A DNA stretch of 64,000 nt from Streptomyces sp. CNH099 (GTDB lineage: Bacteria > Actinomycetota > Actinomycetes > Streptomycetales > Streptomycetaceae): NCBI GenBank assembly GCA_000514715.1, contig AZWL01000022.1:130-64129 (forward strand). The letters are read 5' to 3'. The position numbers and the translations under genes are program-made. Each line of letters begins with the position of its first letter. Position 1 is the first letter of the stretch. The notes beneath the pieces were generated by a model that was not told the origin of the DNA, did no database searches, and was given only the letters and a program-made list of their open reading frames with translations. Shown here piece after piece: positions 1 through 64,000 of this stretch.

Positions 1-672
1 GGCAGTGTGATCGGCCCGGCGTGGGACTCGCTGCTGGCCAAGCTGATCGTCACCGGCGCCACCCGGCAGCAGGCGCTGCAGCGCGCGGCGCGCGCGCTGG
101 AGGAGTTCACGGTCTCCGGGATGGCCACGGCCCTGCCGTTCCACCGCGCCGTGGTACGGGACCCGGCCTTCGCACCGGCCGCGTGGGACGAACCGTTCAG
201 CGTCCACACCCGATGGATCGAGACGGAGTTCGCGAACGTCATCCCCCCGTTCGCCGGCGGCGCGGGTACGGGGGCCGGAGCCGAGGGCGAGGAGGGCGTG
301 CCGCGCGAGACCGTCGTGGTCGAGGTCGGCGGCAAGCGGGTCGAGGTCTCGCTCCCCGCCACGCTGGCGACGCCTCTGGCCGGCGCCGGCCCCGCGGGCG
401 GCGGCGCACCCGCACGACGCCGTCGCACCACCCGACGCGGCACGGCGGCCCCTCCGGGCGACACCCTGACCTCACCCATGCAGGGCACCGTCGTCAAGGT
501 CGCCGTGAGCGAAGGCCACGAGGTCACGGAGGGCGAGCTGATCGTGGTCCTCGAAGCCATGAAGATGGAGCAGCCGATCCACGCCCACCGCACCGGTACG
601 GTCGCCAACCTGAAGGCCGAAGCCGGCGGCTCCCTCTCCACCGGCGCCGTCATCTGCCAGATCAGGGACTGA
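1..672 (+). CDS. Acyl-CoA carboxylase alpha chain (biotin carboxylase + BCCP), C-terminal part
   Basis: The 5' part lies outside the window; 223 C-terminal residues are visible. The first ~75 residues resemble the end of the biotin-carboxylase domain ([11 protein letters not shown], then a segment ending HTRWIETEF). A charged linker follows, then a biotinyl (BCCP) domain with the biotin-attachment motif EAMKMEQP; the modified Lys codon is at 562-564. Such chains load CO2 onto biotin, and a beta subunit transfers it to acetyl- or propionyl-CoA. The protein ends at a TGA 25 bp before the end of the convergent thioesterase gene. Placed beside a PKS whose AT looks malonyl-specific, it could supply extender units, but housekeeping AccA proteins look the same. 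Substrate is not readable here. Confidence 0.9.
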
Positions 673-697
673 GACCGCCCCCTGCCCCCGTCCCCCT

Positions 698-1438
698 TCA
701 GCCGCCCGGCGGCGGGGGCGGGGCGGAGGTCAACCGCCCCAGGAACGCGCGTATCTCCGCCACGAACGCCGGCTGATGCAGCGGCATGTGCCCGCCCGGG
801 ACGGTCGTCATGGTGAAGCCGGCGTTCGTCTCCCGGGCCCATGCGCGCAGCCCCGCCGGATCCGCGAGAGGGTCGTCGTCGCCCGCCGCCGCCCAGACGG
901 GGCAGTCCAGCGGCCCCACCCCGGGCCGCTCGTAGTCCTCGGCGATCTTCAGATCCGCGCGGATCGCCGGCAGGAACAGGTCCGTGACCTCGGGCGTGCT
1001 GAGCAGCTCCCAGGGAACGCCGCCCAGCGTGTACAGGTGTCGCAGCAACTCGTCGGCGGGGAGCCGGTGGACGGGAGCCACCGGGTGCGGCAGGGCCGGC
1101 CCGTTGCGGCCGGAGACCAGCAGCGCGCACGGCCCCGCCGGGCCGGCCAGCGCGTGGGCCGCCTCGAACGCGAGCAGGGCGCCGAGGCTGTGGCCGAACA
1201 GCGCGTAGCGGCCCGGCTGGTCTCCGCGCAGCTGATCCTCGCGTATCCGGTCGGCGATGTCCTTGACGAGGGTGTCCTTGTCGGCCGGCAGCGCCTCCGC
1301 CCTGCGTTCGCCGTGGCCGGGCAGCTCCAGCGCGCGGACCCGCGCCGTGCCGGACAGGTCGGGAAGCCACGGCCGGTAGGCCGCGGCTCCGCCCCCCGCG
1401 TACGGCAGGCAGAACAGCGTCAAGCCGGACTGCGTCAC
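698..1438 (-). CDS. Type II (external) thioesterase of the PKS locus
   Basis: An alpha/beta hydrolase of 246 aa, the usual size of editing thioesterases of PKS/NRPS clusters. It has the N-terminal LFCLPYAGGG segment, the nucleophile elbow GHSLG (Ser84) and a C-terminal catalytic His in GGH (His217). The GTG start at 1438 is chosen because GGGAG precedes it and homologous sequence begins there; the reading frame stays open upstream without family similarity. Family members hydrolyse stalled or mis-primed acyl groups from ACP domains. The gene is divergent from the P450-PKS operon and shares its promoter region. It could also release the product, since the PKS carries no thioesterase domain. 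Confidence 0.88.
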   Translation of the reverse strand: MTQSGLTLFCLPYAGGGAAAYRPWLPDLSGTARVRALELPGHGERRAEALPADKDTLVKDIADRIREDQLRGDQPGRYALFGHSLGALLAFEAAHALAGPAGPCALLVSGRNGPALPHPVAPVHRLPADELLRHLYTLGGVPWELLSTPEVTDLFLPAIRADLKIAEDYERPGVGPLDCPVWAAAGDDDPLADPAGLRAWARETNAGFTMTTVPGGHMPLHQPAFVAEIRAFLGRLTSAPPPPPGG

Positions 1439-1547
1439 GGGAAATCTCCCTCGGGTTTCGCGGCAGGGCCCATCCGCCCGGATCCTAAAGGCACGGCCCG
1501 CTCCGTGCACGGCGGGCCCGGGGCACCGCGCCGATTTCCGCTCTGAG

Positions 1548-1559
1548 TACCGGTCGGTA
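1548..1559. promoter_or_regulatory. Palindromic operator between thioesterase and P450 genes
   Basis: TACCG-GT-CGGTA is a perfect inverted repeat (5-bp arms, 2-bp spacer), 110 bp upstream of the thioesterase start and 148 bp upstream of the P450 start. Short palindromes of this form are typical TetR/AcrR-family operators. No such regulator gene is in the window, so the binding protein is unknown. Confidence 0.45.
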
Positions 1560-1706
1560 TGGGCCGCAGGTGCCAGGGTGGCAAAAAGGATGAGGCACAG
1601 TTCATCCATCGGACCGAAGACGGGTGTTGCGGGCCTGACTACTGTCAGGGGGGAACGCGGGCTCAACAACTTTTCTCCCCGGCCGCACGTCGCTCCAGGA
1701 GCGCCC

Positions 1707-2966
1707 ATGGCAGACATGACAGATGGCGGGACGGTTTCCGCCGACGAGAAGCTGACGGAAGAGGCCGACACCCTCCTGGCGCAGCTACTGCTCAGTCCGG
1801 AGGGTCACAAGGACCCGTATCCGCTCTACGCGGAATTGCGGGAGAAGGCGCCCGTTTACAAGAGCCAGATGGGCTTTTGGATCGTCACCCCCTACGAGCT
1901 GGTGAACGAGGTGCTGCGGAACCAGAAGGTCGGCCGGGACGCGGAGCTGTTCATGGGCGGCCGGTTCGGGGGCGAGTGGAACGAGCACGCCTCGCTGCGC
2001 CGCATGGCCTCCGGCCTGCTCTGGTACAACCCCCCCGAGCACACCAGGCTGCGTCAGGCGGTCAACCACGCCTTCACGCCGCGCCGCGTGGAGGCCATGG
2101 ACCAGACCATGCGGGACCTGGTCGACGAGTACCTGGATCCGCTGGCCGCCGCCGGCGGCGGCGACCTCCTCAACGAGTTCGCCTTCCCCCTGCCGCTGGC
2201 GACCGTCACCACCCTGCTCGGCGTGCCCCGCGACGAGGCACCGGCGCTGCGCGAGCCCATGCAGGCGTTCCAGAGGACGTTCGAGATCGGCCTGACGGCC
2301 GACGAACTCCTCGACGCCGACGAGGGCATGGAGTTCACGCAGAAGTACTTCGCCGAACTGATCGCCAGGAAGCGGGCCGAGCCGCAGGACGACCTGATCT
2401 CCGCACTCATCGAGCTGGAAGAGGCCGGCCAGCTGAGCGCCGACGAGCTGATGACCTTCTGCAACATGCTCGTCTCCGCGGGCTTCGAGACCTCGACCAA
2501 CACCATCACCGGCATGGTGCTCCAGCTGACCCGCCACCCGGACCAGCTGGAACTGGTGCGGGAGAACCGTGACCTGGTCCACAACACCGTGGAAGAGGTG
2601 CTCCGCTACGACCCTCCGATCCAGATCAACGCCCGCATGACGTTCGAACCGCTGGAGCTGGGCGGCGCCGTGATCCCGCCGCAGGAGACGATCATCGCGA
2701 TCCTGGGCAGTGCCAACCGCGACCCGGAGCAGTTCCCCGACCCGGACCGCTTCGACATCACGCGGCCGAACATCTCCCACCTCTCCTTCGGCGCCGGAAT
2801 CCACCACTGCGTGGGATGGGCCATGGCTCACAAGCAGATCGGCATCGCGCTCAACGCCATGCTCGACCGCTTCTCCTCGATCGAGGTCGTCGAGGAGCCC
2901 GTCCACCAGCCGCGCGTGACGATGCGGGGTTTCGAGTCGCTCAAGGTCGCCCTGACCAGCAGGTGA
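1707..2966 (+). CDS. Cytochrome P450 monooxygenase
   Basis: A 419-aa class I bacterial P450. Visible hallmarks are the I-helix AGFET motif (Ala258-Gly259-x-Glu261-Thr262), the K-helix ExxR (Glu297, Arg300) and the heme loop FGAGIHHCVG with the heme-thiolate Cys368. The ATG at 1707 is preceded by AGGAG; an in-frame ATG at 1578 would add 43 residues without P450 similarity. It would need ferredoxin and reductase partners, none of which is encoded nearby. It is the first gene of a four-gene plus-strand operon with the SCP2-like gene, PKS and flavoprotein, so a tailoring hydroxylation or epoxidation of the polyketide is the likely role. Confidence 0.93.
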   Translation: MADMTDGGTVSADEKLTEEADTLLAQLLLSPEGHKDPYPLYAELREKAPVYKSQMGFWIVTPYELVNEVLRNQKVGRDAELFMGGRFGGEWNEHASLRRMASGLLWYNPPEHTRLRQAVNHAFTPRRVEAMDQTMRDLVDEYLDPLAAAGGGDLLNEFAFPLPLATVTTLLGVPRDEAPALREPMQAFQRTFEIGLTADELLDADEGMEFTQKYFAELIARKRAEPQDDLISALIELEEAGQLSADELMTFCNMLVSAGFETSTNTITGMVLQLTRHPDQLELVRENRDLVHNTVEEVLRYDPPIQINARMTFEPLELGGAVIPPQETIIAILGSANRDPEQFPDPDRFDITRPNISHLSFGAGIHHCVGWAMAHKQIGIALNAMLDRFSSIEVVEEPVHQPRVTMRGFESLKVALTSR

Positions 2967-3003
2967 CCCCACCGCCGGAAAGCCACAGAAGAGGAGCACT
3001 TTC

Positions 3004-3399
3004 TTGTCCAAGGTACAGTTCCTGACCCCGGAGTTCTTCACGGAGGTGGAGAAGCGGGGACAGCTGCTTCCGGAACGCGAGAAAATCAACATCACGGTGC
3101 AGTACGTCATCCGTGACACCCCCGTGGGCGACGAGGTTCGGTATTACTTCCGCATCGTGCGCGGGCGCATCGAGGAGGCCCGGCTGGGAGACGCCGACAC
3201 CCCCACCTTCACGATTTCCGCCGCCTACAAGAACAGCGTCCGCGTGCAGCAGGGAAAACTGCACCCGTCCGCCGGTTTCATGACGGGCAGGCTGCGGGCC
3301 AGCGGGAACATCGGGAAGCTCATGTCGATGCTGCCGCTCATGCAGTCCGGTGAATTCCAGGGTCTGATGGCGGAGCTGCGGACCATCACCGAGTACTGA
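3004..3399 (+). CDS. SCP2-like sterol/lipid-carrier fold protein
   Basis: A 131-aa protein starting at TTG 3004, preceded by AGAGGAG. Its pattern (an acidic strand region YYFRIVRGRIEEARLGDAD, then TFTISAAY, then a hydrophobic helix region with GFMTGRLRASGNIGKL) matches small SCP2 sterol-transfer-family proteins, which bind a hydrophobic ligand in a cavity. No catalytic residues are evident. It lies 37 bp after the P450 and 9 bp before the PKS, so it is translated with them. It may hold or present a hydrophobic acyl intermediate to the P450 or PKS; that role is inferred from position only. Confidence 0.72.
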   Translation: MSKVQFLTPEFFTEVEKRGQLLPEREKINITVQYVIRDTPVGDEVRYYFRIVRGRIEEARLGDADTPTFTISAAYKNSVRVQQGKLHPSAGFMTGRLRASGNIGKLMSMLPLMQSGEFQGLMAELRTITEY

Positions 3400-3408
3400 G
3401 AGGGCTTC

Positions 3409-6400
3409 ATGACGTCATTGGTACCCACCGCCGGCACCCCGGACTACCGCGAGGAGCTGGCCAAGGCCCTCGGCACCATCTCGGTGCTCCGGAACGCGCT
3501 GGAGGAACGGCAGCGGGCCGCCAGGGAACCGGTGGCGATCGTCGGTGCCGGATGCCGCTTCCCGGGGCGGGTGTCCGACCCGGAGAGCATGTGGCGCCTG
3601 CTGTCCGACGGCGTTGACGCCATCGGCCCCTTCCCCGCGGAGCGGGGGGACGCGGCGCCGTACTACGACCCCGACCCCGAGGCGCCCGCGAAGGCGTACG
3701 TGCTCGATGCCGGCTACCTGCCGGACGTCACCGGATTCGACGCCCAGCTGTTCGGCATCTCACCGCCCGAGGCGGCGGGCATGGATCCGCAGCAGCGACT
3801 CGCGCTGGAGGTCACCTGGGAGGCGCTGGAACGGGCGGGCATCCCCCCGGGGTCCCTCGGCGGCAGCCGCACCGGCGTCTACATGGGCGCGAGCACCAAC
3901 GACTACGTGCGGCTGCGCCAGGAGTTCGGCACGCCCGAGTCCATCGACCCCTACCAGCTCCTGGGCGAGTCCAGCTTCATCGCGGGACGCATCGCCCACA
4001 CCTTCGACCTGCGCGGGCCGGTCCAGGTCATCGACACCGCCTGCTCCTCCTCGCTCGTCGCGGTCCACCAGGCGTCTTCGGCGCTGCGCTCCGGGGACGT
4101 CGACCTGGCCCTGGCCGGCGGCGTCAACGTCATCCTCTCCCCCTACGGCTTCGTCCTGGTGAGCAAGGCCAGGGCGGTGTCGCCGGACGGGCGCTGCAAG
4201 ACCTTCGACGCCTCCGCCGACGGCTACGCCCGGGGCGAGGGCTGCGGCGTCGTGGTCCTCAAGAGGCTGTCGGACGCCGAGCGCGACGGCGACGACGTCC
4301 TGGCCGTCATCCGCGGCACCGCCGTCAACCACGACGGGCGCGCCAGCGGCATCTCCGTCCCCAGCGGCCCGGCCCAGCAGGACGTCATCCGCGACGCCCT
4401 GCGGGACGCCGGCGTCGCACCCGGCCGGATCGGGTACGTCGAGGCCCACGGCACCGGGACACCGCTCGGAGACCCCGTCGAACTCCGCGCCCTGGACACG
4501 GTTCTGGCGGACAGCGGCTCCCCCGCGGGGGCCGACCCCGTGTACGTCGGCTCGGTGAAGACGAACATCGGCCACCTGGAGGCCGCGGCGGGTGTCGCCG
4601 GCCTCATCAAGGTGCTGCTGGCCGTCCGGCACGGCCGCGTCCCGCCCAGCCTGCACTTCACCCGCCCCAACCCCAACGTCGACTGGCGCGCCATGCGGCT
4701 CAGGGTGGCCACCGGGCTGACCGACTGGCCGTCGCGCGAGGGGCCGCGCGTCGCCGGACTCAGCTCCTTCGGCGCCAGCGGCACCAACGCCCACCTGGTG
4801 ATCGAGCAGGCCCCGGCGCGCGAGGGCGGCGAGGGCCACGGGGTCCGCCAGGCCCACCAGGTCCACCGGGACGAGCCGGCCCGGGAGCCCGCCCCCGCGG
4901 ACGTCCGCCCGGCCCATCTGCTCCCGCTGTCCGCCCACTCCGAGGCCGCCCTGCGCGACCTGGCCGACCGGTGGGCCGCCCACATCAAGGACCGGCCCGA
5001 GGTCCCGCCCGAGACGCTGACACGCGCCGCCGCCCTCCACCGCGACCACCACCGGGTGCGGACCGCCCTCGTCGCCGGCGACACCGCCGGGCTCGCCCGG
5101 GGGCTCGGAGAGCTGGCCCGGGGCACCGCGGGCAGGGCCCGCCGTGCCCTGCCCGGACACCGCGCCAAGGTGGCCTTCCTGTTCACGGGGCAGGGGGCCC
5201 AGTACGCCGGCATGGGCCTGGAACTCCACCGCGGCGAACCGGTCTTCCGCAGGGCGCTGGACAGCTGCGCCGAGCTGCTGGGCACCCGCCCCGAGGAGCT
5301 GCTGTCCCCGCCGCACTCGGCCGAGGACACCGCCTGGGCGCAGCCCGCGCTCTTCGCCGTCGAGTACGCCCTCGCCGAGCTGTGGCTGTCCCGGGGCGTC
5401 AAACCGGCCGCCGTGATGGGCCACAGCGTCGGCGAGTACGTGGCGGCCTGCGTGTCCGGCGTGCTGTCGCTGGAGGACGCCGTCCGCCTGGTCGCACTGC
5501 GCGGCAGGCTCATGGCGTCGGTGACCGCGCCGGGCGCGATGGTGGCCGTGCCGCTGGGCGAGGAGGCGGCCGCGCAGGTCCTCCACGCCGTCGAGGGGCG
5601 GGCCGACCGCGTGTCGATCGCCGCGGTCAACGGCCCCGAGTCGACGGTGCTCTCGGGCGCGGCCGACGCCGTGGACGAACTGGTGGCGGAACTCACCGAG
5701 CGGGGCGTCGCCCCCAAGCGGCTGAAGGTCTCCCACGCCTTCCACTCGCCGCTGCTCGACGACGTGCTGGGCGAGCTGGACCAGGCGGCGGCCGCCGCGC
5801 CGCACGCCGCGCCGGCCATCCCGCTCGTGTCGAACCTCACCGGAGAACTCGCGACGCCCGAGACCCTGGCCGCACCCGGCTACTGGTCCCGCCACGCCCG
5901 GGAGGCCGTCCGCTTCGCCCCCGGCATGCGCGCCCTGTACGACAGCGGCGTCACCGCGTTCGTCGAGGCCGGCCCGGGCCGGACCCTGCTCGGCCTGGGC
6001 GCCAACGCGCTGGGTGACACCGATCTGGTGTGGGTGCCGTCGATCCGCGAGGGCCGCCCGGAGGCGGCCGCGATGCTGACGGGCCTGGGCCGCCTCTACG
6101 AGCACGGCGCCGCCGTGGACTGGTCCGCGCTCCACGGCACGGGCCCGGCCTCCTGCGCCGACCTGCCCACCTACCCGTTCCAGCACGAGGCGTACGACGT
6201 CGTCGCGGACCGGAGCGGCGGGCCCCGGCCGGGCCGGGCCGCCGCCCCGGCCGGCGACTCCGTGCGCTTCGAGATCCGCTGGGAGGCGACCCGCCCGGCG
6301 ACGGCACCGGCGCCGGGCGGCCCCGCCCCGGGCCGGACGCTGCTGCTGGCCGACGCGTCGGGGCTGGCGGGCCGGCTCGCCGAGCGGCTGACCAAGCTGG

Positions 6401-8127
6401 GCGGCGAGTGCCACCTCGCGGTGCCCGCCGACGCTCCGGACGCCGCCGGCGCCGCCGGGACCGTCCACCGTGTGCCGCCGGGCGACGGCGAAGCGCTGCG
6501 CGCGCTGCTGCGCTCGCTCGGCCCGCTGGACCGCGTCGTCCACCTCTGGGCGCTGGACGGGCCGCCCGCCGGCCAGGCGACCGCACGGGATCTGGAGAAC
6601 GCCCAGCGCCTCGGCGCCGAGAGCGTGCTGCACCTCGTCCAGGAGCTGACCGACGGCTCCGCCGGAACACCGCGGCTGTGGCTGGTCACCCGGGGAGCGC
6701 GCGGTACGGCCGCGGCCGACCGCCCCGAGGGACTGGCCGCCGCTCCGCTGGACGGCCTCGGCAAGGTCATCGCGCTGGAGCACAGCGAGCTGTGGGGCGG
6801 AGGCGTCGATCTCGACCCGGCCGGGGGCGACGCGGAGGGTGAGGCGGACCGCCTCACCGCCGAGATCCTCAGCCCCGACCACGACGACGCGGTGGCGCTC
6901 CGCGGCGTTGCCCGGCTGGTCCCGCGCCTCGTCCCGGCCGCGGCCTCGCCCGCGCCCGCCCCGCCGGCCGTCCGCGAGGACGCCGCCTACCTCGTCACGG
7001 GCGGCCTGGGCGGACTGGGGCTCACCCTCGCCGACTGGCTGGCCGGCCTCGGCGCCCGCCACCTCGTGCTGACCGGCCGCACCGCGCTGCCCGACCGCGC
7101 CACCTGGGAGGACCCCGGGCTGCCGACCGCGGTGCGCGACCGCGTCGAGCGCGTCCGCGCCCTGGAGCGGCGCGGCGTCACGGTGACCGCCGTCGCCGCC
7201 GACGTCTGCGACGCCGCCGCCATGGCCGACGTCCTGCGGGGCGTCGAGGAGACCAGAAGGACGCTGCGCGGCGTGATCCACGCCGCGGGCACGGCCGACG
7301 CCGCCCTGCTGCGGGACCTCACCCCCGCCGGGCTGCACGACGTGCTGCGCTCCAAGGTCACCGGGGCCTGGACGCTGCACCGCCTCCTCGGCGACGCCCC
7401 CCTCGACTTCTTCGTCGGCATGTCGTCGATCGCCTCGGTGTGGGGCTCGGCGGACCTCGGCGCGTACGCCGCGGCCAACCAGTTCCTCGACGCCCTGGCC
7501 GCCTACCGCCGAAGCCGGGGACTGGCCGGCCTGAGCGTCAACTGGGGCCCGTGGCACGTCGCCAGCGGACTGGGCGGCGACGAACTGCTCCGGCGGCTGG
7601 AGGCGAACGGGCTGCGCACCCTGGCCCCCGACACGGCGCTGGAGCACCTGGCGGACCTGCTGGCGCAGGGCGCGACGCAGGCCGTGGTCTGCGACGCGGT
7701 GTGGCCGACGCTCAAACCCCTGCTGGAGTCCCGGCGGCCGCGTCCGCTGCTGGACAGGATCAGCGACGACCTCGCCGCCGCCGACGACGACGGCCGGTTC
7801 CTGGCCGGGTTGCTGGCCGCCGGGCCGGACGAGCGCGAGCGGTCGCTGGGCCACTACCTCCGCGAACGGCTGGCCGAACAGCTGGGCATACCGGCGGAGG
7901 AGTTCACGGAGGACGCCAGCCTCGTCGAGCTGGGCCTGGACTCGCTCGGCGTCGTACAGCTGCTGAACCGCTTCCGCGGCGATCTGGGAGTCCGCCTGGA
8001 CGCCAGGGCCTTCTTCGAGGAGCCCGCGCCCCGGTGGCCACGCCTGCTGGCCACCGAGATCGCCCGGCAGCACGAGAGCGACACGGCCACCGACGCGCCA
8101 GGGGAGACTCGCCATGACGCCGCCTGA
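3409..8127 (+). CDS. Type I polyketide synthase, one module KS-AT-KR-ACP
   Basis: 1572 aa. Order: N-terminal coiled-coil-like segment (about 13-40) resembling a PKS docking helix; KS (about 41-465) with the Cys212/His347/His389 triad; AT (about 585-880) with Ser673 in GHSVG and HAFH at 776-779, the malonyl-CoA type signature; a structural region; KR (about 1190-1380) with GGLGGLG (1198-1204), Lys1316, the SS pair 1339-1340, Tyr1353 and Asn1357; ACP with Ser1512 in GLDSL. There is no DH, ER, loading or thioesterase domain. The module should add one malonyl unit and reduce it to a beta-hydroxyl, or act iteratively. The start docking helix suggests an upstream partner, not in the window. Its stop overlaps the flavoprotein start by 14 bp. 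Confidence 0.95.
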   Translation: MTSLVPTAGTPDYREELAKALGTISVLRNALEERQRAAREPVAIVGAGCRFPGRVSDPESMWRLLSDGVDAIGPFPAERGDAAPYYDPDPEAPAKAYVLDAGYLPDVTGFDAQLFGISPPEAAGMDPQQRLALEVTWEALERAGIPPGSLGGSRTGVYMGASTNDYVRLRQEFGTPESIDPYQLLGESSFIAGRIAHTFDLRGPVQVIDTACSSSLVAVHQASSALRSGDVDLALAGGVNVILSPYGFVLVSKARAVSPDGRCKTFDASADGYARGEGCGVVVLKRLSDAERDGDDVLAVIRGTAVNHDGRASGISVPSGPAQQDVIRDALRDAGVAPGRIGYVEAHGTGTPLGDPVELRALDTVLADSGSPAGADPVYVGSVKTNIGHLEAAAGVAGLIKVLLAVRHGRVPPSLHFTRPNPNVDWRAMRLRVATGLTDWPSREGPRVAGLSSFGASGTNAHLVIEQAPAREGGEGHGVRQAHQVHRDEPAREPAPADVRPAHLLPLSAHSEAALRDLADRWAAHIKDRPEVPPETLTRAAALHRDHHRVRTALVAGDTAGLARGLGELARGTAGRARRALPGHRAKVAFLFTGQGAQYAGMGLELHRGEPVFRRALDSCAELLGTRPEELLSPPHSAEDTAWAQPALFAVEYALAELWLSRGVKPAAVMGHSVGEYVAACVSGVLSLEDAVRLVALRGRLMASVTAPGAMVAVPLGEEAAAQVLHAVEGRADRVSIAAVNGPESTVLSGAADAVDELVAELTERGVAPKRLKVSHAFHSPLLDDVLGELDQAAAAAPHAAPAIPLVSNLTGELATPETLAAPGYWSRHAREAVRFAPGMRALYDSGVTAFVEAGPGRTLLGLGANALGDTDLVWVPSIREGRPEAAAMLTGLGRLYEHGAAVDWSALHGTGPASCADLPTYPFQHEAYDVVADRSGGPRPGRAAAPAGDSVRFEIRWEATRPATAPAPGGPAPGRTLLLADASGLAGRLAERLTKLGGECHLAVPADAPDAAGAAGTVHRVPPGDGEALRALLRSLGPLDRVVHLWALDGPPAGQATARDLENAQRLGAESVLHLVQELTDGSAGTPRLWLVTRGARGTAAADRPEGLAAAPLDGLGKVIALEHSELWGGGVDLDPAGGDAEGEADRLTAEILSPDHDDAVALRGVARLVPRLVPAAASPAPAPPAVREDAAYLVTGGLGGLGLTLADWLAGLGARHLVLTGRTALPDRATWEDPGLPTAVRDRVERVRALERRGVTVTAVAADVCDAAAMADVLRGVEETRRTLRGVIHAAGTADAALLRDLTPAGLHDVLRSKVTGAWTLHRLLGDAPLDFFVGMSSIASVWGSADLGAYAAANQFLDALAAYRRSRGLAGLSVNWGPWHVASGLGGDELLRRLEANGLRTLAPDTALEHLADLLAQGATQAVVCDAVWPTLKPLLESRRPRPLLDRISDDLAAADDDGRFLAGLLAAGPDERERSLGHYLRERLAEQLGIPAEEFTEDASLVELGLDSLGVVQLLNRFRGDLGVRLDARAFFEEPAPRWPRLLATEIARQHESDTATDAPGETRHDAA

Positions 8128-9781
8128 CACACCCAACGCCAACGAAGCCCACGCCGACGCCGATGCCGGCGGGGGCGCCGGAGTCGACGTCGCCGTCATC
8201 GGCACCGGCATCACCGCGGGCATGCTGGCCGCGGCCCTGGCACGGGGCGGCGCGAGCGTCCTGGTGCTCGGCCCGGACGGCCCCCTCCGCCCGCACTCGG
8301 GGGAGCTGAGCGTCCCCGGCACGTCCTTCTTCTACGAGCTGATCGCCGAACGCTTCCAGGTTCCCGAGATCGGGGCCCTCGCCGTCGCCCAGCGGGTCCG
8401 CGAGGAGGTCTCCGCGGGCAGCGGCGCCCAGCGCACCTTCGGCTTCGCCCACCACACGGCCGGCCGGCCGCACGAGCGGACGCACGCCCTGCAGTTCAAC
8501 GTGCCGTCCGAGCACGGCGACAGCGTGTACTACCGGCCGGAGGTCGACGCCTGGATGCTGGCCGTCGCGGAGCGCTGCGGGGCGCGCGTCCACGGCTCGG
8601 ACCGGGTGGCGAAGGTCGTCGACGAGGGCGACCGGGTCCGCCTGGTGCTGGCGTCGGGGGAGGAGCGCCGGGCCCGCTGCGTCGTCGCCACCGACGGGCC
8701 GGAACCCGCGGTGGTCGAGGCCCTGGGGGCCACCCGGGAGCCCGAGGGGCCGCCCACCCGGATCATCGGCGCGCACGCGCGCGACGTGCGGCCGTACGAC
8801 GACGTCGTCCGCCGTCTGGACCGTTCGCGCCCCTGGTGCCAGGGCACCCTGCACCACCTCTTCGACGGGGGCTGGCTGCGCGTCACGCCGCTGCGCAACC
8901 ACGACGACCGGCCGGAGCCCGGAGCGTTGACCAGCGTGGAGCTGTGCCTCGACGCCCGGCGCCACCCGGCGGGCGACGGCGACTGGGCGGAGTTCATGGC
9001 GCACGTGGCGCGCTTTCCCTCCATAGCCGGCCAGTTCGAGTCGGCCTCGCCGGTGGACGAGTGGCAGGCGGAGAACGTCCCCTGGCAGGCGTCGGCCATG
9101 GCCGCGGACCGGATGCTCCTGCTGGACCGGGCCGCCGCGGACGGCGCACCGCTGCTGGGCCACGACCTGTACACCTCGGCGCAGGTCGTCTTCACGGCCG
9201 CGAACGACCTGCTGGAGATGGTGCGGGACGGGGACTTCTCCGCCGCGCGGTTCGCCTACCTCGAACGGCTCCAGCGGGGGATCGCCCGCCGGCAGAGCCG
9301 TCTGACCGCCATGGCCTACGCCGCCTCCGCGGACTTCATGCTGTGGAACGCCGTCTCCCGGGTCTGGCTCCTGGGCACGATGGTGGACGCGCTGACCCTC
9401 AAGCGGGGCACCAAGTACCTGCGCGCCGGGGACCGCCGGACCGCGGACGAGGACCTGCGCAGCCGGGCGCCCGAGGCCGGGCGGTCACACCAGCCCCTCG
9501 CGCTCTACGACGCGCTGCTGGACCGGACCGCCGCGGAGTGCGAGGCCGCCCGCGACGGCCGGCTGACACCGGCCACGGCCGCCGCCCGGATCTTCGAGCA
9601 CATCCGCGCGGAGTCCTTCATCCCGCCGGTCTACGGCTTCGGGAACCCCTGGGACCGGGAGTACGCCCTCAGGTTCCGCAACCGGCTGCGTACGCTGCGC
9701 TGGGTCAGGAAGGCCCCGCCGGAGGTCCGGCGCCTGGTGCTGTCGTACGGCGTCCGCGGCAAGGGGAAGCCCCGCGACTGA
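8114..9781 (+). CDS. FAD-dependent halogenase-fold flavoprotein with degenerate halogenase motif
   Basis: 555 aa. The N-terminal Rossmann motif is IGTGITAG (about 29-36), followed by HSGELSVP, which matches the GES/GE-x-x-P segment of flavin-dependent halogenases, and a later [11 protein letters not shown] region. Where halogenases carry W-x-W-x-I-P, this protein reads W254-L-R-V-T-P259, with the second Trp replaced by Arg and Ile by Thr. The fold therefore looks like the halogenase/monooxygenase class, but halide chemistry is doubtful; hydroxylation or epoxidation of a carrier-bound chain is an alternative. The ATG at 8114 lies inside the PKS gene, with GGGGAG just before it, implying coupled translation. 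Substrate unknown. Confidence 0.7.
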
Positions 9782-9804
9782 GCGGGGCCGGGCGGGTCCC
9801 GGGA

Positions 9805-9832
9805 GGCGGGCGGCGCAGTCCTGCCGCCCGCC
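9805..9832 (+). terminator. Hairpin after the PKS operon
   Basis: GGCGGGCGGC (9805-9814) pairs perfectly with GCCGCCCGCC (9823-9832) across an 8-nt loop, 24 bp after the flavoprotein stop. There is no clear T tract, as is common in streptomycete terminators. Confidence 0.5.
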
Positions 9833-9908
9833 GGCGCCGCGCCCCGCACCCCTGCGGCGTGATCGGCGAATCGCTGCCCCGCGCCGCCCCGCGTGGCAGT
9901 CTGATCCC

Positions 9909-11150
9909 ATGCCAGCGCCCTCATTCCGCGTCGACTCCGAGGCCGGCCGCCTGCGCCGCGTGATACTGCACCGGCCGGACATGGAGCTGAAGCGGCTCAC
10001 GCCCACCAACAAGGACGCCCTCCTCTTCGACGACGTGCTCTGGGTCCGCCGCGCCCGCGAGGAGCACGACGGCTTCGCCGACGTGCTGCGCGACCGCGGC
10101 GTGCAGGTGCACCTCTTCGGCGACCTCCTCGCCCAGAGCCTCGACATCCCCGAGGCGCGGGCGCTGGTCCTCGACCGGGTCTTCGACGAGAAGGAGTACG
10201 GCCCCCTCGCCACCGAGAAGCTCCGCTCCACCTTCGAGGCCCTGGACTCCGCCGCGCTCGTCGAGGCGCTGGTCGGCGGGATGACCAAGCGGGAGTACCT
10301 GGCCGGCTTCGCCGAGCCGGCGTCGGTGCGCTTCCACGTCATGGACCCGGACGACTTCCTCCTCGGCCCGCTGCCGAACCACCTGTTCACCCGCGACACC
10401 TCCTGCTGGGTCTACGACGGGGTGTCGATCAACGCGATGCGCTGGCCGGCCCGGCAGCGCGAGACGGTCCACTTCGAGGCGATCTACAAGCACCACCCGC
10501 TGTTCGCCGGCCCGCAGTCCGGCACCTTCCACGTCTGGTCCGGCGGCCAGGAGGACTACCCGTCCACCATCGAGGGCGGCGACGTGCTGGTCATCGGCAA
10601 CGGCGCCGTCCTCATCGGGATGAGCGAGCGCACCACGCCGCAGGCCGTGGAGCTGCTGGCCCGCGGGCTGTTCGCGGCCGGCTCGGCGCGCACCATCGTC
10701 GCGCTGGACATGCCGAAGGCGCGGGCGTTCATGCACCTCGACACCGTGCTGACGATGATCGACGGCGACACGTTCACGCAGTACGCGGGCCTGGGCATGC
10801 TGCGCTCGTACACGATCGAGCCCGGCTCCGGCAGCGACGAGCTGAAGGTCACCGACCACCCGCCGGAGCACATGCACAACGCCATCGCCGCCGCCCTGGG
10901 CCTGGACCGCATCCGGGTGCTGACGGCCACGCAGGACGTGCACTCCGCGGAGCGCGAGCAGTGGGACGACGGCTGCAACGTGCTGGCGGTGGAGCCGGGC
11001 GTGGTGGTGGCGTACGAGCGGAACTCGACGACCAACACCTTCCTGCGCAAACAGGGCATCGAGGTCATCGAGATCCGCGGCAGCGAGCTGGGCCGCGGCC
11101 GGGGCGGGCCGCGGTGCATGAGCTGCCCCGTCGAGCGCGGCCCCGCCTAG
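9909..11150 (+). CDS. arcA: Arginine deiminase
   Basis: 413 aa, the usual family length. It hydrolyses L-arginine to citrulline and ammonia. Visible signatures are the N-terminal [11 protein letters not shown], the FTRDTS segment, [20 protein letters not shown], and the C-terminal catalytic Cys403 in PRCMSCP, at the position equivalent to the active-site Cys of known deiminases. The start ATG lies 76 bp after a hairpin that ends the PKS operon. The next gene, 52 bp on, is ornithine carbamoyltransferase, the second step of the deiminase pathway. Carbamate kinase (arcC) and the antiporter (arcD) are not in the window. Confidence 0.95.
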
Positions 11151-11165
11151 CGGATCTGTATAGTA

Positions 11166-11181
11166 ATGCGTTCATCCGCAT
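11166..11181. promoter_or_regulatory. ARG-box-like inverted repeat between arcA and arcB
   Basis: ATGCG and CGCAT flank a 6-nt centre, directly after a TATAGT sequence and 22 bp before the arcB start. Its ATGC...GCATA layout resembles streptomycete ArgR boxes, but the match is partial. It could allow arcB to be transcribed or controlled separately from arcA. Confidence 0.35.
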
Positions 11182-11202
11182 AGAATTCGGGAGCGCAGGA
11201 CC

Positions 11203-12201
11203 ATGGCGACAGACCTCACCGGCCGCACCTTCGTCAAGGAACTGGACCACACCGCCGAGGAGCTGCGTCACCTCCTCGCGCTGGCCGCCGAGCTGAAGGC
11301 GGCGAAGCGGTCCGGCACCGAGCGGCGCCGGCTGACCGGGAAGAACGTCGCGCTCGTCTTCGAGAAGACCTCCACCCGCACCCGCGCCGCGTTCGAGGTC
11401 GCGGCGGCCGACCAGGGGGCGTCGACCACGTACCTCGACCCGTCCGGCTCGCAGCTCGGGCACAAGGAGTCGGTGAAGGACACCGCGCGCGTGCTGGGGC
11501 GGATGTACGACGCCGTCCAGTACCGCGGCGCCGCCCAGGCGGCCGTCGAGGAGCTGGCCGCGTACGCGGGCGTGCCCGTCTACAACGGCCTCACCGACGA
11601 CTGGCACCCCACCCAGATGCTCGCCGACGTGCTCACGATGACCGAGCACAGCCCCGGGCCGGCCGAGGAGATCGCGTACGCCTACCTCGGCGACGCCCGC
11701 TTCAACATGGGCAACTCCTACCTCGTCACCGCCGCCATCCTCGGCATGGACGTGCGCATCGTGGCGCCCGAGGCGTACTGGCCCGACGCGGCCGTCGTCG
11801 CCGAGGCCCGCCGGCTGGCCGCCGCCAGCGGCGCGCGGATCACGCTCACCGCGGACGTCGCCGAGGGGGTGGCCGGCGCCGGCTTCGTCGCCACCGACGT
11901 GTGGGTCTCGATGGGGGAGCCGAAGGAGGTGTGGGACGAGCGGATCGCGGCGCTGCGCCCGTACGCCGTGACCACGGACGTGCTGCGCGCCACCGGCAAC
12001 CCGGACGTGAAGTTCCTGCACTGCCTGCCCGCCTTCCACGACCTCGGCACGGCCGTCGGCCGGGAGATCCACGAGCGGCACGGGCTGACGTCGCTGGAGG
12101 TCACCGACGAGGTCTTCGAGTCGGCGCACTCCGTCGTCTTCGACGAGGCGGAGAACCGGATGCACACCATCAAGGCGCTCCTGGTCGCCACCCTGGGCTG
12201 A
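11203..12201 (+). CDS. arcB: Ornithine carbamoyltransferase
   Basis: 332 aa. The carbamoyl-phosphate site STRTR is at residues 57-61, the ornithine-loop sequence DDWHPTQ follows, SMGEPKE lies further on, and the catalytic HCLP is at 273-276. The enzyme interconverts citrulline plus phosphate with ornithine plus carbamoyl phosphate. Pairing with arcA argues for the catabolic direction, but sequence alone cannot separate it from anabolic ArgF. ATG 11203 has GGGAGCGCAGGA upstream. A reading of 332 residues is typical for the trimeric enzyme. Confidence 0.93.
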
Positions 12202-12231
12202 CCCCCGCCCGGTCCTCGCGTATCGCGCAGT

Positions 12232-12247
12232 CGTGACGACAGTCACG
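12232..12247. promoter_or_regulatory. Shared operator, copy 1 (upstream of enoyl-CoA hydratase)
   Basis: CGTGAC-GACA-GTCACG is a perfect inverted repeat 64 bp before the hydratase start. Its first 14 bases, CGTGACGACAGTCA, recur exactly at 18814-18827 in the ligase/dehydrogenase divergent promoter. Two identical sites in front of the two arms of one pathway suggest a common repressor, most simply the PaaX-family protein encoded in the locus. Confidence 0.6.
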
Positions 12248-12311
12248 TACGGGTGATAACTTCGGCTCACCGTCACCGCCCGCCACCGTCTGCAGACAGG
12301 GGCCGCGCACG

Positions 12312-13139
12312 ATGAGCCCGTTCACCGGATCCGCCGGCAGCACCGAGCAGTGGGAGCACCTCCGGGTCGCCGCCGACGACGGCGTCGTCACCGTCACCCT
12401 CGACCGCCCCGACAAGCTCAACGCGCTGACCTTCGAGGCGTACGCCGACCTCCGCGACCTCGTCGCCGAGCTGGCCCGCACCGGCGGCACCCGCGCGCTG
12501 GTGCTCGCCGGCGCGGGCCGGGGCTTCTGCTCCGGCGGCGACGTCGACGAGATCATCGGCGCCACCCTGGCGATGGACACCGGCCGGCTGCTGGACTTCA
12601 ACCGCATGACCGGCCAGGTCGTCCGGGCCCTGCGCGAGGCCCCGTTCCCGGTCGTCGCCGCCGTCCACGGGGTCGCCGCCGGCGCCGGCGCGGTCCTCGC
12701 GCTCGCCGCCGACTTCCGCGTCGCCGACCACTCCGCGCGCTTCGCCTTCCTCTTCACCCGTGTCGGCCTCTCCGGCGGCGACATGGGCGCCGCCTACCTG
12801 CTGCCCCGCGTCGTCGGCCTCGGCCACGCGACCCGGCTGCTCATGCTCGGCGACCCCGTGCGCGCCGCCGAGGCCGAACGCATCGGCCTCCTCAGCGAGC
12901 TGGCCGGCGAAGGCCGCGCCGACGAGGCCGCCCAGGCGCTCGCCCGGCGGCTCGCCACCGGGCCCGCGCTCGCGTACGCGCAGACCAAGGCGCTGCTCAC
13001 CGCCGAGCTGGACATGCCGCTGGCCGCCGCCGTCGAGATGGACGCCGCCACGCAGGCGCTGCTGATGAACAGCTCCGACTACGCCGAGTTCCACGCCGCG
13101 TTCACCGCCAAGCGGCCCCCGGCGTGGCAGGGGCGCTGA
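12312..13139 (+). CDS. Enoyl-CoA hydratase/isomerase family protein
   Basis: 275 aa of crotonase fold. Family features include the early VTVTLDRPDKLNALTF, the oxyanion-hole region AGAGRGFCSGGDVDE, and a second oxyanion segment AAVHGVAAGAGAVLALAADFRVAD. It would hydrate a ring-derived enoyl-CoA or take part in ring opening after the monooxygenase/reductase step. It ends with TGA at 13137-13139, and the next gene begins 5 bp later, so they are co-translated. The ATG at 12312 follows a promoter region carrying the shared operator. Its exact substrate is inferred from its neighbours only. Confidence 0.85.
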   Translation: MSPFTGSAGSTEQWEHLRVAADDGVVTVTLDRPDKLNALTFEAYADLRDLVAELARTGGTRALVLAGAGRGFCSGGDVDEIIGATLAMDTGRLLDFNRMTGQVVRALREAPFPVVAAVHGVAAGAGAVLALAADFRVADHSARFAFLFTRVGLSGGDMGAAYLLPRVVGLGHATRLLMLGDPVRAAEAERIGLLSELAGEGRADEAAQALARRLATGPALAYAQTKALLTAELDMPLAAAVEMDAATQALLMNSSDYAEFHAAFTAKRPPAWQGR

Positions 13140-13144
13140 GCGCC

Positions 13145-15436
13145 GTGCGGGTCGCGGTCATCGGCGGCGGGCCGGGCGGGCTGTACGCCGCCGCGCTCCT
13201 CAAGCGGCTCGACCCCGCCCGCGAGGTCACCGTCTACGAGCGCAACGCCCCGGAGGCCACGTACGGCTTCGGCGTCGTGCTCTCCGACGAGACCCTCGGC
13301 GGCATCGAGCACGCCGACCCCGTCGTGTACGCGGCGCTGCGGCGGGAGTTCGTGCGCTGGGACGACATCGACATCGTCCACCGCGGCAGCGTGCAGCGCT
13401 CCGGCGGCCACGGCTTCGCCGCCCTCGGCCGCCGGCGGCTCCTCGCGGTGCTGCAGCAGCGCTGCCGCGACCTCGGCGTGGACCTCCGCTTCCATACCGA
13501 GGGGCCGCCCGCGGCCGCACTCGCCCGCACCCACGACCTCGTCGTCGGCGCCGACGGCGTGCACAGCGCCACCCGCGAGGCCCACGCCGACGTCTTCCGC
13601 CCGCGGATCGCCGAGCACCGCTGCCGGTACGTGTGGCTGTCCGCACCGTTCGCGTTCGACGCGTTCCGCTTCGAGATCGTGGAGACCGAGGCGGGCGTCA
13701 TGCAGTTGCACGGCTACCCGTACGCCGCCGACTCCTCGACCGTCATCGTCGAGATGCGCGAGGAGGTCTGGCGGCGCGCCGGGCTCGACGGCTGCGACGA
13801 GGAGGAGTCGGCCCAGCGGTGCGCCAAGTACTTCGCCGACGCGCTCGGCGGCCGGCCGCTGACGGGGAACAGGTCGCAGTGGACCGCGTTCCGCACGGTG
13901 GTGAACGAACGCTGGTGGTACGAACCGCCCGCCGGCGGCGGTGCCGTCGTCCTCCTCGGCGACGCCGCCCACACCGCGCACTTCTCCGTCGGCTCCGGCA
14001 CCAAACTCGCCGTCGAGGACGCCCTCGCGCTCGCCGCCTGCCTCGACGAGCAGCCCGGCGTGCCGGCCGCGCTCGCGGCGTACGAGACCGAGCGCAAGCC
14101 CGTCGTCGCCTCCACCCAGCGCGCCGCGCACGCCAGCCGCGAGTGGTTCGAGGACCTGGCCCGCCACCTCGGCCGCCCGCCCCGGCAGTTCGCGTTCGAC
14201 CTGCTCACCCGCAGCCGCCGCATCACCCACGACAACCTGCGGCTGCGCGACCCCGGCTTCGTCGCCGCCGTCGAGCGCGAGGCCGGGGTGCCGGAGGGCA
14301 CGCCGCCGATGTTCACGCCGTACACCCTCGGCGGGCTGACGCTGCGCAACCGCGTCGTGTGCTCGCCGATGGACATGTACGCCGCCGAGGACGGCCTCCC
14401 CGGCGACTTCCACCTCGTCCACCTCGGCGCCCGCGCCCTCGGCGGCGCCGGGCTGGTCATGACCGAGATGGTCTGCGTCAGCCCGCGCGGCCGCATCACC
14501 CCCGGCTGCACCGGGCTGTGGACGGACGAGCAGGAGGCCGGCTGGCGGCGCGTGGTCGACTTCGTCCGCGCCCACGCGCCCGGCGCCGCCCTCGGCGTCC
14601 AGCTCGGCCACTCCGGCCGCAAGGGCTCCACGAAGCTGATGTGGGAGGGCATCGACGAGCCGCTGCCCGACGGCAACTGGCCCGTCGTCGCCCCCTCCGC
14701 GCTGCCGTACCGCGCCGGCCTGAACCAGACGCCGCGCGAGCTGGACCGCGCCGGGATGGACGAGATCCGCGAGGAGTTCGCCGCCGCCGCCCGCCGCGCC
14801 GCCCGCGCCGGATTCGACCTGCTGGAGCTGCACTGCGCCCACGGCTACCTGCTGTCCGGCTTCCTCTCCCCGCTGACCAACCGCCGCACCGACGCCTACG
14901 GCGGCGACCTCGACGCCCGGCTGCGCTATCCGCTGGAGGTCTTCGACGCGGTACGGGCCGCGTGGCCGGCCGAACGCCCCGTGACCGTGCGGATCTCCGC
15001 CACCGACTGGGCCGACGGCGGCACCACCGCGGCCGACGCGGTCGCCATCGCCCGCGCGTTCGCCGCCCACGGCGCGGCCGCGATCGACGTCTCCACGGGT
15101 CAGGTCGTCGCCGAAGAACAGCCCGCGTACGGCCGCTCCTACCAGACCCCGTACGCCGACCGCATCCGCGCGGAGCTGGGCGTCCCGGTGATCGCGGTCG
15201 GCGCCATCTCCTCCTGGGACGACGTCAACTCCCTGATCCTCGCCGGCCGCGCCGACCTCTGCGCCCTGGCCCGCCCCCACCTCTACGACCCCCACTGGAC
15301 CCTGCACGCCGCCGCCGAACAGGGCTACACGGGCCCCGGCGCCCCCTGGCCGGCGCCGTACCGCGCGGGCAGCCGCCGCCCGCCGACGGGACGTGCGGAC
15401 GGGCCGAAGCCGAGGCTGACCCTGGACGGGCGCTGA
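13145..15436 (+). CDS. Bifunctional aryl-CoA monooxygenase/OYE-type reductase (2-aminobenzoyl-CoA type)
   Basis: 763 aa, from GTG 13145. Residues 1 to about 385 are a flavoprotein monooxygenase: GGGPGG at 7-12 and GDAAHTAHF for FAD. From about 390 an old-yellow-enzyme domain follows (TLGGLTLRNRVVCSPM, then LGVQLGHSGRKGS and FDLLELHCAHGYLLSGFLSP). This rare fusion is characteristic of 2-aminobenzoyl-CoA monooxygenase/reductase of CoA-dependent aerobic anthranilate breakdown; related proteins are often labelled salicylyl-CoA 5-hydroxylase. It would hydroxylate the activated ring and then reduce it to a non-aromatic 2-amino-oxo-cyclohexenyl-CoA. The neighbouring ligase, RidA, hydratase, dehydrogenase and PaaX-type regulator support this; salicylyl-CoA is the alternative substrate. 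Confidence 0.82.
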   Translation: MRVAVIGGGPGGLYAAALLKRLDPAREVTVYERNAPEATYGFGVVLSDETLGGIEHADPVVYAALRREFVRWDDIDIVHRGSVQRSGGHGFAALGRRRLLAVLQQRCRDLGVDLRFHTEGPPAAALARTHDLVVGADGVHSATREAHADVFRPRIAEHRCRYVWLSAPFAFDAFRFEIVETEAGVMQLHGYPYAADSSTVIVEMREEVWRRAGLDGCDEEESAQRCAKYFADALGGRPLTGNRSQWTAFRTVVNERWWYEPPAGGGAVVLLGDAAHTAHFSVGSGTKLAVEDALALAACLDEQPGVPAALAAYETERKPVVASTQRAAHASREWFEDLARHLGRPPRQFAFDLLTRSRRITHDNLRLRDPGFVAAVEREAGVPEGTPPMFTPYTLGGLTLRNRVVCSPMDMYAAEDGLPGDFHLVHLGARALGGAGLVMTEMVCVSPRGRITPGCTGLWTDEQEAGWRRVVDFVRAHAPGAALGVQLGHSGRKGSTKLMWEGIDEPLPDGNWPVVAPSALPYRAGLNQTPRELDRAGMDEIREEFAAAARRAARAGFDLLELHCAHGYLLSGFLSPLTNRRTDAYGGDLDARLRYPLEVFDAVRAAWPAERPVTVRISATDWADGGTTAADAVAIARAFAAHGAAAIDVSTGQVVAEEQPAYGRSYQTPYADRIRAELGVPVIAVGAISSWDDVNSLILAGRADLCALARPHLYDPHWTLHAAAEQGYTGPGAPWPAPYRAGSRRPPTGRADGPKPRLTLDGR

Positions 15437-15461
15437 CGCCGGCCGCGCACCCGGCCCTCTC

Positions 15462-16124
15462 CTACTCGTCCAGGATCGTGACGGGGCCGCGGCAGACCCA
15501 GCACAGCCGGTGCACGATCTCCACGTCCGGCCGCGGCGGACCGCCGTCCGGCCCGGCCACGAAGCCGTGCGTACGGGACCGGTTCTGGTCCCCCGTGGCC
15601 TCGTAGCACGCCCGGCAGGCGGCACTGCGGCACGTTACGCAGCGGTACCCCAGCCCGGCCCGCACCACCTCGTCGGCGCCCTGCGCGAAGTCCGCGGTGT
15701 GCCAGGGGTGGCCGCAGCCGGGGTCGCCGTCGCAGGGGAACGCGACGCGGGTGCTGGGCAGCACCGGGTAGCCGCAGCGGGCGCAGTGGGTGGGCGACGC
15801 CGCCGGCTCCGGCAGCGGCGTGCGCTCGGGGATCTCGATCGGGGCCCCGTCGGCCTCGTCGAAGATCATGATCATGTCCCGCCCGAAGTTGCGGAACGGG
15901 GTCTCCACGATCACGTAGTAGCCCTCCCGCCGCACGTCGCGCCCGCGCAGGTAGTCCAGCGCGACGGCCTCGGACTTGACCCAGGACACCTCGTAGACCT
16001 TGCCGTCGTCCTTCTTGTCCACGACGGTGCCGCTGCCGTCGACGGAATCCGCGTACAGGCGCATCCGCCCGTACGCGTGGACCATCGGCTCACCCGCGGC
16101 TCGCCCGCGCCGTCTCCACCACAT
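15462..16124 (-). CDS. Hypothetical protein with Cys-rich zinc-ribbon-like segments
   Basis: 220 aa, no family recognised with confidence. The first half is mixed alpha/beta (VYEVSWVKSEAVALDYLRG, YYVIVETPF). The second half holds several CxxC-type pairs (CARC, CGHPW, CVTC-x6-C-x2-C, CWVC), suggesting one or two metal-binding ribbons. An internal ATG at 16085 has a better-placed GGTGAG and would give 207 aa. The gene is convergent with the monooxygenase/reductase and may be unrelated to the aromatic pathway around it. Confidence 0.65.
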   Translation of the reverse strand: MWWRRRGRAAGEPMVHAYGRMRLYADSVDGSGTVVDKKDDGKVYEVSWVKSEAVALDYLRGRDVRREGYYVIVETPFRNFGRDMIMIFDEADGAPIEIPERTPLPEPAASPTHCARCGYPVLPSTRVAFPCDGDPGCGHPWHTADFAQGADEVVRAGLGYRCVTCRSAACRACYEATGDQNRSRTHGFVAGPDGGPPRPDVEIVHRLCWVCRGPVTILDE

Positions 16125-16245
16125 CGGCCCAGTATCGGGTCCCCAGCGCGGGACCGGTCCCCGCGCGGGGGCGGACTCTGCGGTCAGCCGAAGACCGCCG
16201 TGCCGAGGCTGGGGGAGAAGGGGCGGGGAGGCGGGGATCCCCGGG

Positions 16246-17100
16246 TCACGGTGTGTGCAGCGTCGCGTTCACGAAGTCCTCCGCCGCCCCGCGCAGCCGG
16301 TCGTGCAGGGCCGCGAACACCTCCGCCGCCCGGCCGCCCGGCCAGTCCGGGGGCAGCACCTCGGGCGGCAGTCCCGGGTCGGCGTACGGGAGGTGGCGCC
16401 AGGCGTCGAGGGCGAGGAGGTAGTCGCGGTACGCCTCCGCCGGCGACCCCGCCGCCGTCCGCGCGGACCACCTCCGCAGCACCGGCTCCTGCGCGTCGAG
16501 GAACGCCTCGTGCAGCTTCGCCGTCGCCGGCAGGTCCCACCACCGCGCCACCGCCTCCGGCGTCGGCGTGAAGCCCTCGTGGACGCCGCGGAAGAGGTCG
16601 ACGTACGGGGCGAGTTCGAGGCGGCGCAGGGTGTGGCGGGTCTCCTCCGCGACGTGCGCGGGGGCGATCCACACCCCGGGTGCCGCCTGGCCGAAGCCGA
16701 GGCGGGCCAGCCGGGAGCGCAGCAGATGGCGCTTGCGGCGCTCGGACTCCGGGACGGAGAACACCGCCAGCAGCCAGTCGCCGGGGCCCGCGGGGGCCTC
16801 GCGGCGGTAGATGCGGCGGTCGCCGTCGTCGAGGAGGGTGCGCGCGGAGGGGGAGAGGGCGTACGCGGCCTCGCCGCCGTGCCGTACGGGCACCAGCAGC
16901 CCGCGCCGCTTGAGCCGGGACACCGCGGACCGTACCGCCGGCGCGTCCACGCCCACCGCGCCCAGCAGCCGGATCAGCCCCGCCACGGGCACCGGCCCGG
17001 AGCCCGCGCGGCCGCCCGGGCCACTGTCCGGGTCACCGCCTCGGCCGAATGCGCCGTAGAAGCTGACGATCAGAGACCGCGGGGTTCGTTCGGCTGCCAC
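16246..17100 (-). CDS. PaaX-family transcriptional repressor
   Basis: 284 aa from GTG 17100. The N-terminal winged helix begins RSLIVSFYGAF, then VRSAVSRLKRRGLL. A middle region with WLLAVFSVPESERRKRHLLR and GVWIAP follows, then the C-terminal helical domain with YRDYLLALDAWRHLPYADPGLP. This is the architecture of PaaX, the phenylacetyl-CoA-responsive repressor, and its relatives, which sense aryl-CoA thioesters. It starts 4 bp after the CoA-ligase stop, so the two are one operon. It probably binds the shared 14-bp sequence found in both pathway promoters and is relieved by the ligase product. Confidence 0.85.
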   Translation of the reverse strand: MAAERTPRSLIVSFYGAFGRGGDPDSGPGGRAGSGPVPVAGLIRLLGAVGVDAPAVRSAVSRLKRRGLLVPVRHGGEAAYALSPSARTLLDDGDRRIYRREAPAGPGDWLLAVFSVPESERRKRHLLRSRLARLGFGQAAPGVWIAPAHVAEETRHTLRRLELAPYVDLFRGVHEGFTPTPEAVARWWDLPATAKLHEAFLDAQEPVLRRWSARTAAGSPAEAYRDYLLALDAWRHLPYADPGLPPEVLPPDWPGGRAAEVFAALHDRLRGAAEDFVNATLHTP

Positions 17101-17104
17101 TCGA

Positions 17105-18760
17105 TCACTCTAGCGATTCGCGGACGCCCGCCCGGACGCCCCGCCCGGCCTGCTCCTCCCGCAGCCGGTAGCGCTGCAGCTTCCCGGTCGGCGTCCGCGG
17201 CAGCGCGTCCGTGAACAGAATCTCCTTCGGGCATTTGTACGGCGTGATCTCGCCCTTCGTGAACTCCCGCAGCGCCGCCTCCGTCTCCGGCCCCGGCGGC
17301 ACGCCGTCGCGCAGCACCGCGTACGCCACGACCACCGTGCCGCGCTCCGCGTCCGGCCGCCCCACGACCGCCGCCTCGCGCACGTCGGGGTGGCGCAGCA
17401 GCGCGTCCTCGACCTCGGGGCCGGCGATGTTGTAACCGGCTGAGATGATCATGTCGTCCGCGCGGGCCACGTACCGGAAGTACCCGTCGGGCTCGCGGAC
17501 ATACGTGTCGCCGGTGAGGTTCCAGCCGTCCCGCACGTACTCCCGCTGCCGCTCGTCCGCGAGGTACCGGCAGCCCGTCGGCCCGCGCACCGCCAGCAGC
17601 CCCGGCTCCCCGTCCGGCACCGGCGCCCCGGCCGCGTCGACCACCCGCGCCTCGTAGCCCGGCACCGGCACGCCCGTCGTCCCCGGGCGGGCGTCGCTGT
17701 CCGCGGCGGAGATGAAGATGTGCAGCATCTCGGTGGCGCCGATGCCGTTGATGAGGCGCAGCCCGGTGCGCTCGCGCCAGGCCTGCCAGGTGGCGGCCGG
17801 CAGGTTCTCGCCGGCGGACACGCAGCGGCGCAGCGAGCCGATGTCGTACGCGTCGAGGTTGTCGAGCATCGCCCGGTACGCGGTCGGGGCGGTGAACAGC
17901 ACCGACACCCGGTGCTCGGCGACCGCCGGGAGCAGCCGGTCGGGCCCGGCCTGCTCCAGCAGCAGCGCGGAGGCGCCGGCGCGCATCGGGAAGACGACGA
18001 GGCCGCCGAGGCCGAAGGTGAAGCCCAGCGGCGGGCTGCCCGCGAACACGTCGTCGGGGACGGGCCGCAGCACGTGCTCGGAGAAGGTGTCGGCGATGGC
18101 CAGCACGTCGCGGTGGAAGTGGACGCAGCCCTTGGGCCGGCCGGTGGTGCCGGAGGTGAAGGCGATGAGCGCGACGTCGTCGGCGGAGGTCTCCACCGGC
18201 GCGTACGTGTCGGGCTGGGAGTCGGCGCGGCGCAGCAGGTCGCCGGCGCCCTCGCCGCCGTACGCGACGACGGTCAGGTCCGGCGCCCCGGCCCGGGTCA
18301 GGTCGTCGAGCGAGCGCGTGTCGCACAGCGCGTGCCGGATCTGCGCGATCTCGCAGACGGCGCGCAGCTCGTGCGGGCGCTGCGCGGCCAGTACGGTGAC
18401 GGCGACCGCGCCGGCCTTCATGACGGCCAGCCAGCACGCCACCAGCCAGGGGGTGGTGGGGCCGCGCAGCAGCACCCGGTTGCCGGGCAGCACGCCGAGG
18501 TCGTCGGTGAGCACGTGCGCGATGCGGGCGGTGCGGCGCTGCAGTTCGCCGTACGACCAGGTCTCGCCGGCGGCGGTGTGCAGGGCGGGGCGGCCGGCGC
18601 CGAAGCGCTCGACGGTGGTGTCGAGCAGCTCCGCGCCGCAGTTGAGGCGGTCGGGGTAGCGCAGGCCGGGGAGCGGGAAGACCAGCTCCGGCCACTGCTC
18701 GGGCGGCGGGAGGTGGTCGCGGGCGAAGCTGTCGGCGTGGGCGGAAGGCTGCAGCTGCAT
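17105..18760 (-). CDS. Benzoate/2-aminobenzoate-CoA ligase family protein
   Basis: 551 aa acyl-adenylate-forming enzyme. The N-terminal region (FARDHLPPPEQWPEL, then LNCGAELLD) is that of the benzoate-CoA ligase subfamily. Motifs present are the phosphate loop FTSGTTGRPKG, INGIGATEML, the hinge region YFRYVARADDMIISAGYN and the C-terminal catalytic-Lys motif PTGKLQRY. It would activate anthranilate, or a related benzoate, with ATP and CoA. The ATG at 18760 has AGGGGG upstream; longer upstream reading has no similarity. It is divergent from the acyl-CoA dehydrogenase and shares the operator at 18809-18829. Anthranilate is preferred from the bifunctional oxygenase nearby; benzoate or salicylate remain possible. 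Confidence 0.82.
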   Translation of the reverse strand: MQLQPSAHADSFARDHLPPPEQWPELVFPLPGLRYPDRLNCGAELLDTTVERFGAGRPALHTAAGETWSYGELQRRTARIAHVLTDDLGVLPGNRVLLRGPTTPWLVACWLAVMKAGAVAVTVLAAQRPHELRAVCEIAQIRHALCDTRSLDDLTRAGAPDLTVVAYGGEGAGDLLRRADSQPDTYAPVETSADDVALIAFTSGTTGRPKGCVHFHRDVLAIADTFSEHVLRPVPDDVFAGSPPLGFTFGLGGLVVFPMRAGASALLLEQAGPDRLLPAVAEHRVSVLFTAPTAYRAMLDNLDAYDIGSLRRCVSAGENLPAATWQAWRERTGLRLINGIGATEMLHIFISAADSDARPGTTGVPVPGYEARVVDAAGAPVPDGEPGLLAVRGPTGCRYLADERQREYVRDGWNLTGDTYVREPDGYFRYVARADDMIISAGYNIAGPEVEDALLRHPDVREAAVVGRPDAERGTVVVAYAVLRDGVPPGPETEAALREFTKGEITPYKCPKEILFTDALPRTPTGKLQRYRLREEQAGRGVRAGVRESLE

Positions 18761-18808
18761 GGCGGTAGGCCCCCTAGGTATGCCCTGCGGTACCCCAAGG
18801 AGCGTAGC

Positions 18809-18829
18809 GTTGACGTGACGACAGTCAAC
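18809..18829. promoter_or_regulatory. Shared operator, copy 2 (ligase/dehydrogenase divergent promoter)
   Basis: GTTGAC and GTCAAC form a perfect inverted repeat around a 9-nt centre. The embedded 14-mer CGTGACGACAGTCA (18814-18827) is identical to that at 12232-12245. The site is 49 bp upstream of the ligase start and 59 bp upstream of the dehydrogenase start, so one bound protein could control both arms. Confidence 0.65.
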
Positions 18830-18887
18830 ACTCCGCGATATCGCCGGCGGCCCGCGTGCCGGAGAGCCGGCAGAGGGGAGCACCCGC

Positions 18888-20150
18888 ATGCCGCAGCCCG
18901 AACCGCAGCAGCCGCAGCCGCAGGCGTTCGCGCTCGACCCCGGGCTGCAGCGGTGGTGCGCGGAGCTGCGCGCGTTCGCCGCGCGGCGGCTCCGCCCGCT
19001 GGCCGCGGCGGGCGAGCCGGGCCGGGTCAACCGGCCGCTCCTCGCCGCGCTCGGCGCCCCGGGCGAGGACGGCGGACCCGGGCTGCTGGCCCGGGTGTTC
19101 CCCGACGCCGGACCGGTCTCCGCGCTCACGCTCTGCCTGCTGCGCGAGTCGCTGGCGCGCGAGTGCACCGAGGCCGAGACGGCACTCGCGCTGCAGGGCC
19201 TCGGCGCGTACCCCGTCGTGCAGGCCGGCACGCCCGAGCAGCGCCGCCGGTGGCTGCCGGAGGTGACGGCCGGCCGCGCGGTCGCCGCGTTCGCCCTGAC
19301 CGAGCCGGAGGCGGGCTCCGACGCGGCGGCGCTGCGGCTGGCCGCCGAGCCGGACGGGCCCGGGCGCTGGCGGCTGACCGGCGAGAAGAAGTGGATCTCC
19401 AACGCGCCCGAGGCCGACTTCGCCACCGTCTTCGCCCGCACCGGCCCGGCCGCCGACTCCCCGGCCACCGGCTCCCCGGCCACCGACTCCCCGGCCACCG
19501 GCTCCGCTGCCGCCGAGTCCGCCGCCGGCTCGCGCGGCACCGGCGCCCGCGGCGTCACCGCCTTCCTCGTCCCCGCCGACCGCCCCGGGCTGACCGGTGA
19601 GCCGCTGCACATGCTCAGCCCGCACCCCATCGGCACGCTGCGCTTCGACGGCGTCCCCGTGACCACCGCCGACGTGCTCGGCGAGGTCGGCGGCGGCTTC
19701 CGCACCGCCATGGCGACGCTCAACCTCTTCCGCCCCTCCGTCGGCGCCTTCGCCGTCGGCATGGCGCAGGCGGCGCTCGACGCGGCGCTGGCGCACGCCG
19801 AGCGGCGGCAGGCGTTCGGCGGGCCGCTCAAGGACCTGCAGTCCGTCGCGCACACCCTCGCCGAGACGGCCACCCGCGTCGAGGCGGCCCGGCTGCTGGT
19901 CTACGCGGCGGCCGCGGCGTACGACGCGGGCGCGCCGGACGTCGCCCGGCGGTCGGCGATGGCGAAGCTGCTGGCGACCGAGACCGCGCAGGCCGCCGTC
20001 GACGCGGCGGTGCAGGTCCACGGCGCCCGCGCGCTGGAGGCCGGGCACCTGCTGGAGCACCTGTACCGCGAGGTCCGCGCGCCGCGGATCTACGAGGGGG
20101 CGACGGAGGTGCAGCGGAGCATCATCGCCAGGGAGCTGTACCGCCGTTGA
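18888..20150 (+). CDS. Acyl-CoA dehydrogenase
   Basis: 420 aa flavoenzyme of the ACAD fold: LTEPEAGSDAAAL and GEKKWISNAPEADFATVFAR in the middle domain, and RQAFGGPLKDLQSVAHTLAE with VHGARALEAGHLLEHLYREVRAPRIYEGATEVQR in the C-terminal helical domain. It would introduce a double bond into the ring-derived CoA thioester during the beta-oxidation-like phase. An unusual loop at about residues 190-218 is built from repeats of DSPATGSPAT, encoded by tandem DNA repeats at about 19456-19512; it falls between two conserved strands. RidA follows 100 bp downstream on the same strand. Confidence 0.9.
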   Translation: MPQPEPQQPQPQAFALDPGLQRWCAELRAFAARRLRPLAAAGEPGRVNRPLLAALGAPGEDGGPGLLARVFPDAGPVSALTLCLLRESLARECTEAETALALQGLGAYPVVQAGTPEQRRRWLPEVTAGRAVAAFALTEPEAGSDAAALRLAAEPDGPGRWRLTGEKKWISNAPEADFATVFARTGPAADSPATGSPATDSPATGSAAAESAAGSRGTGARGVTAFLVPADRPGLTGEPLHMLSPHPIGTLRFDGVPVTTADVLGEVGGGFRTAMATLNLFRPSVGAFAVGMAQAALDAALAHAERRQAFGGPLKDLQSVAHTLAETATRVEAARLLVYAAAAAYDAGAPDVARRSAMAKLLATETAQAAVDAAVQVHGARALEAGHLLEHLYREVRAPRIYEGATEVQRSIIARELYRR

Positions 20151-20250
20151 CCGGCGTACGGGAACGTCCCCCGGCGCGGCCCCCGCCCGCCGACCGCACC
20201 CGTACCCCCGCCCTCCGCACCCCCGCCCACCGAAGGGAACAGCCGCCGCC

Positions 20251-20649
20251 GTGTCCGTCCACCGCATCAACCCCGCCGTCCTCGCCAAGCCCTCCGGCTT
20301 CAGCCACGCCGTCACCGCCACCGGCTCCACCCTCGTCTTCCTCGCCGGGCAGACCGCGCTCGACGGCGCCGGCCGGATCGTCGGCGAGACCCTCCCCGAG
20401 CAGTTCGAGCAAGCACTCGGCAACCTCCTCACCGCGCTGGCCGCCAGCGCCGGGGAGCCCGCCCACCTCACCCGCGTCACCGTCTACGCCACCGACCCCG
20501 AGGACTACCGCGCCCACACCGCCGAACTGGGCCGCATCTGGCGGCGGCGGGCCGGCGACACGTACCCGGCGATGGCGCTGATCGGCGTCACCCGGCTCTG
20601 GGACGCCGAGGCGCTGGTCGAGCTGGACGGGATCGCGGTGCTGCCCTAG
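20251..20649 (+). CDS. RidA-family enamine/imine deaminase
   Basis: 132 aa from GTG 20251. Features of the YjgF/RidA/UK114 family include AKPSGFSHAV, the TLVFLAGQTALDGAG strand-turn, the QFEQALGNLL helix and the C-terminal RLWDAEALVELDGIAV. RidA proteins hydrolyse reactive enamines and imines to ketones and ammonia. Here the pathway intermediate expected from the bifunctional oxygenase/reductase is itself a 2-amino-enoyl-CoA, an enamine, so a dedicated RidA that removes the amino group is chemically sensible. The conserved Arg expected in active RidA members is not clearly placed (a VTVYATD strand stands where family members often carry Arg), so it could be an imine-binding variant. Confidence 0.83.
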   Translation: MSVHRINPAVLAKPSGFSHAVTATGSTLVFLAGQTALDGAGRIVGETLPEQFEQALGNLLTALAASAGEPAHLTRVTVYATDPEDYRAHTAELGRIWRRRAGDTYPAMALIGVTRLWDAEALVELDGIAVLP

Positions 20650-20692
20650 CGGTGCTGCCCTGGCGGCGCTGCCCTGGCGGCGCTGGCCGGGC
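20637..20692 (+). repeat. 14-bp tandem repeat at the ridA 3' end
   Basis: Four consecutive 14-bp units (GGTGCTGCCCTAGC, GGTGCTGCCCTGGC, GGCGCTGCCCTGGC, and a diverged fourth). The first unit contains the ridA stop codon TAG; the others follow it. It looks like slippage duplication of the gene's last codons. Confidence 0.8.
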
Positions 20693-20859
20693 CGCACGGG
20701 CGCGGCGGGCCGGCGGCGCGGCGTCCGCAGGTCGCGGTCGGGCTACGGGATGGCCGCATTGCGGGACTCCGCAGGGCAACGAACTGGTGACCGGCGGGCA
20801 TCGTAGGTAGATTCGTGCACATCCCCAACCGCCGCAGGCAGAACAGAGGTTGCGCGCCG

Positions 20860-21756
20860 ATGGCAGACCGCCGGCCCGAGCTCGGCCGCTACGAGGCGCG
20901 CCTGCTGCTGTGGCTGCTGCGGGAGTCCGGCCACCGCCCCGACGTGCCCGTGCGCACCGCCGCCTTCGGCCGGGAGCAGAACAAGCCGGCGCTCGGCGTC
21001 TCCGCCGTCATCGCCGCGCTGGCGGACCGCGGTCTGGTGCACGTCCACGACTGGCCCGAGCACAACCCCGCCGACGCCTCCCTGTGCCCCGCGGGCCACG
21101 AGCGCGCGCTGCGCCTGGAGCGCGAGCGCCGCGACCCCGACGCCCGCCGCAGGTACGCCGAGGACGCCGTGCTGCGCTGGGCGTTCGAGCACCGCGGCGA
21201 CGACGCGCTGCCGCTGCGCGACTTCTTCGTGGCCGACCACGTCTTCTTCCACGGCGACGCGCTCGGCGCCGAGGAGGTCCTCACCGCGGCCCGCTCGTTA
21301 CAGTCCCACGGCCTGCTCGGCCTCACCGACGACGGCGCCTCCGGCGACCTGGTCACCGGGCAGGTCAAGCTCACCGAGCGCGGTCTGGACTGCGGCCACG
21401 CGGGCACCGGCCTCGCCGCGTTCCTGCGCCGCGAGCGGGACCGGCCGCCGCCCCCGGTGAACATCGGCACCGTCCAGGGCGACGTCACGTTCATCCACAA
21501 CAGCACCGTCCACGTCGTCGGCAGGCTGGCCGACCAGCTCGCCGGCCTGGGCCCCGCGCTCGGACTCGACGAGGAGCGGCTGCGGCGGCTGCTGCGGGAC
21601 GCCGACGACATGCGCCGCGCGGCCGAGGAGGACCGGCCCGGCCGGCTGCGGGCGCTGTTCGACCGGATCAGCCACGAGCTGGGCAGCGCCCCGGACACCA
21701 GCGGCCGGCAGCTGCTGCTCGAATCGGCACGACAGGTCGGCGGCCTGCTCGGCTAG
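20860..21756 (+). CDS. Double winged-helix-like protein with Gly-rich strand motif
   Basis: 298 aa from ATG 20860; a GTG at 20815 would add 15. I do not recognise a named family. Residues 1-70 (ARLLLWLLRES ... VIAALADRGLVHV) and about 95-165 (DFFVADHVFFHG ... SLQSHGLLGLTDDG) each read like a winged helix-turn-helix unit. Residues 200-221 carry NIGTVQGDVTFI and NSTVHVVG, a strand motif seen in proteins linked to STAND/AAA signalling ATPases. The C-terminus is helical. It is 36 bp upstream of the NTPase gene and probably forms one operon with it and the membrane sensor. DNA binding is plausible, not shown. Confidence 0.7.
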   Translation: MADRRPELGRYEARLLLWLLRESGHRPDVPVRTAAFGREQNKPALGVSAVIAALADRGLVHVHDWPEHNPADASLCPAGHERALRLERERRDPDARRRYAEDAVLRWAFEHRGDDALPLRDFFVADHVFFHGDALGAEEVLTAARSLQSHGLLGLTDDGASGDLVTGQVKLTERGLDCGHAGTGLAAFLRRERDRPPPPVNIGTVQGDVTFIHNSTVHVVGRLADQLAGLGPALGLDEERLRRLLRDADDMRRAAEEDRPGRLRALFDRISHELGSAPDTSGRQLLLESARQVGGLLG

Positions 21757-21792
21757 CCGGGACGCCGCCGCGCAACGGGAGGGAAGCGGAGC

Positions 21793-23821
21793 TTGACCCT
21801 GTACGGACGTGATGCCGTGCTGACCGAACTCGTACCCCGCATGGTGGGGCTGCACCCCAGCGGGAACAGGACGATACGGCAGGAGCCGCGCGGCGAGGTG
21901 CCCGCCCTGGTGCTCCACGGCCGGCACGGCGCCGGCCGCTCGGCGGTGCTGGCGGAGCTGCGCGGGGCGTACGCCGACCGCGTCCCCGTCGCCGTCGTGG
22001 ACTGCGCGGGCACGGCCGACGACGACGCCGCGGTCTCCAACACCTCGTCCACCGCCGAGCTGCTGACGGACCTGGCCCGCGGCCTGAGCGGGCACCGCCC
22101 CGGCTTCGGCCGGCTGCGGCTGCCCCGGCTGCTCACCGGCCTGGTGGCGGTCAGCGCCTGGCACCGGGGGGAGGCCGGCGAGCAGACGTGCGCCCGCGAG
22201 CGGGTCGCGGCGCTGCTCACCGACTGCGGGCTGGAGAAGGACCCGGAGCGGGCCCGCGCCTGGCCCGGCGACGTGCTCGACCTCGTCGACGGCTGGGGCA
22301 CCGACGACCTGGGGCCGATCGCCGCGGCGAGCGTCCGGCTCTTCACCGACCGGTACCTGGGCCGCCGCGAGAACCGGGCGATGCGCCGGTGGTACCTGGA
22401 CGTGGACGGCCCGCCCGGGGCGCGGGGCGACGACGTCGACGTGCTCACCGGCATCTCCCGCGCCTTCCACCTCGGCGACGACATCCGCCGCCGCACCGAG
22501 AGCTGTCTGGTCGAGGCGCTGCTGGAGGACCTGCGCGCCGCGTACACCGGATGGCGGCACCTCAACGCCGCGCCCCGCCCGCTGGCCCTCCTCGACAACG
22601 TCCACACCCCCGCCGGCGGGCACCTGCTCGACCTGCTGCTCGCCCGGCGCCTCGACGCCGCCGACCGGCCCGACCCGCTCGTCGTCGTCGCCACCTCGCT
22701 CGGCGAGCCGCGGGGCGAGCGGTTCGCCGGCGCGGCCCGGTGCACCTTCGCCGACGTGCCCGGGCTGGCCGGCTGGCGCCGGCCCGTACGCGGTTCGTCC
22801 GGCGCCGGGCTCGTCACCCTGCCGCTGCCGTCGCTCGACCGCGACGAGCTGCTGACGATGCTGCGCGTCGGCACGGAGTGGGGGGTGCGCCAGGAGGTGG
22901 CCCGCGCGGTGCACCGGTTCACCGGCGGCAGCCCGCTGGGCTGCCGCATGTTCTACGACGCCCTCGAAGCGGCGCCGGAGCCGCCGAGCGTCGAGCCGCA
23001 CGAGCTGGCGCGGCTGCGGCTGGCGGGGGAGCACGTCACGGAGCAGATGCTCCACGCGCTCGTCCCCGACGCGGAGCTGAGCGGGTACCTCGTGCTGCTG
23101 TCCGTCGCGCAGGATCCCGCCGCGGCCCGGGCGCTGGCCGGCGCGTATCTGACCCGGGACCACCAGGCCGGCGCCGTCGAGGCGGTACGCAGCCACCTGC
23201 GCGCCGAGCAGTGGCCGCAGGCCGGCCGGCCGTTCGTCGCCGACGACTTCCTGCGCGCCGTGCTCGTGCACGAGCTGCGCCGCCGTCCGGCGGGCGCGAC
23301 CGACCCGCCGCTGTCCTGGCCGGAGCTGCACGAGCTGCTGCGCGCCCACCACGAGGACCGCGGCGAGCCGGCCGCCGCCCGGCACCACGCGCTGGCCGCG
23401 GGCCGCCCGGACGAGGCGGCCCGGTGGCTCGCCGACACCTTCCGCGACGCCGCCGCGGCGCGCTGGCTGGTGGACCTCTGGCACATCGCCACCGCCCCGC
23501 ACCCGCCGGACCCCGGCTGGGCCGACGCCTGCCGGGCGACGGCCTCGGGGGAGCGGGACGCGACGTTCGAGGGCGACTCCGTCCAGCGCTCCGTCAACCG
23601 GCTGCTGCACGCCGTGTGGTTCGCCGCCGACCCGCTGTCCGTACCGGACGCGCACCTGCGCGGCCGGGTCGGGCGGGAGCTGGACTTCCTGTCGCTGAAG
23701 CACCCGACAGGCAACAGCACGCTGTACGACGCGTCGCAGGAGTGGCCGGCGGCGATCAAGGACCTGCGCACGCCGGGCTTGGCCGTGGGGGACGGGGCCG
23801 GCGGCGAGGAGGGGAGAGGTC

Positions 23822-23835
<14 letters not shown>
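21793..23835 (+). CDS. STAND-like P-loop NTPase with Arg-substituted Walker A
   Basis: 680 aa from TTG 21793, with GGGAGGGAAG upstream. Near the N-terminus the P-loop reads GRHGAGRS (43-50), where the usual Lys is Arg49. A Walker-B-like hydrophobic strand ends in Asp268 (PLALLDNVH). A sensor-like VVVATSLGEP follows, and TGGSPLG (377-383) matches the GxP motif of STAND NTPases. The last 250 residues are alpha-helical and rich in Ala/Arg, without clear TPR or WD repeats. STAND proteins switch on by ligand-driven oligomerisation. Its stop overlaps the start of the membrane PBP-like gene by 14 bp, so the two are coupled. Whether it hydrolyses ATP is uncertain given the Lys change. Confidence 0.75.
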
Positions 23836-28454
<4,619 letters not shown>

Positions 28455-28471
28455 CCCCACCCCGCCCCGGA

Positions 28472-28504
28472 CCCCGCGCCCTCCCCGGGAGGGCGCGGGG
28501 TTTT
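28472..28504 (+). terminator. Rho-independent terminator of acnA
   Basis: CCCCGCGCCCT and AGGGCGCGGGG form an 11-bp perfect stem around a 7-nt C/G loop, followed at once by TTTT, 17 bp after the acnA stop. Confidence 0.9.
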
Positions 28505-28564
28505 CCATCAGCCACCAGGGGGCGCCACCGGCCGCCGCCGACTGCTCCAGAAAGACGTCCTCAC

Positions 28565-28834
28565 ATGCCCTCTTCCCGTAATGAAGTGCAACACGTCGCG
28601 CTCAGGCATCTGCAGAGCGTCTATCAGGGTGAGTCCTACACCTTTGTGATGCCGAACGAAATGACCGAGGAGTTCGGAACTGTCTGGACCGTGGGTTTCG
28701 ACACTCGGGAGCACCTGGACACCGGTGACATCACCAAGGCTCCGCTGGTGCGTGTCCTCGTCGTCCCGAAAGACGGCTCCAGCCCGCACTTCCCGCACAC
28801 CACGCTGCCGCTGAGTGAGTACGTCGCGGCTTGA
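28565..28834 (+). CDS. Small YrhB/Imm35-like protein
   Basis: 89 aa. The sequence reads an N-terminal helix (HVALRHLQSVY), then WTVGFDTREHLDTGD and a C-terminal LPLSEYV. This resembles YrhB-domain (immunity protein 35-like) proteins, in which a strand pair with a LxTGD turn and a final PxxEY are typical. Some are immunity proteins of polymorphic toxins; many stand alone with unknown roles. No toxin gene is adjacent. GTCCTCACATG gives no strong ribosome site. It sits between the acnA terminator and the ngc promoter region. Confidence 0.5.
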   Translation: MPSSRNEVQHVALRHLQSVYQGESYTFVMPNEMTEEFGTVWTVGFDTREHLDTGDITKAPLVRVLVVPKDGSSPHFPHTTLPLSEYVAA

Positions 28835-29336
28835 GGCGGGACGGTGACCGGCCCCCGGTGGGCCGCGCCGCCCGGCGTGGGGAAGAAGGTGACGCTCCAC
28901 GCGACCCTTGCCGTTCCCGGGAACGTCTCGATCCCCTTCCACCCGGCCACCGACGATCCTGACGCCGCCCCTGCACCCCGGGCCGAGGTGGGCGGTGCCC
29001 GGACCTGCCGGACACGGTCTTCAAAAGGCTGGACCAATGACGGCCGGGGCGCCCGAAAGGGGTGTTCCGGCCGACCGGGTGCGGGTACGGCCGTACCGCG
29101 TTTCCCGCAGGTCTCAAGTCGGGAAATACTCTCGACGAACCTTGTATTCGATCTTGATAAGGGGGCGCCGAGTGGACTATACCTGTCCGCACCCGGCGGC
29201 GCCCCCAACCCTCCGGAGCAGCACCCTGCACCACTCACGTATCAGCTGACCGCGGTAATCGGCTCCTGCATCTGAAGCACGTCGCGTCGGGGATCCGGTA
29301 CACCGCCTGAGTCCTGGAGAGAGTGAGGACTTGAGC
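28835..29336. other. 502-bp non-coding region upstream of the sugar-importer operon
   Basis: No open frame here has plausible codon structure or a recognisable product. The left 300 bp are ordinary GC-rich DNA. The right part (about 29120-29190) is notably AT-richer and contains the candidate promoter and DasR-like site for the importer genes; a roughly 150-nt leader would follow. Confidence 0.6.
29154..29186 (+). promoter_or_regulatory. Candidate ngcE promoter with overlapping DasR-like site
   Basis: TTGATA (29154-29159) and TATACC (29178-29183) are spaced by 18 bp, a good sigma70-type pair. AGTGGACTATACCTGT (29171-29186) matches the DasR responsive element ACTGGTCTAGACCACT/AGTGG... pattern at about 12 of 16 positions and overlaps the -10, as expected of a repressor site for amino-sugar uptake. 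Confidence 0.5.
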
Positions 29337-30758
29337 ATGGGATCCAACTCGCATGTCGGTCGCCGCGATCTGATCAAGCGGGCCGTGGCCCTCGGCCTGA
29401 TCTCCGTCCCCACCGTCAGTGCTCTGTCGGCGTGTGCCAGCGGTGGCGACGACGACAACGGCGGCGGCGCGAAGGGTGAGAAAACCGACAAGAACCCACT
29501 CGGCGTGGACAAGAACGCCGGCCTGGAAGTACTGATGTTCGACGGCGGCTTCGGTACGAAATACATCGATGACGACGCCACCGCTTTCCAGAAGAACTTC
29601 GGCAAGGTCGACACCAGCTCGACGGAGAAGATCCAGTCGAAGGTCCAGGGCCGGATGGCGGCCGGCGACCCGCCGGACCTCATCAACAACTCGGGCGACG
29701 AGGCCATGGACGTGCCCGCGCTCATCACCCGCGGTCAGCTGGCGGACCTCACCCCGCTGCTCGACGCACCGTCGATCGACGACCCCGAGAAGACGGTCCG
29801 CGAGACGCTGCGCGACGGCACCGTCGAGATGGGCCAGTACGGTGACGAGAAGGTCTACCGGATGAACATCGCCTACTCGGTGTTCGGGCTCTGGTATTCC
29901 CAGAAGCTGCTGGACGACAACGGCTGGGAGTACCCGAAGACCTGGGACGACATGCTCGCCATCTGCGCGGACGCGAAGAAGCAGGGCATTGCCGGCTTCG
30001 CGTACACCGGCGTCTACCCCCAGTACCTGGCGTTCAGCATGCTGCCGATGATCGGCAAGGTCGGCGGTGTGGAGGTGCTCAACGCGATCGACAACCTCGA
30101 ACCCAACGCCTGGAAGCACGACGCGGTCAAGGCCGTCATGGAGGCGCACTACGAGCTGTACGACAAGGGCTACGTCCTGAAGAACTCCCCGGGCAAGACG
30201 CACACCGACGTCCAGACCGACTGGACCGAGCGCGGCAACTGCATCTTCATCCCGAACGGCTCCTGGGTGGAGAACGAGTCCAAGGACACCACGCCCCCGG
30301 ACTTCCAGATGGCCGTCTCCCCGTCGCCGAACCTGGACAGCTCGGACGCGATGCCCTTCGAGACCATCTGGGCGCAGGCAGGCGAGCCCTTCATCGTGCC
30401 GGCGAAGGGCAAGAACGCCCTGGGTGCCATGGAGTTCCTGCGGAACATGCTGAGCAAGAAGTCCGCGGCGGGCTTCACCGAGCTGGTGTCGTCCCTCGCC
30501 TGCGTCGAGGGCTCGGAGGAGGGCCTGCAACTCGGCACCGGGCTCAGCACCGCCGTCGGCCTCCTCGACAGGGCCGGCGAGAACTTCCTCAACCCCCGGT
30601 TCCCGGACTGGTACCCGACCCCGTACCGGGAGAAGATCGTCTTCGTCTGGGGCGACATGATGAAGGGCGGCATCAAGCCCGACGAGGCCGTCAACAAGAT
30701 CCAGGAGATCGCCGACGAGACCGCCGCCGACGACAGCATCAAGAAGTACAAGCACTGA
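29337..30758 (+). CDS. ngcE: Sugar ABC importer substrate-binding lipoprotein, NgcE-like
   Basis: 473 aa from ATG 29337, which has GAGGA at the right distance; the TTG at 29331 does not. The N-terminus combines a twin-arginine motif (RRDLIK at 9-14) with a lipobox ending at Cys33 (LSAC), so it should be a lipoprotein exported by Tat or Sec. The mature part is a cluster-B solute-binding protein. Gene order (binding protein, two permeases, ROK regulator, xylFGH, dxs) matches, from memory, S. coelicolor SCO6005-SCO6013, where SCO6005-6007 is NgcEFG, an N-acetylglucosamine/chitobiose-type importer. No ATPase gene is present; the shared ATPase MsiK is expected to serve in trans. Confidence 0.8.
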   Translation: MGSNSHVGRRDLIKRAVALGLISVPTVSALSACASGGDDDNGGGAKGEKTDKNPLGVDKNAGLEVLMFDGGFGTKYIDDDATAFQKNFGKVDTSSTEKIQSKVQGRMAAGDPPDLINNSGDEAMDVPALITRGQLADLTPLLDAPSIDDPEKTVRETLRDGTVEMGQYGDEKVYRMNIAYSVFGLWYSQKLLDDNGWEYPKTWDDMLAICADAKKQGIAGFAYTGVYPQYLAFSMLPMIGKVGGVEVLNAIDNLEPNAWKHDAVKAVMEAHYELYDKGYVLKNSPGKTHTDVQTDWTERGNCIFIPNGSWVENESKDTTPPDFQMAVSPSPNLDSSDAMPFETIWAQAGEPFIVPAKGKNALGAMEFLRNMLSKKSAAGFTELVSSLACVEGSEEGLQLGTGLSTAVGLLDRAGENFLNPRFPDWYPTPYREKIVFVWGDMMKGGIKPDEAVNKIQEIADETAADDSIKKYKH

Positions 30759-30774
30759 AGCGCGGATCCAGTCG

Positions 30775-31833
30775 GTGAGCGAACGAGATGGGGGCGTCGG
30801 GATGACGGACGGCGGCCGTGCCGCGACGAAAGTCGGCGATCCCGGGAAATCGGCGGAGAAGCCGTCTCCGCCGAGGTCGCGGAAAGAGAGCTTCCGCAGT
30901 TCCCCCCGGTACCGGACCTTCGTCAAGTACCGGTTCGTCACGGGATTCCTCATCATCCCCTTCGGGCTGTACGCGGTGTTCGTCATCTCGCCGTTCGTCC
31001 AGACCTTCTACTACTCGTTCACCGACTGGACAGGTTTCAGCAGCGATTTCAACATGGTGGGGTTCGAGAACTACTCCAGGCTGCTGGACGACGAGACCTT
31101 CTGGGCCGCCGTCCGCAACAACCTGGTCCTCGCCCTCGCCGTACCGTTCGTGACCCTCAGCCTCGGGCTGTTCTTCGCCTTCATGCTCACCGTCGGCGGC
31201 CGGCACAAGAGAGGGGAGGCCGTCTCCGGGGTCAGGGGCGCGAAGACGTACAAGATCGTGTACTTCTTCCCGCAGGCCCTGTCCATCGCGGTGATCGCGG
31301 CCCTGTGGGGCTACATCTTCAAGCCCGACGTCGGCCTGCTCGACCCCGTCCTGCCCGGGGCGCTGTCGCCCAACGGCGGCTGGCTGGCCGACTCGTCGTT
31401 CGCCCTGTGGGCCGTGATGATCGTGATGTGCTGGGCCATGGTCGGCTTCTTCGTGGTCCTCTTCTCCGCGGCCATCGGCCAGATCCCGAAGGAGATCTAC
31501 GAGTCCGCCCTGCTGGACGGCGCGAGCCGGGCGGTGACCTTCTTCCGGATCACCCTGCCGCTCATCCGCGACACCGTGCAGACCGGCTGGGTCTACATGG
31601 GGATCATGGCGCTCGGCGCGGAGTCGTTCGCCGTCGTCAACATCATCACCCAGGGGCCGGGCGGACCCGAGGACTCCACCATGGTGCTCGGCGTCTACCT
31701 CTGGCAGACGGGCTTCGCCCAGGCGCAGGCCGGGCGGGGGGCGGCGATGGGCGTCGCGCTGTTCATCCTCACCATGATCCTCGCGATCGCCGCGCTGTCC
31801 GTCGGCCGTCGCCGCGACCGCATCGAGTACTGA
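30775..31833 (+). CDS. ngcF: Sugar ABC importer permease, NgcF-like
   Basis: 352 aa from GTG 30775; ATG 30802 with GGGGG upstream would remove nine residues. After a charged N-terminal tail of about 50 residues come six predicted membrane segments (FLIIPFGLYAVFVISPF onward) and the coupling-helix EAA-type motif ESALLDGASRAVTFFRITLP, which docks to the ATPase. It forms a membrane heterodimer with the next gene product. It starts 16 bp after ngcE. Confidence 0.85.
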   Translation: MSERDGGVGMTDGGRAATKVGDPGKSAEKPSPPRSRKESFRSSPRYRTFVKYRFVTGFLIIPFGLYAVFVISPFVQTFYYSFTDWTGFSSDFNMVGFENYSRLLDDETFWAAVRNNLVLALAVPFVTLSLGLFFAFMLTVGGRHKRGEAVSGVRGAKTYKIVYFFPQALSIAVIAALWGYIFKPDVGLLDPVLPGALSPNGGWLADSSFALWAVMIVMCWAMVGFFVVLFSAAIGQIPKEIYESALLDGASRAVTFFRITLPLIRDTVQTGWVYMGIMALGAESFAVVNIITQGPGGPEDSTMVLGVYLWQTGFAQAQAGRGAAMGVALFILTMILAIAALSVGRRRDRIEY

Positions 31834-31869
31834 GCATCGAGTGCCGAGCACGATCCGGAAGGCCAGGTC

Positions 31870-32796
31870 ATGACCACTGCGGAACCCACCGATCGCGCGG
31901 ACGCGCCGGCGAAGCGCGGCGCGGAGGGCGACTCGTCGCGGTCGCCGCTGCTGGAGCCGCGGAAGCGGATAGAGGGCGCCGTACTCAACGTCTTCTCGCA
32001 CGGCTTCCTGGTCCTGTGGACCGTGCTGGCCGCAGGCCCGCTGGTCTGGGCCCTGATGAACGCCCTGAAGGACTCCGGCGACATCCTGGCCAACCCGTGG
32101 GCGCTGCCCGGCAGCATCGACTGGGCGAACTGGTCCAACGCCTGGAGCCGGGCGCGCATCGGCCGGTACGCCGCGAACTCCCTCGTCATCGTGGCCGTCT
32201 CCGTGCCGCTCACCATGCTCTTCGGGTCGATGGCCGCCTATGTGCTCGCCCGCTTCGACTTCAAGGGCGCGCGCATCGTCTACTTCACCTTCGTCGGCGG
32301 CATGGCCTTCCCCGTGGTGATGGCGCTCGTGCCGCTGTTCTTCGTGATGAAGAACCTCTCGCTGCTCGACACCCGGCACGGACTGATCATGGTGTACATC
32401 GCCTACTCCATGCCGTTCACGATCTTCTTCATGACCACGTTCTTCCGCACGCTGCCCTCGTCCGTCTCCGAGGCGGCGGAGATCGACGGAGCCTCGCACA
32501 CCCGGATCTTCTTCCAGGTGATGCTGCCCATGGCGAAGCCCGGCCTCATCAGCGTGGGGATCTTCAACTTCCTCGGGCACTGGAACCAGTACGTACTGCC
32601 CTTCGCGCTCAACCACAACGAGGACGACTACGTGCTGACCCAGGGCATCGGGCTGCTCTTCGCGCAGGCCGGCTACCGCTCCGACTACGGCCGGCTCTTC
32701 GCCGGGCTGGTGATGGCGGCGCTGCCGATCCTCGTGGTGTACATCATCTTCCAGCGCCAGGTGCAGGCCGGGCTCACGGCCGGCGCGGTGAAGTAG
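31870..32796 (+). CDS. ngcG: Sugar ABC importer permease, NgcG-like
   Basis: 308 aa, MalG-type inner membrane subunit. Six hydrophobic segments are visible and the coupling motif EAAEIDGASHTRIFFQVMLP is intact. ATG 31870 is preceded by GGAAGGCCAG. It ends 21 bp from the convergent secreted-protein gene, with no obvious separate terminator between them. Together with NgcE and NgcF it makes the membrane part of the importer. Confidence 0.88.
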   Translation: MTTAEPTDRADAPAKRGAEGDSSRSPLLEPRKRIEGAVLNVFSHGFLVLWTVLAAGPLVWALMNALKDSGDILANPWALPGSIDWANWSNAWSRARIGRYAANSLVIVAVSVPLTMLFGSMAAYVLARFDFKGARIVYFTFVGGMAFPVVMALVPLFFVMKNLSLLDTRHGLIMVYIAYSMPFTIFFMTTFFRTLPSSVSEAAEIDGASHTRIFFQVMLPMAKPGLISVGIFNFLGHWNQYVLPFALNHNEDDYVLTQGIGLLFAQAGYRSDYGRLFAGLVMAALPILVVYIIFQRQVQAGLTAGAVK

Positions 32797-32817
32797 GCGC
32801 GCCGGCCGGCCGCGGCG

Positions 32818-33852
32818 TCAGCGTACGACCGTCTGGATCTCCTTGACGGTCACGTCGTACGTGCCCGAGGACAGGCCGTCGGGCAGCTGCGGGTCGCCCT
32901 CCTCCGGCGGCCCGTCCGGATCGGCCGAGGCCGTCCAGTGGACCTCCCAGGTGAGCGAGGCCTCCAGCGGGTAGGTGCCCTCGCCGGAGGACTTGCGGTA
33001 CGTCACGTTGCAGTCGGCGTCCGCGGTGTCGACGTCGTACCCGCCGGCGGCGCCGCCGCTCAGCCCGTACGTGCAGGACCCGGGCTCGGCGTACTCGGTG
33101 CCGGCGTCGAGCCGCAGCTCCTTGGGCGTGGCGACGGTGGTGGCGGCGTACTGCACGCCGAGGTAGTCGATGCTCGCGGTGGTCGCCACCCGCTGCAGCC
33201 CGGTGTCGCTCCGGAACGTGGCGTGCACCGGCAGGTTGACCTTCTGCCGCGCGAGGTCCGGCTTCAGCTCCACCGGCGGGGCGGGCAGCCTGGTCGCGTT
33301 GTACGCGATCTCCGCGAGCATCGCGGGGCTGATGCTCGGCCCGTCGTCGGGGATGTCGCCCTGGTCCATCCAGAACGGGTTGCCCTGGAGGATCTCACAG
33401 GCCTGGAAAGCCTCGTCCTTGCTCATCTCCTTGTTGTAGGCGACGTCCCACCAGGCGCCGTCCTTGTCCTTGTTCCACTCCTTCTCCTCCCACTCCCGGA
33501 TCCAGTCGGCCTGCGCGCTCTCCGGGTGCGTCCAGGTGCCGGGCCCCCACTCCGCCATCTCCTCGGGGGTGAAGCGCGGCTCGTACCAGCAGGGCGGGGG
33601 AGTCCAGTCGCCCTGGGCCGGGACCATCGACGGGGCGGAGGAGTCGCCGCCGGTGGTGACGACCTTCACGTGGGACCACGAGCTGATGCCGTCGCCGCCG
33701 TCCGAGTCGCCGCCGCCGTCGGTGCCCCAGCCGCCTGCGCCCTGTGCGGACGCGGGCTGCGTGGCCAGCAGTACCGCGGTCACGCTCAGCGCGGCCGCCA
33801 GACCCGTCCCGGAGCGGCGTACGACCGCCTTGTCCACCGGACTCACCGACAT
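32818..33852 (-). CDS. Secreted protein of unknown function (Trp/Pro-rich)
   Basis: 344 aa. It has a basic N-terminus, a hydrophobic core and an ASA-type signal-peptidase site near residue 36. The mature chain begins with a Gly/Asp-rich stretch, then a Trp-rich acidic part (WIREWEEKEWNKDKDGAWWD) and a C-terminal beta-rich region with a Cys pair. No family recognised. The ATG overlaps the end of the lipoprotein gene by 10 bp, and AGGGGG lies upstream, so both products are made together. It is probably an envelope or extracellular protein acting with that lipoprotein. Confidence 0.7.
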   Translation of the reverse strand: MSVSPVDKAVVRRSGTGLAAALSVTAVLLATQPASAQGAGGWGTDGGGDSDGGDGISSWSHVKVVTTGGDSSAPSMVPAQGDWTPPPCWYEPRFTPEEMAEWGPGTWTHPESAQADWIREWEEKEWNKDKDGAWWDVAYNKEMSKDEAFQACEILQGNPFWMDQGDIPDDGPSISPAMLAEIAYNATRLPAPPVELKPDLARQKVNLPVHATFRSDTGLQRVATTASIDYLGVQYAATTVATPKELRLDAGTEYAEPGSCTYGLSGGAAGGYDVDTADADCNVTYRKSSGEGTYPLEASLTWEVHWTASADPDGPPEEGDPQLPDGLSSGTYDVTVKEIQTVVR

Positions 33853-34481
33853 GTTCCGTCCCCCTCCGTCCAGTCGGACTCCGCCACCGCCCAGACGCCG
33901 TCGGCCGTGCGGGTGAGCGTCTGCCGGTACAGCCGCAGCACCTCGGCGTTCTCCCCGCCGCCGGTGCCCACGCGCTTGCCGGTCTCGGCATCGACGACGT
34001 AGCCCTCGCTCTGGTCCTCGCAGAACATGACCAGCGCGCTGTCGCCCTTGACCTGCTTGACCTCGCGGTTGAAGTAGCGACCCGTGCCGGCGATGCGCTG
34101 CCCGTCGTCGGCGAAGCGCTCGAAGTCCTTCACGTAGTTCGTGTAGGCCGGATCCTGCCAGTACCGCTCGAAGTTGGCGGTGGCCTTCTGCTGGCCGTAA
34201 CTCTCCACCATCGCGCTGAGCGCGTAGCCCTGGTCGCGCAGCACCGCCTGCTTCTTCCCGTCCCCGGTGCCCGCGGGCTCCACGTCGGCCCTCAGGTCGC
34301 CCGGGAAGTCGAAGGCGGGGGCGTCCGGGTCCTCCTCGGCGGGCGCGCTCGCGGACGGCGAGCCCTCGGTCTCCGCCCCCACGATCTCGCCCCCGTCGTC
34401 GTCGGAGCCCCCGCAGGCGGACAGCAGCAGCGCCGCGCCGAGCGCTGCGGCCGTCGCCCGGCCGAGGGTGCGGTGCCGCAT
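33843..34481 (-). CDS. Lipoprotein of unknown function
   Basis: 212 aa. Signal peptide with lipobox LSAC (Cys23), followed by an acidic, Gly/Ser-rich linker (25-60) and a compact domain with YGQQKATANFERYWQDPAYTNYVKDFERF and VVDAETGKRVG. That size and pattern suggest an NTF2-like or similar small fold, but I cannot place it. It is the first gene of the pair with the secreted protein downstream, and is divergent from the ROK regulator. Confidence 0.72.
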   Translation of the reverse strand: MRHRTLGRATAAALGAALLLSACGGSDDDGGEIVGAETEGSPSASAPAEEDPDAPAFDFPGDLRADVEPAGTGDGKKQAVLRDQGYALSAMVESYGQQKATANFERYWQDPAYTNYVKDFERFADDGQRIAGTGRYFNREVKQVKGDSALVMFCEDQSEGYVVDAETGKRVGTGGGENAEVLRLYRQTLTRTADGVWAVAESDWTEGDGTCR

Positions 34482-34926
34482 CGTTGACCAACTCCCAGCG
34501 TCGTCCGGCTGACCGCGCAGGGACGGCCGGGGTCAGGTCGTTGTGCTTTCCCCCGGCGTTGGGCGTTCCGGCGCGTCATGTTCGCACCAACGTTATCGAG
34601 CCACGTCCCCGACGGACCAGCGAACACGGCCAGTTCGCGACGCAGCCGTTACATGCACGGACGCGCTCCGCGCGGCGCCGGCGCGGACCCGGGACGTCCC
34701 GGTCGGCGACCCGGACCCCCCGCGCCGGACCCCCGTGGGCGGAGGCGGCCGGGGTGGCTCGGTACCGTGGACGTTTGCGGGTTACGGAATAGTCACGCCG
34801 TCAAGGTCTTGACGGCGGTAACCATGGCCGTCGAGCCTAGACTTCACAAGTTGTAGGCGATCCGGGCCCCACAGGCGTGGTCCGGGAGGTGGGGGGCCGT
34901 CGTGTCGCCCGCCGAACCAGGAGTGG
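34482..34926. other. 445-bp divergent promoter region (lipoprotein / ROK regulator)
   Basis: No credible gene. The right third holds the palindrome at 34796-34817 and a TAGACT -10-like hexamer at 34838-34843. The left part is GC-rich with no feature I can support. Confidence 0.6.
34796..34817. promoter_or_regulatory. Perfect palindrome in the ROK-gene promoter
   Basis: CGCCGTCAAG and CTTGACGGCG (10-bp arms) flank GT. Outer GGTTAC (34780-34785) and GTAACC (34817-34822) extend the symmetry. The right arm contains a TTGACG -35-like hexamer. It lies 110 bp before the ROK start, ideal for autoregulation. Confidence 0.65.
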
Positions 34927-36132
34927 ATGGCCGTGGAGACTCCGGGCTCGCAGTCCTCGCTGCACCGGGCAAACCTTGAGCGCGTCGTGCGCGCCGTGCG
35001 ACTGTCCGGTTCGCTCACGCAGGCGCAGATCGCGCGGAGCACCGGGCTGTCCGCCGCCACGGTCTCCAACATCGTCCGCGAGCTGCAGGAGAGCGGGACG
35101 GTCAGCGTCACGCCGACCTCCGCCGGCGGTCGGCGGGCCCGGGCGGTGTCGCTGAGCGGGGACGCGGGGATCGTCGTCGGCGTGGACTTCGGGCACACGC
35201 ACCTGCGGGTGGCCGTGGGGAACCTGGCGCACCAGGTGCTCGCCGAGGAGTCCGAGCCGATCGACGTCGACGCGTCCGCCACCCAGGGGCTGGACCGGGC
35301 GCAGACGCTGGTGGCGCGGCTCGTGGGGGCCACGGACGTGCCCGCGGACAAGGTCGTCGGGGTGGGGCTGGGGGTGCCGGGGCCGATAGACACCGAAACC
35401 GGCGTGCTGGGCTCCACCGCCATCCTGCCGGGCTGGACCGGCACGAACCCGCGCGACGACCTCCAGTCCCGTCTCGGCGTGCCCGTGTACGTGGACAACG
35501 ACGCGAACCTCGGCGCGCTCGGCGAGCTGGTCTGGGGCAGCGGCCGGGGCGCCAAGGACGTGGCGTACATCAAGGTGGCCAGCGGCGTCGGCGCCGGGCT
35601 GGTGATCAACGGGCAGCTCTACCGCGGCCCGGGCGGGACGGCCGGCGAGATAGGGCACATCACCCTGGACGAGTCCGGTCCCGTCTGCCGCTGCGGGAAC
35701 CGCGGGTGCCTGGAGACCTTCACCGCCGGCCGCTACGTCCTCGGCCTGCTGGAGGCCAGCCACGGCCCCGGGCTGACCGTGGAGCGCATGGTGCAGCTGG
35801 CCCGCGACGGCGACCCCGGCTGCCGCCGGGTGATCGCGGACGTCGGGCGGCACATCGGCAGCGGCGTGGCGAGCCTGTGCAACCTGCTCAATCCCAGCCG
35901 GGTCGTGCTCGGCGGCGATCTCGCCGAGGCGGGGGAGCTGATCCTGCACCCCATAGGGGAGTCCGTCGGGCGCTACGCGATCCCCAGCGCCGCCCGCCAG
36001 CTGGACCTGGCCTCCGGGGCGCTCGGCAGCCGTGCGGAGGTGCTCGGGGCGCTGGCGCTGGTGCTGAGCGAGATGGGCGACCGTTCGATCCTTGACGGCG
36101 CCGCGGCGGCCCCCACCCCCGTTCTCACGTAG
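34927..36132 (+). CDS. rok7B7: ROK-family transcriptional regulator, Rok7B7-like
   Basis: 401 aa. N-terminal winged helix (LTQAQIARSTGLSAATVSNIVREL, about 35-60), then the ROK domain: DFGHTHLRVAVG, DNDANLGALGELVWG and the zinc motif CRCGNRGCLE. ROK regulators bind sugars and control uptake genes. Position between the NgcEFG-type importer and xylFGH equals that of S. coelicolor rok7B7, reported to control xylose uptake, carbon catabolite repression and antibiotic production. Palindromic sites occur in its own promoter and, in altered form, before xylF. Confidence 0.85.
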   Translation: MAVETPGSQSSLHRANLERVVRAVRLSGSLTQAQIARSTGLSAATVSNIVRELQESGTVSVTPTSAGGRRARAVSLSGDAGIVVGVDFGHTHLRVAVGNLAHQVLAEESEPIDVDASATQGLDRAQTLVARLVGATDVPADKVVGVGLGVPGPIDTETGVLGSTAILPGWTGTNPRDDLQSRLGVPVYVDNDANLGALGELVWGSGRGAKDVAYIKVASGVGAGLVINGQLYRGPGGTAGEIGHITLDESGPVCRCGNRGCLETFTAGRYVLGLLEASHGPGLTVERMVQLARDGDPGCRRVIADVGRHIGSGVASLCNLLNPSRVVLGGDLAEAGELILHPIGESVGRYAIPSAARQLDLASGALGSRAEVLGALALVLSEMGDRSILDGAAAAPTPVLT

Positions 36133-36172
36133 TGATGAGTTCACGTAGAGAAACCAGCGGATCGTATCCGTC

Positions 36173-36197
36173 TCGTTAAGCATTTACTTCTTGACGA
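36173..36197. promoter_or_regulatory. Imperfect inverted repeat before xylF
   Basis: TCGTTAAG and CTTGACGA, 9 nt apart, differ from a perfect inverted repeat at one position. The right half shares CTTGACG with the palindrome of the ROK promoter, and GGTTACGG occurs near both. A likely site for the ROK regulator, 72 bp before xylF. Confidence 0.45.
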
Positions 36198-36268
36198 CAT
36201 GGTTACGGGCGAGTTGACTACCTGACACCTCGGCCGCGACGGCGCGGCCACGTCAGGGAGGTTCGACC

Positions 36269-37381
36269 GTGCACACCTATCTGCGCCGTGCGGCAGTCGC
36301 ACTGGCCGCCGTATCCATGACCGTCGGCATCGCGGCCTGTGGCAGCGCCGATGAGGCCGACAACGACTCCGACAGCGGGAGCAAGAAGAAGAACGACGGG
36401 CCGTTGACGATAGGTCTCCTCCTGCCGGATGAGGAGACCGCGCGTTACGAGGACTTCGACCGGCCGCTCATCGAGAAGAAGATCGAGGAGCTGGCCCCCG
36501 GCACCGAGGTCATCTACAACAACGCCAAGCAGAACGCGACGACCCAGCAGCAGCAGGTCGACACCATGATCACGCAGGATGTCGACGCCCTCATCCTGGA
36601 CGCCGTGGACGCCAAGTCCATCCAGTCCGGCGTCCGGGCCGCCGACGAGGCCGGCATCCCCGTCATCGCCTACGACCGCCTCGCCGAGGGCCCGATCAGC
36701 GGCTACACCTCGTTCGACAACAACAAGGTCGGCCAGGTGCAGGGCGAGGCCCTGCTGGAGGCGCTCGGCGACGGCGCCAAGGACGGCCAGATCGTCATGC
36801 TCAACGGCTCCGTCACCGACCCGAACGCCGCCATGTTCAAGGAGGGCGCGCACTCCGTCCTCGACGGCGAGGTGAACGTCGGCAGGGAGTACGACGTCAA
36901 GGAGTGGAAGCCGTCGAACGCCAACTCCGACATGAAGGGCGCCATCTCCTCGGTCGGCAAGGACAAGATCATCGGTGTCTACGCCGCCAACGACGGCATG
37001 GCCGGCGGTGCCATCACCGCCCTGAAGGCCGCCGACTTCGACCCGCTGCCGCCGGTCACCGGCCAGGACGCGGAGCTGGCCGGCGTGCAGCGCATCGTCA
37101 CCGGTGAGCAGTACATGAGCGTGTACAAGCCGTACCAGCCGGAGGCGGACGCCGCGGCCGAGATGGCGGTCAAGCTGGCCCGCGGCGAGAAGATCGACTC
37201 CGTCGCCACCAGCACCGTGGACAGCGAGTCCGAGCAGGGCGTGCCCGCCGTGCTCATCGATCCGATCGCGCTGACCCAGGACAACATCAAGGAGACCGTC
37301 GTCAAGGACGGCCTGTGGAAGATCGAGGACATCTGCTCCGGCAAGTTCGCCGCCGCCTGCAAGGACATCGGCCTGCAGTGA
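36269..37381 (+). CDS. xylF: Xylose ABC importer substrate-binding lipoprotein
   Basis: 370 aa from GTG 36269, with AGGGAGG upstream. Lipobox ends at Cys24 (IAAC). The mature protein follows the pentose-binding (type I) fold: TIGLLLPDEETARYEDFDRP, NAKQNATTQQQQVDTMITQDVDALILDAVD, AYDRLAEGPISGYTSFDN and AANDGMAGGAITALKAADF. These match XylF rather than ribose or galactose binders. It is the first gene of the xylFGH operon, downstream of its likely ROK regulator. Confidence 0.9.
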   Translation: MHTYLRRAAVALAAVSMTVGIAACGSADEADNDSDSGSKKKNDGPLTIGLLLPDEETARYEDFDRPLIEKKIEELAPGTEVIYNNAKQNATTQQQQVDTMITQDVDALILDAVDAKSIQSGVRAADEAGIPVIAYDRLAEGPISGYTSFDNNKVGQVQGEALLEALGDGAKDGQIVMLNGSVTDPNAAMFKEGAHSVLDGEVNVGREYDVKEWKPSNANSDMKGAISSVGKDKIIGVYAANDGMAGGAITALKAADFDPLPPVTGQDAELAGVQRIVTGEQYMSVYKPYQPEADAAAEMAVKLARGEKIDSVATSTVDSESEQGVPAVLIDPIALTQDNIKETVVKDGLWKIEDICSGKFAAACKDIGLQ

Positions 37382-37384
37382 GCG

Positions 37385-37432
37385 GCTGAACAGCTGAACA
37401 GCCGAACAGCTGAGCCGCTGAGCCGCTGCCGC
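37385..37432 (+). repeat. 8-bp tandem repeats between xylF and xylG
   Basis: Six consecutive 8-mers start 3 bp after the xylF stop: GCTGAACA twice, GCCGAACA, GCTGAGCC twice, GCTGCCGC. GC-rich hairpins can form here and in the following 100 bp, which could reduce read-through to the ATPase gene. Confidence 0.75.
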
Positions 37433-37587
37433 GGTGCTGCCGAGCCGCAGAACCGCTGTGCGGCCGAGCCGGTGCCAAGCCACCCGCGTGCCCGGGGTCC
37501 CGCCACCCCAACTCCCGCTGCCGGCGGGCCCCGGGCACCCGGGCCCTCATCTTGCCCACGCCTATCCCTCCGTAGGAGATGGTTCAC

Positions 37588-38370
37588 GTGTCCGCTACGC
37601 CCGTGCTGGCGTTGCGCGGGATCTCGAAGCGGTTCGGTGCCGTCCAGGCACTCACCGACGTCGATCTCGAGGTCCGCGCCGGTGAAGTGGTCGCCCTCGT
37701 CGGCGACAACGGCGCCGGAAAGTCCACTCTCGTCAAGACCGTCGCCGGCGTCCACGCCATCGACGACGGCGCCATCGAGTGGGGCGGCCGCCCCGTTCGC
37801 ATCCACAAGCCGCACGACGCCCAGGACCTGGGCATCGCGACCGTCTACCAGGACCTCGCGCTCTGCGACAACCTCGACGTCGTCGGCAACCTCTTCCTCG
37901 GCCGGGAGATCCGCACCGCCGGCGTCCTGGACGAGGTCGAGATGGAGCGCCGCTCCCGCGAGCTGCTCACCACCCTGTCCATCCGCATCCCCAGCGTCCG
38001 CATCCCCACCGCCTCCCTCTCCGGCGGCCAGCGGCAGACCGTGGCCATCGCCCGCTCGCTCCTCGGCGAACCCCGGCTCGTCATCCTCGACGAGCCCACG
38101 GCCGCCCTCGGCGTCGAGCAGACCGCCCAGGTGCTCGACCTCGTCGAGCGGCTGCGCGAGCGCGACCACGCCGTGCTGCTGATCAGCCACAACATGGCGG
38201 ACGTCAAGGCTGTCGCCGACCGGGTCGCCGTGCTGCGCCTCGGCCGCAACAACGGCATCTTCGACGTCGCGACCACGACGCAGGAAGAGATCGTCGCCGC
38301 CATCACGGGCGCCACGGACAACGCCGTGACGCGCCGGACGGCGCGCGCCAGTGCGGAGGAAGACAAGTGA
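37588..38370 (+). CDS. xylG: Xylose ABC importer ATPase (single nucleotide-binding domain)
   Basis: 260 aa from GTG 37588; the upstream ATG 37579 abuts the TAGGAG ribosome site and is less likely. Walker A GDNGAGKS, Q-loop YQDLAL, signature LSGGQRQ, Walker B LVILDEPTA and His-loop LLISHN are intact. Unlike E. coli XylG/MglA with two fused domains, this protein has one, as in streptomycete homologues, so it must dimerise. Its TGA overlaps the xylH GTG. Confidence 0.92.
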   Translation: MSATPVLALRGISKRFGAVQALTDVDLEVRAGEVVALVGDNGAGKSTLVKTVAGVHAIDDGAIEWGGRPVRIHKPHDAQDLGIATVYQDLALCDNLDVVGNLFLGREIRTAGVLDEVEMERRSRELLTTLSIRIPSVRIPTASLSGGQRQTVAIARSLLGEPRLVILDEPTAALGVEQTAQVLDLVERLRERDHAVLLISHNMADVKAVADRVAVLRLGRNNGIFDVATTTQEEIVAAITGATDNAVTRRTARASAEEDK

Positions 38371-39686
38371 GCACCGAGCGGATCGAGAAGTCCGACTCCG
38401 CGAAGCCCGGCCTCGCGGAGTCCACCACCCCCGGCGACGCCCCGGCGGACGCGGCGAAGAGCGACGGCACCCCCGTCGACCCCCGGCTGCTCGTCCGCGA
38501 GGAGGGCTTCGCCGGCTACCTGACCGAGTTCAAGCGCCGTATGCGCGGGGGCGAGCTGGGCTCCCTCCCGGTCATCGTCGGCCTGATCGTCATCATGGCG
38601 GTCTTCCAGGCCCTGGACGACGCCTTCCTGTCCGCGCAGAACCTGTCGAACATCTCCGTCGACATCGCCGGGCCCGGACTCATAGCCGTCGGCATCATCT
38701 TCGTGCTGCTGCTCGGCGAGATCGACCTGTCGATCGGCTCGGTCAGCGGCCTCGTCGGCGCGGTCTTCGGGGTGCTGGCCGTCCAGGAGGGGATGCCGGA
38801 AGTCCCGGCGATCATCCTCGCCATCCTCGTCGGCACCGCGGCTGGCGCCTTCCACGGCTTCTTCTTCGCCCGGATCGGCGTCCCGCCGCTCGTCGTGACC
38901 CTCGCCGGCCTGCTCGGCTGGCAGGGCCTGATGCTCTACATACTGGGCGGCTCCGGCACCATCAACCTCGACTACGACGGCGTGGTCGTCAAGCTCACCA
39001 CGTACTACTTCACCGACGTCGCCGCCGCCTACGGGCTCGCGGCGGTCGCCGTCGGCGGCTACTTCGCAGCCGGGTACTTCGGGGCGCGGCGGCGCGCGGC
39101 GGCCGGGGTGCCGTCGCGGCCGATGAGCGAGATCATCATGCGCACGGCCGTGCTCGCGGTGCTCGCGTTCGTCCCGGCGTACGTGCTGAACCAGTACAAG
39201 GGCCTGCCGCTGGCGCTGCTGATCTTCCTCGTCGTGGTCGCCGGCGCGGACTTCGTGCTCCGCCGCACCGGCTTCGGCCGGCGGGTCTTCGCCCTCGGCG
39301 GCAGCGTCGAGGCCAGCCGCCGCGCGGGCATCAACGTCGACCTCATGCGCATCGCGGTCTTCGCCGTCTCCGGTACCCTCGCCGGGGTCGGCGGCCTGTT
39401 CATGGCCTCCAACATCGCCGCCGCCAACCAGAGCGCGGGCGGCGGCACGCTGCTGATGAACGCCATCGCGGCGGCCGTCATCGGCGGCACCAGCCTCTAC
39501 GGCGGCCGCGGCAGCAGCTGGTCCGCGCTGCTCGGCGTGCTCGTGATCATGTCCATCCAGTCCGGCCTGGCGCTCAAGGGCATCGACTCGCCCGTGCAGT
39601 ACATGATCACCGGCGCGGTGCTGCTGGCGGCGGTCGTCATCGACTCCGTCTCCCGCCGCACCCAGAAGACGGCCGGACGCGCCTGA
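38367..39686 (+). CDS. xylH: Xylose ABC importer permease
   Basis: 439 aa from GTG 38367, in the GTGA overlap with xylG. About 70 hydrophilic N-terminal residues precede 10 or so membrane helices of the BPD_transp_2 family; [13 protein letters not shown]-like and [16 protein letters not shown] segments and the [11 protein letters not shown] loop are characteristic of XylH/RbsC. It forms the transport channel with XylG and XylF. A strong terminator follows 22 bp after the stop. Confidence 0.92.
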
Positions 39687-39708
39687 CCGCGCCCGCCCGC
39701 CGACCGCC

Positions 39709-39740
39709 GCGCCCCCGTACCGACCCCGGTACGGGGGCGC
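39709..39740 (+). terminator. Terminator of the xylFGH operon
   Basis: A perfect 14-bp stem, GCGCCCCCGTACCG with CGGTACGGGGGCGC, around a 4-nt loop. No T tract follows, but the stem is very stable. Confidence 0.85.
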
Positions 39741-39780
39741 AGCTGTTGCGGTCCTGTGGCATACGTCGCACTGTCGGATC

Positions 39781-39820
39781 AGCGTCCGGACCCCGGGAAT
39801 ATTAGACTCGACCGGACGCT
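39781..39820. promoter_or_regulatory. Inverted repeat around a -10-like hexamer upstream of dxs
   Basis: AGCGTCCGG (39781-39789) and CCGGACGCT (39812-39820) are perfect complements 22 nt apart; TAGACT (39803-39808) lies between them. It is 80 bp before the dxs start and may be an operator or a leader hairpin. Confidence 0.5.
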
Positions 39821-39900
39821 CCGGGCCGGGCACGTCCGCGTGGCCGTACCTCCCGGGGCCGTACGGCCCGAAGGCAGGCTGCGACAGCAAGGAGGCACGG

Positions 39901-41880
39901 GTGGCACTGCTGACCCGTATCAACGGACCGCGCGACCTCGACCGGCTCGGTCCCGAGCAGCTGGAGCGGCTGGCCGCGGAGATCCGCACCTTCCTCGTCG
40001 AGTCCGTCGCCCGCACCGGCGGCCACCTCGGCCCCAACCTCGGCGTGGTGGAGCTGAGCATCGCGCTGCACCGGGTCTTCGACTCGCCCCGCGACCGGGT
40101 GCTGTGGGACACCGGCCACCAGTCGTACGTGCACAAGCTGCTCACCGGCCGGCAGGACTTCGCGCGGCTCAAGCAGAAGGGCGGCCTGTCCGGCTACCCC
40201 TCCCGGGCCGAGTCCGAGCACGACGTGATCGAGAACAGCCACGCCTCCACCGTGCTGGGCTGGGCCGACGGCCTGGCCAAGGCCAACGAGGTGCGCGGCG
40301 GGGAGCACGCGGACCGCGCCGTCGTCGCCGTCATCGGCGACGGGGCGCTGACCGGCGGCATGGCCTGGGAGGCGCTGAACAACATCGCCGCGGCCCAGGA
40401 CCGCCCGCTGGTCATCGTCGTCAACGACAACGAGCGCTCGTACGCCCCCACCATCGGCGGCCTCGCCGACCACCTCGCCACCCTGCGCACCACCGACGGC
40501 TACGAGCGCTTCCTCGCCCGCGGCAAGGAGCTGCTGGACCGCACGCCGGTGGTGGGCAAGCCGCTGTACGAGACCCTGCACGGCGCCAAGAAGGGCCTGA
40601 AGGACTTCATCGCACCGCAGGGCATGTTCGAGGACCTGGGGCTGAAGTACCTCGGCCCCATCGACGGGCACGACATCGCCGCTGTCGAGTCCGCGCTGCA
40701 GCGCGCCCGGCGCTTCGGCGGGCCCGTCATCGTGCACTGCCTCACCGAGAAGGGCCGCGGCTACCTCCCCGCCCGCCAGGACGAGGCCGACCAGTTCCAC
40801 CAGGTCGGCGTCATCCACCCGGACACCGGGCTGCCCGTCGCCGCCGGCGGCGCCGACTGGACCTCCGTCTTCGCCGACGAGATGGTGCGGATCGGCCGCG
40901 AGCGCGACGACGTGGTGGGGATCACGGCCGCGATGATGCGCCCCGTGGGCCTGCAGAAGTTCGCCGAGGCCTTCCCCGACCGGGTCTACGACGTGGGCAT
41001 CGCCGAGCAGCACGCCGCGGTCTCCGCCGCGGGCCTGGCCACCGGCGGGCTGCACCCGGTCTTCGCCGTCTACGCCACGTTCCTCAACCGCGCCTTCGAC
41101 CAGGTGCTGATGGACGTCGCGCTGCACCGCTGCGGGGTCACGTTCGTCCTGGACCGGGCCGGCGTCACCGGCAGCGACGGCGCCTCCCACAACGGCATGT
41201 GGGACATGTCGATCCTCCAGGTCGTCCCGGGCCTCAGGATCGCCGCCCCGCGCGACGCCGACCAGGTGCGCGCCCAGCTGCGCGAGGCCGTCGCCGTCGA
41301 CGACGCGCCCACCGTCGTGCGCTACTCGAAGGGCGCCGTCGGTCCCGCGGTCCCCGCGGTGGGCCGGGTCGGCGGCATGGACGTGCTCCACGAGCCGGCC
41401 GGCGGCGCCGAGGGCGCGGAGCGCCCCGACGTGCTCCTGGTCTCCGTCGGCGCGCTGGCGCCGATGTGCCTGGAGGTCGCCGGCCTGCTCGACAAGCAGG
41501 GCATCACGACGACCGTCGTCGACCCGCGCTGGGTCAAGCCCGTCGACGCGGAGCTGCCCGCGCTCGCCGCGGGGCACCGCGTGGTCGTCACCGTCGAGGA
41601 CAACATCCGCACCGGCGGCGTCGGCTCCGCCGTCGCGCAGGCGCTGCGCGACGCGGGCGTCGACATCCCGCTGCGCGACTTCGGCATCCCGGAACGGTTC
41701 CTCGACCACGCCTCCCGCAAGGAGGTGCTGGCGGACATCGGCCTGACGGCGCCGGACATCGCCCGGCAGGTCACCGGCCTGGTGGCCGGGCTCGACCGGC
41801 GCGCGGGCGAGGACATCGCGCAGGACGCGGGCGCGCCCGCGGTGGCGGAGGCCGCCGGGGACGAGGTCGGCCGGGACTGA
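39901..41880 (+). CDS. dxs: 1-deoxy-D-xylulose-5-phosphate synthase
   Basis: 659 aa from GTG 39901, with AAGGAGG upstream. It joins pyruvate and glyceraldehyde 3-phosphate, using thiamine diphosphate, as first step of the MEP isoprenoid pathway. Catalytic His73 in TGHQSYVHK, the TPP motif [16 protein letters not shown] (from Gly146), and [15 protein letters not shown] in the middle domain are present. A candidate hairpin terminator follows. Position beside xylFGH matches S. coelicolor. Confidence 0.97.
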
Positions 41881-41882
41881 CC

Positions 41883-41913
41883 GGCCGGTGCCGGCCTGGC
41901 GGCGGCACCGGCC
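41883..41913. terminator. Bidirectional hairpin between dxs and the NYN gene
   Basis: GGCCGGTGCC and GGCACCGGCC, perfect 10-bp arms, enclose 11 nt in the 48-bp convergent gap. Confidence 0.55.
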
Positions 41914-41928
41914 GCCAGGGCCTGGGCC

Positions 41929-42321
41929 CTAGGCCGGCCGTACCGTGCGCGGGCCCGCCGTGGCGGCGCCGTGGCGGTGGACGCGCTCGCGCAGCGCCCG
42001 GTCGGCGGTGACCACCAGCACGCGCCGCCCCGGCTCCCGCTCCACCGCCGCCGCGACGACCCCCACGATCCGGTCGTCCCCGCTGCCGTCCGCCGCGACG
42101 ATCCGCACCCCCGGCACCTCCGGCACGCCGCGGGCGGCGCCCTCCACGACGAGCACCACCTCCACCGGCCCCGGCAGCCCCGCCACGCCCGTCTCCGCGT
42201 ACGGCACGAGCCCGTCGCGCAGCCGCTCCGCCGCCCCGCGCCGGTCGCGCCACCAGCCGTCCGGCACGGACCCGACGACGTTGGCGGCGTCCACGACGAG
42301 CAGGGGGAGGGGTGCGTCCAT
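41929..42321 (-). CDS. NYN/PIN-like domain protein
   Basis: 130 aa from ATG 42321. LLVVDAANVVGSVPDGWWRDR is the N-terminal acidic strand of NYN/PIN nucleases. GSGDDRIVGVV and VLVVTADRALRERV fit the later acidic strands (Asp in DDR, TADRAL). Small actinobacterial proteins of this kind are conserved but uncharacterised; RNA cleavage is a family-level guess. It is convergent with dxs and 101 bp upstream of the fadB end. Confidence 0.65.
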   Translation of the reverse strand: MDAPLPLLVVDAANVVGSVPDGWWRDRRGAAERLRDGLVPYAETGVAGLPGPVEVVLVVEGAARGVPEVPGVRIVAADGSGDDRIVGVVAAAVEREPGRRVLVVTADRALRERVHRHGAATAGPRTVRPA

Positions 42322-42422
42322 GCCGCACAGCCTCCCACGGCGTACGGTACGCCCGTGCCCCGGCCGCGGCGGCCGGGGCACGGGGTGCGCGCGTGTGCGT
42401 CGCGCCGGACGAGGGGCCCGGG

Positions 42423-44558
42423 CTACGGGGCCGGAACGCTCGCCACGCCCGGCTGAAGGAACCGCCGGCCCGTCACACGCTCGCTCACGCCCGCCCGGTC
42501 CAGGTACGGCGTGATGCCGCCCAGGTGGAACGGCCAGCCCGCGCCGGTGATCAGACACAGGTCGACGTCCTGCGCCTCGGCCACGACGCCCTCGTCCAGC
42601 ATCAGCCGGATCTCCTGGGCGATGGCGTCCAGCGCCCGGTCGCGCACCTGCTCCTCGGTGAGCACCGTGTCGCCGACCTCGAACAGCGCCGCCACCTCCG
42701 GGTCCAGCTCCGGCTTGCCGGAGTCGTGGACGTACAGCGTCCGCTTGCCCGCCTCCACGACCCGGCCCAGGTTCGCCGACGGCGTGAAGCGGTCCGGGAA
42801 CGCCGCCGCGAGGGTGCCCGCGACGTGGTGGGCGACCGCGGGGCCGACCAGGTCCAGCAGCACGATCGGCGACATCGGCAGGCCCAGCGGTGCCAGCGCC
42901 CGGTCCGCGACCTCCACCGGCGTGCCCTCGTCCACGGCGCCCAGCACCTCGCCCATGAAGCGGGTCAGGATGCGGTTGACGACGAACGCCGGGGCGTCCT
43001 TGACCAGCACGGCCGACTTCTTGAGCTTCTTGGCGACGGCGAAGGCCGTGGCCAGCGAGGGGTCATCGGTGCGCTCGGCCCGTACGATCTCCAGCAGCGG
43101 CAGCACCGCCACCGGGTTGAAGAAGTGGAAGCCCACGACCCGCTCGGGGTGCCTGAGCCCCGCCGCCATCTCGGTGACCGACAGGGACGAGGTGTTCGTC
43201 GCGAGGATCGCCTCCGCGGGGACGACCTCCTCCAGCTCGGCGAAGATCCGCTGCTTGAGGGAGAGTTCCTCGAAGACCGCCTCGATGACGAAGTCGGCGT
43301 CGGCGAACGCCGCGGTCTTGTCCAGCGAGCCGGTGACCAGCGCCTTCAGCCGGTTGGCCGCGTCCTGGTGCAGCCGGCCCTTCAGCAGCAGCATGTCGAT
43401 CTGCTCGTGGACCCAGGCCACGCCCTTGTCGATCCGCTCCTGGTCGATGTCCGTGAGCACGACCGGCACTTCGAGGCGGCGGGCGAACAGCAGCGCCAGC
43501 TGCGACGCCATCAGCCCGGCGCCGACGACGCCGACCTTCGTGACCGGCCGGGCGAGGCTCTTGTCCGGCGCCCCGGCGGGCCGCTTGGCGCGCCGCTGCA
43601 CGAGGTCGAAGGCGTAGATCCCGGCCCGCAGCTCGCCGCCCATGATCAGGTCGGCCAGCGCCTCGTCCTCGGCCGCGAAGCCCTGCCGCAGGTCGCCGTT
43701 CTTCGCCGCCGCCATGATGTCCAGCGCGCGGTACGCCGCCGGGGCGGCGCCGTGCACCTTGTCGTCGGCGACGGCGCGGCCGCGCTCGATCGCGGCATCC
43801 CACGCCTCGCTGCGGTCGATGTCCGGGCGTACGACCTCCAGCTCGCCCTTCAGCACCGCGGCGGTCCAGCCGAGGGACTGCTCCAGGAAGTCGGCGCCCT
43901 CGAAGAGGGCGTCGGCGATGCCCAGGTCGTGGACCTGCTTGCCCTTGAGCTGCCGGTTCTGGTTGAGGGAGTTCTCGATCACGACGGTGACCGCGCGGTC
44001 CGCGCCGATCAGGTTCGGCAGCAGCGTGCAGCCGCCCCAGCCGGGCACCAGCCCGAGGAAGACCTCCGGCAGCGAGAACGCCGGCACGGCGCGGGAGACG
44101 GTGCGGTACGTGCAGTGCAGGCCGATCTCGACGCCGCCGCCCATCGCGGCGCCGTTGTAGTACGCGAACGTCGGCACGGCCAGGCCGGACAGCCGCTTGA
44201 ACACGTCGTGCCCGCCCCGGCCGATGGCCAGCGCCTCGTCGCGCGCCTTGAGCAGCTCGACGCCCTTGAGGTCGGCGCCGACGGCGAAGATGAACGGCTT
44301 GCCGGTGACGCCGACGCCGGCGATCTCGCCGGCCGCGGCCTCCTGCTCGACCTGGTCGAGCGCCGCGTCGAGGTGCGCGAGCGACTGCGGGCCGAAGGTG
44401 GTCGGCTTGGTGTGGTCGAAGCCGTTGTCGAGGGTGATCAGCGCGAACCGGCCCGCGCCGCCGGGCAGGTCGAGGTGGCGCACGTGCGCCTGCGTGACGA
44501 CCTCGTCGGGAAACAGCTCGGCGGCGCCCCTGAGAAGTTCCACGGTGCTGCTGCTCAC
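42423..44558 (-). CDS. fadB: 3-hydroxyacyl-CoA dehydrogenase / enoyl-CoA hydratase (FadB-like)
   Basis: 711 aa from GTG 44558, overlapping the thiolase TGA by 4 bp. N-terminal crotonase part with FAVGADLKGVE and AAMGGGVEIGLHCTYR (oxyanion hole) and WGGCTLLPNLIG; from about residue 335 an NAD-binding part with VGVVGAGLMASQLALLF, then LATNTSSLSVTEMA and HFFNPVAVLPLLEIV of hydroxyacyl-CoA dehydrogenases. It hydrates enoyl-CoA and oxidises the 3-hydroxyacyl-CoA in fatty-acid beta-oxidation. The thiolase upstream completes the cycle. Confidence 0.94.
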   Translation of the reverse strand: MSSSTVELLRGAAELFPDEVVTQAHVRHLDLPGGAGRFALITLDNGFDHTKPTTFGPQSLAHLDAALDQVEQEAAAGEIAGVGVTGKPFIFAVGADLKGVELLKARDEALAIGRGGHDVFKRLSGLAVPTFAYYNGAAMGGGVEIGLHCTYRTVSRAVPAFSLPEVFLGLVPGWGGCTLLPNLIGADRAVTVVIENSLNQNRQLKGKQVHDLGIADALFEGADFLEQSLGWTAAVLKGELEVVRPDIDRSEAWDAAIERGRAVADDKVHGAAPAAYRALDIMAAAKNGDLRQGFAAEDEALADLIMGGELRAGIYAFDLVQRRAKRPAGAPDKSLARPVTKVGVVGAGLMASQLALLFARRLEVPVVLTDIDQERIDKGVAWVHEQIDMLLLKGRLHQDAANRLKALVTGSLDKTAAFADADFVIEAVFEELSLKQRIFAELEEVVPAEAILATNTSSLSVTEMAAGLRHPERVVGFHFFNPVAVLPLLEIVRAERTDDPSLATAFAVAKKLKKSAVLVKDAPAFVVNRILTRFMGEVLGAVDEGTPVEVADRALAPLGLPMSPIVLLDLVGPAVAHHVAGTLAAAFPDRFTPSANLGRVVEAGKRTLYVHDSGKPELDPEVAALFEVGDTVLTEEQVRDRALDAIAQEIRLMLDEGVVAEAQDVDLCLITGAGWPFHLGGITPYLDRAGVSERVTGRRFLQPGVASVPAP

Positions 44559-45799
44559 TTGCCTGCCCCCTCGAAGTGCGGGTTCTCCCAGATGACCGTG
44601 CCGCCCATGCCGAAGCCGACGCACATGGTGGTGATGCCGTACCGCACCTGCGGCTGCTCCTCGAACTGCCGCGCCAGCTGCGTCATCAGCCGCACGCCGG
44701 AGGAGGCGAGCGGGTGGCCGAAGGCGATGGCGCCGCCGTAGCGGTTGACGCGGACGTCGTCGTCGGCGATGCCGAAGTGGTCGAGGAACGCGAGCACCTG
44801 CACGGCGAAGGCCTCGTTGATCTCGAACAGGCCGATGTCGGAGATGCCCAGGCCCGCCTTGGCGAGCGCCTTCTCGGTGGACGGCACCGGGCCGATGCCC
44901 ATGACCTCGGGCTCCACACCGGCGAAGGCGAAGGACACGAGCCGCATCTTCACCGGCAGCCCGGCGGCCCGCGCCACGTCCTCGGCGGCGACGAGCGAGG
45001 CGGTGGCGCCGTCGTTGAGCCCGGCGGCGTTCCCGGCGGTGACCCGGCCGTGGGCGCGGAAGGGGGTCTTCAGCGTCGCGAGGTCCGCCAGCGTGGTGCC
45101 GGGGCGCATCGGCTCGTCCCGGGTGGCCAGGCCCCAGCCGGTCTCGCCGGCCGACCCCGCGGCGGAGCCGCTGTCGGCTGCAGTGGTGCGGCGGACGGAG
45201 ACGGGCACCAGGTCGGCCTGGATCTGCCCGTTCGCGTACGCCTTGGCGGCCTTCTCCTGCGAGTGCACCGCGTACTCGTCGGCGCGGGCCCTGGTCAGGT
45301 GCGGGAAGCGGTCGTGCAGGTTCTCCGCGGTCATGCCCATGAACATCGCGGACTCGTCGACGAGCTTCTCCGAGACGAACCGCGGGTTGGGGTCCACGGC
45401 CTCGCCCATCGGGTGCCGGCCCATGTGCTCGACGCCGCCGGCGACGGCGATGTCGTACGCGCCGAAGGCGGTGGAGGCGGCGGTCGTGGTCACGGCGGTC
45501 ATGGCGCCGGCGCACATCCGGTCGATGGAGTACCCGGGCACGGTGGCCGGCAGGCCGGCGAGGATGCCGGCGGTGCGGCCGATGGTCAGGCCCTGGTCGC
45601 CGATCTGGGTGGTGGCGGCGACGGCCACGTCGTCGACGGTGGCGGGGTCGAGGGCGGGGTTGCGGCGCAGCAGCTCGCGGATGCACTTGACGACGAGGTC
45701 GTCGGCGCGGGTCTCGTGGTAGATGCCCTTCGGGCCCGCTTTGCCGAACGGGGTCCGGACGCCGTCGACGAAGACGACGTCCCTTGCGGTACGAGGCAC
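44555..45799 (-). CDS. fadA: Acetyl-CoA acyltransferase (3-ketoacyl-CoA thiolase)
   Basis: 414 aa from GTG 45799, with GGAGGAGAG upstream. Nucleophile Cys in IDRMCAGAMTAV, the general-base His in GGAIAFGHPLASSG, and the second active Cys in TTMCVGFGMGG are present. It cleaves 3-ketoacyl-CoA to acetyl-CoA and a shortened acyl-CoA. A small Ala/Ser/Gly insertion (about 203-215) sits in the loop domain. It forms an operon with fadB; a palindrome-like site lies about 80 bp upstream. Confidence 0.94.
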   Translation of the reverse strand: MPRTARDVVFVDGVRTPFGKAGPKGIYHETRADDLVVKCIRELLRRNPALDPATVDDVAVAATTQIGDQGLTIGRTAGILAGLPATVPGYSIDRMCAGAMTAVTTTAASTAFGAYDIAVAGGVEHMGRHPMGEAVDPNPRFVSEKLVDESAMFMGMTAENLHDRFPHLTRARADEYAVHSQEKAAKAYANGQIQADLVPVSVRRTTAADSGSAAGSAGETGWGLATRDEPMRPGTTLADLATLKTPFRAHGRVTAGNAAGLNDGATASLVAAEDVARAAGLPVKMRLVSFAFAGVEPEVMGIGPVPSTEKALAKAGLGISDIGLFEINEAFAVQVLAFLDHFGIADDDVRVNRYGGAIAFGHPLASSGVRLMTQLARQFEEQPQVRYGITTMCVGFGMGGTVIWENPHFEGAGK

Positions 45800-45872
45800 G
45801 GGCTCTCCTCCGGAGGGGGTGCGGGTTCTCGTGGTGCCGCGCCGAGGGGGCGGCGCGGCTGTGGCCTCCATG

Positions 45873-45884
45873 CTACTCGTGGGT
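45873..45884. promoter_or_regulatory. Palindrome-like site upstream of fadA
   Basis: TACTC-GT-GGGTA (one mismatch from symmetry) lies about 75 bp before the thiolase start on the transcribed side. It resembles TetR-family operators of fatty-acid genes in actinobacteria, but the match is short. Confidence 0.3.
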
Positions 45885-45994
45885 AACAGAAGGTGCCCAG
45901 GGGCCCGCCGGAAGGCGTGCGTCACAGTGCCCCGGCGGGCGGACCCTACCGGTGCGGGGGCGGTGCGGAGGCGGTGCGGGGGGCGCCGTGCGGC

Positions 45995-47254
45995 TCAGTC
46001 GCCGACCGCCGCCGTGAGGAGGGGCGTGACCTGTTCGATCTGCCAGGGGCGGGCGCCGTGGTGGGCCAGGGCCGCCGCCACCGCCTCCGCGGTGGGCTCC
46101 TTCGGCGGCTCCCAGCAGATGCGGCGCACCGTGTCCGGCGCGATCAGGTTCTCCTGCGGCAGGCCCAGCTCCTCCGCGCGCGCCGTCACCGCCGCCCGCG
46201 CCGCCGACAGCCGCGCCGCCGCGGCCGGGTCCTTGTCCGCCCACGCGCGCGGGGGCGGCGGGCCGTTCAGCGGCAGCCCCGGCTGCGGCAGCTCGGACTC
46301 CGGCAGCGCGCGGGCGCGCTCCACCGCGGCGAGCCACTGCTCCAGCTGCCGCCGGCCCATGCGGTGCCCGAAGCCGGGCAGCGCGGCCAGCGCCCGCGTC
46401 GACGTCGGCATGGCCAGCGCCGCCTCCACGATGGCGGTGTCCGCGAGCACCTTGCCCGGCGAGATGTCGCGCCGCTGCGCGATGCGGTCCCGGGCCGTCC
46501 ACAGCTCCCGTACGGTGCCGAGCTGGCGCCGGCGCCGCACCTTGTGCATGCCCGACGTGCGCCGCCAGGGGTCCCGGCGGGGCTCCGGCGGCGGCGCCGC
46601 GACGATCGCCGCGAACTCCTCCTCCGCCCACCCCAGCTTCCCCTGCGCGGTCAGCTCCTCGGCGAGCGCGTCCCGGAGGTCCACGAGCAGCTCGACGTCG
46701 AGCGCGGCGTAGCGCAGCCACGGCTCGGGCAGCGGCCGGGTCGACCAGTCGACGGCGGAGTGGCCCTTCTCCAGCGCGTAGCCGAGGACGTTCTCGACCA
46801 TCGCGCCGAGGCCGACCCGGGGGAAGCCGGCGAGCCGGCCCGCCAGCTCGGTGTCGAACAGCGTGCCCGGGCGCATGCCTATCTCGGCGAGGCACGGCAG
46901 ATCCTGGGTGGCGGCGTGCAGAACCCATTCAGCACCGCCGATCGCCGCCGCGAGGCCGGACAGGTCCGGGCAGGCCACGGGGTCGACGAGCGCGGTGCCC
47001 GCGCCCTCCCGGCGCAGCTGCACGAGGTAGGCCCGCTGCCCGTAGCGGTAGCCGCTGGCGCGCTCCGCGTCGATGGCGACCGGGCCGCTGCCCGCGGCGA
47101 AGGCGCGTACGACCGCGGCGAGCCCGCCGGCGTCCGCGGTGACGGGGGGAATGCCCTCGCGGGGGTCGAGAAGGGGGACCGGCGCCGAACCGGAGGTCGG
47201 TGCTCCGGGTGCGGGAAGTCTGTCCTCTGCTGCGGTCTCTTGGGCGTCGGTCAC
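45995..47254 (-). CDS. rnd: Ribonuclease D-like 3'-5' exonuclease with HRDC domain
   Basis: 419 aa from GTG 47254. The DEDDy exonuclease is complete: Asp62 and Glu64 in AIDAERASGYRYG, the HAATQDLPCL block, and YAALDVELL with its Tyr and Asp. The HRDC domain follows (about 215-300, LWTARDRIAQRRDISPGKVLADTAI). RNase D trims tRNA 3' ends and other small RNAs. Between fad and whiI it keeps the S. coelicolor gene order. Confidence 0.9.
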   Translation of the reverse strand: MTDAQETAAEDRLPAPGAPTSGSAPVPLLDPREGIPPVTADAGGLAAVVRAFAAGSGPVAIDAERASGYRYGQRAYLVQLRREGAGTALVDPVACPDLSGLAAAIGGAEWVLHAATQDLPCLAEIGMRPGTLFDTELAGRLAGFPRVGLGAMVENVLGYALEKGHSAVDWSTRPLPEPWLRYAALDVELLVDLRDALAEELTAQGKLGWAEEEFAAIVAAPPPEPRRDPWRRTSGMHKVRRRRQLGTVRELWTARDRIAQRRDISPGKVLADTAIVEAALAMPTSTRALAALPGFGHRMGRRQLEQWLAAVERARALPESELPQPGLPLNGPPPPRAWADKDPAAAARLSAARAAVTARAEELGLPQENLIAPDTVRRICWEPPKEPTAEAVAAALAHHGARPWQIEQVTPLLTAAVGD

Positions 47255-47385
47255 GTGACAAGGGTATCTGTGAGTCGGGCGCGGCAGCGCCCGTCGACGG
47301 AACGTTACGCCGCCGGGCGCCGCGCGGCCGCCGGGGCGGGCCCGGGCCCGGGCCGGTCCGCCCCCGGGCTCGCCCGGCGGCCGGG

Positions 47386-48081
47386 TCAGTGGATGATGCC
47401 GGTGCGCAGCGCCACCGCCACCATGCCGGCGCGGTCGCCCGTGCCGAGCTTGCGCGCGATGCGGGCGAGGTGGCTCTTGACGGTCAGCGCGGACAGTCCC
47501 ATCGAGACGCCGATGGCCTTGTTCGACTGGCCCTCCGCAACCAGCCGCAGCACCTCGACCTCGCGCCCGGACAGCTCGCGGTAGCCGCCGGGGTGTCCGG
47601 GCGGGCCGGAGTTGCCGCCGGCGCCCGGGGCGCCCGGCGGGCGGCGGTGGTGCTGCATCCGGCCGGCGGCGGCGCCGATGTGGGCGGCGTTCGGGCGGGT
47701 CGGCAGGCCCATGCTGGTGCGGGTGCCGGTGACGACGTAGCCGCGGACGCCGCCCGCGAGGGCGTTGCGTACGGCGCCGATGTCGTCGGCGGCGGAGAGC
47801 GCGAGGCCGTTGGGCCAGCCCGCGGAGCGCGCCTCGGAGAGCAGCGTGAGGCCGGAGCCGTCGGGCAGGTGGACGTCGGCGACGCAGATGTCGCGGGGGT
47901 TGGCGATCCGGGGACGGGCCTCCGCGATGGACGACGCCTCGATCACGTCGCGCACGCCCAGCGCCCACAGGTGGCGGGTGACCGTCGAGCGTACGCGGGG
48001 GTCGGCCACGACGACCATGGCCGTCGGCTTGTTGGGGCGGTAGGCGACCAGGCTTGTGGGTTGCTCCAGGAGAACAGACAC
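47386..48081 (-). CDS. whiI: WhiI-like orphan response regulator (sporulation)
   Basis: 231 aa from GTG 48081, with GGAGGG upstream. Receiver domain (about 20-130): only one of the two acidic residues of strand 1 remains (A26-D27), Asp69 is present in CVADVHLP, the strand-5 Lys is Thr119, so the phosphorylation pocket is incomplete. C-terminal LuxR/NarL helix-turn-helix (about 167-225, LSGREVEVLRLVAEGQSNKAIG). No kinase gene is adjacent. Order RNase D - this gene - DUF3000 - hemE equals S. coelicolor whiI (SCO6029). WhiI acts with BldM as a heterodimer late in sporulation. Confidence 0.8.
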   Translation of the reverse strand: MSVLLEQPTSLVAYRPNKPTAMVVVADPRVRSTVTRHLWALGVRDVIEASSIAEARPRIANPRDICVADVHLPDGSGLTLLSEARSAGWPNGLALSAADDIGAVRNALAGGVRGYVVTGTRTSMGLPTRPNAAHIGAAAGRMQHHRRPPGAPGAGGNSGPPGHPGGYRELSGREVEVLRLVAEGQSNKAIGVSMGLSALTVKSHLARIARKLGTGDRAGMVAVALRTGIIH

Positions 48082-48165
48082 CAGGTCCCTCCAGACGGTG
48101 GTGCGGGGACGGGGCCGGCTGGGAGAGCCGGGACGTTCCGTGTCGCGTACGGAAGGTCTCTCACG

Positions 48166-48193
48166 TCTTCGGCAGGAGCCCCGAAAGGCTTTA
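48166..48193 (-). promoter_or_regulatory. Candidate sigma-WhiG promoter of whiI
   Basis: On the minus strand TAAA (48193-48190) is followed after 16 nt by GCCGAAGA (48173-48166), close to the WhiG/SigD consensus TAAA-N15-GCCGATAA. whiI is a known WhiG target in S. coelicolor. The start would lie about 77 nt before the GTG. Confidence 0.5.
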
Positions 48194-48336
48194 GGCAATG
48201 ATCACGAATTAGTGATGAAAAAACGGACAATTCGGATAGGCGATCGACTGCGCGCGGGGCGCCGAGGCGCGGTGACGGGGGCGCGCGGCGCGGTGCTCGG
48301 TGCGGGGGCGCGGCGTGCGGGCTCGGCGCGCCGCGC

Positions 48337-49029
48337 TCAGCGCTTGTGCCCGCGGCGCTGCGGCAGCGGCACGATCGGCGCGGTGTCCGGCTCCGGGGCC
48401 CCCGCGGGCGCCGCCGACGGCGGCAGCCCGGCGCACTGGCACAGCATCTCCACCCACGCCGCCAGGTGCGCGGCGGCGTCCGGGGCGCCGTCCCCGGCCG
48501 CACCCGCCGCCCCCGGCGTCCAGGACGCCCGGATCTCGATCTTCGTCGCCGTGCTGCGCTCCGCGAGCCCGCCGAAGTGGTGCGAGGACGCGCGCGTGAC
48601 GGTGCCGCTCGGCTCGCCGTAGCCGACGCCGCGGGTGTCGAGCGCGCCGGTCAGCCAGGACCAGCACACCTCCGGCAGCAGCGGGTCCGCGGCCATCTCC
48701 GGCTCCAGCTCCGCCTGCAGCAGGGTGACGAAGCGGAACGTACCGCGCCAGGTGTCCTGCCCGTCCGGGTCGTGCAGCAGCACCAGCCGGCCGTCGGCGG
48801 GCTCGGCGTCCGCCTCCGCCTCCGCCCCGACCTCCGCCTCCAGCGCGTACGCGAACGGGGCGATGCCCCGCGGCGCGCGCGTCGCCCGCAGCGCCGCCTC
48901 GGGGCGGACCGCCGCCGCCTCCAGCGCCTCGACGGCCCGCCGGAACGGCGGTGGCAGGGCCCCGCCCGCCTCCTGGCCGTCCGGGCGTCCATCGGGTTCG
49001 TCGACGAGGTGTCCAGGAGCCGCAACCAT
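48337..49029 (-). CDS. DUF3000 family protein
   Basis: 230 aa, conserved actinobacterial protein of unknown function. Family features include PPPFRRAVEALEAA at the N-terminus, APRGIAPFAYALEAEV, DTWRGTFRFVTLLQAELEPEMAADPLLPEVCWSWL and a ASSHHFGGL segment. No catalytic motif is evident. It is divergent from hemE with 92 bp between the starts, and precedes whiI on the same strand. Confidence 0.82.
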   Translation of the reverse strand: MVAAPGHLVDEPDGRPDGQEAGGALPPPFRRAVEALEAAAVRPEAALRATRAPRGIAPFAYALEAEVGAEAEADAEPADGRLVLLHDPDGQDTWRGTFRFVTLLQAELEPEMAADPLLPEVCWSWLTGALDTRGVGYGEPSGTVTRASSHHFGGLAERSTATKIEIRASWTPGAAGAAGDGAPDAAAHLAAWVEMLCQCAGLPPSAAPAGAPEPDTAPIVPLPQRRGHKR

Positions 49030-49121
49030 GCCCGGAAGACTAGGGGGCGCGGCACGCAGAAGCGCTGCGGGACACCCGGGTGGCCGGATCTCGACCCCTA
49101 CGCACGTGCGAGGATGCAGGG

Positions 49122-50234
49122 GTGAGTGCCGACAGCGCCCCGCGCCCCTCCGCCACGTCCGTCCCCGGCGCCGCCCCGGCGGCCGCGGCGACGCCCCCCG
49201 CCGGCCCGGCCGCCGACTCCGCGTTCCTGCGCGCGTGCCGGCGCGAGCCCGTGCCGCACACCCCCGTGTGGTTCATGCGCCAGGCGGGCCGCTCGCTGCC
49301 CGAGTACCGGCGGCTGCGCGAGGGCATCGGCATGCTCGACTCGTGCCGGCGGCCCGACCTCGTCACCGAGATCACGCTGCAGCCCGTACGCCGGCACGGC
49401 GTGGACGCCGCCATCTTCTTCAGCGACATCGTCGTGCCCCTCAAGGCCATCGGCGTCGACCTCGACATCAAGCCGGGCGTCGGCCCCGTCGTCGCCCAGC
49501 CGATCCGCAGCCGCGCGGACCTCGCGCAGCTGCGCCCGCTGGAGCCGGGCGACGTGCCGTACGTGACCGAGGCCGTGGGCGCGCTCACGGCCGAGCTGGG
49601 CGCGACGCCGCTGATCGGCTTCGCCGGGGCGCCGTTCACGCTCGCCAGCTACCTGGTCGAGGGCGGCCCGTCGCGCAACCACGAGCACACCAAGGCGATG
49701 ATGTACGGCGCGCCGGAGCTGTGGGCCGAGCTGGTCGGCCGGCTCGCCGGCATCACGGCGGCGTTCCTGCGGGTGCAGATCGAGGCCGGCGCCGCCGCCG
49801 TGCAGCTCTTCGACTCCTGGGCGGGCGCGCTGGCCCCCGCCGACTACCGGCGCGCGGTCCTGCCCGCCTCGGCGGAGGTCTTCGCGGCGGTCGCCGAGTA
49901 CGGCGTGCCGCGCATCCACTTCGGCGTCGGCACCGGCGAGCTGCTGACCGCGATGGGCGAGGCCGGCGCCGACGTCGTCGGCGTCGACTGGCGGGTGCCG
50001 CTGGACGAGGCCGCGCGCCGCGTCGGCCCCGGCAGGGCGCTGCAGGGCAACCTCGACCCGGCGGCGCTGTTCGCGCCGCCGGCGGCGACGGCGGCCAAGG
50101 CCGACGAGGTGCTGGCCGCGGCCGCGGGGCTGCCGGGGCACGTGTTCAACCTCGGCCACGGCGTGCTGCCGACGACCGACCCGGACGCGCTGACGCGCCT
50201 CGTGGAGCACGTGCACGAGTCCTCGGCCCGCTGA
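49122..50234 (+). CDS. hemE: Uroporphyrinogen decarboxylase
   Basis: 370 aa from GTG 49122. It converts uroporphyrinogen III to coproporphyrinogen III in heme synthesis. Signatures are [13 protein letters not shown] near the N-terminus, [15 protein letters not shown] with the catalytic Asp, [16 protein letters not shown] and the C-terminal [11 protein letters not shown]. About 30 extra Ala/Pro-rich residues precede the conserved part. hemY and hemQ lie 3 kb on. Confidence 0.96.
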
Positions 50235-50340
50235 CGCCGCCGGCTCCGCGGCGACCGCGGCCGCCCAACTCCCCCTATCACGGCGGCGTTCGGAAAGACA
50301 GGGCTGGCGCCGCGTGCCCCCGGTCGCGTAGAACACCGCC

Positions 50341-51075
50341 ATGTGGGTGTGCTTCGCGCTCGTCGCCTGGGCGGCCGCGCTGCTGACGTGCGGGCGCCTG
50401 GTCCTCGTCGGTTCCGTCGCCGCGGCACAGCCGGAGCCCGCGCCGGCGCAGGTCCGCGGGGCGCCTGAGCTGACCCTGTACGAGGCGGCCTTCCTCGCCG
50501 GCGGTCCGCGCCGGGTCGTGGACGTCACCCTCGTGGCGCTGGCGCGGGAGCGGCGGCTGCTGCTCGCGCACACCGGCTGGGCCACCGTCGTGGACCCGCA
50601 GGGACGCGACCCCGTCGAGCGCGCCGTGATCGCCGCCGCCGGGGAAGAGGGCCAGAACACCATTCCGGCCATCCGTGCCGCCGCCTGCTCCGCCGAGGCC
50701 GTGCGGGACCTGGACGACGGCCTCGCCGCGGCGGGGCTCGCGGTCCCCCGGCCGATACGGTCCGCCGTCCGCGCCGCGGTGCGGCAGGTGCGGGGCGCGG
50801 GGCTGGTGGTCCTCGGCGCCGGCACCGCCGCGCTGGCGCTGCGGGCGCCGGAGCAGGAGCCGATCGCCGGCTGGTTCGTCCTGCCGCTGATACTGGTCTG
50901 CGGCTGTCTGGCGATAGCGCGGCTGGAGGTCGGCGAGTACACCCGCTGGGCCACGCCCGACGGCCGCGGGCTGCTCGCCACCGTCGACGCCGGGGACTCG
51001 CTGCTGACCGGGCTCGCCGTGCACGGCCCCGCCGCGCTCCCCGACCCCGATATGCGGGCCGCGCTCGCGCGCTAG
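50341..51075 (+). CDS. TIGR04222-type membrane protein
   Basis: 244 aa. A first membrane helix (FALVAWAAALLTCGRLVLVG) and two C-terminal ones (GLVVLGAGTAALAL, WFVLPLILVCGCLAIA) flank a soluble segment with ELTLYEAAFLAGGPRRVVDVTLVALARERRLL, the hallmark of TIGR04222 proteins found in streptomycetes. Function unknown. ATG 50341 has no strong ribosome site. Confidence 0.72.
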   Translation: MWVCFALVAWAAALLTCGRLVLVGSVAAAQPEPAPAQVRGAPELTLYEAAFLAGGPRRVVDVTLVALARERRLLLAHTGWATVVDPQGRDPVERAVIAAAGEEGQNTIPAIRAAACSAEAVRDLDDGLAAAGLAVPRPIRSAVRAAVRQVRGAGLVVLGAGTAALALRAPEQEPIAGWFVLPLILVCGCLAIARLEVGEYTRWATPDGRGLLATVDAGDSLLTGLAVHGPAALPDPDMRAALAR

Positions 51076-51200
51076 CGGCCGGCCGCGCCGCGACACCCCC
51101 CGCCGGGGTGCTTTACATCGGCAACTCGGCCAAGAATTATCACTTTTACCCTCATTCTTCCCCGTGGACGTGCCGCCCCGCGCGGACGTTCCGCGCCACG

Positions 51201-51240
51201 CCTTGCCACGCCTTGCCACGCCTTGCCACGCCTTGCCACG
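51201..51240 (+). repeat. 10-bp tandem repeat upstream of the secreted peptidase
   Basis: Four exact copies of CCTTGCCACG, with partial copies on both sides, end 28 bp before the peptidase start. They probably lie in its leader. Confidence 0.9.
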
Positions 51241-51267
51241 CTTCGCGCCGCAGCAGAAGGGCCCTTC

Positions 51268-52884
51268 GTGAGAGCAGCAGTGCTGTACGGAATCCTCGGT
51301 TCGCTCGCTCTCACCGGCCTCGCCGCGGCACCCGCCGCCGACGCCGCGCGGACGGGGACCCCCGTCCCCGTGGCGCAGGCCGCCGAGGGGCCCGAGGCCC
51401 GCGGCGCCGCCGTCGCCGCCGCCCGCGCGGCCGAGGCCGGCGTCGACTTCGGCACCTGCCCGGCCGCGGAGGGGCTGCCGGCGCCCGTCGAGTGCGGCAC
51501 CGTCGCCGTGCCGCTGGACTACGCCCGCCCCGACGGCCGGCAGCTCAAGCTCACCGTCAGCCGCATCGGCGCCACCGGCCCGCGCGCCGAGCGGCAGGGC
51601 GGGCTCGTCTTCAACCCCGGCGGCCCCGGCGGCTCCGGCATGTACTTCCCGCTGCTCAGCCGGTCCCCCCGGTGGCAGGGGCTGGCCGAGGTGTACGACT
51701 TCGTCGGCTACGCCCCGCGCGGCGTCGGCCGCTCCGGGGCACTGTCCTGCCAGGACCCCGAGCAGTTCGTGCAGGCGCCGTCGAACACCTCCCCGCACCC
51801 CTCGGAGCGCGAGAAGAAGGCCCGTATCGCCCAGGCGCGCGCGTACGCCGACGGCTGCGCGGAGAACGCGGGACTGCGGCACTACACGTCCCTCAACAAC
51901 GCCCGCGACCTCGACGTGCTGCGCGCCGCCCTCGGCGAACGCAGGCTCACCTACCTCGGCGCCTCCTACGGCACCTACTTCGGCAGCCTGTACGCCGCGC
52001 TCTTCCCCGACCGGGTGCGCCGCATGGTCTTCGACAGCCCGGTCGACCCCGACCCCCGGCAGATCTGGTACGGCAACAACCTGCGCCAGTCCGCCGCGTT
52101 CGAGGAGCGCTGGGCCGACTGGCAGCGCTGGGTCGCCCGGCACGACGACGTCTACCACCTGGGCGACAGCCGGTGGCAGGTGGCGGCGGCGTACCGGCGG
52201 GCCCGCCTGATGATCGAGAAGGAGCCCGCCGGCGACCGGGTCGGCACCGCCCAGCTGCAGGCGGCGTTCCTGCAGGCGGCGTACTCCGACGACTACTGGG
52301 CGCCCGCCGCCACCGCGCTCGCGGACTACCTGGCGGGCAGGCCCGGGACGCTCGTCGACTTCGCCGCCGACGACCCGGAGGACAACGCCGCGGAGGAGAA
52401 CGGCAACGCCGTCTACACCGCCGTCGAGTGCAACGACGCGCCCTGGCCCACCGACTGGGAGACCTGGGACCGCGACAACAGCCGCCTCGCGCACGTCGCG
52501 CCGTTCGAGACGTGGCAGAACGCCTGGATGAACCTGCCGTGCGCGTTCTGGCCCGCGCCGCGCCAGCAGCCCCTCGACGTCCGCACCGACGCCGGCGAGC
52601 TGCCGCCGGTCCTCCTCCTCGCCGCCGAGCGCGACGCGGCCACGCCGTACGAGGGGGCGCGGGAACTCGCGCGCCGGCTGGGCGGCTCGGCGGACCTGGT
52701 CACGGAGAAGGACGCCGGGTCGCACGGGCTGGCCGGCGGGGAGAACGACTGCGTCACCAAGCACGTCGACACGTACCTGCGCACCGGGCGCGCACCCGGC
52801 GACGTGACCTGCGCGCCGCGCCCGGAGCCGAAGGCGGAGCGGAGCGGGCAGCGGTCCGCGGCGGGCGGGCCGGCGGCCGGCTGA
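51268..52884 (+). CDS. Secreted alpha/beta-hydrolase peptidase (tripeptidyl aminopeptidase family)
   Basis: 538 aa from GTG 51268, with GAAGGG upstream. A signal peptide ends around AADAA (about 25). The fold has FNPGGPGGSGMYF (oxyanion), DFVGYAPRGVGRSG, the nucleophile GASYGTYFG (Ser233), and a C-terminal His in AGSHGLAGG. These match SlpD/SlpE/tripeptidyl aminopeptidases of streptomycetes, which remove tripeptides from extracellular proteins. Substrate is family-level inference. Confidence 0.87.
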   Translation: MRAAVLYGILGSLALTGLAAAPAADAARTGTPVPVAQAAEGPEARGAAVAAARAAEAGVDFGTCPAAEGLPAPVECGTVAVPLDYARPDGRQLKLTVSRIGATGPRAERQGGLVFNPGGPGGSGMYFPLLSRSPRWQGLAEVYDFVGYAPRGVGRSGALSCQDPEQFVQAPSNTSPHPSEREKKARIAQARAYADGCAENAGLRHYTSLNNARDLDVLRAALGERRLTYLGASYGTYFGSLYAALFPDRVRRMVFDSPVDPDPRQIWYGNNLRQSAAFEERWADWQRWVARHDDVYHLGDSRWQVAAAYRRARLMIEKEPAGDRVGTAQLQAAFLQAAYSDDYWAPAATALADYLAGRPGTLVDFAADDPEDNAAEENGNAVYTAVECNDAPWPTDWETWDRDNSRLAHVAPFETWQNAWMNLPCAFWPAPRQQPLDVRTDAGELPPVLLLAAERDAATPYEGARELARRLGGSADLVTEKDAGSHGLAGGENDCVTKHVDTYLRTGRAPGDVTCAPRPEPKAERSGQRSAAGGPAAG

Positions 52885-52944
52885 GCGGCGGCACCCCCCC
52901 CGCGGGTGGCGCGGCGGGCCGCGGGCTCCGGGCCGCGAGCGGCG

Positions 52945-53691
52945 TCAGGCCAGCGAGGCCACCAGCTCGGCGACGGGCTTGCGGCGGCCGGTGTAGAACG
53001 GCACCTCCTCGCGGACGTGCAGCCGCGCCTCGGACCCGCGCAGGTGCCGCATCAGGTCCACGATGCGGTGCAGCTCGTCGGCCTCGAAGGCGAGGATCCA
53101 CTCGTAGTCGCCGAGCGAGAACGCCGGCACCGTGTTCGCGCGCACGTCGGGGAAGCCGCGGGCCATCTTGCCGTGGTCGGCGAGCATGCGGCGGCGGTCC
53201 TCGTCGGGCAGCAGGTACCAGTCGTAGGAGCGGACGAACGGGTACACGCTGACGTACGCGCGCGGGGTCTCGTCCGCCAGGAACGCCGGGATGTGCGACT
53301 TGTTGAACTCGGCGGGGCGGTGCAGCGCCATGTTCGACCAGACCGGTGCGAGGGCGCGGCCGAGCCGGGTGCGGCGGAAGCGGTTGTACGCCTCCTGCAG
53401 CGCGTCCGCGGACTCCGCGTGCCACCAGATCATGACGTCGGCGTCGGCGCGCAGGCCCGACACGTCGTACGTGCCGCGCACGACGACGTCCTTCGCGGCC
53501 AGCTGCTCGAACAGCTCGGTCACCTCGTCCGCGTAGCCGGCGCGGTCCTCGGGGAGGGTGTCGCGCAGCCGGAACACCGACCAGAGGGTGTAGCGGATGA
53601 CCTCGTTGAGGTCCCGGGCCTTCTTGCCGGCGTTCGCGGAGCGGGCGGGAGCTGCGCCGGGGGAGGCCGCCGGAGGGGTTGCGTCACTCAT
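52945..53691 (-). CDS. hemQ: Coproheme decarboxylase (chlorite-dismutase family)
   Basis: 248 aa from ATG 53691, overlapping the hemY stop (ATGA). The chlorite-dismutase-like fold shows [10 protein letters not shown], the dimer-region [13 protein letters not shown], the Tyr-containing [12 protein letters not shown] and the proximal-His segment [12 protein letters not shown]. It oxidatively decarboxylates coproheme to heme, the last step of the coproporphyrin pathway of Gram-positive bacteria. Coupled to hemY. Confidence 0.94.
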
Positions 53692-55247
53692 GCGGCCATT
53701 GTCCCAGGGCGCCCCAGCACCTCGTCGGCGGCCCGGTGCGCGCTCGCGACGCAGGCGGGAACGCCCACGCCGTCGTACAGCGCACCGCACACCGCCAGCC
53801 CGGCGGGCAGGGCGCCGCGGATCCGCGCGACGCGGGCGTGGTGCCCGACCTCGTACTGCGGGAGGGCGCCCCGCCACCGGCTGACGCGGCTGGCGACGGG
53901 CCGGGCGGCGAGTCCGGTGGCGGCGCGGAGGTCGTCGAGGGAGGCGGTGACGAGGTCGGCGTCGTCACGTTCGAGGGTCTTCTCGTCGTCGACGCGGCCG
54001 ACGGAGGTGCGCAGCAGGAACAGGTCGTCGTCGCCGGTCCAGCGCCACTTGGCGGAGGAGAACGTCGACGCCTTGATGGTCCGCCCGTCGACCGGCGGCA
54101 CGAGGAAGCCGGTGCCGGCCGGCAGCTGCGCCGCCGCCTCCCGGCGGGGGAGGGCGAGGGTGACGAGGGCCATGGACGCGTACCGCACGCCGTCGAACTC
54201 GGCGGCGGCGCGCGGCGCGGGCCGCCGCAGCAGCCGTGCGGCGGCCGCCGCGGGCACGGCGAGCACGACGGCGTCGGCGACGTAGGAGCACCCCCCGGCG
54301 ACAACCCGCCACCGCGCACGCCCCGGCTCCCGGGCCGGAGCCCCCGCCGGGGTCCCGGGGCGGAGCCCCGGGGTTCGGGAAGTGGGGGCACCGCCCACGC
54401 CCCCAAGGGCGTAGGGGGAGGGGTCGGGGGCAGCCTCCACGCGCTCCAGCGAGGCGACCTCCGCACCGAGCACGATCTCACCGCCCCCCGCACGCACCGC
54501 GTCGGCCACCGCCGCCGGCAGCCTCCCGACACCCCCCTCGATGCCCATGAACACCGGCGTCTCCGCCCCGCCCGCGGCAGCCGCCGCCGCACCGCGGGCC
54601 TGCACCGCCCGCGCCGCGCCCAGCAGCGTGCCCTCCTCCCGCAGCGCCGCGAACAGCTGCGGCACCGCGGAGCGCATCGACAGCCGGTACGCGTCCCCCG
54701 CGTACACCCCGCCCAGCAGCGGCTCCACCAGCCGGTCCGTGACCTCCGCGCCCAGCCGCTCCGCGACGTACGCGCCGATCGCCACGTCCTCGCCCGGCTC
54801 CGCCGGCGGCAGCTCCGCCTCCCGGCCGGCCCGCGCCAGGCCCGCCGGCGACAGCACCTCGGCCGCCGCCAGCCGGTCCAGGTCGCCGGGGACGCCCATC
54901 ACGTGGCCGCCGGGCAGCGGGCGCAGCCGCCCGCGGGTCCACAGCGCCGCCCCGGCCGCCGCCACCGGCTGCAGCGCCGCGCCGAGCCCCACCGCGCGGG
55001 CGAGGCCGACCGCCTCGGGGCGGCGGGCGAGCAGCGCCTCCGCGCCGAGGTCGGCGGGCACGCCGGCCACCTCGCCGGCGTGCAGCTTGCCGCCGAGCCG
55101 GGTGCCGGCCTCCAGCAGCGTGACCCGGGCGCCGCGGGCGAGCAGCCGGTGCGCGGCGGCGAGTCCGGCGATGCCGCCGCCGATGACGACGACCCCGGGG
55201 GCGGGATCCGCGAGTTCCGCGGGCTCCGCGGGCGGTGCGCTGCTCAT
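53688..55247 (-). CDS. hemY: Coproporphyrinogen III / protoporphyrinogen oxidase
   Basis: 519 aa FAD enzyme. Dinucleotide motif [44 protein letters not shown] of porphyrinogen oxidases, [16 protein letters not shown] and a C-terminal [15 protein letters not shown]. In Gram-positives it oxidises coproporphyrinogen III to coproporphyrin III, the substrate of ferrochelatase before HemQ. At residues about 273-304 an insertion with [13 protein letters not shown] is encoded by a GC-rich palindromic repeat (54337-54430). Divergent from the CoA-disulfide-reductase-like gene. Confidence 0.93.
54337..54430 (-). repeat. GC-rich palindromic repeat inserted in frame in hemY
   Basis: Contains CCCCGGGGCGG with GGAGCCCCGGGG and a second run of C and G tracts (CCGCCCACGCCCCC, GGGCGTAGGGGGAGGGG). 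It adds about 31 residues rich in Gly, Pro, Ala without similarity to the enzyme family. Confidence 0.6.
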
Positions 55248-55438
55248 GGGGCCACTGTCTCAGATCCCGCCGGCGGCCCCCGTTCGGCTCCCGCCGGCAG
55301 CCCCCGGCGGGCGGCCGGGAAGGCGCGCTGCTCGTCCCCCCGTCCGCCCGGTCCGTTTCCCGGGCGCCCGGCACCCCACGGCACCGAACCGGAGTAACCA
55401 GACGTAGCGTGTCCCTCACGGCGACGAAAGGGAGCGTC

Positions 55439-56845
55439 ATGGGGGCCAAGCAGCGGATGGTGGTCATCGGCGGCGACGCGGCGGGCATGTCCGCCGCGTC
55501 GCGCGCGCGCCGGATGCGGGCGCCGGACGAGCTGGAGATCACCGCGTTCGAGCGTGGCCGGTTCACGTCGTACTCCGCCTGCGGGATTCCGTACTGGGTC
55601 GGCGGCGAGGTCGACGAGCGCGACCAGCTCATCGCGCGCACCCCGGAGGAGCACCGGCGGCGCGGCATCGACCTGCGGATGCGCACCGAGGTCACCGAGA
55701 TCGACCTCGACCGGCAGTGCGTACGCACCCGGGACCTCGACGACGAGGACGGTGCGCAGGAGCGCTGGCACGGCTTCGACCACCTGGTGATCGCCACCGG
55801 CGCCCGCCCGCTGCGTCCGCCGCTGCCCGGCATCGACGCCCCGGGCGTGCACGGCGTGCAGAGCCTCGACGACGGCCAGGAGCTGCTTGACCGGCTGGAG
55901 GAGCGGCGGGTGCGGCACGCGGTCGTGGTCGGCGCCGGGTACATCGGGGTGGAGATGGCCGAGGCGTTCTGCCACCGGGGCATCCACGTCACCGTGCTGG
56001 AACGCGCCGAGCAGCCCATGAACACCCTCGACCCCGACATGGGCGCGCTGGTGCACGAGGCGATGAACGGCAACGGCATCGAGACCGTCACGGGCGCCGA
56101 GGTCACCGAGGTCCTCACCGGCACGGACGGTGCGGTGCGCGGCGTGGCGACCGCGAAGGGCGAGTACCCGGCGGACGTCGTGGTGCTCGGCCTCGGCGTC
56201 CGCCCGGAGACCGGGCTCGCGCGGGACGCGGGGCTGCCGCTGGGCGAGTCCGGCGGGCTGCTGACCGACCTGGCGATGCGGGTGCGGGGGCAGGAGAACG
56301 TGTGGGCGGGCGGCGACTGCGTCGAGGTGCTCGACCTGGTGTCGGGCCGCGAGCGGTACATCCCGCTGGGCACGCACGCCAACAAGCACGGGCAGGTCAT
56401 CGGGCGCAACGTCGGCGGCGGCTTCGCCACGTTCCCGGGCGTGGTCGGCACGGCCGTCAGCAGGGTGTGCGATCTGGAGATCGCCCGTACGGGTCTGCTG
56501 GAGGCGCAGGCGCGCGAGGTGGGGTTGCAGTACGTGGCGGTGACCATCCGGTCGACCAGCCGCGCGGGCTACTACCCGCGGGCCGCGCCGATGCACGTGA
56601 AGATGCTCGCGGAGCGCCGTACGGGGCGGCTGCTCGGCGTGCAGATCGTCGGCCGCGAGGGCGCGGGCAAGCGGGTGGACATCGCGGCGGTGGCGCTGAC
56701 GGCGGGCATGACGGTGGAGCAGATGACGGCCCTGGACCTCGGGTACGCGCCGCCGTTCTCGCCGGTGTGGGACCCGGTGCTGGTCGCGGCGCGGAAGGCG
56801 GCGGGGGCGGTCGCGGAGGACGCGCGGGAGGCCGACGGCGGCTGA
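55439..56845 (+). CDS. FAD-dependent pyridine nucleotide-disulfide oxidoreductase (CoA-disulfide reductase-like)
   Basis: 468 aa from ATG 55439, with AAAGGGAG upstream. N-terminal FAD motif VVIGGDAAGMSAA; the single redox Cys48 in SYSACGIPYWVGG, typical of CoA-disulfide reductase/NADH oxidase; NAD motif VVVGAGYIGVEMAEAF; second FAD site VWAGGDCVEV; C-terminal dimerisation domain ending YAPPFSPVWDPVL. No fused rhodanese domain. Streptomycetes use mycothiol as main thiol, so CoA or another disulfide may be the substrate. Confidence 0.85.
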   Translation: MGAKQRMVVIGGDAAGMSAASRARRMRAPDELEITAFERGRFTSYSACGIPYWVGGEVDERDQLIARTPEEHRRRGIDLRMRTEVTEIDLDRQCVRTRDLDDEDGAQERWHGFDHLVIATGARPLRPPLPGIDAPGVHGVQSLDDGQELLDRLEERRVRHAVVVGAGYIGVEMAEAFCHRGIHVTVLERAEQPMNTLDPDMGALVHEAMNGNGIETVTGAEVTEVLTGTDGAVRGVATAKGEYPADVVVLGLGVRPETGLARDAGLPLGESGGLLTDLAMRVRGQENVWAGGDCVEVLDLVSGRERYIPLGTHANKHGQVIGRNVGGGFATFPGVVGTAVSRVCDLEIARTGLLEAQAREVGLQYVAVTIRSTSRAGYYPRAAPMHVKMLAERRTGRLLGVQIVGREGAGKRVDIAAVALTAGMTVEQMTALDLGYAPPFSPVWDPVLVAARKAAGAVAEDAREADGG

Positions 56846-56890
56846 CGCGCGGCTGAGGCGGCCGGCCGGCGGGTGACCGCGGCCGGCGGG

Positions 56891-57688
56891 TCAGCCGCGG
56901 CGCAGCGCCGGGTGGTCGGCGACGACCGTGCAGCTGCCGGCGGCGATCTCCGTGTACCCGGCGTCCCTGACCACCGGCAGCCCGCTCGCGGTCAGCTCCG
57001 CCCAGCGCGCCGGTCCGGGGGTGCGTACGGCGAGGGGGAAGCCGGCGGCGCGCCAGGCCGCGCGGTCGTCGTCGGGCAGCTCCCACCAGGCGAGTTGGGC
57101 GCCGTGGCCGGCCTGGGCCATCGCCTTGCCCGCGGTCATGCCGAGGTCTGGCGCCAGCCAGAGCACCGGGACCCCGGGCGGGGCCGGGGGAGGGGGCGCG
57201 GGGTCGGCCAGGTCGGTGCCGGAGACCTGCAGCCGGGCGAGGTCCCGGGGCCACCCGTCCAGCGGTACGGGCGGGAAGACGCGCACCGCGGCGGCGCCCG
57301 GGACGTCTGGGGCCGCGCCGGCCTCCCCGGGTGCGCCGGCCTCCCCGACCGGGCGACCCGCCGCCTCCGCCGCCTCCGCCGCCTCCGACGTCACCGTGAT
57401 CCCCGGCAGCGCCTCCGCCCGGCGCCACTCCGCGCCCCGCGCGCGCCGCACCACCTTGCGGATCCGGGCGTCCTGCCAGTCCCGTACCGCCCGGGCCCAC
57501 GGGCCGTCGCCGGCGGCGCGCTCGTCCGCCAGCAGGAGCAGCACCGCGCGCGCCGCCGTCTGGAGCGCGTCGGTGCGCGCGGGCGGGGTGCCGCGTTCGA
57601 TGCGGACGACGAGGGGGAGGACGAACTGCGGCAGCTCGTCGCGGCTCACCGCCTCGTGCTGGAAGGGGCTGGTGTCGGTGCCGGTCAC
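56891..57688 (-). CDS. PTH2-like (peptidyl-tRNA hydrolase 2 family) protein
   Basis: 265 aa from GTG 57688. The last 115 residues match the PTH2 core: LWLAPDLGMTAGKAMAQAGHGAQLAWWEL, then AGFPLAVRT and VVRDAGYTEIAAGSCTVVADHP. A 150-residue N-terminal extension with a helix rich in Arg and an Ala/Gly-rich linker is not part of that fold. Bacteria normally use the unrelated Pth1, so the function, possibly a tRNA-related hydrolase, is unsure. Confidence 0.75.
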   Translation of the reverse strand: MTGTDTSPFQHEAVSRDELPQFVLPLVVRIERGTPPARTDALQTAARAVLLLLADERAAGDGPWARAVRDWQDARIRKVVRRARGAEWRRAEALPGITVTSEAAEAAEAAGRPVGEAGAPGEAGAAPDVPGAAAVRVFPPVPLDGWPRDLARLQVSGTDLADPAPPPPAPPGVPVLWLAPDLGMTAGKAMAQAGHGAQLAWWELPDDDRAAWRAAGFPLAVRTPGPARWAELTASGLPVVRDAGYTEIAAGSCTVVADHPALRRG

Positions 57689-57753
57689 ACGATCAAGTGT
57701 GCCAGGGGCGCCGCTCGCTTGGCGGAGGGAGGGATTCCGGCAGATCATGCCGT

Positions 57754-58431
57754 ATGCGCAGTGATTTGTTCGCGAAGGAAAACATGGCCGAGCCCGCGAC
57801 GCAGGCCGGCATGACTCTGCAGAACTCCAAATCGATCAAGTACGCCGTCAACGGCGAGTGTCTGGCCCGGCAGGGCGCGATGGTGGCCTACCGCGGCAAT
57901 CTGCAGTTCGAGAAGAAGGGCCAGGGGGCGGGGCAGTTCCTCAAGCGCGCGGTCACGGGCGAGGGGCTGGCGCTCATGTCGGTGAAGGGGCAGGGCGAGT
58001 GCTGGTTCGCGCTCAGCGCGGCCAACTGCTTCATCCTCGACTTCGACCAGCCCAGCGACACCCTCACCCTCAACGGGCGCAACGTGTTGTGCTTCGACTC
58101 GACGCTGTCCTACGACATCAAGGTGGTCAAGGGCGCCGGGATGGCGGGCGGCGGGCTGTTCAACAGCGTGTTCACCGGCCAGGGCCGGCTGGGCGTGGTC
58201 TGCGACGGCACCCCGATCGTGATCCCCGTCTCGCCCGGCTACCCGGTCTTCGTCGACACGGACGCCGTCGTCGGCTGGAGCACGCAGCTGCAGACGGGGC
58301 TGCACCGCTCGCAGAGCTTCGGGTCCATGATCCGCGGCGGCTCCGGCGAGGTCATGCAGCTGCGGCTGGACGGCGAGGGGTTCGTGGTGGTGCGGCCGAG
58401 CGAGACCGGTGCGGGGGCGCCCACCGGGTGA
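57754..58431 (+). CDS. AIM24 family protein
   Basis: 225 aa from ATG 57754; ATG 57784 with GAAGGA is an alternative. Beta-rich sequence: IKYAVNGECLARQGAMVAYRGNLQFEKKGQGAG, then GEGLALMSVKGQGECWFA, GMAGGGLFNSVFTGQGRLGV, the family's Gly-rich signature. Related to TRAP-like and mitochondrial AIM24 proteins of unknown role. Divergent from the PTH2-like gene. Confidence 0.88.
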   Translation: MRSDLFAKENMAEPATQAGMTLQNSKSIKYAVNGECLARQGAMVAYRGNLQFEKKGQGAGQFLKRAVTGEGLALMSVKGQGECWFALSAANCFILDFDQPSDTLTLNGRNVLCFDSTLSYDIKVVKGAGMAGGGLFNSVFTGQGRLGVVCDGTPIVIPVSPGYPVFVDTDAVVGWSTQLQTGLHRSQSFGSMIRGGSGEVMQLRLDGEGFVVVRPSETGAGAPTG

Positions 58432-58455
58432 CCCCGGGCAGCGGCGGCGGGTGCG

Positions 58456-59445
58456 TCAGCCCGCCGCCATCAGCTCCGAGACCCTGGCGAACCCGTAGCC
58501 GCGGCGGCGCAGCTCCGGCACGATCTCGCGTACGGCCCGCTCGGTGACGGGCGCCGCGCTGCGCGTGACGTGCAGGACGACCACCGACCCCGGCCGCACC
58601 CGCGTCAGCACCTCCTCCGCCACCGCGTGCGGGTCGGTGGCGAAGGCGTCGCCGCTGGAGACGTCCCACTGCACGGCGGTCACGCCGGTCGGCGCGAGGG
58701 CGCGCAGCGCGGCGTCGTCGTAGCAGCCGCCGGGGAAGCGGAAGTACGGGACGGGCTCGGGCACGCCCGCGCGGCGCAGCGCGGCGAAGGTGCGCTCGAC
58801 CTCGGCGCGCATGGTCCCGGGGGCCACCTCGGGCAGCCCGTGGCAGGGGACGGCGAAGGCGTGGTGGCTGTAGGAGTGGTTGGCCACCTCGAACAGGGGG
58901 TCGCGGCCGACGGTGCGGGCCTGGCCGGGGTAGCGGGCGGCCCAGGTGCCGGTCATGAAGACGGTGGCGGGCACCCTCAGCTCCCGCAGCGCGGCGATGA
59001 GCCCGGGGTTGTCGAACCGCTCGCCGGCGTCGGCGCGGTCGTGCTGGTCGGCCATCATGTCGGCGTCGAAGGTGAGCGCGACGCGCTTGCCGCCCGCGGC
59101 GCGGCGCACGCCGTGGTGCCACACCGGCGCGAGCCCGGCGCGGACGCGGGCCCCGCGCGGCGCCTTGCCTCCCCCACCGGCTACGCCCTTACTGGCGGGG
59201 GTACCCCCTCCCCCGCCGGCTACGCCCTTACTGGCGGGGGTACCCCCATTGCCGTGCGCCCGTCCCTTCGGCTCGCCGTGCGCGGCTCCCCCGTACGCCG
59301 CCGGGCGGTCGCCGTGCTTCCGGGCGCCGTGCTCCCCGGCAGGCGGCGGGGCGGGTGCGGGGGACTCGGCGCACGCCGCGAGGAGGAGGGCGAGCAGCGC
59401 GGCGAGGGCCGCGCGGGCACGGTGCGGGCGCCGGAAGCGGATCAT
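58456..59445 (-). CDS. Polysaccharide deacetylase (CE4) lipoprotein
   Basis: 329 aa. Lipobox AAC with Cys25. NodB-homology domain from about 118: VALTFDADMMAD (Asp motif), VANHSYSHHAF (metal His pair), FRFPGGCYDD, and VVVLHVT at the C-terminus. It would deacetylate cell-wall or other polysaccharide at the surface. The linker (68-93) is two 13-residue units GTPASKGVAGGGG, encoded by a tandem 39-bp palindromic repeat. Confidence 0.88.
   Translation of the reverse strand: MIRFRRPHRARAALAALLALLLAACAESPAPAPPPAGEHGARKHGDRPAAYGGAAHGEPKGRAHGNGGTPASKGVAGGGGGTPASKGVAGGGGKAPRGARVRAGLAPVWHHGVRRAAGGKRVALTFDADMMADQHDRADAGERFDNPGLIAALRELRVPATVFMTGTWAARYPGQARTVGRDPLFEVANHSYSHHAFAVPCHGLPEVAPGTMRAEVERTFAALRRAGVPEPVPYFRFPGGCYDDAALRALAPTGVTAVQWDVSSGDAFATDPHAVAEEVLTRVRPGSVVVLHVTRSAAPVTERAVREIVPELRRRGYGFARVSELMAAG
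59168..59247 (-). repeat. Tandem 39-bp palindromic repeat inside the deacetylase gene
   Basis: Two units beginning CCTCCCCC(A/G)CCGGC and ending GGCGGGGGTACCCC. Each has near-perfect CCCCCGCC/GGCGGGGG stem arms about 15 nt apart. A single copy of the same unit is inside the zapE-like gene at 61943. Confidence 0.85.
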
Positions 59446-59589
59446 GCGGGGAGCGTAAGAGCGCTCCCGGGGGGCGCGCGCGCCGGAGCGAGCGCCCGGG
59501 TGAACGGGGTACGGCGCCGGTCCGCGGCCCGGACCGCGGACCGGTCCTGACCCGGTCCACGGCCGGGCGCCGCACCGTACGGGCCGGGG

Positions 59590-60957
59590 CTACCGCCAGC
59601 GGCCGGTGATGGCGAAGGTGGTGCCGGGCGCGTAGCAGTTCACGTACATCGTCCGGCCGCTCGGCGAGAACGTGACGCCGGCGAACTCGCCGTACGCCGG
59701 TTCCTCCGCGCTGCCGGTGTTCTGCCGGTTGCGCGCCACCGGGAAGACCTCGCCGCGCCGCGAGACGCCGTAGACGAACTGCTCGCCGCCGCCGTCCTCG
59801 CACAGGAACAGGCCGCCGGAGGGCGACAGGGCGATGTTGTCCGGGTACTCGCCGGGGGTGTCCACGCCGTGGTCGGGGCCGAAGCGGATGACGAGCTTCA
59901 GCTCGTTGGTCCGCGGCGTGTAGCGCCACACCTGGCCGAAGTGGTCGCCGCCGGAGCCCTGGTCGCTCCTGGCGTAGCTGGAGACGAAGTACACCGACCG
60001 CCCGCCCCAGTAGCAGCCCTCCAGCTTCTGCGCGTGCGTCATCGGGCGCCCGAAGTCCTGGTGGCGGATCGGGGTCCCGGCGGCCAGCGGGTCGGGCACC
60101 TCGATCCACTCGACGTCGTCGAACGTGGCGCCGATCTCCTCGACCACCGACAGGTCGGGCACGTCCGGCACCCGCATGGCCTGCAGTTCGCCGCCGGCCC
60201 GCAGGGAGCCGCGGCCGCCCTTGGGCTTCTCCGGCAGGAAGCGGTAGAAGAGCCCGAACGGGTGCTCGAAGGCGTCCTCGGTCTCGTACACCACGCCGTT
60301 GGCCGGGTCGAAGGCGACGGCCTCGTGCTGGAAGCGGCCCATCGCGGTGAGCGGGACGGCGCCGCTGGCGTGCGGGTCGGCGGGGTCGACCTCGAAGATG
60401 AAGCCGTGGTCCTTGGTGTACCCGTTGGTGCCGGCCTTGTCCTCGGTCTCCTCGCAGGTCAGCCAGGTGTCCCAGAGGCTGGGGCCGCCGGCGCAGTTGA
60501 CCGCGGTGCCGGCGATGCCGACGCGCTCGCTCTTCGGCTCGCCGTCCCCGCCGACCTCCAGCACGGTGCAGCCGCCCATGCCCATCGGGTCGTAGGTGAG
60601 GCCGTCGACGGCCGGGACCCGGTACGCGGCGTTGGGGCGGTTCTCGTGGTTGCGTACGAGCTGTACCCCCGAACGGCCGCGGCAGGCGCGGAAGGCGGCC
60701 ATGCCGTCGTGGTTGCTGGGCACCGCGCCCTCACCGGAGAGCAGTTGGTCGCCCTCGCGGGAGAGCACCCGGTAACGGAAGCCCTTGGGGAGGTCCAGCA
60801 GGCCGTCGGGGTCGGGGACGAGCGGGCCGTAGCCGGCGTGGTGCGGGGCGTGCGCGGCGGCGGTGCCGGCGTACAGCTCGGAGACGGTGCCGGTGAAGGC
60901 GATACCGGCGCCCAGCGCACCGGTGCGGGCGAGGACCTGACGTCGTGTTGCAGACAT
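59590..60957 (-). CDS. PhoX-like (DUF839) Tat-exported protein
   Basis: 455 aa from ATG 60957. N-terminal twin-arginine signal (SATRRQVLARTG, then a hydrophobic stretch). The mature chain has HDGMAAF, NHENRP, GGCTVLEV, WLTCEET, RFQHEAVAFDPANGVVYETEDA and DNIALSPSGGLFLCEDGGG, a beta-propeller pattern of PhoX alkaline phosphatases. It is likely a secreted Ca-dependent phosphatase; substrate not shown. No pho box was recognised. Confidence 0.85.
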   Translation of the reverse strand: MSATRRQVLARTGALGAGIAFTGTVSELYAGTAAAHAPHHAGYGPLVPDPDGLLDLPKGFRYRVLSREGDQLLSGEGAVPSNHDGMAAFRACRGRSGVQLVRNHENRPNAAYRVPAVDGLTYDPMGMGGCTVLEVGGDGEPKSERVGIAGTAVNCAGGPSLWDTWLTCEETEDKAGTNGYTKDHGFIFEVDPADPHASGAVPLTAMGRFQHEAVAFDPANGVVYETEDAFEHPFGLFYRFLPEKPKGGRGSLRAGGELQAMRVPDVPDLSVVEEIGATFDDVEWIEVPDPLAAGTPIRHQDFGRPMTHAQKLEGCYWGGRSVYFVSSYARSDQGSGGDHFGQVWRYTPRTNELKLVIRFGPDHGVDTPGEYPDNIALSPSGGLFLCEDGGGEQFVYGVSRRGEVFPVARNRQNTGSAEEPAYGEFAGVTFSPSGRTMYVNCYAPGTTFAITGRWR

Positions 60958-61059
60958 GCGGAAGACCAACTCCCTGCTGGCGGACAGGAAAACGGTGACC
61001 CGATCGTGTGTACCACCCGGTGAACCGAAAGTGAACCAGGTGAGAGGGTGTGTGCAGGT

Positions 61060-62232
61060 CTAGTCCTCTGGCCCCGCCGGCCGCGCCGCCCCGCCGTCGG
61101 CCCCTCCGGCGGCGGCGTGCGCGTCGCGCGCCAGGGCGGTCAGCCGGGATATCGCGCGGAAGTACTTCTTGCGGTAGCCGCCGGCGAGCATCTCCGGGCC
61201 GAACAGCCGGTCGAACGGCACGCCGGAGGCGAGCACGGGTATCTCCCGGTCGTACAGCCGGTCCGCGAGCACGACCAGCCGCAGCGCCGTCGCCTCGTCG
61301 GTCACCGGCCGCACGCCGGTCAGGCACACGATCCGTACGCCGTCGGTCAGCGCGCCGTACCGGCTGGGGTGGACGCGCGCGAGGTGGCCCAGCAGGTCGG
61401 GGAAGGCGTCGAGGGTGGCGCCCGGGACGGTGCGGGCGGCGCGGGCGACGGTCTCGTCGGCCGGTGGGGTGGGGGCATCGGGCAGGCCGCGGTGGCGGTA
61501 GTCGTCGCCGTCGATGCGCAGCGGGCGGAAGCGGGCGGCCAGGCCCTGTATCTCGCGCAGGAAGTCGGCCGCGGCGAACCGGCCCTCGCCCAGCTTGCCG
61601 GGCAGCGTGTTGGAGGTGGCGGCCAGCGCAACGCCGGACTCCACGAGCTTGCCGAGGAGGGAGGAGACCAGCACGGTGTCGCCGGGGTCGTCCAGCTCGA
61701 ACTCGTCGATGCACAGCAGCCGGTGGCTGCCGAGGGTGCGTACCGTCTGCTGGAAGCCCAGCGCCCCCACCAGGTGCGTCAGCTCGACGAAGGTGCAGAA
61801 GCCCTTGCGCTCGGGAACGGCCTCGGTGGCGTGCCAGAGCGAGGCCAGCAGGTGGGTCTTGCCGACGCCGAAGCCGCCGTCCAGATACACCCCGCGCGGC
61901 CCGGCCGGCTCCTTCGGCGCCCGCCGCCACCACGGCCGCCGGCCTCCCCCGCCGGCTACGCCCTCACTGGCGGGGGTACCCCCACTGACGGCCGTGGCGC
62001 CGCCGCCGAGCCCGGCGGCGAAGGCGGTGAGGGCGCGTACGGCCTCGGCCTGGCCGGGGCGGGCCGGGTCCGGCACGTAGGTCGCAAAGCGCACCGCGTC
62101 GAAGCGCGGCGGCGGCACCAGCTCGGCGACCAGCCGCTCGGCGGGGACATGCGGCTCGCGGCCGGTGAGCGCACCGGGGGATATCCCGGCGCCCGGCGTG
62201 CCGGCGGCGGGGGCGGAGGTCGAAGGGGGCAC
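61060..62232 (-). CDS. zapE: ZapE/AFG1-like ATPase
   Basis: 390 aa from GTG 62232. P-loop GGFGVGKT (119-126), Walker B LLCIDEFELDD, ATSNTLP sensor region and RPLRIDGDDYRHR, DRLYDREIPVL typical of AFG1-like proteins; in E. coli ZapE acts on the divisome. An N-terminal insertion at 84-97 (GGTPASEGVAGGGG) comes from the palindromic repeat. Divergent from the RibD-type gene with 65 bp between. Confidence 0.88.
   Translation of the reverse strand: MPPSTSAPAAGTPGAGISPGALTGREPHVPAERLVAELVPPPRFDAVRFATYVPDPARPGQAEAVRALTAFAAGLGGGATAVSGGTPASEGVAGGGGRRPWWRRAPKEPAGPRGVYLDGGFGVGKTHLLASLWHATEAVPERKGFCTFVELTHLVGALGFQQTVRTLGSHRLLCIDEFELDDPGDTVLVSSLLGKLVESGVALAATSNTLPGKLGEGRFAAADFLREIQGLAARFRPLRIDGDDYRHRGLPDAPTPPADETVARAARTVPGATLDAFPDLLGHLARVHPSRYGALTDGVRIVCLTGVRPVTDEATALRLVVLADRLYDREIPVLASGVPFDRLFGPEMLAGGYRKKYFRAISRLTALARDAHAAAGGADGGAARPAGPED
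61943..61983 (-). repeat. Palindromic repeat copy inside the zapE-like gene
   Basis: Nearly identical to the deacetylase-gene units (one T-to-C change in the loop), same reading frame, adding GTPASEGVAGGGG to the protein. Confidence 0.85.
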
Positions 62233-62297
62233 GTTCTCACTGTACGGTCGCCGCCTCGGCGAGCCGCACACCAGTGCCCCATGCCACACTGCCGCTT

Positions 62298-63065
62298 ATG
62301 CGCCGCTTGCTGCCCGTACCCGCCGACCCGTCCGCGCTCGCCGACCGTGAGTGGTCCCTGGACGAGCTGGCGGACGCCTACGCCTATCCCGAGGGGGGCG
62401 GTGTCTGGCTGCGGGCCAACATGGTCAGCACCGTCGACGGCGCCGCGGCCTTCGGCGGGCGCTCCCAGCCGCTGTCGTGCGACGCCGACATGCGCGTCTT
62501 CGGAGTGCTCCGCGGGCTGGCGGACGTGGTGATCGTGGGTGCAGAAACGGTACGCCTTGAGGGGTACCGGCCGGCCCGCGCCCGGGCGGCCTTCGCCGCC
62601 CGCCGGGCCGCGGCGAGCCAGCCCCCCGCCCCGCCCGTCGCGGTGCTCTCCGCCTCCCTCGACCTCGACTTCTCGCTGCCGCTGTTCACCGCACCGGCCG
62701 TCCCGACGCTGCTGCTGACGGGCGCGGAGGCGCCCGCGGAGCGGCTGGCCGCGGCCCGGGCGGCGGGGGTGGAGGTCGTGGTCGCGGGGGAGGGCCGGGG
62801 CGCCGACCCGGCGGCGGCCCTCGGTGCGCTGGCGGAGCGCGGGCTCCGGCGGCTGCTGACCGAGGGCGGGCCCGCCGTGCTGGGGGCGTTCGCCGGGGCG
62901 GGGGTACTCGACGAACTGTGCCTGACCCTGGCGCCCCGCGCGGCGCTGGGAGACGCGCCGCGGATCATGCGCGGCGCCGCCCCGCCGGCGGAGCCGCTCG
63001 GCCTCGCCCTGTACTCGGTCATGGAGGAGGCCGGCTTTCTGTTCACGCGTTACCGTCGGTTCTGA
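62298..63065 (+). CDS. RibD C-terminal-type (pyrimidine reductase) protein
   Basis: 255 aa from ATG 62298. DHFR-like fold of RibD reductases: WLRANMVSTVDGAAAFGGRSQPLS, VFGVLRGLADVVIVGAETVRLEGY, and LRRLLTEGGPAVLGAFAGAGVLDELCLT. RibD C-terminal domain reduces the ribose of the riboflavin precursor; stand-alone copies may act on other pyrimidines or deaza-flavin precursors. No deaminase domain. Confidence 0.87.
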   Translation: MRRLLPVPADPSALADREWSLDELADAYAYPEGGGVWLRANMVSTVDGAAAFGGRSQPLSCDADMRVFGVLRGLADVVIVGAETVRLEGYRPARARAAFAARRAAASQPPAPPVAVLSASLDLDFSLPLFTAPAVPTLLLTGAEAPAERLAAARAAGVEVVVAGEGRGADPAAALGALAERGLRRLLTEGGPAVLGAFAGAGVLDELCLTLAPRAALGDAPRIMRGAAPPAEPLGLALYSVMEEAGFLFTRYRRF

Positions 63066-63171
63066 CAATCTGCGGAATATAACGTTCCGCTTAGCCGTGC
63101 TGGGGCAGACTGAATCGGCAGGATCGTTTCTGGCGTGGTCTTTGTGCCTGTGCGGAAGAAGGGCGTCCATC

Positions 63172-63639
63172 GTGTTCACCACCGTCCTGATGATCGAGAA
63201 ACCGCTCGCGCCCGTGGATGTGGAGATGGTCACCACCCTCCACGGCGAGGAGCGCGTCAGCTTCGTCGTGCTCCTGCAACCCCGCGGCGACCAGGGAGTG
63301 CTGCTGCGTGCCCTCGACGACGTGGCGCTCGGCGAGCTGGAGGACGCGGTCCGCGAGTCGGACGAGCCGGAGGGGCACGAGGCGCTGCCCACGGCCCGCA
63401 TGTCGCTGGAGCACTCCCTGAAGGCACTGCGCGAGCAGGGCGCCGAGGCGGTCGGGGAGATCGTCGACCGGCACCCGCTGGACCTGCTGCAGTCCGTCGT
63501 GGAGCAGACCCGGGCCGACGAGGTGATCGTGCTCACCGCGCCGCACCTGGTGGAGGAGTTCTTCCACCGCGACTGGGCCTCCCGGGCCCGGCACAAGGTC
63601 GGCGTGCCGGTGCTGAAGCTCTTCGCGCACGACGGCTGA
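63172..63639 (+). CDS. Conserved hypothetical protein
   Basis: 155 aa from GTG 63172, with GAAGAAGGG upstream. The sequence has [64 protein letters not shown] and [37 protein letters not shown], a compact alpha/beta fold with a USP-like C-terminal half. Streptomycete copies are often called indole-3-glycerol phosphate synthase, which the sequence does not support. Confidence 0.7.
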
Positions 63640-63773
63640 CCCCGCCCCGCGCCGCCCCGGGCCCGGGGCGCGCCCGCGCCGGGCCGCCGGGCCGGCGGGG
63701 TGCCCGGCCCGGAACGCCGTCGCGGGATGGAAGAATCGTCGCGTCCCAACCGAGCCCAAGGAGCGCACACCAC

Positions 63774-64000
63774 ATGACCCCGGGGATCCCGCCCACGCTG
63801 GAGAGTCCGCACTTCATCGGCATCGGCGGCGCCGGTATGTCGGGCATCGCGAAGATCCTCGCCCAGCGCGGCGCCGCCGTCGCCGGCAGCGACGCCCGCG
63901 AGTCCGGCGCCGTGGCCGCCCTCCGCGAGCTGGGCGCCGTCGTGCACCTCGGCCACGCCGCCGGGCACCTCGACCCCGCCGCCAGCGCCGTCGTCGTCTC
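63774..64000 (+). CDS. murC: UDP-N-acetylmuramate--L-alanine ligase, N-terminal part
   Basis: The first 75 residues from ATG 63774, with AAGGAG upstream; the gene runs off the window. [17 protein letters not shown] is the UDP-binding Gly loop of MurC, followed by VAGSDARES. MurC adds L-alanine to UDP-MurNAc in peptidoglycan synthesis. Confidence 0.93.

Follow-up and report, generated by a model that had tools for sequence, protein, structure and literature searches.

A 39-bp palindromic unit inserted into unrelated genes of Streptomyces

The window analysed here, 64,000 nucleotides of contig AZWL01000022.1 of Streptomyces sp. CNH099, carries three copies of a 39-bp unit within two genes on the minus strand. 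The first gene (ORF 58456..59445, minus strand) encodes a polysaccharide deacetylase, as assigned by Pfam (Polysacc_deac_1, PF01522), and holds two tandem units in a variable stretch before this domain. Pattern search and translation place the first copy in gene direction at 59209..59247 and the second at 59170..59208 (both minus strand). Directly 5' of this array stands the triplet AAT (59248..59250, minus strand), which fits the RRT that accompanies insertions; this rule was derived from other, clean sites, a set outside which the deacetylase site lies. The second gene (ORF 61060..62289, minus strand) encodes an AFG1/ZapE-like ATPase (AFG1_ATPase, PF03969, by Pfam), with a single unit at 61945..61983 (minus strand), found by pattern search, in a stretch whose length varies among relatives. 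Exactly this unit is missing in three close relatives, and comparison of the junctions gives AGT as the triplet directly 5' of it (61984..61986, minus strand), against GGC or GGA in their empty alleles. An earlier note on this DNA had reported two tandem units in the deacetylase gene and one in the zapE-like gene, and these coordinates confirm it.

The three window copies all encode the peptide GGTPAS(K/E)GVAGGGG. A 26-base pattern with Ns recovers the three copies at 0 mismatches and one unrelated place at 3, with 0.28 matches expected at up to 3 mismatches; 1 of 100 shuffles reached four matches. Alignment of 35 units with their flanks yields an approximate consensus of (ART)GGGGGYNCCCCCGCCRRTRAGGGCGTAGCCGGYGGGGGA(GG), with a mean column identity of 92%. 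The unit may fold into a hairpin that pairs CCCCCGCC with GGYGGGGG, extended by an inner GGC/GCC pair. Pair cells are standard in 98.7% of cases across the 35 units. Changes on both sides occur in two hairpin pairs, in one cell each, and 14 of 500 shuffles equal this; the fold of a single copy, at z −1.1, is unremarkable for its composition. The evidence for a hairpin is thus modest. Both the consensus and the pairing place the GTAG of the unit at the inner loop. A search for Rfam families returned 0 matches in the window.

How far has the unit spread? In the whole source genome (G000; 8.14 Mb in 99 contigs), a 32-nt pattern found 17 places at up to 3 mismatches, with 0 for the reversed-pattern control. 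A looser pattern found 23 units at up to 1 mismatch and 39 at up to 2, against 10 for the control at up to 2, and a covariance model gave 24 matches at E ≤0.1 (150 first-look candidates scored). Sixteen of 295 sampled Streptomyces genomes carry units: G000 has 23, G050 10, G184 8, G047 6 and G105 5, and eleven other genomes have 1–2 each. Among 396 genomes sampled across the phylum the unit was found in G000 only, with none in 11 other Streptomyces and none in 384 genomes outside the genus. A phage or plasmid vector is ruled against by 0 matches in viral contigs (exact pattern) and 0 in plasmids and phages, the latter with a GC-rich 44-mer for which a low-complexity filter may hide some matches.

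What does a host gene look like where the unit is absent? ZapE of G105, G184 and G047, at 88–90% identity, lacks exactly the 13 residues, or 39 bp, and the insert is also absent from each of the 80 named Streptomyces loci retained for zapE, the best of 572. The unit has therefore been inserted. At the deacetylase site, relatives likewise lack the units, with a length difference of 78 bp (G105) or 42 bp (G184 and G047). The earlier note had argued for recent spread, and this claim is borne out by zapE relatives that lack the unit and by the many other sites that carry it; the refuting case that the note named, a unit confined to these two sites and shared at the same positions by distant relatives, does not apply.

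To define the junction, we used 14 full alleles at 12 sites, chosen for an alignable (clean) empty allele. The full allele is longer by 39, 78 or 156 bp in 28 of 28 comparisons, one of which (L239 versus L223) relies on a flank match ending 57 nt away. There is no target duplication in any of the 28. The triplet upstream of the unit in full alleles is AGT, AAT, GAT or, once, ATT, none of which occurs at this position in the empty alleles, where GGC, GGA, GCC, GAC, ACC, GAA, CGT, GCT, TAC, TGC, AGC and TCC are found instead. Codons ending in T are rare in Streptomyces, and for this reason RRT looks like part of the insert, with 42 bp entering and 3 bp leaving. To the right, the flank in empty alleles begins with GG in 21 of 28 comparisons. 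Among all 35 aligned units, the exceptions to RRT are AAG (L049), GAC (L048), CAT (L053), ATT (L015) and GGA (L001), the last preceding a unit that follows another unit.

Ten sites with flanks blurred by other indels stand outside the junction set: the deacetylase site, L175 (two sites), L176, L179, L181, L238, L224:4470, L224:16258 and L225:12550. No ortholog of L223:7953 was found. At the blurred sites, the length difference is a multiple of 39 in 5 of 23 comparisons (the deacetylase versus G105, 78; L179, 117 twice; L238 versus G105, 39; L224:16258 versus G184, 39) and a multiple of three in 20 of 23; the other values are 42, 84, 87, 154, 158, 123, 96, 33, 36, 24 and 3. Since these differences are mostly not multiples of 39, the junction rule rests on the clean sites.

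Arrays run head-to-tail in exact 39-bp steps, with four, three or two units. At one and the same site, G105 has one copy, G050 four and G047 none. The insert at L183 measures 78 bp and was read as modules of 18, 39 and 21 bp. Because all three module lengths are multiples of three, growth of an array leaves the frame unshifted.

Sites lie close together far more often than expected. For this count, covariance-model matches with E >5e-4 were left out and tandem copies were taken as one site. Pairs of sites within 15 kb number 5 among the 7 sites of G047 (0.08 expected), 4 among the 6 of G105 (0.05 expected) and 3 among the 7 of G184 (0.08 expected), three genomes that are not independent, as some clusters are shared by descent. 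Within 3 kb, G000 has 3 pairs among 14 sites (0.07 expected). The 11 sites taken as specific to G000, some of them with blurred empty alleles, include 2 pairs within 3 kb (0.04 expected; p 7e-4). Units on the same contig differ on average by 2.6 positions, against 4.6 when they lie on different contigs (permutation p 0.027 over 13 sites).

Could the unit spread without any dedicated enzyme? A nearby copy might serve as template for replication template switching or short-homology gene conversion, with hairpins stalling the polymerase and the RRT of the donor being co-copied. The strong local clustering, the greater likeness of units on one contig and the behaviour of the RRT triplet, which acts as if co-copied, are all in line with such templated insertion, as are the variable length differences at blurred sites. 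The same holds for our search for a mover, in which none of three tested enzyme families tracks with the unit: Y1 (RAYT) transposases, reverse transcriptases and IS110 transposases were each rejected as candidates. Among the five unit-richest genomes, Y1 transposase (PF01797) has 0 matches in G000, G047, G184 and G050 (the last 82% complete) and 1 in G105; reverse transcriptase has no match in G000, G105 and G050, and IS110 transposase none in the carriers G105, G129, G137 and G263. However, template switching is expected to vary the ends of the inserted segment, whereas all 28 comparisons at the 12 clean sites show the same ends and length, and the flanks have little in common past the GG on the right. 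The constancy of ends and length there points to an enzyme, and we consider templated insertion a possible but rather unlikely account.

It is far less probable that the units are REP or REPIN elements mobilised by a RAYT (Y1) transposase. The unit shares with REP/REPIN hairpins their size, 20–40 bp, and the capacity to pair, and it contains a GTAG; intragenic REPs are known as well, according to an excerpt of PMC3733652. Yet four of the five unit-richest genomes have no PF01797 match, and the arrays are head-to-tail. REP elements lie mainly outside genes, and their palindrome has GTAG or CGTC at one end, whereas here 30 of 32 sites are intragenic and GTAG sits at the inner loop rather than at a palindrome end.

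We tabulated reading frames for 54 alleles at 39 loci, with units at up to 4 mismatches and gene calls based on open frames and GC3 rather than on annotation. By hand, using allele comparisons, the 39 loci were collapsed to 32 distinct sites; L234, which the script had called in another frame, was counted with its ortholog L229:3455. By this calling, 30 of the 32 sites lie inside genes, and the other two lie at the 3' end of a gene, with the reading frame closed by a stop within the unit. The sense Gly-rich frame GGTPASEGVAGGG is used at 18 of the 32 sites, the antisense frame PAGYALTGGGTP at 9, the antisense frame PPPATPSLAGVPP at 2 and a sense frame with a mutated stop at 1; the antisense Arg/Trp-rich frame is used at none. 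Two forward frames of the unit contain stops, TGA/TAA in one and TAG in the other. In 39 genes called in the window, the Gly-rich frame has 1192 YGG targets, PAGYALTGGGTP has 1869, the Arg/Trp-rich frame 1014 and PPPATPSLAGVPP 656. The observed 18, 9, 0 and 2 sites depart significantly from these proportions (chi-square 23.4, p 3.3e-5). The Gly-rich frame remains over-represented after allowing for stop codons and target availability, so that stops explain part of the frame constancy and the remainder likely reflects peptide tolerance; the added flexible Gly-rich stretch is probably harmless to the protein. The earlier note had described one constant frame and taken it to suggest selection for a harmless Gly-rich peptide. 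The frame is indeed the same in all three window copies, and the Gly-rich excess beyond stops and targets speaks for selection, but genome-wide both orientations and other frames are used, with PAGYALTGGGTP (9 sites) and PPPATPSLAGVPP (2 sites) also occurring, and stop codons account for some of the bias. The counts by themselves do not establish that the unit strictly prefers genes: the probability of finding at most 2 of 32 sites between genes is 0.20 if 13% of targets are intergenic, and 0.017 if 22% are, the share of YGG targets in the window outside called genes.

The hosts are unrelated to one another. Of 29 proteins run against families, 2 were without a family; the others include an APH-family kinase, a BTAD regulator, a PALP enzyme, an IclR regulator, GH35, a DUF3686 ATPase and a DeoC aldolase, ABC transporters, an amidohydrolase, a uricase, an FAD monooxygenase and an acyl-CoA dehydrogenase, as well as an AMP-binding enzyme, a Dyp peroxidase, a glutamine cyclotransferase and others. 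That the unit is a Gly-rich linker of proteins, conserved or convergent, instead of mobile DNA, as the same flexible peptide from most copies might suggest, is contradicted by clean empty alleles that differ by exactly 39n and by conservation of the DNA itself, in either orientation and across several frames, and is hardly credible.

We favour a putative enzyme acting in trans, with selection then retaining tolerable linkers. The 39-bp units would accordingly form a family of mobile elements in Streptomyces that are very small, able to form a hairpin and non-autonomous, inserted in trans as RRT plus 39 bp, a reading to which we assign a probability of roughly two in three. Several results weigh against it: the searches of the three enzyme families turned up no mover, length differences at the blurred sites are irregular, some units depart from RRT, viral contigs, plasmids and phages showed no copies, and the hairpin evidence is modest. 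A regular enzymatic reaction would add RRT and one 39-bp copy with loss of a target triplet, whatever triplet the empty allele has, mostly adjoining GG and preferentially near an existing copy. Selection would keep those frames that add a flexible stretch rich in Gly, Pro, Ala and Thr where the protein tolerates it, for instance in interdomain linkers or at termini, after which tandem arrays could lengthen by whole 39-bp units and at times by 18- or 21-bp modules. We suggest with more hesitation, and think it rather improbable, that the reaction itself is an undescribed one, in which a hairpin-capable 39-bp unit enters mostly beside GG at the cost of exactly one target triplet and with no duplication, by an enzyme that is not Y1, IS110 or reverse transcriptase. 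With a unit and modules that all span multiples of three, the element would serve proteins as a self-spreading peptide linker.

To which known elements does the unit compare? It is best read as behaving like the palindromic elements of Rickettsia and the small dispersed repeats (SDRs) of cyanobacteria, while matching no family tested; the likeness is one of behaviour. SDRs are cyanobacterial in origin and were reportedly treated by Elhai in 2008. Rickettsia palindromic elements measure about 150 bp and fall into ten families, with 44 integrations in R. conorii genes, as excerpts of the review PMC10969869 state. Like these, our unit is palindromic and inserted in frame into unrelated protein genes; unlike them, as judged by description, it is 39 bp long, GC-rich, found in Streptomyces, arranged in tandem arrays and accompanied by triplet replacement. 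The earlier note's comparison with Rickettsia therefore stands for behaviour, namely in-frame insertion in genes, whereas family membership was compared by description only. SDRs are very small, some of 20 bp, with tandem copies and possibly mobile, according to a portion of PMC2884548, and are named also in an excerpt of PMC3116915. The unit shares small size and tandem arrangement with SDRs, again by description, and for a repeat of tens of bp it has empty sites in relatives (12 sites); the host differs, Streptomyces rather than cyanobacteria. MITEs and ERIC/RU elements are defined by terminal inverted repeats and target duplications. Unlike in MITEs, the consensus begins ARTGGGGG and ends GGGGGA without terminal inverted repeats, and target-site duplication is absent at the 12 clean sites. 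These elements resemble the unit in being non-autonomous, with open frames fused to genes (excerpts of PMC2759123 and PMC10969869), and differ in being longer, 70–300 bp for MITEs (excerpt of PMC3733652) and 103–168 bp for RU elements (excerpt of PMC2759123). No description of a 39-bp unit in Streptomyces was found among the best matches listed in the CC-licensed literature, in which the unit's peptide and DNA strings also gave no match.

A few dozen bases can thus spread through conserved genes while apparently leaving them unbroken, and Streptomyces joins the short list of lineages with in-frame gene-inserting repeats. Any mechanism has to account for a precise junction, in which 39n bp are gained and a triplet is replaced, usually with GG at the right edge, and for spread to nearby sites. 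With clean full and empty alleles at hand, it becomes directly testable how mini-repeats move when no transposase is known for them. Besides intact units, we observed apparent decayed remnants, one example being the gene for the oligopeptide-transporter ATPase in G000 and in G263.

In Streptomyces sp. CNH099 (genome G000), two copies of the 39-bp unit are located at the 3' ends of genes within locus L175. One lies in an HxlR-family gene (L175:1632; contig C2:55140) and the other in a methyltransferase gene (L175:3230; C2:56729), and in both cases the reading frame of the host gene stops at a TAA supplied by the unit. The version of the methyltransferase gene encoded by relatives stops at its own TGA, close to the place of the unit.

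In an oligopeptide-transporter ATPase gene (loci L250-L258; oligo_HPY family match), the unit occupies one shared codon position within the C-terminal part in genomes G194, G064, G086, G048, G036, G050 and G047. Genomes that lack the unit at that codon position include G137, G105 and G184, and apparent remnants of the unit are found in G263 and G000. How did this patchy occupancy arise? It may reflect an ancient insertion followed by losses, transfer, or a target that was hit repeatedly.

Aromatic FAD monooxygenases of the kind encoded at L052 (PF01494 match in a family search) and L056 are frequent in antibiotic gene clusters, and the two loci, from G129 and G006 respectively, share the unit position. 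In G129, a single 8.53-Mb contig carries L052 and an identical copy, L065, in opposed orientations at ~148 kb and ~8385 kb, as expected if both were located in terminal inverted repeats.

In a two-domain ABC transporter (L223-L226, L239), the interdomain linker holds insertions of opposite orientation among relatives; in G184, modules are expanded in this linker.
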